A DNA stretch of 41,326 bases. Source: an uncultured Verrucomicrobiota bacterium. GTDB lineage: Bacteria; Verrucomicrobiota; Verrucomicrobiia; Limisphaerales; UBA9464. Made by a program: the position numbers and the translations under genes. Of the stretch, positions 1-41,326 are shown one piece after another. Every line of letters starts with the position of its first letter. The stretch's first letter is position 1. The stretch covers positions 1 to 41,326 of the forward strand of contig CAIRNV010000268.1 of assembly GCA_903880005.1 (NCBI GenBank). The letters are read 5' to 3'. The notes under the pieces were generated by a model. That model saw nothing but the letters and a program-made list of their open reading frames with translations, was not told where the DNA came from and did not search any database.

Positions 1-114
1 AAGCCGAGGAGTGAGCGAGGCGCGGGCCGGTACGAGGCCCGTAACGAGCGAACGACGAAGGATTTGCGCAAGCAGATCGAGCAAGCACGACCGATCCAAC
101 TGAATCGTTACGGC
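1..114 (+). repeat. 165-bp palindromic element, copy A (cut by window edge)
   Basis: This is the right part of a dispersed 165-bp element. I define plus orientation as starting GCCGGAACGATTCAGTTGG and continuing GAGGGAAGTG, and ending with the inverted repeat of that terminus. Copy A contains the central hairpin (CGGGCC, loop, GGCCCG) and the right terminus. Over the shared stretch it differs from copy G at the far end of the window at only about two positions. The left end lies outside the window. Confidence 0.93.
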
Positions 115-117
115 TAA

Positions 118-282
118 GCCGGAACGATTCAGTTGGGAGGGAAGTGATTGCGCCGCAGATTCTTTTGCAAGACGAGGAGTGAGCGAGGCGCGGGCCGGTC
201 CGAGGCCCGTAACGAGCGAAGGACGAAGCTCTTGCGAAAGAAGATCAAGCAAGCACGACCATTCCAACTGAAACGTTCCGGC
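118..282 (+). repeat. 165-bp palindromic element, copy B
   Basis: Full-length copy with both termini: GCCGGAACGATTCAGTTGG at the left and the near-perfect inverted repeat ending CGTTCCGGC at the right. It follows copy A head to tail with only TAA between them, so the junction reads GGCTAAGCC. It is more diverged than copy A in the right half. The gap from 283 to 404 before the PEP-CTERM gene shows no other gene or clear promoter. Confidence 0.93.
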
Positions 283-404
283 TAAGCAACCCCCGGGCCT
301 CGTCGATGGCCTGAAAAAAGGTTCCGCGCAGGCAAAAATCCATTGACCTCGGGGATTCAGCACGGTGAGAACAAGGGGTGACGGTTTCGACAAGGATTCA
401 AGCC

Positions 405-1472
405 ATGAAGTCATCCCCCCTCAAGCGTTGGAGCCCCCTCCTTCTCCCCGTCCTATTGCCGGGTGCGATGCTCGGCCAGTCCAACATCAGCCTCACCCTC
501 TCGCCGTTGACCAGCTTCGGAGGAGGTGACGGTTGGCTCGCCCCGGGCGAGGGGGGGTACGCCTTTCTCGGCACGTCCAACAACGAGCGCGGCTTCGCGT
601 TTGGCAATGGCCAACTTTACCTGGTCTCGCGCGCTGGCGGCGTGAACGTCCGCATCCTGAACGCCGCCACGGGCGCCGACCTCGGCGGCCTCAACACCTC
701 GGGCATCACCGGCGGAACCTTCGCCCTCAACATGGTGGGCGTTGCGGGAGACGGGGCCATCTACGCAGGCAACCTCACGACGTCGGCCAGCTCCCCGTTC
801 AAGGTCTATCGATGGGACTCCGACGGCGCCACGCCCACCGTCGCCTACAACGTCAACCCCGGCCTCCCTCGCATCGGTGATTCCTTCGCCGTCATCGGGT
901 CCGGGGCATCCACCGTCATCGCGGCCAGCGGCAGCGGATCATCCGGGTTTGCCACGTTCTCCAATGGCGAGGCCGCAGCCGTCAGCGTCCCGGGAACCGC
1001 CTCGGGCGACTTCCGCCTTGGACTCACCTTTGTCGATGCCAACACCGTCGTCGGCACCCAAGGCGGATCGTGGCGCATCGCCCAGTTCACGGGTTCGTCC
1101 GGGACGCTGGCCCTCACCACGCCCACATCCTCCACCAGCGAACGTCTCCTGGCTTACAACGTCGTCGGGGGCGTCCCCCTCTTGGCCACCGCCGACACGG
1201 TTTCGTCCCTCGTCCGCGTGTATGACGTGACCAACCCAGGCTCACCCATTCTTCTCGACGACGAGAAGACTGTTTCCGGCACACTTACCGGCAATGGAAA
1301 CGGCACCGGTGCCGTGGCTTGGGGGACCCTGCCAGACGGTTCGCCCGTGCTCTACGCCATGAGTTCCAACCAAGGAATCCAAGCGTTCGCGGTCACCGTG
1401 GTCCCGGAGCCCACCACCTACGTGCTCTTGGCGTTGGGACTCGGTTCGCTGTGGCTTTACCGCCGCCGCTAG
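405..1472 (+). CDS. PEP-CTERM sorting-domain surface protein
   Basis: A 355-residue secreted protein of unknown function. The N-terminus (MKSSPLKRW, then a hydrophobic LLLPVLLPGAMLG stretch) looks like a signal peptide. The body is Gly/Ser/Thr-rich and may form a beta-propeller-like repeat domain, but I recognise no catalytic motif. The C-terminus is a textbook PEP-CTERM tag: VPEP, a hydrophobic helix and a terminal RRR cluster. Exosortases cleave such tags during export, and an exosortase is encoded at 27313. I chose ATG 405 because AAGGA lies eight bases upstream; GTG 378 in the same frame would add nine residues ahead of the signal peptide. The gene converges on the membrane-protein gene at 1489 with a 16-base gap. 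Confidence 0.88.
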   Translation: MKSSPLKRWSPLLLPVLLPGAMLGQSNISLTLSPLTSFGGGDGWLAPGEGGYAFLGTSNNERGFAFGNGQLYLVSRAGGVNVRILNAATGADLGGLNTSGITGGTFALNMVGVAGDGAIYAGNLTTSASSPFKVYRWDSDGATPTVAYNVNPGLPRIGDSFAVIGSGASTVIAASGSGSSGFATFSNGEAAAVSVPGTASGDFRLGLTFVDANTVVGTQGGSWRIAQFTGSSGTLALTTPTSSTSERLLAYNVVGGVPLLATADTVSSLVRVYDVTNPGSPILLDDEKTVSGTLTGNGNGTGAVAWGTLPDGSPVLYAMSSNQGIQAFAVTVVPEPTTYVLLALGLGSLWLYRRR

Positions 1473-1488
1473 CCCACTCAACCGCCCC

Positions 1489-2958
1489 TCACTTGGCAGC
1501 GCCCCGGCCCTGCAACGACCGGTCGGCCTCCGCCAACGCCTTGACATGCCGGAGCACCCGGCCATGGATCGCGTGGATGATCCGGTCGGACCACCACCTC
1601 CAGTAAACGTCCGGCCACAGCCCGTGCTCGTACCAAGTGGTGCCTTGCAACCGCGTCCGGCCTCCCGGCAGGGGCTCCAGCAGGAACTCTCCCGCACGTG
1701 ACTGGAAGTGCCCCTCCAAGTGCGGGGGATGTATCGCGCGATACGGCGTCCATTCCTGCATCGGCTCCGGATTCGACTCCACGCGGAACGCCAGGCGACG
1801 CGGCTCGTCCCACGCCGTGATGGGCTCCACGAAGGGCCCGGTCGAAAAATGGCATTCACGTACCGCGCCCACGCCGACGCCGTGCATCTCCGCCCGAACC
1901 GGGTACGCCAACCCAATCCGGAACATCCACTCGGTCGGGGCCGGTAGCTCCGAGAACGTCACCACGTGCCGCCAAACCAAGGAAGGCGGCGCGTCCACCT
2001 CGAGCACCGTCCGAACCGGCCTCACGGGCGACGGTGGCGGCAGCCACCGCTCCAGCCCCATGCTTAGGGGAATCAATGCCATCGCCAGCGCCGGCGGGCC
2101 CGATCCCACCTTCGTGCCCGCCACCGACCTGCGGATCGCCCACGCCGTCATCGCGCCCACCGTGCCCATCGCCGCCGCCAACGGCGCGGCCATGACCAGG
2201 CAAACCACGCCCTCCAGTGCCATCGCCAGCAGCAATGCCCCGCCCGCCGCCAAGGAAGCCCATGTGACCCAAATGCACTGCATCAAGGACACCTCACGTC
2301 GCCACGTATACGCCCACGTGGCGACAAACCCGATCAGGTAGGGCGACCCCACGAACAACGCCCATCCATACGTCTTCAGCCATTGCACCCCGACGACCAC
2401 CAACCCGGCCGCCAGTGCCGCGCCCACCAACACCGCCAACGCCGCCGCCGCGCGGCCGGTCATCCCCGACCGGATCGCCCGCGCCCCCGGCCGCTTCCCA
2501 TCACCCCCGGCCGCCCCTCGCGCCGGCAAGGCGCACAGCAACGCGAAAAAGACCAGCTTCAGCACCGGCACCACGAACAGCATCACCCACCACCCGGACA
2601 TCCGCGCCGATCGCAACCGGGCCAGCGTCAGCATCACGCCGACGTAAAGGAAAGGCAGGGAACAGGCCAGCAGCATGCCCAGAAGGCCGGGATCCCATCC
2701 GTCAGGCATGCCCTGCCACAGGTACCATCGCGTCAGCTTCCCCGCCTGGTCCCACCAGTTCCACTTCCCCTCCATCCAGCCCAGCAACACACGGTCCAGG
2801 TTCCACTTCAACGCCGCCAAGCCCGCTCCCCACCACGCAAATCGCGCCCGGCCCATCTCGCCGCGCCCCCGAAGCAGGTCTTTCCAACCCGATTCCAGTG
2901 GCCCTGTGTCGCCTGCTGCCTGGTCGCGGGGCCCGCCCGCATCCATGGGAGTGCTCAT
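1489..2958 (-). CDS. DUF805-like / SRPBCC two-part membrane protein
   Basis: A 489-residue protein with an unusual build. The first half has several hydrophobic segments; its start (GRARFAWW, then helices) resembles DUF805-type small membrane proteins. The last 170 or so residues, from about RTVLEVDAPPSLVWRHVVTF, look like a SRPBCC/polyketide-cyclase-type ligand-binding domain, with the family's typical opening in which a substrate-facing residue follows VW. It ends in a charged tail. Its start codon overlaps the stop of the upstream DCC gene by four bases, so the two are probably translationally coupled. The function is unknown; a role in membrane or envelope lipid handling is only a guess. 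Domain names come from recalled patterns, not a search. Confidence 0.7.
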   Translation of the reverse strand: MSTPMDAGGPRDQAAGDTGPLESGWKDLLRGRGEMGRARFAWWGAGLAALKWNLDRVLLGWMEGKWNWWDQAGKLTRWYLWQGMPDGWDPGLLGMLLACSLPFLYVGVMLTLARLRSARMSGWWVMLFVVPVLKLVFFALLCALPARGAAGGDGKRPGARAIRSGMTGRAAAALAVLVGAALAAGLVVVGVQWLKTYGWALFVGSPYLIGFVATWAYTWRREVSLMQCIWVTWASLAAGGALLLAMALEGVVCLVMAAPLAAAMGTVGAMTAWAIRRSVAGTKVGSGPPALAMALIPLSMGLERWLPPPSPVRPVRTVLEVDAPPSLVWRHVVTFSELPAPTEWMFRIGLAYPVRAEMHGVGVGAVRECHFSTGPFVEPITAWDEPRRLAFRVESNPEPMQEWTPYRAIHPPHLEGHFQSRAGEFLLEPLPGGRTRLQGTTWYEHGLWPDVYWRWWSDRIIHAIHGRVLRHVKALAEADRSLQGRGAAK

Positions 2959-3410
2959 GGCGTCTCAAAGAAGGCCGCGTGCCCGCGGGTCGCCCGTCGC
3001 AACGGCACCTCGCACGCATCACCGAGGCAGTGACGGTTCCTCGCCAGCCATCGATACGCACGGTCCACAGCAGGTCGGACCCATCCCCGGCGTGCGAGCC
3101 ATGCCATGGGACGCATCCACCCCACCTGGCACGCAAGGAACAAGAGGGCGTCCGTGCCACCCATCACGCTCCCGTCACCCAGAGCCAGCTGGATTTCGCC
3201 CGGCAACTGGCCCGGCATCAACCCCAGCAGGTCGGACATGGCCTTGGCTTGCAACGGCACGAACCGGTAGCCGCGCCGCCCCAGTACCGGCCCCCATCGA
3301 CGCGCGAGCGTCGAGCAGACCGGGCAGGAGGCATCGTAACCCACCCATCCCAAGACGTGCCCCGCCCTGCCCGGGTCACCACCTGTTGCCCATGTCTCGA
3401 ACGTGCTCAT
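2955..3410 (-). CDS. DCC-family thiol-disulfide oxidoreductase-like protein (DUF393)
   Basis: A small 151-residue protein. Near its N-terminus it has the signature GYDASCPVC, with the two cysteines at residues 29 and 32, followed by ARRWGPVLGRRGYRFVPLQ. This is the DxxCxxC arrangement of the DCC/DUF393 family of small thioredoxin-like proteins, whose substrates are mostly unknown. It overlaps the regulator gene upstream by four bases and the DUF805-like/SRPBCC gene downstream by four bases, so the three form a tight operon. The DCC protein is therefore likely to act with the membrane protein, although no partner can be proved from sequence. Confidence 0.85.
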   Translation of the reverse strand: MSTFETWATGGDPGRAGHVLGWVGYDASCPVCSTLARRWGPVLGRRGYRFVPLQAKAMSDLLGLMPGQLPGEIQLALGDGSVMGGTDALLFLACQVGWMRPMAWLARRGWVRPAVDRAYRWLARNRHCLGDACEVPLRRATRGHAAFFETP

Positions 3411-3982
3411 GTCTTCCTCCTTGTCGTCTTCTCCGCCTCGGGCTGCGCCACGCCCAGCAGCTTCAGGGCCCGGTCTCCCATGGAGGCCAGCCGCGCGAGG
3501 GCCGACACCGGCAGGGCACGCAGGCGGTCAAACCACCCGGTCGTGGCCTCGAAGAAACCGAGAAGCTCTCGGAGCCGGGCCTCCAAGTGGGGATTGCGTT
3601 GCGGGGCGGACTCGGCCTCGTCGATGCACTCCCGGAGGACGGCGAGGGTGGGGTCCATCTCGCGGCGCTTGCGCTCGATGGCGATGGTGCGGAAAAGCTC
3701 CCAGGTGTCCTGCAAGCCCTCGAAGTGGTCGCGTCGGTCGCCCATGACATGGACGAGCCGGACGATGCCCCAGGCCTGGAGCTCGCGGAGGCTGGTGGAG
3801 ACGTTGGAACGCGCGACACCGAGGAGGGAGGCGATTTCCTCGGCATGGAGGGGGCGAGGGGCGACGAGAAGCAGGGCATGGACCTGGGCGACGGTGCGGT
3901 TGACGCCCCAGCGGGCACCCATCTCGCCCCAGTGCAGAACGAACCGCTGGTGCACCGCATCGAGACCCGTTTCAACGTTCAT
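3407..3982 (-). CDS. GbsR/MarR-family transcriptional regulator
   Basis: A 191-residue winged-helix regulator of the GbsR type. The segment around residues 30-95 holds the winged helix, including HAEEIASLLGVARSNVSTSL as the recognition region, followed by a charged region and a helical C-terminal part. Family members sense small molecules and repress nearby genes. It is the first gene of a three-gene operon whose downstream members overlap it by four bases each. A perfect inverted repeat straddles its start codon, which suggests autoregulation. No Shine-Dalgarno sequence is visible upstream of the ATG, so the transcript may be leaderless or the true start may lie further in. Confidence 0.85.
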   Translation of the reverse strand: MNVETGLDAVHQRFVLHWGEMGARWGVNRTVAQVHALLLVAPRPLHAEEIASLLGVARSNVSTSLRELQAWGIVRLVHVMGDRRDHFEGLQDTWELFRTIAIERKRREMDPTLAVLRECIDEAESAPQRNPHLEARLRELLGFFEATTGWFDRLRALPVSALARLASMGDRALKLLGVAQPEAEKTTRRKT

Positions 3983-4000
3983 TTCTGTATCTACAGAAAT
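3981..4000. promoter_or_regulatory. Perfect palindrome at the gbsR-type gene start (candidate operator)
   Basis: ATTTCTGTA, TC, TACAGAAAT: two nine-base arms with a two-base centre. Its edge overlaps the A and T of the regulator's ATG (complement 3980-3982). Winged-helix dimers of the MarR/GbsR type bind sites of this size and symmetry, so autorepression is the simplest reading. No other copy was noticed in the window. Confidence 0.65.
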
Positions 4001-4300
4001 TCACGCATGCACCGATGTCAAGCACGCCGGGACGGCCCTGATCCCCGCGTAAGGATTTTTTGAGTGCCCGGTTCTCGCCCTACGTGGCCCCGCCCAAGTT
4101 CGGACCCTGCCGGCTCTCTTCGCGTCTTGGCGTCTTCGCGTGATTCAACCTAAAAACGGCCGTTGGGGCGGGGATCAGCCACCCCCCCGTGGAGCCGAAG
4201 GCTCCGCCCGTGCCGTAGGCCGCGTGCCCTCACGCGGCGGCAAGGATGCCGCACCTCCGTGCGCCGGGGCAGGGGATCCGGACGGGCATGGGGGGAAACG
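4001..4300. other. Gene-free spacer with a short hairpin cluster
   Basis: No gene is recognised between the regulator and the TonB-dependent receptor. At 4118-4142 the sequence repeats CTTCGCGT/CTTGGCGT/CTTCGCGT in tandem. At 4191-4251 three small hairpins follow one another: GGAGCC-GAA-GGCTCC, CCGCGTG-CCCT-CACGCGG and CGGCA-AGGA-TGCCG. A related hairpin (GCCCG-TCG-CGGGC) occurs at 26268-26280 after the altronate dehydratase gene, so this may be a family of short intergenic repeats. Confidence 0.5.
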
Positions 4301-4334
4301 AAAAAGGCCGATCCCGCAGGTGGCAGGATCGGCC
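4301..4334 (-). terminator. Rho-independent terminator of the TonB-dependent receptor gene
   Basis: Read on the minus strand, GGCCGATCC pairs perfectly with GGATCGGCC (nine base pairs, 11-base loop), followed by TTTTT. It lies just downstream of the receptor's stop codon at 4353. Confidence 0.85.
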
Positions 4335-4352
4335 TTGTGAGGGGGGAGACGC

Positions 4353-7247
4353 CTAGAATTGGCGGCTCAATTGGACGAACCACTGGCGGCCGCGGATGTC
4401 GGTGAGGCGGCGGTCATAGCCGTCGCCGAAGGTGCTCTGGACCACCGGCGGGGCCTCGTCGAGGAGGTTGTTGATGCCGAAGGTGAAGTCGGCATCCACC
4501 TTGTGGATCTTGTAGGTCAGGCGCAGGTCGAACGTCTGGTAGGCTGGGACGTCGGACAAGGCGCCGGCGTTGTCCGGGTTGTTCGGGTCGAAGTCACCCG
4601 GCGAGATGCCGCCGTTGGTGTTCTCGCGGTAGCCGTCCGTGTAGTTCCAGGCGAACGCGAAGGTGTAGCGGTCGTACTGGTAGGAGAACGTGAGGTTGGA
4701 ACGCCACTCGGGGAATCCGGCATCCTCGAGGGCTGCGCCGGGGGCCCAGTACTTGCCGAGGTAATTCACCATCCCGGAGCCCGGGAAGTTCTCCTGCTGG
4801 AAGGTCAGGATGCGCGTGGCATTGCCATTGAGGCCGAAGGTGCCGACGTCGGTCTTGTACTCGTAGCCGAGTTGGACGTCGATGCCGTCGGTGGTGCGGG
4901 TGCCCGAGTTGATGGCGCCCACGTTGCGGACCTGGTAGAGGTCGCCGAGCGGGGTGAGCTCGACCTGGGAGCCGAGGGGGTTGGCCGCGCTGATGCCGGC
5001 GTTGGTACCGAACGGGTTGTTCGGGTTGGTGTCACCGCCGTTGGCGTACCATTGGTTGACGATGTACTGGGCGGAGGCGAAGGGGATGCCCGTTTGCTGG
5101 ATGCGGTAGTAGTTGGCCCCCGCCGTGAGGCCCTTGAGCTTGTCCGGGGCGGCCACGAAGCCGATGAGGAAGGTCTCGGAGTCGGTGGGCTTCAGCTTGG
5201 GGTTGCCGATGGTCAGGACGGCCTCCTCGGGCTGCTTGCGTTCCTTGGTGATGGGGTTGTAGAGCTCGGTGAAGTCCTGGCCCGGGAGCTGGTAGAGGGA
5301 ACCGAAGCCCGGGGCGATGTAGCCCTGGGCGTAGGAACCGCGGATGGTGAGCTGCTTGTCGATGGGCTGCCAACGGAAGTTGACGGCCGGCTTGTAGCCG
5401 GTGACGCCGACGTCCGAGAAGCTCTCGTAACGACCCGCCGTGGAAATGTTGAACGAGTGCACGAGCGGCACGTCCTGGTCCTTGCTCAGCACCGGGATGG
5501 ACACCTCGCCGAAGAACGAGTGGATGTCGCGCGAGGCGATGAGCGGTTGCACGACGTTGAAGGGGCGAATGAGGCCGTTCTGGATGGCGACATCGGGCTC
5601 GAAGGATCCCTTCACCTGGCGGTACTCGCCACCCACCGAGGCCTCGACCATGCCGGCCGGCAACTCGAAGACATTGCCGCCCACGTGGGCGTCGCCCAGG
5701 AAGATGCTGTCGGCCGAGTAGGAGTAGGCCGTGCCGGAGAGCGAGCTAAGGGTCGAGCCCGGCACGACGAGGGAGGAGCCCCCGATGGGGGTGTAGCCGA
5801 AGACGTTGAAGGCGTCGGCGGTGCCGTCGGCGAGCAACCGGTCGTAGTTGGCCCCCACGACGCCGCCGGTCTGACGTTCCACGACGGTGGCGCGGTCATA
5901 CATGAAGGCGGTCTCCCACTTCCACGAGGACTCGTTGATGCGGCCCTTCAGGCCGAAGACGTTGTGGAAGGTTTCGAAGTCGGTGAACGTCTGGCGCGGG
6001 CCGAACTCGACGGGGCGATAGCTGAAGCGCAAGGGGCCGGTGGCCTGGGCGCCGAAGACCTCCTTGTACCAGTAGTTGCTAGCCGGGAGCGTCTGGCCGG
6101 CGAGCGGCGAGGGCGCGAGCTGGTTGAAGGATTGGTTGCGGACGTAGTAGGCGTTGGCGAACACCTCGAGGTTTTCGCCGAAGATCTTGTGGTTGACCGA
6201 GGCATTGGCGTTGTAGCGCTCGTAGGGGCGGTACACCACCGTGTAGAAGCCGAACGGGAATCCGGCGTTTCCGCCGGGGAAGAGGACGGCATTGGGCCCG
6301 TACTGGACGGGCGAGTTGGGTCCGAGGATGCCGTTGAGGCGGGCTTCCTCGGCATTGCGTGCGGCGATGGCCTGCGAGGAGCTCATTCCCGCCGTGTTGA
6401 TGGTGGCAAGCGGGTTGAATCCAGCCGGGATTTGCGCGGCGTTGGTCAGGCCGGAGGCCGTGCCCGGGGTCACGTTGAGCCGCCAACGCAGGGCCGTGTT
6501 CCCGGCGCCGGGGCTCGGGTTGAAGAACAGGCCGGGGTTGGACGTGCCGGAGACGGCGTTGGGCAGCGGGCGCGAGCGCTCGCGGTCCACCGAGAACATC
6601 GAATTGGCGGCCGCGTAGTCGCCGGAGAAGACCACGGAGGTGTTCTCCGTCGAGGTTCCCCAGAGCATCTGGAACCTCCGCTGGCTGACGTCGGTGTCGA
6701 ACGTGTTGCCGTAGGTGGTGGAAATCCGGAAGCCGTTGAAGTTCTGGCGGAGGACGACGTTGACCACGCCGGCGACGGCGTCGTTGCCGTAAATCGGGGA
6801 GGCACCGTCATTGAGGACGTCGATGCGCTCGATGGCGGCCTCGGGGAGCAGGTTGAGGTCCTCGGTGGACACGCGGCGACCGTTGACCAGCACGAGGGTC
6901 GCGTTGGCCGGGAGGCCGCGCAGCGAGATGGTCGAGCTGCCGTCGCCGCCGTTGGCGAACGCCTCGTTCACGATGCCCGGTCCTGCCAATTGCGGGAGCT
7001 TCACGCGCAGCACGTCGCCCAAGGTCGGGAAGCCGGCGTTCATCGGGGTCGTCGTGTCCACCGCCGTGACCGACAACGCCCCCTCGACCTCGGCGGCCGA
7101 GAGGCGCGTGCCGGTGATCGGCTGGCGGGAGACGTTGGTGGACTCCTGGGCGATGGCCACCCCGGCGAGCAATTGCGCGCCAAGTCCGATCGTCAACATG
7201 CGCCGCGCGGAGTCCGCCCGACGAATCTGTTCAATGGTTAGGTTCAT
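4353..7247 (-). CDS. TonB-dependent outer-membrane receptor
   Basis: A 964-residue outer-membrane beta-barrel that would import a ligand (iron chelate, vitamin or glycan) using TonB energy. Residues 1-34 look like a signal peptide ending in AIAQ. A plug domain follows: TLGDVLRVKLPQL, then STISLRGLPANATLVLVNGRR, IERIDVLNDGASPIYGNDAV and AGVVNVVLRQ, all typical plug motifs. The rest is barrel strands rich in aromatic and Asn/Gly turns, ending in FVQLSRQF with the terminal Phe used for outer-membrane insertion. AAGGAA six bases before the ATG is a good ribosome site. No STN signalling domain and no clear TonB box are seen. The substrate cannot be told from sequence. The gene is monocistronic, with a terminator right after it. 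Confidence 0.93.
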   Translation of the reverse strand: MNLTIEQIRRADSARRMLTIGLGAQLLAGVAIAQESTNVSRQPITGTRLSAAEVEGALSVTAVDTTTPMNAGFPTLGDVLRVKLPQLAGPGIVNEAFANGGDGSSTISLRGLPANATLVLVNGRRVSTEDLNLLPEAAIERIDVLNDGASPIYGNDAVAGVVNVVLRQNFNGFRISTTYGNTFDTDVSQRRFQMLWGTSTENTSVVFSGDYAAANSMFSVDRERSRPLPNAVSGTSNPGLFFNPSPGAGNTALRWRLNVTPGTASGLTNAAQIPAGFNPLATINTAGMSSSQAIAARNAEEARLNGILGPNSPVQYGPNAVLFPGGNAGFPFGFYTVVYRPYERYNANASVNHKIFGENLEVFANAYYVRNQSFNQLAPSPLAGQTLPASNYWYKEVFGAQATGPLRFSYRPVEFGPRQTFTDFETFHNVFGLKGRINESSWKWETAFMYDRATVVERQTGGVVGANYDRLLADGTADAFNVFGYTPIGGSSLVVPGSTLSSLSGTAYSYSADSIFLGDAHVGGNVFELPAGMVEASVGGEYRQVKGSFEPDVAIQNGLIRPFNVVQPLIASRDIHSFFGEVSIPVLSKDQDVPLVHSFNISTAGRYESFSDVGVTGYKPAVNFRWQPIDKQLTIRGSYAQGYIAPGFGSLYQLPGQDFTELYNPITKERKQPEEAVLTIGNPKLKPTDSETFLIGFVAAPDKLKGLTAGANYYRIQQTGIPFASAQYIVNQWYANGGDTNPNNPFGTNAGISAANPLGSQVELTPLGDLYQVRNVGAINSGTRTTDGIDVQLGYEYKTDVGTFGLNGNATRILTFQQENFPGSGMVNYLGKYWAPGAALEDAGFPEWRSNLTFSYQYDRYTFAFAWNYTDGYRENTNGGISPGDFDPNNPDNAGALSDVPAYQTFDLRLTYKIHKVDADFTFGINNLLDEAPPVVQSTFGDGYDRRLTDIRGRQWFVQLSRQF

Positions 7248-7599
7248 GGTTCGTTCCTTGCTTGCTTCAATGTTGTTTCTGCTGTCGCGCTGCGACCCGT
7301 CCTTGGCAGGGCTTGCACCCCTTCTGCCTCATCGTCACGACGACATCCCCTGCGACCTTGCAAAGCGTAGGCCCGAGGGCCGACCCCCGGATGAAGGGCG
7401 GACGGCCATAACGGGATGCTCGCAAGGTCAGGACGCACCATGTGCGTGCTGAGGGCCAATGGAAACGGATACGCCGACGGAAAACCCTAATGAAGGCCGA
7501 GGCAAGAGGCTTTTTCGATTCCGGCAGACCCGGGCCAGCGGGACTTCGCCGCCGATTTGCAGCTTCCCCTTCGCCCGGTCGTTTCCCAACCTTCGCTCC
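7248..7599. other. Divergent intergenic region between the receptor and pyrF
   Basis: About 350 bases with no supported gene. It must hold promoters for the receptor (leftward) and pyrF (rightward). I see the receptor's AAGGAA ribosome site at 7254-7259 but no convincing -35/-10 pair and no riboswitch-like fold. An in-frame ATG at 7459 would lengthen PyrF by 47 residues of low-complexity sequence and is not favoured. Confidence 0.5.
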
Positions 7600-8328
7600 A
7601 TGCGCAACCCCGTCATCGTTGCCCTCGACATCGCGGATCCCGTCCGTGCGCTCGCCCTCGCGCGGGCCATCGGCCCCCATGTGGGCGCGGTCAAGGTGGG
7701 CAAGGAACTCTTCGTCAGCGCCGGGCCTGACATCGTCCGCTCGCTGCGCGCGGACGGCGTGGGCGTGTTCCTGGACCTCAAGTTCCATGACATCCCCAAC
7801 ACCGTCGCCAAGGCCGTCGCGGCCGCGACCCGGCTGGGTGTTCAAATGCTGACCCTCCATGCCTCCGGCGGGTCGGCCATGATGCGGGCCGCCGTGGCGA
7901 GCGCCGCCGAGGCCGCTGCCGCGTTGGGCCAGCCCGCGCCCTTGCTCTTGGGAGTCACCGTGCTGACGAGCCATGACGACGCCAGCCTTGCCGAGACAGG
8001 CGTGGCCGCGTCGGTGGACGCGCAAGTGGAGCACTTGGCTCGCCTCGCCGCCTCCGCTGGCATGCCTGGGCTGGTGTGTTCGCCTTTGGAACTTCCCAGG
8101 CTGCGCGCCTGCCTGCCCGCCGAGGTTCAATGGGTGACGCCGGGAATCCGCACGGGAAACGAGAAGGCCGACGACCAACGCCGGACGTTGAGCCCCCGGG
8201 AGGCGATGGCCGCCGGTGCCACGTGGCTGGTCGTGGGACGGCCCATCTACGCGGCCCCGGACCCCGTGGAGGCGGCGCGCGCGATCGCGGCCGACGCCTG
8301 CGCGGCCGTCCGGCCTGCCATGGGTTGA
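7600..8328 (+). CDS. pyrF: Orotidine 5'-phosphate decarboxylase
   Basis: A 242-residue TIM-barrel enzyme that makes UMP from OMP, the last step of de novo pyrimidine synthesis. Family landmarks are all present: VALDI near the N-terminus (first substrate Asp), VKVGKELF, the catalytic FLDLKFHDIPNT with the Asp-Lys-Asp network, LHASGG, VTVLTS, the WVTPGIR phosphate-binding strand and the final VGRPIY. I chose ATG 7600 because the MRNPVIVALD start matches the usual length of about 230-245 residues. It stands alone and converges on recJ. A degenerate copy of the palindromic element begins two bases after its stop codon. Confidence 0.95.
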   Translation: MRNPVIVALDIADPVRALALARAIGPHVGAVKVGKELFVSAGPDIVRSLRADGVGVFLDLKFHDIPNTVAKAVAAATRLGVQMLTLHASGGSAMMRAAVASAAEAAAALGQPAPLLLGVTVLTSHDDASLAETGVAASVDAQVEHLARLAASAGMPGLVCSPLELPRLRACLPAEVQWVTPGIRTGNEKADDQRRTLSPREAMAAGATWLVVGRPIYAAPDPVEAARAIAADACAAVRPAMG

Positions 8329-8330
8329 AA

Positions 8331-8448
8331 CGGAGCGTCTCGGTTTGATCGGTCGCGCCGGCGGGGTTTGCCTCGGCACGCCCTTTGGCCTGCGCTCGTT
8401 ACCCCGCCGGTTCCTCGACGGGGCGGGGCGCCTGGCTCACCCGTGCCG
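8331..8448 (-). repeat. Degenerate copy of the 165-bp palindromic element
   Basis: This fills nearly all of the gap between the convergent pyrF and recJ stops. Read left to right it aligns with minus-orientation copies: GGAGCGTCTCGGTTTGATCG against GGAACGATTCAGTTGGATCG, then GCGCTCGTTAC against TCGCTCGTTAC, then GGGGCGCCTGGCTCAC against CCGCGCCTCGCTCAC. The final fifty or so bases are missing. A ten-base-pair stem (CCGGCGGGGT at 8358-8367 with ACCCCGCCGG at 8401-8410) has formed within it and could serve as a bidirectional terminator. Confidence 0.65.
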
Positions 8449-8449
8449 G

Positions 8450-10180
8450 TCATGGGGTGCCTTCGATGGCACCAGGCCGGGCTGGGCGCCAATCGAGGAG
8501 CTTGAACTGCACGGATCGGCGGCCGTTGAACTCGTTGATGGAGGGCACCGCCACGAGGTCGAAGTCGGCGTGGGGCACGGGCTTGTCGCCGGCATTCCAC
8601 CAGAGGCAGTCGGCGGTCGCCCGCCCGTCCGTGACGGACAACCGCCAGTGTTGCTGTTCCTTGCCAATCTTCTGCGGGGGACGGGCGTTGCGCAGGGAAG
8701 GGAGGAGGACTTGGACGGGCGGGTTGCCTTGGCCAAAGGGCTCCAGTCGGCCGAGTTCCTCGACGGCGGCAATGTCCAGGGAGGCCAACGTGGCCGATGC
8801 GTCGATGCGCAGCCCCGGCACGAGTTGGTCGGGGGCGATGGCCGCGCGGGCGATCCGGTTGAGGCGCTCCCTCAGGGCGTCCACGCGGTCCGGGGCGACG
8901 GTGACGCCGGCCGCCATCGCATGGCCACCATGCTTCATCAGCAGGTCGTCGCACTCCCGCAGCGCCGCAGCCAGGTCGAACCCGGGAATGCTCCGCCCCG
9001 ACCCCCGCCACCCCTCGCCGTCGCCGCCAATGATGAGCGTGGGACGGTGGAATTCGCGGAGGACGCGGGATGCGACGATGCCCACGACCCCGACGTGCCA
9101 GAGGAGATGGCCCTCGACGATCACGTAGTCGTGCTCCGGGTTGAAACGGGATCGGACCATGGCGATGGCGTCGTCGGCCATGGTGCGCTCGATGGCTTGC
9201 CGTTCGCGGTTGTGGAGGTCGAGTTCCTCGGCAAGGGCCCTTGCATCGCCGGGCTCGGTGGCGAGGAGCAGGTCCAGGGCGCGACGCGCGGAGTCGAGGC
9301 GCCCGGCGGCGTTGAGGCGGGGGCCGAGTTGGAAGCCGACGTGCTCGACCCGGACTTGATCCACGACGCCCGCGACCTCCTTGAGCGCAACGACCCCGGG
9401 ACGCTCCGACGTGGCCAGGCGCTGGAGTCCCATGCTGGCGAGGATGCGGTTCTCGCGGACCAGTGGGACGAGGTCCGCGACGGTGCCGAGGGCGACGAGG
9501 TCGAGGAGGGGACGGAGGTCGTAGGCATCGAAGCCCGGGAGCTGCTGGCGGCGTCCCTCCTTGAGCAGTGCATGCGCCAGCTTGAAGGCCAGCCCGGCGG
9601 AGCACAGCTCGTGGTCGTGGAGTCCCAGTTGCGGGTTGACCAGCGCGACGGGCTCCGCCGGCGTGTCGCCGGGTTGGTGATGGTCCACGACGATCGCCTC
9701 GACGCCTTGGGAGCCCAGCCATCGGATGGGTTCCCGCGCGGTGGAGCCGCAATCCACCGCGACGAGAAGCGGCGCGGGGCGCATCGCGTGGCAATTCCTC
9801 GCGGCGTCCATCGTCAGGCCATAGCCCTCCTTGAACCGGTCCGGGAGGTAATGCCCGACCGACCACCCAAGGTCCGTGAGGACCCGGGTGAGAAGGGCGA
9901 GCGACGTCACGCCGTCCACGTCGTAGTCGCCGAACAGCGTGACGTGCTCGCCGCGCACGCGGGCATCGAGCAGCCGCTGGACCGCCCCCTGCATGTTGGG
10001 AAGGCGAAACGGGTCGGCCAGGTCCTTGAGGCGCGGTGCCAGGAATGCGGAGGCCTCGCCGGGGTCGCCCAGCCCACGTGCCAGGAGGCAGGCGGCGGTG
10101 ATCTCGCGCACCCCAAGGGCCTGCTGGATCACTCGCGACTCCAGCGGGCGCGGCGGCAACGGATCCCAGCGAAAGCGCAT
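8450..10180 (-). CDS. recJ: Single-stranded-DNA-specific exonuclease RecJ
   Basis: A 576-residue 5'-3' single-strand exonuclease of the DHH superfamily, used in recombination and mismatch repair. The metal-binding motifs are visible: GDYDVDG (about residue 84), LLVAVDCGST, and VVDHHQPGD with the DHH at about 166-168. HVGFQLGPRLNAAGRLDSA corresponds to the later conserved motif, followed by the DHHA1 domain (GGHAMAAG) and a C-terminal OB-like domain. I favour ATG 10180 (MRFRWDPLPPRPL), which fits the family start. ATG 10231 in the same frame would add 17 residues and overlap the end of the TerC gene. It is the last gene of the minus-strand group with the TerC and PQQ-propeller genes. Confidence 0.95.
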   Translation of the reverse strand: MRFRWDPLPPRPLESRVIQQALGVREITAACLLARGLGDPGEASAFLAPRLKDLADPFRLPNMQGAVQRLLDARVRGEHVTLFGDYDVDGVTSLALLTRVLTDLGWSVGHYLPDRFKEGYGLTMDAARNCHAMRPAPLLVAVDCGSTAREPIRWLGSQGVEAIVVDHHQPGDTPAEPVALVNPQLGLHDHELCSAGLAFKLAHALLKEGRRQQLPGFDAYDLRPLLDLVALGTVADLVPLVRENRILASMGLQRLATSERPGVVALKEVAGVVDQVRVEHVGFQLGPRLNAAGRLDSARRALDLLLATEPGDARALAEELDLHNRERQAIERTMADDAIAMVRSRFNPEHDYVIVEGHLLWHVGVVGIVASRVLREFHRPTLIIGGDGEGWRGSGRSIPGFDLAAALRECDDLLMKHGGHAMAAGVTVAPDRVDALRERLNRIARAAIAPDQLVPGLRIDASATLASLDIAAVEELGRLEPFGQGNPPVQVLLPSLRNARPPQKIGKEQQHWRLSVTDGRATADCLWWNAGDKPVPHADFDLVAVPSINEFNGRRSVQFKLLDWRPARPGAIEGTP

Positions 10181-10217
10181 GTCAGGGCAGGGATGGGGCT
10201 GGGACGCGGCGGCGTGG

Positions 10218-11213
10218 TCAGGACGACGCATCCCCCGGAGGAGTGCGCTCGCGCCATGCCACGATCATGGAAGCCGCCATGGACACCATGATGATGGCGA
10301 TGACGGCCGCGAGGGAGACGTTGGTCAGGTGCTCGCCCAGCCATCGCTTGAGCCACGTCTCCGCCAGCATCTTGGACCCGATGAGCGCCAGGACGAGCGA
10401 CAGCCCGTACTTGAGGTAGCGGAAGTAGCCCATCGCGCTGGCCAGCACGAAATACAGCGAGCGCAGCCCGAGGATGGCGAACACGTTGGATGTGAAGATC
10501 AAGAAGGGCTCCGACGTGATCCCAAAGATGGCCGGGATCGAGTCGAGCGCGAACACGACGTCGGTGGTCTCCACGACGACCAGCACAAGGAACAGGGGGG
10601 TGAAGCGCAGCGATCCCTCGACGCGCGTCGTGAAGCGCTCGCCGTCAAACGAGTTGGTGAACGGAAGGAGGCGGCGGGCAAGGCGAACGACCGCCTTGTC
10701 ACCCAGCGAGGCCCCGTCGTCGTCCGCGCCCGAGAAGGCCATCTTGGCCCCGGTGAAGACGAGGAAGGCCCCCATGATGTAGAGGATGAAATGGAAGCGC
10801 TGGACCAGCTCGCTGCCCGCCCAAATCATGACGCCACGCATCGCGAGCGCGCCCAGGATGCCCCAGAACAGCACGCGGTGCTGCCATGACTTGGGCACCT
10901 TGAAGTAGGAAAAGATCAGGGCGATGACGAAGACGTTGTCCATCGAAAGGGACAACTCCACCAGGTAGCCCGTGACAAAGGCCGTCGTCCACGCGGGCGT
11001 CCATGCGGGCACCAGCCGCGGTCCCACCCAGAAGGCAAACAGCATCGCGGCACAGGCCCATGCCGACGTCCAGCCCATCGCCTCCCGAAACGTGACCTCG
11101 CGGCTGGTCCGGTGAAACAGGCCCAGGTCGATCGCCAGGGCGACCACGACGAAGGCCGCAAAGGCCGCCCAATAGATGGGACCGGCGCCCGTGGATGGAA
11201 TGAGCGCAAACAT
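10218..11213 (-). CDS. TerC/Alx-family integral membrane protein
   Basis: A 331-residue membrane protein with about nine hydrophobic segments. The TerC signatures are clear: VELSLSMDNVFVIALIFSYF in the first half and VVVETTDVVFALDSIPAIFG in the second, each carrying the acidic residues thought to bind metal. TerC/Alx proteins are linked to manganese export, tellurite resistance or metal supply to secreted proteins. It sits 18 bases after the PQQ-propeller gene and just before recJ, so it is probably co-transcribed with both. No riboswitch of the Mn2+-sensing type (yybP-ykoY) is recognisable before the operon. Confidence 0.92.
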   Translation of the reverse strand: MFALIPSTGAGPIYWAAFAAFVVVALAIDLGLFHRTSREVTFREAMGWTSAWACAAMLFAFWVGPRLVPAWTPAWTTAFVTGYLVELSLSMDNVFVIALIFSYFKVPKSWQHRVLFWGILGALAMRGVMIWAGSELVQRFHFILYIMGAFLVFTGAKMAFSGADDDGASLGDKAVVRLARRLLPFTNSFDGERFTTRVEGSLRFTPLFLVLVVVETTDVVFALDSIPAIFGITSEPFLIFTSNVFAILGLRSLYFVLASAMGYFRYLKYGLSLVLALIGSKMLAETWLKRWLGEHLTNVSLAAVIAIIMVSMAASMIVAWRERTPPGDASS

Positions 11214-11231
11214 GGGGGCAGGGCGCGGGTC

Positions 11232-12554
11232 CTATCGGGATGCGGGCGAAGCCTCCCCGATGCCGTACAGGGCCTTGTGGGTTCGCAGGAACACCTGGCC
11301 GTCCGACATCGCGAGGGTGGAGTTGGACAACTCGCCCACGGGGTTCGTCGCCAGCCTCTCGAAGACCGGCGCCGCGCGAAGGACGATCGTGTCGCCCGAT
11401 CGGTTGACCACGTAGAGGCGGTCGCCCGCCAGCGTCATGGACGACCACGTCGCGCCGTCGGCGCCCGTCGATGGCAGTCGCTCCTCCCACAGCAGCTTCC
11501 CGGTGGCCAGGTGCAGGCATTGGGCGAAGCCGTCCGTGGTGCTGAGGTACGCGTGGCCGTTGAAGAGGATGGGTGAGCCAATGCGGTGCTTCTTGGCGCG
11601 GCGTTCCCAGTACAAGCGCTTGCCCGTCACGTCGCCGTCGCCGCCCGGTTCCACGAGGATCGTCGAGCCAAAGTAACCGCCCATCGCCAGCACCTTGCCT
11701 TCGCCCACGCTGGCGGACGTGTACACCAGGGGGTTCATGCCCTCGCTCCACCAAACGCGTTGGCCATTGGCGGCGGAAAAGGCCAGCAGTCGGTTGGATG
11801 CCGGCAGGATGACCTCGTCCCGTCCAAGGTGGGGCCCCTTCGTCACGCGGGCGACCAGCGGCGTGCTGAAGCTCCCCAACATGCCGTCCGACTTGCCCGC
11901 GAAACCGTCGAAGCGCTCGGACGGCTGCTCCTCGGGGATGGCTGTCTTCCAGCGTGTGACGCCCGTCGCCTTGTCGAGCGCGTACAAGGCGGAGTCCTTG
12001 CCCGGCCCGTGGTACACCAACACAAGGTCGCCGTGCAGGACGGGGGACGAGCCCTGGCCCCAATTATGGCGCTGCGGCCCAAGGTCCGTCAGCCACAGGC
12101 GCTTGCCCTCGAAGTCGTACGCCGCAATCCCCGCCGACGCGAAGCTCGCCACCACCACCTTGCCGTCGGTCACCGGCGACGCGGCGCAGTGGGGGTTCGT
12201 CTCATGGCGCGTGTCAGGGCCTTCCAGCGCGACGCCTCGCTCCCAAAGAAGCCGCCCGGTCCCGCGGTCAAAGCACATCAGGTTGCGGCGCGCTCCGTCC
12301 TCGCGCGCCTGTGTCACGAACACGCGGTCACCCCACACGATCGGGCTCGAATTCCCGGGCTCCGGGAGCTCGGTACGCCAAAGGATGTTCTTCGACGGGC
12401 CCTTCTCCGACCAAGTCCATTGAAGCGGGAAGCGGGTTTCCGGGGAGATCTGGTTGGCATCAGGTCCGCGCCACGAGGGCCAGTTGCCCGCTTGGGCGAC
12501 GCACCACGCGGCCGTCACGAGGAGCACCAACGCCTTGCTTAGGGATGTTCGCAT
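11232..12554 (-). CDS. Secreted PQQ-like beta-propeller protein
   Basis: A 440-residue exported protein. It begins with a signal peptide (MRTSLSKALVLLVTAAWCVAQ), followed by WPSWRGPDAN, a start often seen in planctomycete and verrucomicrobial proteins of this type. The body is built from PQQ-like repeats with the typical pattern of a variable blade, a CFDRGTGRLLWE-type strand and a DG-K turn; LDKATGVTRWKT and LHLATGKLLWE are further examples. I see no cysteine-pair or haem motif of a quinoprotein dehydrogenase, so it is more likely a scaffold or BamB-like protein than an enzyme. It heads the minus-strand group with the TerC gene and recJ. Confidence 0.88.
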   Translation of the reverse strand: MRTSLSKALVLLVTAAWCVAQAGNWPSWRGPDANQISPETRFPLQWTWSEKGPSKNILWRTELPEPGNSSPIVWGDRVFVTQAREDGARRNLMCFDRGTGRLLWERGVALEGPDTRHETNPHCAASPVTDGKVVVASFASAGIAAYDFEGKRLWLTDLGPQRHNWGQGSSPVLHGDLVLVYHGPGKDSALYALDKATGVTRWKTAIPEEQPSERFDGFAGKSDGMLGSFSTPLVARVTKGPHLGRDEVILPASNRLLAFSAANGQRVWWSEGMNPLVYTSASVGEGKVLAMGGYFGSTILVEPGGDGDVTGKRLYWERRAKKHRIGSPILFNGHAYLSTTDGFAQCLHLATGKLLWEERLPSTGADGATWSSMTLAGDRLYVVNRSGDTIVLRAAPVFERLATNPVGELSNSTLAMSDGQVFLRTHKALYGIGEASPASR

Positions 12555-12941
12555 CGGACGAGGCTATCGAGGTTCGCCTTGGCCCGCCACCCGGTTTTCT
12601 GGGCGAAATGCCCGGCGCGGCACGAGTCCCTTCGTCGGGATGGGCCTTGGAAAAAGCCTGCGGACGTTCCTCCAAATCTTGTGTTAGCCGGGCCCGCTTC
12701 CTCCATGCCCAACCGCTTCATGAATGCGCTTCGCTCATGGTCTTAATTTGCAAGTGTTTGAGAAAACTCATTGCATGACGAAGGCAAAGTGTGTAGCGGT
12801 CTCACCAGCCGAAAGTTCGACCGCCCCGGGCTTCTGTCCCGGAGGCTGGCTTCCCCAAGTCTTTGTTCCTGCGGCCCCGCCTAGCGTTTCGCCGCCCTTT
12901 TGGGTTCGGGCTCTTCCGGCGCCCACCAGTCCGTATCAGTC
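12555..12941. promoter_or_regulatory. Divergent control region between the PQQ-propeller gene and rho
   Basis: About 390 bases without a gene. An AT-rich island at 12741-12775 stands out in this GC-rich context and contains an imperfect dyad (TGCAA...TTTGAG-AAAA-CTCA...TTGCA). It is the best candidate for the rho promoter. That would leave a leader of about 160-190 bases with a small stem (CCGGG at 12826-12830, CCCGG at 12838-12842). Long leaders are common at autoregulated rho genes, but the transcription start here is inferred. Confidence 0.4.
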
Positions 12942-14858
12942 ATGAGCAACGAAAACACCGCGCCGAGGCAGTCCCAAGGCGCCCAAGGTCCCGGAAGCCC
13001 AGGCGATGCCGCCGACAACTCGTCGCGCGATCGCTACCAAGACCGCGACCGCTATTCGGAGCGTCCTCGGTCTCGCGATGACGACCGTCCCCGCGACGAC
13101 CGTCCCCGCGACGACCGCCCCCGCGACGACCGTCCCCGCGACGACCGCCCCCGCGACGACCGTCCCCGCGACGACCGCCCGCGCGACGACCGTCCCCGTG
13201 ACGACCGTCCCCGTGACGACCGTCCCCGTGACGACCGTCCCCGTGACGACCGTCCCCGTGACGACCGTCCCCGTGACGACCGTCCCCGCGACGACCGCCC
13301 CCGCGACGACCGCCCCCGCGACGACCGTCCCCGCGACGACCGTCCCCGCGACGACCGCCCCCGCGACGACCGTCCCCGCGACGACCGTCCCCGCGACGAC
13401 CGTCCCCGCGACGACCGCCCCCGTGACGACCGTCCCCGCGACGACCGCCCCCGCGATGATCGCCCCCGCGATGATCGCCCCCGCGACGATCGCCCCCGGG
13501 ATGATCGCGACCGGTCTTCTGATGGGCGGGATGACCGCGACCGGGATCGAAACCTCGATTCGAGGGATTCCCGAGATAACCGTGACCGCGACCGTCGTCC
13601 TCAAGGCGGCGGTGGAGGTGGAGGTGGTGGAGGCGGCCACCGTCATCATGGCGGGCATCGTCACCATGGCGGACGTGGAGGCGGAGGCGGAGGCGGAGGT
13701 GGTGGTGGCGGTGGCCAACGTGGTGGGCAGCAAGGCCCGCCTCAGGTCCAGGCCGACCCTGTCATTCACGAGGGTTACCTTGAGATCTCGGAGAAGGGCT
13801 TCGGCTTCCTTCGTTCTGCCAAGGCCCATTTTGCACCGAAGCCGAGCGACGTCTTCCTGACGCCGGACTCCATCAAGCGGCTGGCGCTTCGCGAGGGGAG
13901 CCAGATCAAGTGCACGGTGAATCCGCCGCATCGTGGCAACAGCCCGCAGCTTCGGGAGGTTCTGGAGGTGAACCAACGCCCGTACCAGGAGTACCTGCAC
14001 GCGCTGCGCTTCGAGAACCTCACGACCATCGATCCGGTGGACAAGTTCCTGCTCGAGACGACGCCGGACCTGCTGGAGACGCGGATCATCGACTTGGTGA
14101 CGCCGATTGGTAAGGGCACGCGCGGGCTGATCGTGGCCCCGCCGCGCACGGGCAAGACGACGGTCCTCAAGCAGATCTGCAACGCAATCACGACGAACCA
14201 CCCGGATGTCCACTGCCTCGTGCTCCTGATCGACGAGCGGCCCGAGGAGGTCACCGACTTCCAGCGCTCGGTGAAGGCCGAGGTCGTGGCGTCGAGCAAC
14301 GACCAGGACTTGGAAACCCACGTGCGCCTGAGCCGGTTCATGATTGAGCGAGCGAAGCGGATGGTGGAGTCAGGCAAGGACGTGTTCGTGCTGCTGGATT
14401 CGCTGACACGCGTGGCCCGCGCCTACAACTCGGTGCATGGCGGCTCGGGCCGCACGATGACCGGCGGCGTGGATGCCCGTGCGTTGGAGATCCCGCGCAA
14501 GATGTTCGCCGCCGCCCGCAAGGTGGAGGAGGGCGGATCGCTCACGATCCTCGCGACGGCGCTGATCGACACCGGGTCGCGCATGGACGAGCTGATCTTC
14601 CAGGAGTTCAAGGGCACCGGTAACATGGAGTTGATCCTGGACCGCAAGCTTGCGGAGCGTCGTCTGTTCCCGGCGATCGACATCCCGAAGTCGGGCACGC
14701 GGAAGGAGGAGAAGCTCTTCCCGCCGAAGTACCTCGAGGCGATCCGCAAGTTGCGCCGGATGATGACGGACCTCCAACCGGTCGAGGCGATGGAGACGCT
14801 CCTGGGAGCACTCCGGAAGTACAAGACCAACGAGGAGCTCCTGGCCAAGCTGTCGTGA
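12942..14858 (+). CDS. rho: Transcription termination factor Rho with a giant disordered N-terminal insert
   Basis: A 638-residue hexameric RNA helicase that ends transcription. The conserved core starts at about residue 278 (GYLEISEKGFGFLR, the RNA-binding cold-shock-like domain). It continues with DLVTPIGKGTRGLIVAPPRT, the P-loop Lys at about 405, the Walker B region VLLIDERPEEVTD, and the Q-loop and R-loop motifs; no core residue seems missing. Before it lies a huge low-complexity arm: residues 47-186 are 28 perfect DDRPR repeats, then Asp/Arg/Ser-rich sequence, then Gly-rich runs with HRHHGG repeats to about 262. Rho from E. coli is about 419 residues. The ATG at 12942 is chosen over an upstream in-frame GTG at 12900. 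The stop overlaps the mfd start (TGATG). Confidence 0.95.
   Translation: MSNENTAPRQSQGAQGPGSPGDAADNSSRDRYQDRDRYSERPRSRDDDRPRDDRPRDDRPRDDRPRDDRPRDDRPRDDRPRDDRPRDDRPRDDRPRDDRPRDDRPRDDRPRDDRPRDDRPRDDRPRDDRPRDDRPRDDRPRDDRPRDDRPRDDRPRDDRPRDDRPRDDRPRDDRPRDDRPRDDRPRDDRDRSSDGRDDRDRDRNLDSRDSRDNRDRDRRPQGGGGGGGGGGGHRHHGGHRHHGGRGGGGGGGGGGGGGQRGGQQGPPQVQADPVIHEGYLEISEKGFGFLRSAKAHFAPKPSDVFLTPDSIKRLALREGSQIKCTVNPPHRGNSPQLREVLEVNQRPYQEYLHALRFENLTTIDPVDKFLLETTPDLLETRIIDLVTPIGKGTRGLIVAPPRTGKTTVLKQICNAITTNHPDVHCLVLLIDERPEEVTDFQRSVKAEVVASSNDQDLETHVRLSRFMIERAKRMVESGKDVFVLLDSLTRVARAYNSVHGGSGRTMTGGVDARALEIPRKMFAAARKVEEGGSLTILATALIDTGSRMDELIFQEFKGTGNMELILDRKLAERRLFPAIDIPKSGTRKEEKLFPPKYLEAIRKLRRMMTDLQPVEAMETLLGALRKYKTNEELLAKLS
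13080..13499 (+). repeat. 15-bp minisatellite, 28 tandem units inside rho
   Basis: Twenty-eight in-frame 15-base units fill exactly 420 bases and each encodes DDRPR. Units differ only at synonymous sites: CGT or CGC in the first Arg codon, GAC or GAT for Asp, and CGC, CGT or CGG for the last Arg. Runs of identical variants occur, for example a block around 13190-13275 in which the unit ends in CGT. This pattern points to expansion by slippage or unequal exchange, with selection holding the protein sequence. Confidence 0.97.
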
Positions 14859-17800
14859 TGTCGGACGTCGGGGGCGGCCCTGGTCCATTCGGGCCGGCCC
14901 CCGATGGAGCCCGTCTGATGGCTCAGGATCCAGCCGGCACGACCGATCCAATTGAATCGGGTCCGGGTGACGCGAACCGTTCCCGCCGAGCCGCGAGAAC
15001 CCAGCCAAGGCCTTCCGCAGTGGACACGATTGAGCCCAGGCCACCCGGCCTGTTTCCAGCGGCCTTCTTGGAGTCCTTGAGGGCGTCGCCGTCGCCTGCC
15101 GGCGTCCGGGTCTTGGAGCATGTGGCGGCGGCGGCATGGGGGCATCTCGTCACCTTGCTTTCCTTGGCCCGGCCCGGCGCGACGGTGCTGGTCGTCGTGG
15201 ATGGCGTGAAGGCACAGGAGGCGTTGCACGCGGACATCGCGACATGGCGGGCCCCTGGGCCGCCGCCGTTGTTCTTCCCGGCCTGGGAGGTTCTTCCGCA
15301 CGAGAAGAAGCTGCCCCACGCGGATGTCATCTCGGAACGGTTGGGCACGTTGCTGGCCTTGGCCGGGACGATTCGGTTGGATCGGTCGTGCCCGCAGGAT
15401 CTTCCTCCACAAGAGCCTCATCCTTCGCTCGTTGACCCGCACGGGCGGGACGCCTCGCTCACAACGCCCACCGAGCCGAATCGTCGCGGCGAAGGGGACG
15501 GTTCCCCCGTCGCCGGGCCCGCGCGGGTCATCGTGGCGTCGGCGGTGGCCTTGATGCAGCGCACCTTCGCCCCCGCCGACCTGCGCGCGCGGATGCGATG
15601 CATCCGGAAGGGAGACCGATGCAACCCGCTGGACCTGATCGAATGGCTGGAGGACCAGGGGTACGAGCCGGAGACACAGGTGACGGGGAAGGGGGAGATC
15701 GCGTGGCGAGGCGGCATCGTGGACGTGTGGCCGTTGCCCTCGCCATGGCCAGTGCGCATCGAGTTCTTCGGCGACGAGGTGGAGTCGCTGCGTGAGTTTG
15801 ACCCGCAGGCGCAGGTTTCGCGGGAGGTCGTGGACGAGGTCCTGCTTTCGCCCGCCGGCGAGCTTGGGTTGCTGCAACCCCGCGGTGACGGCCCGCCCGG
15901 CCCGATGGGTTCCATCGTTGAATACCTGCCCGACGAGACCGTGGTGGTGTGGTGCGACCTCGACGCCCTGCGGGTTCACGCGATGGGATACGGGCAGCAG
16001 CTTCCCGAGGGGTCTCCCTTCGTGATGTCGTGGGACGCGCTTGAGGAGGGGATACACGGGCGTGGCTTGGCGCAAATCCTCGTGGCGGACGCCGTCGAGG
16101 CCGTCGGGGAGGCGACGCCGGGCGATGGTGTGGATGTCCCGCCGGATCCCGGCGAGGCCCTGGAGTGGAAGGGGATGGACGCCTACCGGCCCATGGGCGC
16201 GACGTTGCCGGATCCGCAGGTGGCGGAGGCGCAGCGACGGGACTTTTTCCTCCAGCTTCACCGGTGGCAGCGGCAACGGCAGGAAGTCCATGTGTTTTGC
16301 GGGCACGCGGGGGAAAGACAGCGATTCCTCGAGCTGTGGCGCGAGTTTGGCTTGGGCGACTCGCCGCCGCCGGTGCACCTGGGCTTGATGGGGCGTGGTT
16401 TCCTCGTGCCGTCGGCCGGGCTCGTGGTGGTCACGGACGCCGAGATCTACGGGCGGTACAAGGTGCAGCGGCCACGGCGGCTGAAGTCGCCCCATGCACA
16501 GGCGGTGCGGTCGGTGTTCGAGATCGACTTCAACGACTTCGACGAAGGGGATCACGTCGTGCACCTGGAGCATGGCATTGGCATTTACCGGGGGCTGGCG
16601 CGCCTGCCTTCGCCGCGGCGACGGCACGGGGCAGGGGACGAGCCGGAGGGGCCGGGCGAGGAGTGCCTGGCGATTGAGTACGCGCCGTCCTCGCCGGGCG
16701 GGGAGGCGCCTCGCATCTACGTCCCGCTGGCCGAGGCGCACCTCGTGAGCAAGTACGTGGGCGCGGGCAAGGCCAGGCCCCAGCTTTCGACGCTTTCGGG
16801 GACCCGCTGGACGAAGGCGAAGGAGCAGGCGCACAAGGCCGTCCGGGACCTTGCCTCGCAGTTGCTTGCGGTGCAGGCCGAGCGGGCCTCGGTCACCGGG
16901 CATCCCTGCGCGGCGGACACCCCGTGGCAACGGGAGTTCGAGGCCTCGTTCGAGTACGAGGAAACGCCGGACCAAATCAGGGCCATCGATGCCGCCAAGG
17001 CGGACATGGAATCGGCGAGGCCCATGGACCGCCTGCTGTGCGGCGACGTGGGCTTCGGGAAGACGGAGGTCGCCATTCGGGCGGCGTTCAAGTCCGTGAT
17101 GGGCGGCAAGCAGGTGGCCGTGCTGGTGCCCACGACCGTGCTGGCCCAGCAGCACTTCAACAACCTCCGCGACCGCATGGCGGAATACCCCGTCCGCATC
17201 GAGTTGCTCTCCCGGTTTCGCACGGCGCGGCAGCAGCGTGCCGTGATGGAGGCGGCGGCCGCCGGGACCGTGGACATCGTCGTGGGCACCCACCGGATCG
17301 TCTCGCCGGACGTCCAGTTCAAGGACCTCGGCCTGGTGATCGTCGATGAGGAGCAGAAGTTCGGCGTCCGCCACAAGGAGCAGTTCAAGCTGCTGCGCCG
17401 GACCGTGGACGTGCTCACCCTCAGCGCCACGCCGATCCCAAGGACGTTGTACCTCGCGCTCACCGGCGCACGGGACCTCTCGACCCTCGAGACGCCCCCG
17501 CAGGACCGGTTGCCCGTGGAGACGGTCGTGGCCAACCACGACGAACGCCTCGTGCGGGACGCGGTGCGACGCGAGCTGAACCGCGCCGGGCAGGTGTACT
17601 ACCTCCACAACCGCGTTTCCACGATCGAGGCGACGGCGCTCCGCCTGCGAGCGCTCGTGCCCGACGCGCGGGTGGTCGTCGGGCACGGCCAGATGGAGCC
17701 GGATGACCTCGAGCGGGTGATGACGCAGTTCGTCAATGGCGACGCGGACGTCCTGGTGTGCACCACCATCATTGAGAGCGGCCTCGATATCCCGAACGCC

Positions 17801-18694
17801 AACACGATCATCATCGATCGGGCGGACCGCTTCGGGCTGAGCGAGCTCTACCAGTTGCGCGGACGGGTGGGCCGCTACAAGCACCAGGCCTACGCCTACT
17901 TCCTGCTGCCCCGTCATGCCCAGCTCCTCACCGAGGCGCGCAAGCGAATGTCTGCCATCAAGCAGTACTCCGCCCTCGGCTCCGGCTTCAAGATCGCCAT
18001 GCGCGACCTCGAGATCCGCGGCGCCGGCAACCTGCTCGGGGCCGAGCAATCCGGCCACATCACCGCCGTTGGCTTCGACCTCTATTGCCAGTTGCTGGGC
18101 CGAACCGTCGCCGCCCTCAAGGGCGAGGCCCCCAAGGAGCGCGTGGAGGTTCGCACCCGCATCGACTTCCTCGAGTTCAACGCCAGCGCCCCGCTTGCCC
18201 CCGCGCCGGAGGATGGACCCGCCGTGCGCGTCCGCGGCCCGCGCCTGGAAATCCAGGTGCCTCGTGACGACGGCGTCCCCGTTGTCACGTCCCGTCGCCG
18301 ACGTGACACGCTCGACGAGCCGCAGGGCCCGGCGTCCCGCGAGCCCGCGTTCCTGCCCCTCGACTACGTCCGCGAGGCTCCCCAACGCATTGAGATCCAC
18401 CGAAAGCTCGCGAACGCGGCCACGGCGGCCGACCTCGCGTCCCTGCGTCGCGAGATGCGCGACCGTTTCGGGCCCTTGCCGCCCGCCGTGGACCTGCTCC
18501 TGGAGTTGGCCGACTTGCGTCTGGTCGCCGCCGGCCATGGCGTCACCTCCATCGAGGTCGTCGAGGGCAAGGTGAAGCTCACGCGCTCCGGCCAGTTGGT
18601 CACCGTCGGAGGCCACTTCCCCAGGCTCACCAAGAAGGCCGCCTCCGCCCGCCTCTCCGAAATCCGCCGGCTGATCCAGTCGATGGGCCGCTGA
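14858..18694 (+). CDS. mfd: Transcription-repair coupling factor Mfd carrying element-derived inserts
   Basis: A 1278-residue ATPase that removes stalled RNA polymerase and recruits UvrA. The UvrB-like region covers roughly residues 50-430. The CarD-like polymerase-binding domain begins near FNDFDEGDHVVHLEHGIGIY. The RecG-like motor has GDVGFGKTEVA (Lys 735), IVDEEQKFGVRHKEQFK and TLSATPIPRTL, and ESGLDIPNANTI leads into the QLRGRVGR motif; the TRCF C-terminal domain follows. Two stretches are atypical. Residues 12-36 and 169-211 are encoded by pieces of the dispersed palindromic element, and the second one separates ERLGTLLALAG from ARVIVASAVALMQ, which adjoin in ordinary Mfd. The ATG overlaps rho's stop codon, so translation is probably coupled. 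Confidence 0.95.
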   Translation: MSDVGGGPGPFGPAPDGARLMAQDPAGTTDPIESGPGDANRSRRAARTQPRPSAVDTIEPRPPGLFPAAFLESLRASPSPAGVRVLEHVAAAAWGHLVTLLSLARPGATVLVVVDGVKAQEALHADIATWRAPGPPPLFFPAWEVLPHEKKLPHADVISERLGTLLALAGTIRLDRSCPQDLPPQEPHPSLVDPHGRDASLTTPTEPNRRGEGDGSPVAGPARVIVASAVALMQRTFAPADLRARMRCIRKGDRCNPLDLIEWLEDQGYEPETQVTGKGEIAWRGGIVDVWPLPSPWPVRIEFFGDEVESLREFDPQAQVSREVVDEVLLSPAGELGLLQPRGDGPPGPMGSIVEYLPDETVVVWCDLDALRVHAMGYGQQLPEGSPFVMSWDALEEGIHGRGLAQILVADAVEAVGEATPGDGVDVPPDPGEALEWKGMDAYRPMGATLPDPQVAEAQRRDFFLQLHRWQRQRQEVHVFCGHAGERQRFLELWREFGLGDSPPPVHLGLMGRGFLVPSAGLVVVTDAEIYGRYKVQRPRRLKSPHAQAVRSVFEIDFNDFDEGDHVVHLEHGIGIYRGLARLPSPRRRHGAGDEPEGPGEECLAIEYAPSSPGGEAPRIYVPLAEAHLVSKYVGAGKARPQLSTLSGTRWTKAKEQAHKAVRDLASQLLAVQAERASVTGHPCAADTPWQREFEASFEYEETPDQIRAIDAAKADMESARPMDRLLCGDVGFGKTEVAIRAAFKSVMGGKQVAVLVPTTVLAQQHFNNLRDRMAEYPVRIELLSRFRTARQQRAVMEAAAAGTVDIVVGTHRIVSPDVQFKDLGLVIVDEEQKFGVRHKEQFKLLRRTVDVLTLSATPIPRTLYLALTGARDLSTLETPPQDRLPVETVVANHDERLVRDAVRRELNRAGQVYYLHNRVSTIEATALRLRALVPDARVVVGHGQMEPDDLERVMTQFVNGDADVLVCTTIIESGLDIPNANTIIIDRADRFGLSELYQLRGRVGRYKHQAYAYFLLPRHAQLLTEARKRMSAIKQYSALGSGFKIAMRDLEIRGAGNLLGAEQSGHITAVGFDLYCQLLGRTVAALKGEAPKERVEVRTRIDFLEFNASAPLAPAPEDGPAVRVRGPRLEIQVPRDDGVPVVTSRRRRDTLDEPQGPASREPAFLPLDYVREAPQRIEIHRKLANAATAADLASLRREMRDRFGPLPPAVDLLLELADLRLVAAGHGVTSIEVVEGKVKLTRSGQLVTVGGHFPRLTKKAASARLSEIRRLIQSMGR
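14890..14966 (+). repeat. Truncated palindromic element in the mfd N-terminal codons
   Basis: The right terminus of the element (GGCACGACCGATCCAATTGA, then ATCGGGTCCGG) is clear. Upstream of it, GGGCCGGCCCCCGATGGAGC followed by CCGT matches the central hairpin region, with about two dozen bases lost between. It encodes about residues 12-36 of Mfd, including GTTDPIESG. Confidence 0.7.
15362..15490 (-). repeat. Palindromic element inserted in frame inside mfd
   Basis: GCCGGGACGATTCGGTTGG, then ATCGGTCGTGC, CAGGATCTTCCTCCACAAGA, TCGCTCGTTGAC and GCCTCGCTCAC follow the minus-orientation copies step by step, ending in GAATCGTCGCGGC. The copy is 129 bases, 36 shorter than the full element, so both insertion (165) and deletion (36) preserve the reading frame. 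The borders coincide with codon borders (Mfd residues 169-211). Confidence 0.88.
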
Positions 18695-18732
18695 CCGGCG
18701 TCCGCCCGGCCGCATCCATCGCCCGGGCCTCG

Positions 18733-18897
18733 GCCGGAACGATGCAGTTGGATCGGTCGTGCTTGCTGGATCTTCTTGCGCAAGAGCTTCGTCGTTCGCT
18801 CGTTACGGGTGTCGAACTGGCCCGCGCCTCGCTCACTCCTCGGCTTGCACAAGCATCTGCTTCGCAATCACTTCCCTCCCAACTGCATCGTCCTGGC
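18733..18897 (-). repeat. 165-bp palindromic element, copy C
   Basis: Full-length minus-orientation copy between mfd and the cytochrome gene, with GCCGGAACGATGCAGTTGG at the left and CAACTGCATCGTCCTGGC at the right. The A-to-C type changes in the two termini are compensatory (GATGCAG with CTGCATC), which keeps the terminal stem paired. The flanks 18695-18732 and 18898-18982 show no gene. Confidence 0.93.
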
Positions 18898-18982
18898 TTG
18901 GGCAAAACGCATTTGCGCCCCCGCTCGCAGCGGCCTAGGCATCGACCGCCCTTTGCGCTGGGGCGTCCACGACATCGATGAA

Positions 18983-19864
18983 ATGAAAACGATCGTGATG
19001 CTCCCATGTTCCCATGGTTCCTTGTTGCTTCGCCCCGCCTTCGTGGCGGCGTGCATGTTGTCCTTCGCGCCTTCTGGCCTGGCGCAAGGATGGTTCCCAA
19101 GGCCGGGCAGCGGAGGCTGGTCCGCCGAGTCCCCGTTCGTTCGCCTCTTCGACTCCAACAGCGTCGCGTCCGTGTCCGGCACCGTGACCAAGGTCGAGAC
19201 CTTCTCGCCGCGACGCGGGATGTCCCTGGGCATGCGCGCGGAGGTGGACACCGGAACCAATCTCGTGACCGTGCACCTCGGCCCACGCTGGTATGTCCAG
19301 CGCCAGGACGTGGCCATCAAGCCGAGGCAACAAGTCGATGTCACGGGCTCCGACGTGACCATCGACGGGAGGCCGGTCTTGGTGGCCCGGCAGGTCAAGA
19401 CGGAGACGGGAACGCTGTCCCTGAGGGACGTGCATGGCATCCCGACCTGGGCTGGGGGCATGTCCGAGGAGCCCCGGCAGCCATGGCGTGGCCGGCGTTC
19501 ATTCGAGGCCGAGGCCGCTTGGTTGCCGCAAGGGTCGGCGACCCGGGGCGAGGCAGCCTTTCGCGACCTTTGGTGCCACTCGTGCCACGCCGTGAAGGGG
19601 CATGAAACGACCTTCCCAGCCCCCACCGCCCAACCCCCGGTGCCCGTGGTCCTCGGGGACGAACCCCGCCACAGGACGCGGATGGATCGCATCCAGTCCA
19701 TCGTGAACCCGTCCCATCGCATCGACCCGGCCTACCAGCGTGAGTTGGTGGCGATGGGGAAGGTCTCGCGCATGGGTGACTACAACGAGACCATGACCTT
19801 GCAGCAACTGTCCGACCTGGTGGCGTTCCTGGATCGAGCCACGCGCCCGATGTCATCCCCGTGA
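18983..19864 (+). CDS. Exported cytochrome c-type protein with an OB-like N-terminal domain
   Basis: A 293-residue exported protein. Residues 1-35 form a signal peptide ending in GLAQ. Residues 60-155 (VSGTVTKVETF, VTVHLGPRWYV, VDVTGSDV, LRDVHGIPTWAG) resemble the small OB-like domain of proteins often annotated near MamS or as DNA-binding; no nucleic-acid role is implied here. Residues 185-290 contain a single haem-binding CHSCH (Cys198, Cys201, His202) and a likely distal Met in the SRMGDYNETM region, so this part is probably a c-type cytochrome. An upstream reading frame running into the palindromic repeat is in phase, but MKTIVMLPCS gives the natural start. The redox partner is unknown. 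Confidence 0.78.
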   Translation: MKTIVMLPCSHGSLLLRPAFVAACMLSFAPSGLAQGWFPRPGSGGWSAESPFVRLFDSNSVASVSGTVTKVETFSPRRGMSLGMRAEVDTGTNLVTVHLGPRWYVQRQDVAIKPRQQVDVTGSDVTIDGRPVLVARQVKTETGTLSLRDVHGIPTWAGGMSEEPRQPWRGRRSFEAEAAWLPQGSATRGEAAFRDLWCHSCHAVKGHETTFPAPTAQPPVPVVLGDEPRHRTRMDRIQSIVNPSHRIDPAYQRELVAMGKVSRMGDYNETMTLQQLSDLVAFLDRATRPMSSP

Positions 19865-20042
19865 TCCGCAACGACGCGTCCCGGGGACGGCCCTGGAATC
19901 TCGGATGCCGTCCCCCGGCGCGGGTCGCCCCGGTTGAGGGTCCCGTGTCATGAAGCGCCGGGGGGCGGGGTGCCCTGCGATGGTGCCTCGTCTCGTGGCC
20001 TTCTTGACGCAGCCCAACACCAGCGATTTGTGAGACACGACA

Positions 20043-21464
20043 CTAGGCAAGCACGGCCCGCACGACTTCCCCCGAGACGTCCGTGAGGCGGAAGTCCCGC
20101 CCGGCATGCCGGAACGTGAGGCGTTCGTGGTCCAGCCCCAGGAGGTGCAACATCGTCGCGTGCAGGTCATGGACCGACGTGGGATGAACCTCGGCCTTGA
20201 ACCCGAACTCGTCCGTCGCCCCATGGGCCGTGCCGCCCCGGACGCCGCCGCCCGCCAGCCACACGGAGAACCCGTAGTGGTTGTGGTCGCGTCCCAGCTT
20301 GGACTTGCCGCTGTCGCCCAGCTCCACCGTGGGCGTCCTGCCGAACTCGCCGCCGCACAGGATCAGCGTGTCCTCGAACAGGCCGCGTTGCTTCAGGTCC
20401 GCGATGAACGTGGCCATGGGGCCGTCGATCTCGCCCGCATGCTTGCGGAGGTTTCCCTCGATGTTGTCGTGGTGGTCCCATGGCTGGCCCGCGCCGTGCC
20501 ACAACTGGACCACGCGCACGCCCCGCTCGAGCAGTCGCCGCGCGATGAGCGTCTGGCGCCCGTGCACCGTGTCGCCATACGCCGCCCGCACGTGCGCCGG
20601 CTCGCGCGATAAGTCGAAGGCGTCCGTGGCCTCAAGTTGCATGCGGAAGGCCAGCTCGAAGGACTCGATGCGCGCCTCCAGCCTGGGGTCGTTGCCGCGG
20701 GCCGCCGCGTGGGCCGCGTTCAACTCGTGCAGCAGGTCAAGCTGCCTCCGTTGCACGGACGTCGCCGCATGAGGGCTTCGGATGTGCTCGATCAGCTTCG
20801 ACAACTCCCGGTGCTGGGGATCCACGAACGTCCCCTGGAAGACGCCCGGCAGGAACGCCGACTGCCAGTTCTCCGCGTCCTTGATGGGCATCCCGCCCGG
20901 GCACAAGGCCACGAACCCAGGCAGGTTCGCGTTCTCCGTCCCGAGCCCGTACAGCGTCCATGCCCCGAACGACGGCCGCACCTGCACGTTGTCCCCGCAG
21001 TTCATCAGCATCAGCGAGGGCTCGTGGTTCGGCACCTGCGCGTGCATCGACCGAATCACCGCGATGTCGTCGGCATGCGTCGCCGTCCGCTCGAACGCGT
21101 CGCTGATCTCCAGCCCGCTTTGCCCGCGCCGCCTGAAGGCGAAGGGCGACGGAAACGCCGCCCCCGTCTTGCGCTCCGTGCGCAGGTTCCCGGCCGGCAG
21201 CACCCGGCCCGCATGCCGCGCCAACGCCGGCTTCGGGTCGAACGTGTCCACGTGCGACGGCCCACCGTTCAGGAAGAAATGCACGACCCTCCGGGCGCGC
21301 GGGCGAAAATGGGGCGCGCGGCCGGCCAAGGGCGACCCGCCGGGCCCCGCCGCCCGGGCCGGCGCCAGCGACGCATCCAGCAGGCCAAGGGACATCGCCC
21401 CCAATCCCATGCCGGAAAGCCGAAGGAAGTCGCGTCGTGTGGGTCGTGGCATCATGCAATTCAT
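20043..21464 (-). CDS. DUF1501 family secreted protein (sulfatase-like fold)
   Basis: A 473-residue exported protein. The twin-arginine signal RRDFLRLSGMG lies near the N-terminus, followed by FLNGGPSHVDTFDPKP, the typical DUF1501 opening. GTDNV-type text is absent, but LILCGGEFGRTPTVE and GRDHNHYGFSVWLAGGGVRG near the C-terminus are hallmark motifs of the family. DUF1501 proteins belong to the alkaline-phosphatase/sulfatase fold, although their substrates are unproved. The gene begins about ten bases after the DUF1549/1553 gene, with which it is almost always paired in Planctomycetota and Verrucomicrobiota. I place the start at ATG 21464; ATGs at 21455 and 21452 are close alternatives. Confidence 0.93.
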   Translation of the reverse strand: MNCMMPRPTRRDFLRLSGMGLGAMSLGLLDASLAPARAAGPGGSPLAGRAPHFRPRARRVVHFFLNGGPSHVDTFDPKPALARHAGRVLPAGNLRTERKTGAAFPSPFAFRRRGQSGLEISDAFERTATHADDIAVIRSMHAQVPNHEPSLMLMNCGDNVQVRPSFGAWTLYGLGTENANLPGFVALCPGGMPIKDAENWQSAFLPGVFQGTFVDPQHRELSKLIEHIRSPHAATSVQRRQLDLLHELNAAHAAARGNDPRLEARIESFELAFRMQLEATDAFDLSREPAHVRAAYGDTVHGRQTLIARRLLERGVRVVQLWHGAGQPWDHHDNIEGNLRKHAGEIDGPMATFIADLKQRGLFEDTLILCGGEFGRTPTVELGDSGKSKLGRDHNHYGFSVWLAGGGVRGGTAHGATDEFGFKAEVHPTSVHDLHATMLHLLGLDHERLTFRHAGRDFRLTDVSGEVVRAVLA

Positions 21465-21474
21465 CCGTGGAAGG

Positions 21475-24396
21475 TTAGTCGGCGAAGGCCATCTCGTTCG
21501 AGAGCAGCAGGACCTGCGCGTATTGCTCCCATGGCCGGAGTCGATCGTCCGCCGGCGGCGGCCCGCCAAATTCCCCGCCGGCGTCCCATCGACGTCCCCC
21601 GGCCACCACCGTCGGGGCCCATAAAAACTGGTCCGAGTTCAGCACGTCGCGGATGTCCACCACGAAGTCGATCCACTCTCCGGCCCGCACGTCCAGCGGA
21701 CCCGCCTTCATCTCCACCGACGCCTTGTGCACCGTGTTCGAGGTGACGATGCCAAGGCGTGGCGCGAGGACGAAGCCCCGCACGCCGTCGCCCTCCGTCA
21801 CCTCGTGCCGGAGCGTCCCCTCGACCGTCACCCGCAGGTCCGCCGGCGCCGTCCATCGTCGAACCACCGCATGCGCCCGCGTGTTGCCCGGGTGACCGCC
21901 CTCCGCCGTCAATCGCGCCCAGCCCGAATCGCCCCCGGGCCATGCCTCGGCACCTTGCCACGCCGTCCCGGTGAAGCGCGGCAACGGCTTGAACCCCCGC
22001 ACCACGCCCGCCGCGACGTCCACCTCCCCGACCCCCTGCGACCACGCCCCCGGCTTCCATGCGACGGCGGACGGCCCGGTGGGCTCGGCCGACTCGGCGG
22101 CCGCGACGAACCTCATGGCCAAGGACACCTCCGCACCGGTCGCGGACCTCTGGAACAACGCCCGGTGAAGCGCCTGGACTCGCTCGGCCGGTGCCATCGA
22201 CCGAGTCCGCTCCGCCAACGCCCTCGCTCGTTGCGCTGCAAACGGACCGTTCAGGAAGAACAACCCCTGCTGCGGCACCGTCGTCTCGTGCCGCACCGGC
22301 ACGTGCAGGTCGGGGTTCGCAAAGTCGAACGTTCGCAGCACGCCTGGCAGGAATTGGCGGTCCACGAAGGCATAGAGCGTTCGACGACGGCTCGCGGCGT
22401 CGAGCAACGGCTGCGTCTTGCCGCCCATCCGCGTTTCCAGTTCCCCGCTCGCCGCCAGCATCGAGTCCCGCAACGCCTCGAACGACAGCCGCTGGCGCGG
22501 GAACGCCGACAGCAGGCGCCGGTCCGGGTCCTGGGCATGCCCGCCCACGCCCGCCGCCCGGTACGACGCGCTGCACACGATCAGCCGATGCAACGCCTTT
22601 AGGCTTCGGCCATCCGCCACGAAGCGCCCCGCCAGCCATTCCAGCAACTCCGGGTGGCTCGGCCTGTCCGCCCGCAGCCCTAGGTCGCTCGTCGTCGGCA
22701 CCAGTCCCGTCCCGAAGTGATGTTGCCAGACGCGGTTCACGATCGTCCTCGACGCCAGCCCGTTCGACGGGTCCGTGATGGCCCGCGCGAGTTCCAGCCG
22801 GCCGCTTCCCCGCGTGAAGGGCACGCGGTCCTTGCCCGACAACACCGCCAGGAACTGCCGCGGAACCTCCGCGCCCGGCTGCGACGGGCTGCCCCGGCGG
22901 AACACCCTCGGCAACGTGATGTCAGGCTTGTCCGTGCTCGCCACCGCCATCGGCAATCCGAGGTCGATCCGTCGCCGGTCGATGTCGCCCTGCAGCTTGC
23001 CCAGCTCCTCGGTCACCGACGTGGGCAAGTAGTACTCGATGGTCACGAGGTCGCCGTCCGGGATGCGGGCGGGAGCCAAGGGGTCTCGCAGGAATGCCAC
23101 GAGCTCCGCCAATTCGGGCGAGGCGTTGGTCGCGTCACGCCGCTCGTGCGCCTCGCGGAACACCTTGCCATACGCGGCCGCCACGTCGCCCTTGCCGCGC
23201 AACGGGGCCTTCAGCGCCTCGGTGATCCATCCATGGACCCCGCCCGACGCCGACCCCGCCTTCATGGCCTCCCGCGCCGCCGCGTCAAAGCCCTCGCCGT
23301 CCGGAACCCCCAGCGCCGCCACCGCCAACCAGGGCCCGAACAGCCGCGATTGCACGCGACCCGGCCGCGCCAGCCAGTCCCGCCAACGCCGCACCGAGTG
23401 CGGGATGATGTCGGCGTCGGTGAGGATTTGATCGAAGCCTTCCTCCGGATAGTCCTTGAGGGAGAGCTGGGCCCGCAGGTAGTCCCCAACCCGCGTCGCA
23501 AGGCGTTGCTCCGCCTCCGCCCGCCGCTTCTCGTGCCCTTCCACATAGGCCTTGATCCGCTTCGCCAGCTCCGCGTCGTCGCATTCCCCCAAGGGCACCG
23601 TCCGGTCGGCCGACGCCGCGAACACTCCGTACAACGAGTAGTAGTCCGACGTGGGGATGGGGTCGTACTTGTGGTCATGGCATCGTGCGCACGACACCGT
23701 CAGCCCGAGGGTCGTGCGGCACACGACGTCGATCCGGTCGTCGATGATGTCGTGCGTCACCCCAAGGAAGCGCCGGCCCAACGTCAGGAATCCCATCGCC
23801 GCAAGGTCGGGCGAGCCCGCGGGAACCAGTTGGTCGGCCGCGATCTGGAGCTGGATGAAATGGTCGTAGGGCAGGTCCCGGTTCAAGGCCTCCACCACCC
23901 AGTCCCGGTATGCGAACGCATGGACGAACCTCGACTCCTCGCGGGCGTACACGTACCCCTTCGTGTCCGAGTACCGCGCCAGGTCCAGCCAGTGACGTCC
24001 CCAACGCTCGCCGTGCCGGGGGTCCGACAGCAGCCGGTCCGCCGCCCTGCCCACCGCCACATCCGGGTCACGGGCCCACTCGGATTGGAACGCCAGCACC
24101 TCGTCGAACGTCGGTGGCACCCCCACGAGGTCGAGGTGCAGCCTGCGCAGCATCGTGCGCGCGTCGGCGGCCGGCGGGGCAGGGATTCCAGCCGCCTCCA
24201 ATCGCGACAGCACGAACCGGTCGATCTCGTTGCGGCACCAACCCGGGTTCGAGACGGCCGGCGGCTTCGTGTCCCGCAGCGCTTGAAACGACCAATGACG
24301 GTCGGCGTCCGGCGGCGGCGTCACGGCGGCGGGCAACCGAAGGCAGTTCAGGCCCACGACGATCCAGCCAAACGAGTGAAGAAGGCGGTGACGCAT
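21475..24396 (-). CDS. DUF1549/DUF1553 domain protein
   Basis: A 973-residue exported protein. Residues 1-25 look like a signal peptide. The DUF1549 part includes IDRFVLSRLEAAGI, MLRRLHLDLVGVPPT, ERWGRHWLDLARYSDTKGY and YDHFIQLQIAADQL. The DUF1553 part includes RLELARAITDPSNGLASRTI, VNRVWQHHFGTGLVPT, HPELLEWLAGRFV, and FDFANPDLHVPVRHETTVPQ near the end. No CxxCH haem motif precedes DUF1549, so the planctomycete cytochrome domain found in many relatives is absent. A long domain-like stretch after residue 780 ends the protein. The function is unknown; such pairs are often near polysaccharide-degradation genes. ATG 24396 is chosen because it opens directly onto the signal peptide. Confidence 0.93.
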   Translation of the reverse strand: MRHRLLHSFGWIVVGLNCLRLPAAVTPPPDADRHWSFQALRDTKPPAVSNPGWCRNEIDRFVLSRLEAAGIPAPPAADARTMLRRLHLDLVGVPPTFDEVLAFQSEWARDPDVAVGRAADRLLSDPRHGERWGRHWLDLARYSDTKGYVYAREESRFVHAFAYRDWVVEALNRDLPYDHFIQLQIAADQLVPAGSPDLAAMGFLTLGRRFLGVTHDIIDDRIDVVCRTTLGLTVSCARCHDHKYDPIPTSDYYSLYGVFAASADRTVPLGECDDAELAKRIKAYVEGHEKRRAEAEQRLATRVGDYLRAQLSLKDYPEEGFDQILTDADIIPHSVRRWRDWLARPGRVQSRLFGPWLAVAALGVPDGEGFDAAAREAMKAGSASGGVHGWITEALKAPLRGKGDVAAAYGKVFREAHERRDATNASPELAELVAFLRDPLAPARIPDGDLVTIEYYLPTSVTEELGKLQGDIDRRRIDLGLPMAVASTDKPDITLPRVFRRGSPSQPGAEVPRQFLAVLSGKDRVPFTRGSGRLELARAITDPSNGLASRTIVNRVWQHHFGTGLVPTTSDLGLRADRPSHPELLEWLAGRFVADGRSLKALHRLIVCSASYRAAGVGGHAQDPDRRLLSAFPRQRLSFEALRDSMLAASGELETRMGGKTQPLLDAASRRRTLYAFVDRQFLPGVLRTFDFANPDLHVPVRHETTVPQQGLFFLNGPFAAQRARALAERTRSMAPAERVQALHRALFQRSATGAEVSLAMRFVAAAESAEPTGPSAVAWKPGAWSQGVGEVDVAAGVVRGFKPLPRFTGTAWQGAEAWPGGDSGWARLTAEGGHPGNTRAHAVVRRWTAPADLRVTVEGTLRHEVTEGDGVRGFVLAPRLGIVTSNTVHKASVEMKAGPLDVRAGEWIDFVVDIRDVLNSDQFLWAPTVVAGGRRWDAGGEFGGPPPADDRLRPWEQYAQVLLLSNEMAFAD

Positions 24397-24550
24397 GCAG
24401 GGGTGGCTCGCGTCATCCTTTGCCTCCCCAACGCCTTCGCGCAAGGGGCCGTTCCGCCACACTTTTCAGCCAGCACACCCGCAAAAAACCCTTGGCCACG
24501 TCCCCCGGTTGTGCGTTTCATTTCGCCCCGCCTCACCAGGCGCACTCGGT

Positions 24551-24638
24551 GGTAGGATGCCGGAGTGGTCAATCGGAGCAGACTGTAAATCTGCCGGGCT
24601 AACGCCCTACGAAGGTTCGAATCCTTCTCCTACCACCA
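24551..24638 (+). tRNA. tRNA-Tyr (anticodon GTA)
   Basis: The acceptor arms GGTAGGA and TCCTACC pair, followed by discriminator A and an encoded CCA. The anticodon stem GCAGA/TCTGC frames the loop CTGTAAA, giving GTA at 24585-24587. The long variable arm (CGGGCTAACGCCC) is expected of class II tRNA-Tyr. The T-loop GGTTCGAATCC is present. Confidence 0.97.
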
Positions 24639-24704
24639 TCTTCCAACCTGTTGCCCCCATGCCCAAGCTCGCATCAGAGGCTCCCGCATGGTGAAGTCGC
24701 TCCC

Positions 24705-26258
24705 GTGACTTCCACCCCCTTCTCGCAGGTCGCCATCCGCCTCCGTCCCGACGACGACGTCGCCGTCGCCAAGTCCCAACTCCGCGCCGGAACCACCCTT
24801 GCCCTCGGTCGCGATGCCGTGGTGCTCGCCGCCGACGTTGGCCGAGGCCACAAGTTCGCCCTGCGCGACCTGGCGGACGGTGCCCCCGTCCGGAAGTACG
24901 GCCAGACCATCGGCTTCGCGCGCGGTGCCATTCGCGCCGGCGACCACGTCCACCTCCACAACGTCGTGGTCCGCCCGTTCGCCCGGGACGCCAGCGTGGG
25001 CACCGAGGCCGTCGCCCTTCCTGCGGCTACCCCGGACGAGGCGCGCACGTTCGAGGGGTTCCTTCGCCCCGACGGACGCGCCGGCACGCGCAACTACATT
25101 GGCGTCATCTCGTCCGTGAATTGCTCCGCATCGGTCTCCCGCTACGTCGCGGACCGCTTCCGCGGCCCGGATCTCGGCCGGGAATTCCCCGGCGTCGATG
25201 GGGTCGTCGCCTTCACCCACAAGAGCGGGTGCGCCATGCCCGACGACGAGCCCACCCGGCTGCTGCAACGCGTCCTGGCCGGCGTCGCCCGCCATCCCAA
25301 CATCTCCGGATGGGTGCTGCTCGGCCTCGGTTGCGAGGTGAACCAAGTCGAGCGCCTCGTCCGCGACCAAGGCCTCGCCACGGCCGGCCCCGGTGGCTCC
25401 GCGCCCCTCGTCATGAACATCCAGGCCCAGGGGGGCGTCGCCCGCACCGTCGAGTCCGCCACGCAGGCAGTCCGGCAAATCCTCCCGGCCGCCAACGCCC
25501 TCCGTCGCCAGACACTCCCGGTGTCCAAGCTCGCCCTCGCCCTCAATTGCGGCGGATCCGACGGCGCCAGCGGCATCACCGCCAACCCGGCCCTCGGCTT
25601 CGCCAGCGATGAGTTCGTCCGTCGCGGGGCCGCCTCGGTCCTCGCCGAAACCCCCGAGATTTACGGGGCCGAGCACCTCCTTACCCGGCGCGCCACCCGT
25701 CCGGAGGTCGCCCAGAAGCTCCTCGGGTTCATCCATTGGTGGGAGGAATACGCCCGCCTCCACAACGCCTCCATCGACAACAACCCGTCCGTGGGAAACA
25801 AGGCGGGCGGCCTCACCACCATCTACGAGAAGAGCCTCGGCGCCCTCGCCAAGGGCGGGCAGGCGCCGCTCTCGGCCGTCTATGGGTACGCCGAGCCCGT
25901 CGTGGGCCCCGGCCTCGCCTTCATGGATACCCCTGGCTACGACCCGGTCAGCATGACCGGCCTCATGTGCGGCGGTTGCAACGTGGGCGTGTTCACGACC
26001 GGGCGCGGCTCCGTGTACGGATGCAAGCCCATGCCCTGCATCAAGGTCGCCACCAACACCACCCTCTTCGACTGGATGCGCGACGACATGGACCTCAACG
26101 CCGGCACCATCCTCGACGGGACCGAGACCGTCGAGGAGGTCGGCCGCCGCATCTTCGAGGAGGTGATCGCCGTCGCGTCCGGCAAGCGCACGCGCAGCGA
26201 GGTCCACGGCATCGGCGACGAGGAGTTCGCACCGTGGACCCTCGGCCCGGTTTTCTAG
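24705..26258 (+). CDS. uxaA: Altronate dehydratase (UxaA family)
   Basis: A 517-residue enzyme of the altronate/galactarate dehydratase family, which turns D-altronate into 2-keto-3-deoxy-gluconate in hexuronate breakdown. The N-terminal SAF domain (about residues 1-75: AIRLRPDDDVAVAK, GHKFALRDL) is followed by the GRAGTRNYIGVISSVNCS linker. The catalytic part has HKSGCAMP, GLGCEVNQ, NCGGSDGASGITANPALGF, MDTPGYDPVSMTGLMCGGCN and PCIKVATNT. The full-length fusion matches E. coli UxaA (about 495 residues). The GTG start at 24705 gives a natural SAF beginning; TTG 24651 in frame would add 18 weak residues. tRNA-Tyr lies just upstream and no uronate gene is next to it. Confidence 0.9.
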   Translation: MTSTPFSQVAIRLRPDDDVAVAKSQLRAGTTLALGRDAVVLAADVGRGHKFALRDLADGAPVRKYGQTIGFARGAIRAGDHVHLHNVVVRPFARDASVGTEAVALPAATPDEARTFEGFLRPDGRAGTRNYIGVISSVNCSASVSRYVADRFRGPDLGREFPGVDGVVAFTHKSGCAMPDDEPTRLLQRVLAGVARHPNISGWVLLGLGCEVNQVERLVRDQGLATAGPGGSAPLVMNIQAQGGVARTVESATQAVRQILPAANALRRQTLPVSKLALALNCGGSDGASGITANPALGFASDEFVRRGAASVLAETPEIYGAEHLLTRRATRPEVAQKLLGFIHWWEEYARLHNASIDNNPSVGNKAGGLTTIYEKSLGALAKGGQAPLSAVYGYAEPVVGPGLAFMDTPGYDPVSMTGLMCGGCNVGVFTTGRGSVYGCKPMPCIKVATNTTLFDWMRDDMDLNAGTILDGTETVEEVGRRIFEEVIAVASGKRTRSEVHGIGDEEFAPWTLGPVF

Positions 26259-27050
26259 TCTCTCGTAGCCCGTCGCGGGCGGCCTCTTCGCCGCTCCTGC
26301 AAGGGCTCCCGACCCGACGATCCGTGAGGGGCGCCACCGACTCCCCAAATCCCGATGAATCTGAATCGGGTGGCGTCCATGCGTCCATGATTCCCCGCTA
26401 CACGCGCTTGACGCGACACCCCGAAGCCCTGTTTCATTGAGGCGTGGAGCGGGGCGAGCGGCGTCTTCACAATCTGTGCCTAGAAACCCGGCGGCAGAGG
26501 GTGCGCTCACAAGAATGCACCGTCGAGCGCCACATCTAGGCCTGCCATCACGAGCTTTACCACAGGCTCAGTGTCATTCCTGTCAAGCGAGACGGGAAAA
26601 GTTCGTGAAGCGTTCGCCTTGTGATCCTCCTGCACTTCGCCCCCGTAGGTTTGCACGTGCGAACTGACCGGCACGGAGTGCGAAGATGCGAGCCCGAGCC
26701 AAGGCAACGTTGCCATGGCAGGCAGGCGTCGCTCGACGTTCCGGAAGCCAGGGGAAAAAAAACCGGCGCCCGTCCTGCCAAACGATTAGCTCCAGCAAAG
26801 CAATCACTAGGTCCATTCCATCCGAAAAACGTAAGACCCGGCCACAATTTTAGGGAAACCCCCACGAGATGCTCGTGGGAGCAAACCCTCCAGTGGCCCA
26901 CCCAGCGTGAGGTCAAGAGCACTCAACAGCGCGCATCGTTGGTCGGTGCGATTTGCGCGTTTGCGGAGCAGTTAACTCCTTCAATTTGAACACCCAGCAC
27001 AGGGTGCATGGACAACCTCCTGCGGCTGCCGGTGGCCACCTTCTTGCCGG
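26259..27050. other. 792-base gene-poor region before the glycan locus
   Basis: I recognise no gene. Small open frames exist on both strands, but none resembles a known family. Notable structures are hairpins GCCCG-TCG-CGGGC (26268-26280), CCCGAT...ATCGGG (26351-26370) and a perfect CCCACGAG-ATG-CTCGTGGG (26861-26879). Base composition is more AT-rich from about 26500, which may mark decayed or transferred DNA at the border of the locus. Confidence 0.5.
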
Positions 27051-27215
27051 GCCGGAGCGATTCAGTTGGTAGGGATGTGACTGCGAAGCAAATGCTTGGG
27101 CAAGCCGAGGAGTAAGCGAGGCACGGGCCAGTATCAGGCCCGTAACAAGCAAACGACAAAGGATTAGCGCAAGCAGATCGAGCAAGCACAACCGACCCAA
27201 CGGAACTGTTACGGC
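27051..27215 (+). repeat. 165-bp palindromic element, copy D
   Basis: Full-length plus copy: GCCGGAGCGATTCAGTTGG at the left, the central CGGGCC...GGCCCG stem, and a degraded right terminus ending TGTTACGGC. Several A-for-G changes inside suggest it is older than copies A and G. It borders the left edge of the glycan locus. Confidence 0.92.
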
Positions 27216-27312
27216 TGAGAACCCGTGCCCGAGTTTGAGCGTTTCAAACACGTTGTTGTCCCCTACAATTCGGAGGCCACCTGGCCATCCAGTCACTCGA
27301 TCAATATTTGGT

Positions 27313-28224
27313 ATGTCCCCTGCACCATCCAGCAGCGCAACCCGACTCTTCCCGTGGATCCCGGGCGCAATGGTTGTCGCTTGGTGGGTTTGGGAACTGT
27401 CCCACCATTGGGCGGCAATGGTGGAGTACCAGTTCGGCTGGATCGTGGTCGTCCTGGCCGCTTTTTTGGTGTGGGAGCGCTGGCCAAGCCAGCCCGAGCG
27501 ACGTTCCGGAGGGCATCTTGGCCTTGTTTGCATGCTGGCCTGCATCGGGTTTGCTTCCGTATTGGGGTCGGAGCTGTATCGGATCGGCCTGGCAAGGACC
27601 CCCACTCAGGTCATGGCCTTGAGCATCGGATGCGCGAGCTTCGTCCTGGCCCACATGCTGGCCTTGGGAGGTTGGCCATGGACCAGGCACTTTCTCTTCC
27701 CCCTCCTTTTCTTCTTCGTCGCCGTCCCCATCCCCAAGTTCTTCTGGAACCCGATCGTGTTTGGACTCCAAGCCTTCGTAGCCTTGCTCAACGTGGAGGC
27801 GTTGAACCTGCTTGGAATCCCCGCCATCCAGCAGAACCATGTCATCCAGTTGCCCAACACCACCGTTGGGGTGGACGAGGCATGCAGCGGCGTCCGAAGC
27901 CTGCAATCCAGCATCATGGCCGCCCTGTTCATCGGCGACCTCACCCTCCGCCGGGCCTCATGGAAGGCGTTCTTCCTCGTCGTCGGCGTTGCCTTGGCCG
28001 TCCTTGGCAATTTTGGGCGGTCCCTGTTCCTTTCCCTGACGGCGTATCGCGGTGGGCCCGATGCCCTCAAGGCCGTCCACGACTCGGCGGGATGGAGCGT
28101 CTTGGTATTCACGGCTGGCGGGATGGCCCTCTTGGGATGGGCGGTAACACGGCTTGAACAGCGCATCCAATCCAACCCGCCAAACGCCGGCAACGTGGCG
28201 GAGGAAGCGCATCCTCCAGCCTAG
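27313..28224 (+). CDS. Exosortase (membrane protein-sorting transpeptidase)
   Basis: A 303-residue multi-pass membrane protease with about eight hydrophobic segments. The exosortase signature residues are clear: Cys191 in VDEACSGVRS, Arg236 in LGNFGRSLFLS and His256 in KAVHDSAGW. Exosortases process proteins with PEP-CTERM-like tags at the end of export and are usually encoded inside exopolysaccharide loci, as here. A plausible substrate is the PEP-CTERM protein at 405. ATG 27313 is chosen; an in-frame TTG at 27235 would add 26 residues without a reason. No strong ribosome site is visible. It is followed 59 bases later by an EpsI-like partner. Confidence 0.93.
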   Translation: MSPAPSSSATRLFPWIPGAMVVAWWVWELSHHWAAMVEYQFGWIVVVLAAFLVWERWPSQPERRSGGHLGLVCMLACIGFASVLGSELYRIGLARTPTQVMALSIGCASFVLAHMLALGGWPWTRHFLFPLLFFFVAVPIPKFFWNPIVFGLQAFVALLNVEALNLLGIPAIQQNHVIQLPNTTVGVDEACSGVRSLQSSIMAALFIGDLTLRRASWKAFFLVVGVALAVLGNFGRSLFLSLTAYRGGPDALKAVHDSAGWSVLVFTAGGMALLGWAVTRLEQRIQSNPPNAGNVAEEAHPPA

Positions 28225-28283
28225 GCTTGTAAATCCATCCGACGTGCGTACCCCCCCAGCCATAGCACCTCGCAGCCCTCACC

Positions 28284-29027
28284 ATGCCTCCTAAATCCCA
28301 CGCGCTGGCCCCATCGGTGCTCGGCGTGTTGTTCATCTTGGCTACAGGCGGCGCATGGGCGTGGTTCAACATCTCGCCCAAGCAATTCCCAGTTAGCTAT
28401 CACTTCAACCCGCGCCCAGACATCCCGGGATGGACGTTCTCGCCCGACCCGATCTCCGAGCAGGCGCGTGACATCCTGTCCACGACAAACCTCTTCAACG
28501 GGTTCTACACCAATGCAAGCGGTGCCCGCATCACGGCGTTCATGGGGACATGGGATGCCAACAACCCCAAGCAGATGGGCGTCGTCGGGCATACTCCAGA
28601 TGTCTGCTGGGTCGGCGCCGGGTGGGAGCCCGTGTCCGGCGGACACCCCGACAAGATCAATGTTCGATTTGGGACGAATAGCATTCCATTCGAGGCACGT
28701 ACTTTCCTGACCCCGGACAAGCGGTCTCGCGAGCTGACGTCCTGGTGCACGCTGGTCAGCGGCCAGGTCTTCGCCGAGGAGGGCAGGTTCGAGCTGTCGG
28801 ATGATGCGAAGGCCAAGGTCGGTGCGGCGCGGCGCGCTTCCGGCAGCCGACACAGCCTGAGGTCCAAGCTCACCAAGTCCATCCTCGAGCGCATCCCGGG
28901 CACCGGCGCGAAGCAATTCGTCCGCTTCTCCACGTCCTCGGGCGGCGACCCCGAGGCAAGCTTCGCCCTCTTGCAGGATTTCGGCGCGAAATGGCTCGAA
29001 CTGCAGGTCAGCCATCCAGGCAATTAG
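28284..29027 (+). CDS. Exosortase-associated EpsI-family protein
   Basis: A 247-residue protein with one N-terminal membrane anchor (residues 10-28) and a periplasmic domain. The region around HTPDVCWVGAGWEPV matches the conserved His, Cys and Trp pattern of EpsI-family proteins, which are encoded beside or fused to exosortases and are thought to help exopolysaccharide export or sorting. The C-terminal third is basic and less conserved. It follows the exosortase gene directly and is probably co-transcribed with it. The stop codon TAG is formed by the first base of the palindromic element that begins at 29027, so the C-terminus may have been set by that insertion. Confidence 0.88.
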   Translation: MPPKSHALAPSVLGVLFILATGGAWAWFNISPKQFPVSYHFNPRPDIPGWTFSPDPISEQARDILSTTNLFNGFYTNASGARITAFMGTWDANNPKQMGVVGHTPDVCWVGAGWEPVSGGHPDKINVRFGTNSIPFEARTFLTPDKRSRELTSWCTLVSGQVFAEEGRFELSDDAKAKVGAARRASGSRHSLRSKLTKSILERIPGTGAKQFVRFSTSSGGDPEASFALLQDFGAKWLELQVSHPGN

Positions 29028-29191
29028 CCAAACCGGTTCAGTCCGGAGGAAAATAATTGCGAAGCAGGTGCCTCCGCAACCCGAGAGGGGCGCCAAAGGC
29101 GGGCCTGCACGAGTCCGGCAACAGTTGAACGACAAGGAATTTGCGATAGCAGGCCGGGCAAAAACGACCGACCCAATTAGATACCCCCGGG
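29027..29191 (+). repeat. 165-bp palindromic element, copy E (diverged)
   Basis: It begins with the G of the EpsI gene's TAG (GCCAAACCGGTTCAGTCCGG) and ends in CCCCGGG near 29191. Internal matches include GCGAAGCAGGTGCCTCCGCA and CCGAGAGGGGCGCC, then TTTGCGATAGCAGGC and CGACCGACCCAATTAG. It is the most diverged full-length copy, separating the exosortase module from the GDP-fucose genes. Confidence 0.75.
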
Positions 29192-29242
29192 TTAGCCATC
29201 GGCTCGTCGGACCCTGGCACCCCAAGGCATCACTCCTACCCC

Positions 29243-31220
<1,978 letters not shown>

Positions 31221-31293
31221 CCCTCCTGACGCCCCCACCGCGCCGCCTCGTCCTCCCCATCCACCCGTCCCGAGGCATCTGTCCGCAACAGCC

Positions 31294-32217
31294 ATGATCA
31301 TTGGAATAGGCCCCTCCTCATTCGCGCAGGAGGATAAGAGCCCCTTGCAACGCTTGGTTGACGCGGGTTGCACCGTCGTCCCAAACCCGACTGGCAAAAG
31401 GCTCTCCGAGCCCGAGATCATTGAATACCTCGCCCGTCACAAGATCGAGGGCTTGATCGCCGGCCTCGAACCCCTCAACCGGCGCGTCCTTGAGTCGGCC
31501 CGGCCCCACCTCCGAGCGGTCGCCCGCGTTGGCATCGGCATCACCAACGTGGACGTCCAGGCATGCCGGGACCTTGGCATTGCATTTAGCTACACGCCAG
31601 ACGGCCCCACCGAGGCCGTGGCCGAGCTGACCCTCGCCGCGTTGCTCAGCCTTGCGCGTGACCTCGTGCCCATGAACCGCGAGCTGCACCTCGGCGGGTG
31701 GCCGAAGCGGATCGGCCGGAGCCTCGCCGAACTTCAGGTTCTCGTCGTCGGATACGGGCGGATCGGGGGCCGCGTGGCCTCCTTGCTGACATCACTTGGC
31801 GCCCAAGTGTTGGTCTGCGACCCCTTCCTCCCCAAGGATGCCGCTTGCCCCTTTCCCGTGGTGTCACTCGCCGACGGACTGGCCATGTGCGACGTCGTGT
31901 CCCTGCATTGCGGGGGCGATAAGGTCTTGCTCGGCAAGGATGAAATCGCCAACGCCAAGCCTGGCTTGATGATCCTCAATTCAGCTCGTGGCGAGCTCGT
32001 GGATGAGTCAGCCCTCATTGCGGCCTTGGAGTCCGGTCACGTGTCCAAGGCTTGGTTCGACACCTTTTGGAAGGAGCCTTACACGGGGCGACTCCTCGGA
32101 ATGCCACAAGTGCTCTTGACGCCTCACGCCGCAACCTATACGCGCCGATGCCGCTCGCGCATGGAGAACGAGGCGGTCACCAACCTGTTGCTCGGACTCG
32201 GGATCGCCAATCCCTAG
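31294..32217 (+). CDS. D-2-hydroxyacid dehydrogenase (NAD-dependent)
   Basis: A 307-residue enzyme of the D-isomer 2-hydroxyacid dehydrogenase family. The NAD-binding motif VVGYGRIGGRVA is at residues 151-161, and the catalytic triad is Arg232 (LNSARGELVDE), Glu261 (KEPYTG) and His278 (TPHAATYTR). It lies in a run of sugar-metabolism genes, so a sugar-derived 2-hydroxy or 2-keto acid is a likely substrate; phosphoglycerate cannot be excluded, but the typical SerA C-terminal ACT domain is absent. The ATG at 31294 is used because the in-frame upstream extension is Pro-rich. It is the first gene of the acidic-sugar cassette. Confidence 0.85.
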   Translation: MIIGIGPSSFAQEDKSPLQRLVDAGCTVVPNPTGKRLSEPEIIEYLARHKIEGLIAGLEPLNRRVLESARPHLRAVARVGIGITNVDVQACRDLGIAFSYTPDGPTEAVAELTLAALLSLARDLVPMNRELHLGGWPKRIGRSLAELQVLVVGYGRIGGRVASLLTSLGAQVLVCDPFLPKDAACPFPVVSLADGLAMCDVVSLHCGGDKVLLGKDEIANAKPGLMILNSARGELVDESALIAALESGHVSKAWFDTFWKEPYTGRLLGMPQVLLTPHAATYTRRCRSRMENEAVTNLLLGLGIANP

Positions 32218-32289
32218 GGCTTCAGGAATTCAAGCGCTGCATCCCGCTCTGGCACCAACACCAGCCAAGCCATCACCAAGACAACCCCC

Positions 32290-32784
32290 ATGACGCACGC
32301 AAGCATTGCAAGTTGGAGAAACCATCCGTGGCTTGTAGCCCACCCCGTCTGGCGAGCAGCCTTTGACTGGATTGAACGGCAAGGGCCCGATTCGCCCGTG
32401 GGCGATACACCCCTCGGCTATCCGGACATGCTTGGACGTGTCATGGCCTATCCATTGAAGCCCCGGGATCAATGCCTCTACGAGGCCCACCGTCGTACCA
32501 TCGACATTCAGGTTACACTGACCGGCTGCGAGGGCATCGAGTTCGCTGACATGAGGGCCATCTTGGCCAGAAACAACTACTCGGATGCCCTCGACGTGGA
32601 GCACTTTGACCTCCCCACACGCGGCATCTCAACCGTGCGCAACATCCCTGGTTTCTTCTCCATGATCCTTCCAGGCGAGCCTCACTTGCCCCAAATCGCC
32701 ATGAGCGACGAGCAAAACCCCAGCGTCCGCAAGCTCGTGGTCAAGGTTCCGGCTCTATTGGTGGGCGTCGTCTGCAATTCCTAG
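32290..32784 (+). CDS. YhcH/YjgK/YiaL family protein (NanQ-like)
   Basis: A 164-residue beta-sandwich protein of the DUF386 family. The pattern LYEAHRRTIDIQVTLTGCEG and FSMILPGEPHLPQIA holds the conserved His and Glu residues that bind metal in the family. E. coli YhcH (NanQ) was shown to speed interconversion of sialic-acid anomers, and other relatives sit in sugar operons. Its place three genes upstream of a NeuA-type cytidylyltransferase fits a role in handling an ulosonic-acid-like sugar. The start at ATG 32290 gives the usual length. Which sugar is involved is not known. Confidence 0.85.
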   Translation: MTHASIASWRNHPWLVAHPVWRAAFDWIERQGPDSPVGDTPLGYPDMLGRVMAYPLKPRDQCLYEAHRRTIDIQVTLTGCEGIEFADMRAILARNNYSDALDVEHFDLPTRGISTVRNIPGFFSMILPGEPHLPQIAMSDEQNPSVRKLVVKVPALLVGVVCNS

Positions 32785-32815
32785 TCCTCGCCGCAATTCC
32801 CCTTCCTTAGGCATC

Positions 32816-33583
32816 ATGCCCTCCTCCCCTGAAGAGACCCAAGCGGCGGTCGCCGCCGCAATCAAGGCCGGCAAACTGCTTCGCAATGCCTTCGTCAATG
32901 GCTCCGAGGTCAAGTCCGCGGCCGGGCGGGACATCAAGCTAGACGCCGACGTCAAGGCCGAGGAAGCAATCCTCGCGGTTCTTCGCGAACGCACCGATTG
33001 CCCGGTCCTCTCGGAGGAAGCCGGCCCCGACAAAGGGCTGTCGCACGACGAGAGACATTGGGTCATTGATCCACTCGACGGCACGTTCAACTTCAGCCGC
33101 GGCATCCCGCTCTGTTGCGTTAGCATAGGCCTCATGGAGCACGGGCACCCGGTGCTGGGCGTCATCTATGACTTCATGTCCGACACCCTGTACAAGGGAG
33201 GGAAAGGGCTGCCAGCCCTCGCGAATGAAGCCCCTCTTCGGAGCAGCCGGACGCGCGACATCTCCCAGGCTGCTGTCTGCACTGGCTTTCCGCTGCGTGC
33301 CGACTACGGAACCGAGTCGCTACTTGGGGTCGCGGGGCTCGCGACCCGCTTCAAGAAGGTCCGAATGCTGGGCTCCGCAGCCACGAGCCTTTCGATGGTC
33401 GCAAGGGGCAGCATGGACGCGTATGTTGAGACCGGAATTAGCCTGTGGGATGTCGCCGCCGGGATCGCAATCGTCGAGGCAGCGGGCGGTCGCGTGATGT
33501 TCAGGCCGGTCGGTGACCATGCGCAACTCCACGTCGTGGCCACTAATGGTGAACTTCGGCCAGAGGCAATAGATCAAGCCTGA
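32816..33583 (+). CDS. Inositol-monophosphatase family sugar phosphatase
   Basis: A 255-residue phosphatase of the inositol monophosphatase superfamily. The metal-binding signatures are LSEEAG (Glu67/68), IDPLDGTFNFSRG (Asp85, Asp88) and SLWDVAAG (Asp212). In glycan loci such proteins remove a phosphate from a sugar phosphate before activation. It starts 32 bases after the YhcH-like gene and precedes the Gfo/Idh/MocA oxidoreductase. The substrate is unknown; 3'-phosphoadenosine 5'-phosphate phosphatase is an alternative, but the context favours a sugar. Confidence 0.9.
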   Translation: MPSSPEETQAAVAAAIKAGKLLRNAFVNGSEVKSAAGRDIKLDADVKAEEAILAVLRERTDCPVLSEEAGPDKGLSHDERHWVIDPLDGTFNFSRGIPLCCVSIGLMEHGHPVLGVIYDFMSDTLYKGGKGLPALANEAPLRSSRTRDISQAAVCTGFPLRADYGTESLLGVAGLATRFKKVRMLGSAATSLSMVARGSMDAYVETGISLWDVAAGIAIVEAAGGRVMFRPVGDHAQLHVVATNGELRPEAIDQA

Positions 33584-33617
33584 AGACAGATGGAAGACCA
33601 GAAAGGGGTTAATGCAG

Positions 33618-34643
33618 ATGCTAAGGATTGGAATCATTGGAATGGGCAAGATGGGCATGATCCGCATGGAAGCCGTCCATGCATCCGGCAAGGGTAGGGT
33701 TGCCATGGCCTTTGACGTGGATTGCAAAGAAATTCCAGGTCTCGCGTGGGCCAAGGATCCCATGGAAATAATCGCGTCGCCGACCATCGACGCCGTCTTC
33801 ATCGCTACGCCTAACCACCAGAATCGACCGCTCACGATTGCGGCGATGGAGCACGGGAAGCACGTCTTCTGCGAGAAGCCGCCCGCCCTCACCGGCGCCG
33901 AGGTCGAGGAAATTCGTGCGGTTGAGTCGAGGACACACCGAACGCTGATGTACGGATTCAATCACAGACATCATGAGTCAATCCGTGTGATGAAGAGGCT
34001 CGTTGACTCTGGATCCTATGGTCGCCTGTTGTGGATGCGGGGCCGATACGGAAAGAGCGTGGACAAGAACTACTTCTCGACATGGAGGGCCAGTCGGGAC
34101 CTTGCGGGGGGCGGCATTCTTCTCGACCAAGGCATCCATATGCTTGACCTGTTCCTACTGCTCGCCGGTGAATTTGACGAGGTCCAGGCCATGGTCTCAA
34201 GCCTTTACTGGAAGCTAGACGGAATCGAGGACAACGTCTTCGCCAACCTAAGGAATCGATCGACGGGCGTCGTTGCATCGCTGCATTCCACAATGACCCA
34301 ATGGCGCCACCTCTTCTCCCTGGAGGTTTTCCTCGAAAGGGGCCACATCGTGTTGAATGGCCTCAAGACGAGCTCGGGCAGCTATGGGGACGAGGTCTTG
34401 TCCGTCGCTAGGAATCGAGGCGTAGCCCCAGCCGCCACTTGGCAGGACGAGGAGCGAACCGTCTTCCACATCGATAACTCTTGGGTCGACGAGACCGACG
34501 CATTTCTCCAGAGCGTCATCCAAGGAACCCCTGTGGGGACGGGAAGCTCGAAGGACGCACTGAAGGTCATGCGCCTCATAGACACGATCTACCAATCAGA
34601 GCCACACCGGCATCCATGCCTGAAGGACGACCTCTCCACGTAG
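33618..34643 (+). CDS. Gfo/Idh/MocA family NAD-dependent oxidoreductase
   Basis: A 341-residue Rossmann-type oxidoreductase. The opening MLRIGIIGMGKMGMIRMEAV is the dinucleotide motif, and EKPPALTGAEVEEI (Glu86, Lys87, Pro88) is the family's catalytic-region hallmark. GGILLDQGIHMLDLFLLLAG supplies the conserved His region. ATG 33618 is preferred over ATG 33612 because AAGGGG ends nine bases before it. Members oxidise sugars or inositols at C-2, C-3 or C-4, so this is a likely step in building the cassette's sugar. Confidence 0.9.
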   Translation: MLRIGIIGMGKMGMIRMEAVHASGKGRVAMAFDVDCKEIPGLAWAKDPMEIIASPTIDAVFIATPNHQNRPLTIAAMEHGKHVFCEKPPALTGAEVEEIRAVESRTHRTLMYGFNHRHHESIRVMKRLVDSGSYGRLLWMRGRYGKSVDKNYFSTWRASRDLAGGGILLDQGIHMLDLFLLLAGEFDEVQAMVSSLYWKLDGIEDNVFANLRNRSTGVVASLHSTMTQWRHLFSLEVFLERGHIVLNGLKTSSGSYGDEVLSVARNRGVAPAATWQDEERTVFHIDNSWVDETDAFLQSVIQGTPVGTGSSKDALKVMRLIDTIYQSEPHRHPCLKDDLST

Positions 34644-34735
34644 CAATCCGCATTCGGCACCCGGGCTGGGGCCTGTGAAAGCCCCGCAAAGAGCGGGAAA
34701 AAATCCACCAACATGCTAACCCTAGAATCTTGCAA

Positions 34736-35917
34736 ATGAACAAGGTAACCGCAGTCATACCATTGCTTCTCGGCAGCACTCGCATCCCCGACAAGAACCT
34801 CATCCTTGTCAATGGGTACCCAATGGCCTTCTACGTCGCGGCCGCATGCAAGGCAAGCGGTGCATTCGACGAGATCTACATAAACTCCGAGAACCAGGTG
34901 TTCGAGGAATATGCGCGACAGCTCGGCGTGAAGTTCTACAAGCGACCGGCCGAAAGGGGCGGATCCCGTTGCAAAATGGTCAACAAATCAAGGGACTGTG
35001 GTGGAGCGCGCTGCCAGGTTCACGACCACTTCCTGATGGACTTCATCGAGGCCGTTCCCACGGAGTATTTGGTCCAGGTCCACGCCACGTCTCCCCTCAT
35101 CAAGCCCGATACCATCCGAAGCTTCGTCGAAAGCCTGCTCGGGGGACGGCACGACTCCTTGTTCACAGTCGAGGAGATCCATTGCGAGACCCTAATCGGC
35201 GACAAGCCGCTTAACTTTGACCTGGCCAAAAAGACCATGACCCAAGACCTGCCGCCCGTACGAAAGCTAGCTTGGGCCGTGTCCGGTTGGAAGGTCGAGT
35301 CATTCGGGGCATCCTACCAACTAAACGACCCAGCGACCCCCGGGCCCACGTTCGTCGGGCGGGTAGGCTTCCACCCCATCAGCCAAATTGAGGCACTCGA
35401 CGCGGACACCCTCGATGAGCTCTTCATCATCGAGGCCTGCCTCAACCATGAAAAGCGGAGGGAAAACCTTGGGAAGTTCCGGTTCCATGACAAGGTCGTC
35501 GAGATTGATCACAGGCTCATGCACCTCATCATGCGGGACGGCGTCCGCAAGTTCGAGGGTGAATCCGGCTTCAACCAGCCCCACATGAAGCCGATGGAAA
35601 TCAAGGCGAAAATGAGCGGGACATCTTGGTGCCATCCCCTGGTGTACACGGACAACGATCAGTGCTGCCTCATATCACAATCGCCGGGCGAGGGTTGCCG
35701 AACCCACTATCATGTCACCAAGGACGAATGGTGGATCGTCATCGAGGGGACGTTTGAATGGCGACTTGGAGACGGACGCATCATCACTGCAAATCCGGGC
35801 GAGGTGGTCTTCCTTAAGAAGGGAACCGTCCACACCATTGTCTGCGTCGGTCCAAGCCCGGGCATTCGGCTGGCATGCGGCGCACGCGACATGGAGCATA
35901 TTTATGTCAAGCCCTAG
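34736..35917 (+). CDS. Acylneuraminate-cytidylyltransferase-like protein fused to a C-terminal cupin
   Basis: A 393-residue two-domain protein. The N-terminal domain (about 1-225) resembles NeuA-type CMP-sugar synthetases: VIPLLLGSTRIPDKNL at the nucleotide loop, YLVQVHATSPLI, and a FHPISQIEALDADT segment. The usual PAR of the loop is replaced by PLL, so the Arg seen in classical enzymes is missing. Residues 79-98 carry Cys79, Cys88, Cys93, His96 and His98, a possible metal site. The C-terminal domain (about 285-390) is a cupin; GCRTHYHVTKDEWWIVIEG matches cupin motif 1 exactly (HxH, Glu, Gly), and GEVVFLKKGTVH fits motif 2. Cupins in sugar enzymes are often epimerases or sensors. The exact sugar is unknown. 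ATG 34736 is used; TTG 34730 adds two residues. Confidence 0.82.
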   Translation: MNKVTAVIPLLLGSTRIPDKNLILVNGYPMAFYVAAACKASGAFDEIYINSENQVFEEYARQLGVKFYKRPAERGGSRCKMVNKSRDCGGARCQVHDHFLMDFIEAVPTEYLVQVHATSPLIKPDTIRSFVESLLGGRHDSLFTVEEIHCETLIGDKPLNFDLAKKTMTQDLPPVRKLAWAVSGWKVESFGASYQLNDPATPGPTFVGRVGFHPISQIEALDADTLDELFIIEACLNHEKRRENLGKFRFHDKVVEIDHRLMHLIMRDGVRKFEGESGFNQPHMKPMEIKAKMSGTSWCHPLVYTDNDQCCLISQSPGEGCRTHYHVTKDEWWIVIEGTFEWRLGDGRIITANPGEVVFLKKGTVHTIVCVGPSPGIRLACGARDMEHIYVKP

Positions 35918-36605
35918 GCCGGTTGCCCTGGTAACCGGTGCTAGTCAGGGAATCGGCGCTAGCATCCGGGAGGCCTTGGAGCGTCAAGCTTGGCGCGTCA
36001 TCGGGGCATCGCGCTCACCTCGGCAGCCCTCTGACATCGCCATGGACATACGAGACGAGGCGTCCGTGGCCCGTGGCTTTGCACAGGTCGTCCAAGAAAA
36101 CGGCCGGCTTGATCTTCTGGTCAACAACGCCTCGATTGTTTCCCAGTCACGTATCGAGGACTGTCCCCTCCAAGAGTGGTGCGATGTCATCGAGACCAAC
36201 CTTACGGGTACCTTCCTGTGTTGCAGGGAGGCCGTCCGCCATTTCCTCCGTGCAGGGAGCGGGTCCATCATATGCATCTCCTCCATTGCGGGGCGCGGAA
36301 GCAGCCTAACGGCCTCCGAGGCATACACTTGCTCCAAGCATGCAGTGATTGGCCTTACAAAACAGCTGGCCCGTCGGTATGCCTCGTCCAAGATCCGAGT
36401 CAATTGTGTGGCTCCTAGCCAGACCCTCACGGCAATGTTGAGGGGCTCCTTGCCGCCAGACCGCCTTTCTCAAATAGCATCGGCAAACCCCATGGGCCGG
36501 CTTGCCGAGCCCTCGGAGGTGGCTGCTGCCGTCGCGTTCCTCGCCAGTCCAGAAGCCTCGTACATCAATGCGGCTGTGATCGACGTCAACGGAGGGGCTT
36601 GGTAG
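35904..36605 (+). CDS. Short-chain dehydrogenase/reductase
   Basis: A 233-residue classical SDR. TGASQGIG (residues 11-18), the NNAS stretch (75-78), the catalytic Ser127 in CISSIAG, and Tyr141/Lys145 in YTCSKHAV are present, and PEASYINAAVIDVNGGAW near the C-terminus is typical. The ATG lies 14 bases before the stop of the cytidylyltransferase gene, so the two are probably coupled. It is the last gene of the acidic-sugar cassette. It would reduce or epimerise a keto-sugar intermediate; the substrate is not predictable. Confidence 0.9.
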   Translation: MSSPRPVALVTGASQGIGASIREALERQAWRVIGASRSPRQPSDIAMDIRDEASVARGFAQVVQENGRLDLLVNNASIVSQSRIEDCPLQEWCDVIETNLTGTFLCCREAVRHFLRAGSGSIICISSIAGRGSSLTASEAYTCSKHAVIGLTKQLARRYASSKIRVNCVAPSQTLTAMLRGSLPPDRLSQIASANPMGRLAEPSEVAAAVAFLASPEASYINAAVIDVNGGAW

Positions 36606-37028
36606 GGGAGCGCCACGCGCGACCGCGGTGATCTTGGCAACGCCCTGTCTCCACTATCCCAGGCCTGACACAATGCCAAGCTGCCCCGACAGGCCGCCCT
36701 CATTCGATACTGCAACTCGAACTCGGTGCCCGCTGGGGCCCAATGGTCACCACGGTTCCTCAATCCATGCCAGGCGAGTCGCAGAAGCCGCCGTTCCCCG
36801 GGAGGGAATCATGAGGACAATGTGATGGTGATGCTTGCAGGGAAACCCCACGATGGGATTCGGTGCTATTCCTCGCAGTAATTCCTCAGGGCCTCATCGG
36901 GACGGCGCCGGGCCTGGACAAGGGTACGAGGCTGCTGGTCTTCCGATGTTGCAAAATGGATGGCATGATCATCACCGGAAAGCAGCGCCGTGCATCGTGG
37001 GTCAGGCACGCCCGACGCGCCAGCCTTA
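36606..37028. other. Gene-free spacer between the sugar cassette and the flippase
   Basis: About 420 bases with no recognised gene. Short open frames (such as 36628-36825 and 36863-37028) lack any family match and the latter runs into the palindromic repeat. The stretch might be decayed coding DNA, since its composition is similar to that of the nearby genes. Confidence 0.4.
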
Positions 37029-37193
37029 GCCGTAACGATTCAGTTCAATCAGTCATGCTTGCTCGATCTGCTTGCGCACATCCGTCTTCGTTTGCTCGCC
37101 ACGGGCCTCGTACCGGCCCGCGCCTCGCTCACTCCTCGGCTTGCGCAACCATTTGCTTCGCAATCAGTTACATCCCAACTGAATCGTCCCGGC
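37029..37193 (-). repeat. 165-bp palindromic element, copy F
   Basis: Full-length minus-orientation copy, 165 bases exactly. The left edge is GCCGTAACGATTCAGTT and the right edge is CCCAACTGAATCGTCCCGGC, with GGGCCTCGTACCGGCCC forming the centre. It lies 25 bases before the flippase start, so transcripts from upstream would carry it in the leader. Confidence 0.93.
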
Positions 37194-37218
37194 CTAGCGC
37201 AGCCTGTGGGGGGATTGA

Positions 37219-38751
37219 ATGATGTGGCGTGCCACGGAGAGGGTAACGGCCAAGCTGATGCTCCCGAGCCTCGTCAAACTCTTGGCGCGCGCCTGGGATT
37301 CTCCAACTCTAAACACTTGGCTGAGCCTTTTTTCCCGGACGGTTGGCGGAGTTGTGGTCTTGCCAACCTTGCTCAGGCGATTTGACCCGGGCGAGGTCGC
37401 GGTCTGGTACTTGTTTGCAACAATCATTGGGATTGGAATGCTGCTTGACCTGGGAATCAACCCCACTCTGACCCGGTTCGTCGCGTACGCCAATGCGGGC
37501 CCAAGGCAGCATCCTGGCGCCCCACCCAACGCGTCGCAGCCGGACCTTCCGACGTTGTATGCTGCGATGCGGCGGCTTTACCTTGGCATGGCCCTTGCCG
37601 TGGTGGTTCTGTTGGGAGTGGTCGGGACTTGGGCTCTATCTGTACCAATAAGCCGGCTAGACTCACCAAGAACCGCCTATGCGCTTTGGGCTCTTATTGT
37701 GCTACTATCGCCGCTGGCATTCACGAACAACCTCAAGCTTGCATTCCTTCAGGGCAGCGGTTTCATCGCGGTTGTGCGGCGGTGGGATGCCGTCTTCGGC
37801 ATGCTTGGAATACTATCGAATCTTGCTGTATTAGAGTATGGCCTTGGGCTCACTGGACTGGTGATTTCAACGCAGGTATGGGGGATTGTTGCCGCATGGC
37901 GAACCAAGCGCATCTTCAACTCGAAGCTCGGCTCCATGGACCGCACCGAGCGTCTGACCCTCCGCGAGACAGGGTCCGCCATCGCCATGATTTGGCCTTC
38001 CTCGTGGCGGGTTGGACTAGGCTCCATTGCATACCTCGGTGCCCAACACTCATCTGGGCTGATCTATGCGACCATGGGCCCCAAGGAAAGGCTTGCTAGC
38101 TACCTGCTTGGCATCCAAGTTTTCAATATTATCAGGGCGTCCAGCATGGCCCCTTTTTACACCAAGCTACCCGTCCTTGCTAGGATGTCCGCCGAAGGGC
38201 GAGTAGGTGAAGTGCGTGCAACGGCCGGTGCTGGAATGGTAAGATCCTACTGGGTTTTTGTAGCATGGGCGGCCGGTGCTGGGATTTTGGTTCCGTACAT
38301 TCTGGATAGCATCGGCAGCAAGACGCGCTTTCCATCCGATCTGCTCTGGGGTGGGATTACGATCGGGGGCTTGCTGGAAAGGTTCGGTGGAATGCACCAG
38401 AACATCTTGGCGGCGTTTAATGTTGTCAGGTCCCATTGGGCCGGCCTTGGCTTCCTCGTGGTTTACCTGGGCTTCGTGCTGGGATTGATTCGAGCCCTAG
38501 ATGTCCTCGCATTTCCCGTGGCGATGATCGCGGGCCATGTGCTGTTCTACTCGTGGTATTCCGGGCGACATAGCTACAGGGCCTTGGGGACGACGTTCCT
38601 GGGCTTCGAGCGGACGAAGTTCTTGCCTGCGGCGGTAACGATGGTGGTCGTGGTGTGGGCCACCATGCGAATGGGACCCGCCATTCGTGCGACCTTGCCC
38701 GTAGTCCCTGAGTGGCTAAAGCCCGCATCCAGCTCGGCCAGGCAATTCTAG
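37219..38751 (+). CDS. Wzx-like polysaccharide flippase
   Basis: A 510-residue membrane protein with about twelve hydrophobic segments (for example TVGGVVVLPTLLRRF, VVLLGVVGTWALSV and LGFLVVYLGFVLGLI). The layout resembles MATE/Wzx-type lipid-linked oligosaccharide flippases. A run of Arg-rich short loops and the region around SGLIYATMGPKERLASYLLG fit such transporters, but no single motif is decisive. Its place directly before a polymerase-like gene in a glycan locus is the main support. The start is ATG 37219 or 37222, with GGGGGA just upstream. The gene looks more AT-rich than the GDP-fucose genes, hinting at transfer. Confidence 0.82.
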   Translation: MMWRATERVTAKLMLPSLVKLLARAWDSPTLNTWLSLFSRTVGGVVVLPTLLRRFDPGEVAVWYLFATIIGIGMLLDLGINPTLTRFVAYANAGPRQHPGAPPNASQPDLPTLYAAMRRLYLGMALAVVVLLGVVGTWALSVPISRLDSPRTAYALWALIVLLSPLAFTNNLKLAFLQGSGFIAVVRRWDAVFGMLGILSNLAVLEYGLGLTGLVISTQVWGIVAAWRTKRIFNSKLGSMDRTERLTLRETGSAIAMIWPSSWRVGLGSIAYLGAQHSSGLIYATMGPKERLASYLLGIQVFNIIRASSMAPFYTKLPVLARMSAEGRVGEVRATAGAGMVRSYWVFVAWAAGAGILVPYILDSIGSKTRFPSDLLWGGITIGGLLERFGGMHQNILAAFNVVRSHWAGLGFLVVYLGFVLGLIRALDVLAFPVAMIAGHVLFYSWYSGRHSYRALGTTFLGFERTKFLPAAVTMVVVVWATMRMGPAIRATLPVVPEWLKPASSSARQF

Positions 38752-38774
38752 CCGAGGCATTGTCCACGCCTACC

Positions 38775-40154
38775 ATGATAAGTACTGACCGCAGCGATGC
38801 AAGCTCCCTCAGCCTCCCCGTGCTCGCGGTGATCTATGGGGGGCTTCTAAGCGTCTGGGCTTTGACGTCCTATTACACGTGGCCCGTTGGCGCGTTGATG
38901 GTCGCAGCCACTTTCAAGCTGACAGGGGCGAGGCTTGACGATTTCAATCCGATATCCATGGCCACTGGACCTCGCAGCCACAAGGTGGCGCTCCTTTGGA
39001 CAGTCCTGTATGCCATCAACCTCTGGCGCAGGTTTATTGAGAACCCGGAGGTGCTTGCCGAGGTCAGTGCCTCCGACATGGTGGATCGCTTCAACCAGAA
39101 TCTTCTGTTCAAGGATGTCATGCTCTATCTTGGCGTCGCCAACCTGTTCCTGTTTAATCGTCGCCATACCCTTTCCCAGAAAATGTGGGTCTTTTTGGTG
39201 GCTCTTGCCATCTACGGACTTGCGAACCTCGCGTTGGAGGTTTTCTTCCCAGATAGGGCTCGGATTGAGTTTGGCGCTAGCCGAGTACTGGGCAAGGAGG
39301 GCAGATGGAGTCCGGCCCTCTCGCGATCGAATGAGGTTGCCTCCTCGCTCTTCATGTCGGGTGCCTCCGCCATGGCGGCCACCCTGGCGTATTGCGTGGT
39401 CCTCAAGGGGCGGGAATCCCTTCGCCTGTGGCAATTTGCAGTGATGGCGGGAGCAATGCTCGTGCTTGCATATTGCGGCTACAAGGCCGAGTTCAGGGGC
39501 CACCTCTTGGCGCTGGTAAGCGTCGCGGGGTTCACGGTTGCGACGTTGTTTGGAGCGGGTCGGATTGTCATAGTGACGTTGCTGGTTGGCGGTGCGATCT
39601 TCCCGCAACTCTTCTTTGGCGAGGTTGGTCCTGCCGTTATGGATGCCCTGCCGATCGACGAGGTGCTTGAGATGATTGGGGCGAAGGGGAATCGAGACAA
39701 GACCCTAACAGGGCGGACCGATCTGTGGTACTACGCCGGTACCCGGCTTTCATCCGTGCCGGAGATCCTGGCCGTCGGCGAGGGGCCAGCCTTGCGGGAC
39801 GCCTCCGTGATGGAGTCAACCGCCTTATTCTCCGGTTATCGCATGAACTATCATTCTGGCATGATTGAGCTCCTTATGGCCAACGGGTTACCGCTTGCAA
39901 CGGCCATGTTTGGAGTGCTTGCGGCGGCAGCGTGGGGGACATTTGCAAACCATCGAGGAGGAGGGAAGGAACAAATTGGCCTCTTCATGTTGCTCTCATG
40001 GCTTGCGGCGACCTTGGCCTTGGCATTTGTGGGCCCGAGTTATGCCTATTTCGAGACAGCCGTCCTGATTGTAATGCCGCTCCTGTCGGCGTGGCCCAGG
40101 CATGCGAATGCCGGGATGGGAGCCGCGGCTTGCAAGGGGCATGCGGTGGCGTGA
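38775..40154 (+). CDS. O-antigen polymerase/ligase-like membrane protein (Wzy-like)
   Basis: A 459-residue membrane protein with about ten hydrophobic helices and a large loop between about residues 320 and 375. That loop includes GNRDKTLTGRTDLWYYAGTR and MNYHSGMIELLMANGLPLA, which resemble the GR-x-LW and H-x-x-x-L-x-x-x-GLPG-like stretches of the Wzy/WaaL superfamily. It would polymerise lipid-linked repeat units in the periplasm. GTG 38712 in frame gives a longer version overlapping the flippase gene's end; ATG 38775 is chosen because it begins close to the first helix. The gene follows the flippase gene 23 bases later. Confidence 0.8.
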   Translation: MISTDRSDASSLSLPVLAVIYGGLLSVWALTSYYTWPVGALMVAATFKLTGARLDDFNPISMATGPRSHKVALLWTVLYAINLWRRFIENPEVLAEVSASDMVDRFNQNLLFKDVMLYLGVANLFLFNRRHTLSQKMWVFLVALAIYGLANLALEVFFPDRARIEFGASRVLGKEGRWSPALSRSNEVASSLFMSGASAMAATLAYCVVLKGRESLRLWQFAVMAGAMLVLAYCGYKAEFRGHLLALVSVAGFTVATLFGAGRIVIVTLLVGGAIFPQLFFGEVGPAVMDALPIDEVLEMIGAKGNRDKTLTGRTDLWYYAGTRLSSVPEILAVGEGPALRDASVMESTALFSGYRMNYHSGMIELLMANGLPLATAMFGVLAAAAWGTFANHRGGGKEQIGLFMLLSWLAATLALAFVGPSYAYFETAVLIVMPLLSAWPRHANAGMGAAACKGHAVA

Positions 40155-40243
40155 GTTGCGTTGCCCTGATGCCGTCTCCCTATTGCCCGTAGGCCTCCCC
40201 AGGGCGGGCAGGTAGCCTTGTCCTCCGTACCGAACCAAAGCAA

Positions 40244-41143
40244 ATGTCTTTCATGCACCGTTTTCTAAGGCCCTCCTATCTGTGGGAAAACAGGGCCAGG
40301 GTTGGCTCGCGTACGCTGAAAGCGGTGCGCCAGGGGGTTGGATTTATTGGTGTACCCCTGTCACCCAACGCGGTCCAATTGCGACGATTGAAGGACATTC
40401 ACAAGGGGCGGCGCGCATTTGTGCTTGGCAACGGGCCCAGCCTTCGGGTAGCCGACCTTGACCGGCTCAAGGGGGAGATCTGCTTCGCCGCCAACAAGAT
40501 CTACCTGGCCTTTGACGAGACACAGTGGAGGCCCAGCTATTACTTTGTTGCGGACCTGCTCGTCGCCCGGAACAACGCCGACATGATTCATTCGCTGCCG
40601 TTGCGGAAGTTTTATGCACGGGGCATGTCAAAGTACCTCAATGCGGACTCCAGCACGACGTGGTTCGAGGAGGATCCCGGGAACAGCGGTCACGTCGATG
40701 GCAACCCGGCCTTTCCCGGTATGCGGTCGAGGAGCGGGGATAGGGTCGGATATTTCTCGAGGAACCCGCTTGTTGCCGTTTACGGCGGCGGGACGGTTAT
40801 CATCCCCATGCTTCAAATAGCGCATTACATGGGGATTTCCGAGGTGTACATCATCGGCTTGGATTTCAGCTTCAAGGTTCCGGACCGGCGGGTTGCGACG
40901 GGCGAGGCCGGTGGGTACGGGCAAGCCCTAGAGGCCGCGGGCGAGGTCAATCATTTTCATCCCAACTACCGTCAGGTCGGGGAAGTATGGGCTATTCCTC
41001 GGCTAGATATCCAGGAGTTTGCGTTCAAGGGGGCGAGGGCAGCCTTCGAGGATGACGGGCGCAGGATATTCAACGCCTCGCGGCAGTCGAAGTTGGAGGT
41101 GTTTGAGCGGGCGAACTTGGACGACGTGCTATCGGGACGTTAG
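40244..41143 (+). CDS. DUF115/GT42-like putative glycosyltransferase
   Basis: A 299-residue soluble protein. It has AFVLGNGPSLRVADLDRLKG (residues 58-77) and Asn84 in FAANKIYLAF. VYGGGTVIIPMLQIAHYMGI (about 179-198) leads into EVYIIGLDF, and NHFHPNYR lies at 236-243. This order follows the Campylobacter Cst-type sialyltransferases (GT42), with GNGPSL, an Asn in the FxCN segment, a Gly-x-x-x-AL-x-Gly region, a (G)IDF strand and a His-x-x-His-like site, and also the related DUF115/MptE-like family. Because the same locus encodes a CMP-sugar synthetase-like enzyme, it may transfer that sugar. MptE-like pterin pyrophosphokinase is the main alternative name. The gene ends 44 bases before a copy of the palindromic element. 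Confidence 0.7.
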   Translation: MSFMHRFLRPSYLWENRARVGSRTLKAVRQGVGFIGVPLSPNAVQLRRLKDIHKGRRAFVLGNGPSLRVADLDRLKGEICFAANKIYLAFDETQWRPSYYFVADLLVARNNADMIHSLPLRKFYARGMSKYLNADSSTTWFEEDPGNSGHVDGNPAFPGMRSRSGDRVGYFSRNPLVAVYGGGTVIIPMLQIAHYMGISEVYIIGLDFSFKVPDRRVATGEAGGYGQALEAAGEVNHFHPNYRQVGEVWAIPRLDIQEFAFKGARAAFEDDGRRIFNASRQSKLEVFERANLDDVLSGR

Positions 41144-41186
41144 GGATTTGGTTGGGATGGGCGTGGGACGACGGGTATGGTTCTTA

Positions 41187-41326
41187 GCCGGAACGATTCA
41201 GTTGGGAGGGAAGTGATTGCGACGCAGATGCTTGCGCAAGCCGAGGAGTGAGCGAGGCGCGGGCCGGTACCAGGCCCGTAACGAGCGAACAACGAAGGAT
41301 TTGCGCAAGCAGATCGAGCAAGCACG
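41187..41326 (+). repeat. 165-bp palindromic element, copy G (cut by window edge)
   Basis: The first 140 bases of the element, opening GCCGGAACGATTCAGTTGG after TTA. It is almost identical to copy A over the shared length (about two differences in 89 bases), so these copies spread recently or are being homogenised. The right terminus lies outside the window. Confidence 0.94.

Follow-up and report, generated by a model that had tools for sequence, protein, structure and literature searches.

Can a bacterium build a sialic-like acidic surface sugar without NeuB? In known pathways, the 2-keto-acid end of sialic-like sugars and of Kdo comes from phosphoenolpyruvate, condensed with a shorter sugar, and in all sialic-like acid pathways known to us the carbon skeleton is built by NeuB, which serves as the marker for such sugars in genome surveys. 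Since the surveys rely on this marker, a NeuB-free module for a CMP-ulosonate would escape them. Here, a 41,326-nucleotide stretch of DNA from an uncultured Verrucomicrobiota bacterium (the window) raises the question, and our comparison of its genes with those of unrelated bacteria suggests that a conserved gene set probably makes and activates a sialic-type acidic surface sugar without NeuB. For the cassette in the window, we put at roughly 0.5 the probability that it makes a 2-ulosonic acid oxidatively, independently of NeuB, and activates it with CMP for incorporation into an exopolysaccharide.

The six genes placed at positions 31294-36605 by the initial annotation are all open and intact and form one tight run on the + strand, with successive gaps of 72, 31, 28, 86 and -14 bp. 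The encoded enzymes carry the expected active-site motifs, with Pfam scores far over cut-off. The first gene (31294-32217, +) encodes a D-2-hydroxyacid dehydrogenase (2-HADH) of the SerA/PdxB superfamily (307 aa; PF02826, 2-Hacid_dh_C, 133.8 bits), in which both the NAD domain and the catalytic R/E/H triad were found. It is followed by genes for a YhcH/NanQ-family (DUF386) protein (32290-32784, +; PF04074, 74.7 bits, cut-off 26.5), an inositol-monophosphatase-type sugar phosphatase with DPLDGT and WDxAxG motifs (32816-33583, +; PF00459, Inositol_P, 188 bits) and a Gfo/Idh/MocA oxidoreductase (33612-34643, +; PF01408, GFO_IDH_MocA, 70 bits; PF22725) with Rossmann and C-terminal domains and with EKP and DxxxH motifs at 88 and 172. 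The fifth gene (34730-35917, +; TTG start, ATG at 34736) encodes a cytidylyltransferase (CT) fused to a cupin (PF02348, CTP_transf_3, 52.5 bits; PF07883, Cupin_2, 40.5 bits). The last one, for an SDR (35904-36605, +; PF13561, adh_short_C2, 175 bits), probably starts at 35904, correcting an earlier call, in a 14 bp overlap with the CT stop codon.

The functional unit reaches past these six genes. A Wzx-like O-unit flippase (37219-38751, +; NF041503, 145.8 bits against a cut-off of 300), a hydrophobic multi-span membrane protein (38712-40154, +) and a GT42/MptE-like protein (40244-41143, +; PF01973, 40 bits) also belong to it, and a protein similar to the flippase comes after the module in another locus (L023). 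The membrane protein had no match in a Pfam search and is possibly a Wzy-type polymerase, to judge from its hydrophobic translation. Upstream, the GDP-L-fucose genes at 29243-31220 (+), fcl (29243-30169, +; NF047922, 485.9 bits, cut-off 500) and gmd (ORF ending at 31220, +; TIGR01472, 537 bits), are part of the same polysaccharide locus, outside the module. A UxaA-like altronate dehydratase is encoded farther upstream within the window (24651-26258). A promoter and terminator scan gave nothing over chance level.

The proposal that the sugar is activated with CMP by a NeuA-like enzyme is supported by both the sequence and the fold of the CT. Its PF02348 score, over cut-off, makes it a member of the CMP-ulosonate synthetase superfamily (NeuA/KdsB). 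In the AlphaFold model of the fusion (pLDDT 86.6), the best Foldseek match of the CT was the CMP-Kdn synthetase PpNeuA (E=2.5e-16, TMt 0.82), and a CT profile matched the murine CMP-Neu5Ac synthetase at E=3.9e-30. Structurally, the CT is nearest to CMP-Kdn, CMP-Neu5Ac and CMP-Pse synthetases, with IspD ranked below. The CT belongs to a distinct subfamily, with a fold closest to CMP-sialic/Kdn synthetases: the subfamily is supported in the tree (96/92) and sharply set apart, with scores of at least 312 bits in 7 of 286 genomes and a next best of about 115 bits. Related CTs beyond the subfamily adjoin NeuB or are fused to it. The window CT did not reach the cut-off of PseF TIGR03584 (43.6 bits against 205.7; three other members score 74-94 bits) or that of KdsB TIGR00466 (19.1 bits against 155.2).

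The CT domain spans about residues 5-245, with a Cys-rich insertion at about 77-97, and the cupin about 300-395. The window CT reads LLLGS where most relatives read ARLGS or ARMGS, a change that could alter CTP binding. Residues H326, H328, E333 and H368 of the cupin are invariant in 28 of 28 CT-cupin fusions. Among the bacterial loci, the SDR is found only in the three with a CT-cupin. In L001, an SDR follows the CT-cupin at the spacing seen in the window; L001 also has Gfo/Idh, CT and SIS fused as one protein. The cupin domain and the SDR co-occur and look like a tailoring add-on.

The initial annotation had reported that NeuB is missing from the window. This holds genome-wide: a PF03102 search of the window's genome (G000; 492 contigs, 96.6% complete, so that 3-4% may be missing) gave no candidate, in a search that detected NeuB in 9 of 14 known genomes used as a control. 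A standard NeuB set was not found elsewhere in this genome either, and the idea of a NeuB hidden on another of its contigs was dropped. Within the cassette, Pfam and NCBIfam searches did not find NeuC, PseB or LegB-type hexosamine epimerases/dehydratases. Two further module carriers, G039 (100% complete) and G466 (97%), have no NeuB match. A strong NeuB is present elsewhere in the genome in four of the eight bacterial genomes tested. In Paenibacillus, NeuB belongs to a Pse-like cluster apart from the module, which includes another CT, and it was therefore rejected as the supplier of the module CT substrate.

Apart from KdsA, no other ulosonate synthase family was found in the window's genome, and the CT is distantly KdsB-like, which could mean that the cassette derivatizes Kdo or a KdsA-route intermediate for activation by the CT. 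We regard this as very unlikely, given that the genome has a dedicated KdsB, that the CT scores far under every KdsB cut-off and that Gram-positive Paenibacillus has the full module. The true KdsB (L085) scores 232.7 bits (cut-off 155.2), which rules out activation of Kdo itself by the CT; since dedicated KdsA and KdsB serve the Kdo pathway of this genome, the CT has another substrate.

The GT42/MptE-like protein bears on the nature of this substrate. A profile of this protein and its relatives (A2), partly built from module loci and with scores that thus favour those loci, matched the CstII sialyltransferase (1ro8) at E=1.9e-12, pointing to homology in the CstII nucleotide-binding domain. In a PF06002 (GT42) search, the window protein had no match and two relatives had sub-threshold matches. 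The top structural match of its model is MptE/HPPK, with weaker ones to ST6GALNAC2 and ST8SiaIII; the Foldseek TM-scores are low (best 0.43, MptE), and the fold match is therefore supportive only. In 9 of the 12 bacterial loci, window included, the CT has a GT42-related protein linked to it, and CstII relatives occur in 6 of 7 genomes with the CT versus 8 of 279 others (Fisher P=3e-8), each time on the same contig and within ~8 kb. This linkage supports CMP activation, and we propose that the GT42/MptE-like protein may be a CMP-ulosonate glycosyltransferase.

Other genomes, in different phyla, carry the gene set too, but not as a fixed six-gene cassette, YhcH, cupin and SDR being optional. Its core consists of CT, 2-HADH and Gfo/Idh, usually plus a phosphatase and an SIS isomerase. 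In all 12 bacterial loci, including those of Paenibacillus, Leisingera and Sinorhizobium, the CT adjoins 2-HADH and one highly conserved Gfo/Idh (mean column identity 60% in an alignment of 11 members; the window member is 39-64% identical to the others). A phosphatase accompanies the CT in nine loci (IMPase in eight, a HAD phosphatase in the ninth) and a GmhA-like SIS isomerase is present in eight. The window's cluster contains no SIS gene; other loci of the same genome encode GmhA-like SIS proteins. The window 2-HADH is 48-63% identical to module members in Paenibacillus (L009), G126 (L005) and G380 (L022). Across the module, at least three sequence types of this enzyme occur, 24-63% identical to that of the window, and it may thus not catalyse one identical step everywhere. 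A contig scan returned a single locus because its patterns derived from one protein, and we found no description of this gene combination in open-licence papers.

A CT-cupin of the same kind is carried on marine viral contigs, most of whose loci lack Gfo/Idh and 2-HADH and instead encode an AroB-like cyclase and an aminotransferase, which suggests that more than one acid may be a substrate for the CT subfamily. The AroB-like phospholyase (TIGR04425) accompanies the CT-cupin in viruses and in one bacterial locus, and a class-III aminotransferase is paired with it in viruses. Such partners hint at cyclitol chemistry, and several unfused members have lost a DxD close to the C-terminal end of the CT domain; the product could then be a CMP or CDP derivative of another acid, a polyol or a cyclitol, serving as donor for the sialyltransferase-like protein. 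This seems unlikely to us, as 11 of the 12 bacterial loci lack AroB-like genes, the CT is flanked by GT29 and GT42 relatives, and the structures nearest to it are those of sialate-type synthetases rather than IspD.

Overall, the interpretation in the initial annotation is partly supported; its oxidative assembly of the sugar from a sugar phosphate is still a hypothesis, to which the conserved linkage of Gfo/Idh, 2-HADH and phosphatase leads us. All the individual reactions, the sequence in which they run, the point at which the phosphate is lost, the carbon number and the stereochemistry are inferred. A GmhA-like SIS protein would convert a ketose phosphate to an aldose phosphate, from which the IMPase-type phosphatase would remove the phosphate. 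Gfo/Idh/MocA would then oxidize C1 of the aldose to an aldonate or lactone, and 2-HADH the C2 hydroxyl of the aldonate to a 2-keto acid, a C2 oxidation that SerA, PdxB and 2-ketogluconate reductase carry out in one direction or the other. YhcH would supply the required anomer, the NeuA-like CT would form the CMP-ulosonate, and the GT42/MptE-like protein would transfer it into an exosortase-type exopolysaccharide; in the window variant, the CT-fused cupin and the SDR might add an epimerization/reduction-type tailoring. More tentatively, this could be a second route independent of NeuB and KdsA: an aldose, for which a heptose derived from sedoheptulose 7-phosphate is one candidate, would undergo two successive NAD-linked oxidations (C1 by Gfo/Idh, C2 by 2-HADH) to give a non-deoxy ulosonate, for instance a hept-2-ulosonate. 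Bacteria of different phyla would share this route, and marine viruses would carry its CT-cupin form. Alternatively, an aldolase or a dehydratase encoded outside the cassette might form the 2-keto acid, for example a 2-keto-3-deoxy acid by chemistry of the altronate dehydratase kind, with the two dehydrogenases acting at other positions. The UxaA-like gene of the window fits this idea, yet no such gene was seen in the other module loci examined and the invariant partners are two dehydrogenases, which makes it improbable.

The YhcH protein passes TIGR00022 (50.5 bits, cut-off 45.5), matches the structure of HI0227 YhcH and scores below the cut-off of the NanQ equivalog for N-acetylneuraminate anomerase (NF040884, 56.5 bits against 160). 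By analogy with YhcH of E. coli, a Neu5Ac anomerase (PMC8141875), we propose that it may act as an ulosonate anomerase. The same activity would suit salvage or remodelling of an external sialic-like sugar, which YhcH would open, Gfo/Idh would process in anhydro or dehydro forms like YjhC/NanOx, and the CT would re-activate with CMP. YjhC is a Gfo/Idh protein that regenerates Neu5Ac from anhydro/didehydro forms (PMC7315737), and the lack of NeuB in the window's genome agrees with salvage. However, the window Gfo/Idh scores higher with levoglucosan dehydrogenase (94 bits) and glucose-fructose oxidoreductase (75) than with YjhC/NanOx (54-56), most module loci lack YhcH, and neither a sialidase, a transporter nor a lyase was seen in the loci examined. 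As salvage also needs neither the phosphatase nor the sugar-phosphate isomerase that are frequent partners, we consider it quite unlikely.

If true, the oxidative route would imply a new class of surface sugar, a CMP-sugar synthetase family with fused cupins, and candidate glycosyltransferases. Sialic acid catabolism by YjhC/NanOx and YhcH shares the Gfo/Idh and DUF386 partners, whereas the module has a phosphatase and a CT, no lyase was seen, and its Gfo/Idh is only distantly related. SerA, PdxB and GhrB share with the window 2-HADH their fold, catalytic triad and chemistry on 2-hydroxy acids and phospho-aldonates; the latter, in a polysaccharide context, falls under all NCBIfam equivalog cut-offs (best match PGDH, 172 bits against 454). 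The GNGPSL motif region and the nucleotide-binding domain of the GT42/MptE-like protein are shared with GT42 (CstI/CstII), MptE and Maf-type proteins, from which it differs by the missing PF06002 match and by a top structural match to MptE/HPPK. The Kdo pathway (KdsD-KdsA-KdsC-KdsB) likewise combines a sugar-phosphate isomerase, a phosphatase and CMP activation of a 2-ulosonate, but the module has no KdsA-type condensation, and KdsA and KdsB are separate in the genome. Finally, the nonulosonic acid pathways (Neu5Ac, legionaminic and pseudaminic) share a NeuA-superfamily CT, sialyltransferase-type transfer, a YhcH partner and a role in surface glycans; according to a published comparison, they have no conserved gene in common but NeuB (PMC7371886), whereas the module does without NeuB and has Gfo/Idh and 2-HADH as its invariant partners.

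Six intact genes occupy positions 31294-36605 of the forward strand, as the initial annotation had claimed. They encode, in order, a D-2-hydroxyacid dehydrogenase (2-HADH), a YhcH/NanQ-like protein, an inositol-phosphatase-type enzyme (IMPase), a Gfo/Idh oxidoreductase, a NeuA-like cytidylyltransferase (CT) fused to a cupin (34730-35917) and an SDR, with intergenic gaps of 72, 31, 28, 86 and -14 bp. Each gene was identified by Pfam with a score well over the cut-off, and sequence inspection revealed the expected active-site motifs in 2-HADH, YhcH, IMPase, Gfo/Idh, CT, cupin and SDR. The most likely SDR start is 35904, which puts the beginning of the gene inside the 3' end of the CT-cupin gene, an arrangement shared with the comparison locus L001; the longer reading frame starting at 35712 is misleading. 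The cassette belongs to an exopolysaccharide locus: exosortase, EpsI-like DUF3485 and GDP-L-fucose genes lie on its 5' side, and its 3' side carries a Wzx-like flippase gene followed by those for a hydrophobic protein and an MptE-like protein. The exosortase (EpsH) and EpsI-like genes (27235-29027), together with a PEP-CTERM protein (378-1472), indicate a polysaccharide system of the exosortase type. Upstream of the exosortase, a UxaA-like galactarate/altronate dehydratase is encoded at 24651-26258; none was seen in the other module loci examined.

The AlphaFold model of the CT-cupin protein (pLDDT 86.6) was closest in a Foldseek search to CMP-Kdn, CMP-Neu5Ac and CMP-Pse synthetases, followed by the CMP-Kdo synthetase KdsB and then by IspD, and a CT profile search agreed. 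Of 286 genomes belonging to the window's class, 7 reached 312 bits or more with a profile from an alignment of eight CTs of widely differing bacteria, the next best scores being about 115 bits. In the tree, bacterial CTs of this type and viral CTs form one clade (support 96/92), separate from KdsB, PseF and NeuB-linked or NeuB-fused CTs. The neighbours contrast cleanly: outside the clade, CTs of E. coli and Enterobacter plasmids adjoin NeuB and IMPase and the Nonomuraea CT is fused to NeuB, whereas 2-HADH and Gfo/Idh adjoin the CT in all 12 bacterial clade loci compared (the window, L001, L007, L008, L009 and L022-L028). The plasmid CT-IMPase-NeuB trios (L010, L011) lie among insertion sequences, and their IMPase may substitute for the usual sialate-9-phosphate phosphatase.

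The full six-gene set is less widespread than its core, with YhcH present in only 4-5 of the 12 loci and cupin and SDR in three. IMPase and a GmhA-like SIS isomerase each occur in eight, and L001 has a HAD phosphatase. Gfo/Idh is the best-conserved partner (mean column identity 60%). Because 2-HADH is of at least three sequence types, it seems as if the reaction, rather than a single gene lineage, had been kept. One 777-aa protein of L001 (8941-11274) combines Gfo/Idh, a second NeuA-like CT and a SIS domain. An AroB-like cyclase (L026, 9915-11009, genome G173) occurs in a module version devoid of IMPase and may stand in for the phosphatase step.

Relatives of the MptE-like protein (40244-41143) are encoded near the CT in 9 of the 12 loci, and their family profile matches the sialyltransferase CstII over the nucleotide-binding domain (E=1.9e-12). 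This profile, built partly from module loci, which favours its scores and not the co-location, was found in 6 of 7 CT carriers vs 8 of the 279 other genomes (Fisher P=3e-8); in all six the gene is on the CT contig, within ~8 kb. Two viral loci have a GT29 (sialyltransferase) gene immediately 5' of the CT. The presence of two different sialyltransferase-type families next to one CT subfamily argues well for a CMP-sugar donor. Fold, profile and linked genes all agree with the CMP-activating, NeuA-like enzyme first proposed.

The reported absence of NeuB, the condensing synthase, now extends to the entire host assembly (5.0 Mb, 96.6% complete), in which PF03102 gave no candidate; the same search detected NeuB in 9 of 14 control genomes. 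Nor did it find NeuB in the module carriers G039 (100% complete) and G466 (97%), and in G380 the match was borderline only. Where carriers have a strong NeuB, it is on a different contig or far off: ~528 kb from the module in G173 and, in Paenibacillus, ~11 kb away inside a separate cluster with aminotransferase, dehydratase and acetyltransferase-like genes and its own cytidylyltransferase, which we read as a putative pseudaminic acid cluster. The host also encodes DAHP/Kdo-8-P synthase family proteins. Its Kdo pathway has its own KdsB (L085, over the curated cut-off), so the cassette CT, judging from gene content, must have another substrate.

The conserved gene set of the loci compared contains no condensing enzyme, lyase or dehydratase, and the 2-keto acid would therefore most simply be made by oxidation. 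We infer every step of this route. Gfo/Idh enzymes include sugar C1 oxidoreductases, and glucose-fructose oxidoreductase is among the matches of the window protein; the D-2-hydroxyacid dehydrogenases SerA, PdxB and GhrB act on 3-phosphoglycerate, 4-phosphoerythronate and 2-ketogluconate. Together, Gfo/Idh and 2-HADH could yield a 2-keto aldonate from an aldose, and such a compound is an ulosonate. A sugar phosphate as the starting material is implied by the presence of the phosphatase and the SIS isomerase. The closest family of the module SIS is phosphoheptose isomerase, with a score under its cut-off, which hints at a heptose. The window has no SIS gene, but other parts of the host genome code for three SIS_2 proteins. 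YhcH would act as ulosonate anomerase, as E. coli YhcH is a demonstrated Neu5Ac anomerase (PMC8141875).

Fused cupin and SDR occur together in 3/3 bacterial loci and, among bacterial loci, never with unfused CTs. The cupin site (H326/H328/E333/H368) is invariant across 28 fusions, so the domain is probably catalytic. RmlC and RmlD form a pair of cupin epimerase and SDR reductase, and by analogy the simplest reading of cupin plus SDR is a tailoring step. CT residues ~77-97 (34950-35030) form a Cys-rich insertion (C-x-M-x-NKSR-x-C-x-G-x-x-CQ-V-HDH), common among aligned fusions to the window and L001 only, that is a possible metal site; in both CTs, LLLGS/VLLGS replaces the ARxGS motif. The fusion is also encoded by 52 IMG/VR viral contigs (L030-L081), suggestive of a virus-borne sugar pathway. 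Frequent neighbours there are SDR, a TIGR04425 AroB-like 'phospholyase (cyclizing)', class-III aminotransferase, GmhA-like SIS and GDP-fucose genes. One viral locus (L061, 7980-14346) unites CT-cupin, SDR, 2-HADH, Gfo/Idh and SIS; a NeuB-family and an AroB-like gene lie ~5 kb upstream of this set.

In the open-licence literature, we found no description of this combination of genes, and an oxidative route to CMP-ulosonates, if proven, would be a new pathway. NeuB is the sole gene conserved across nonulosonic acid pathways in a published comparison (PMC7371886). Without NeuB, the module falls outside these pathways by their defining test, and appears from its sequences to resemble them at the activation and transfer end.
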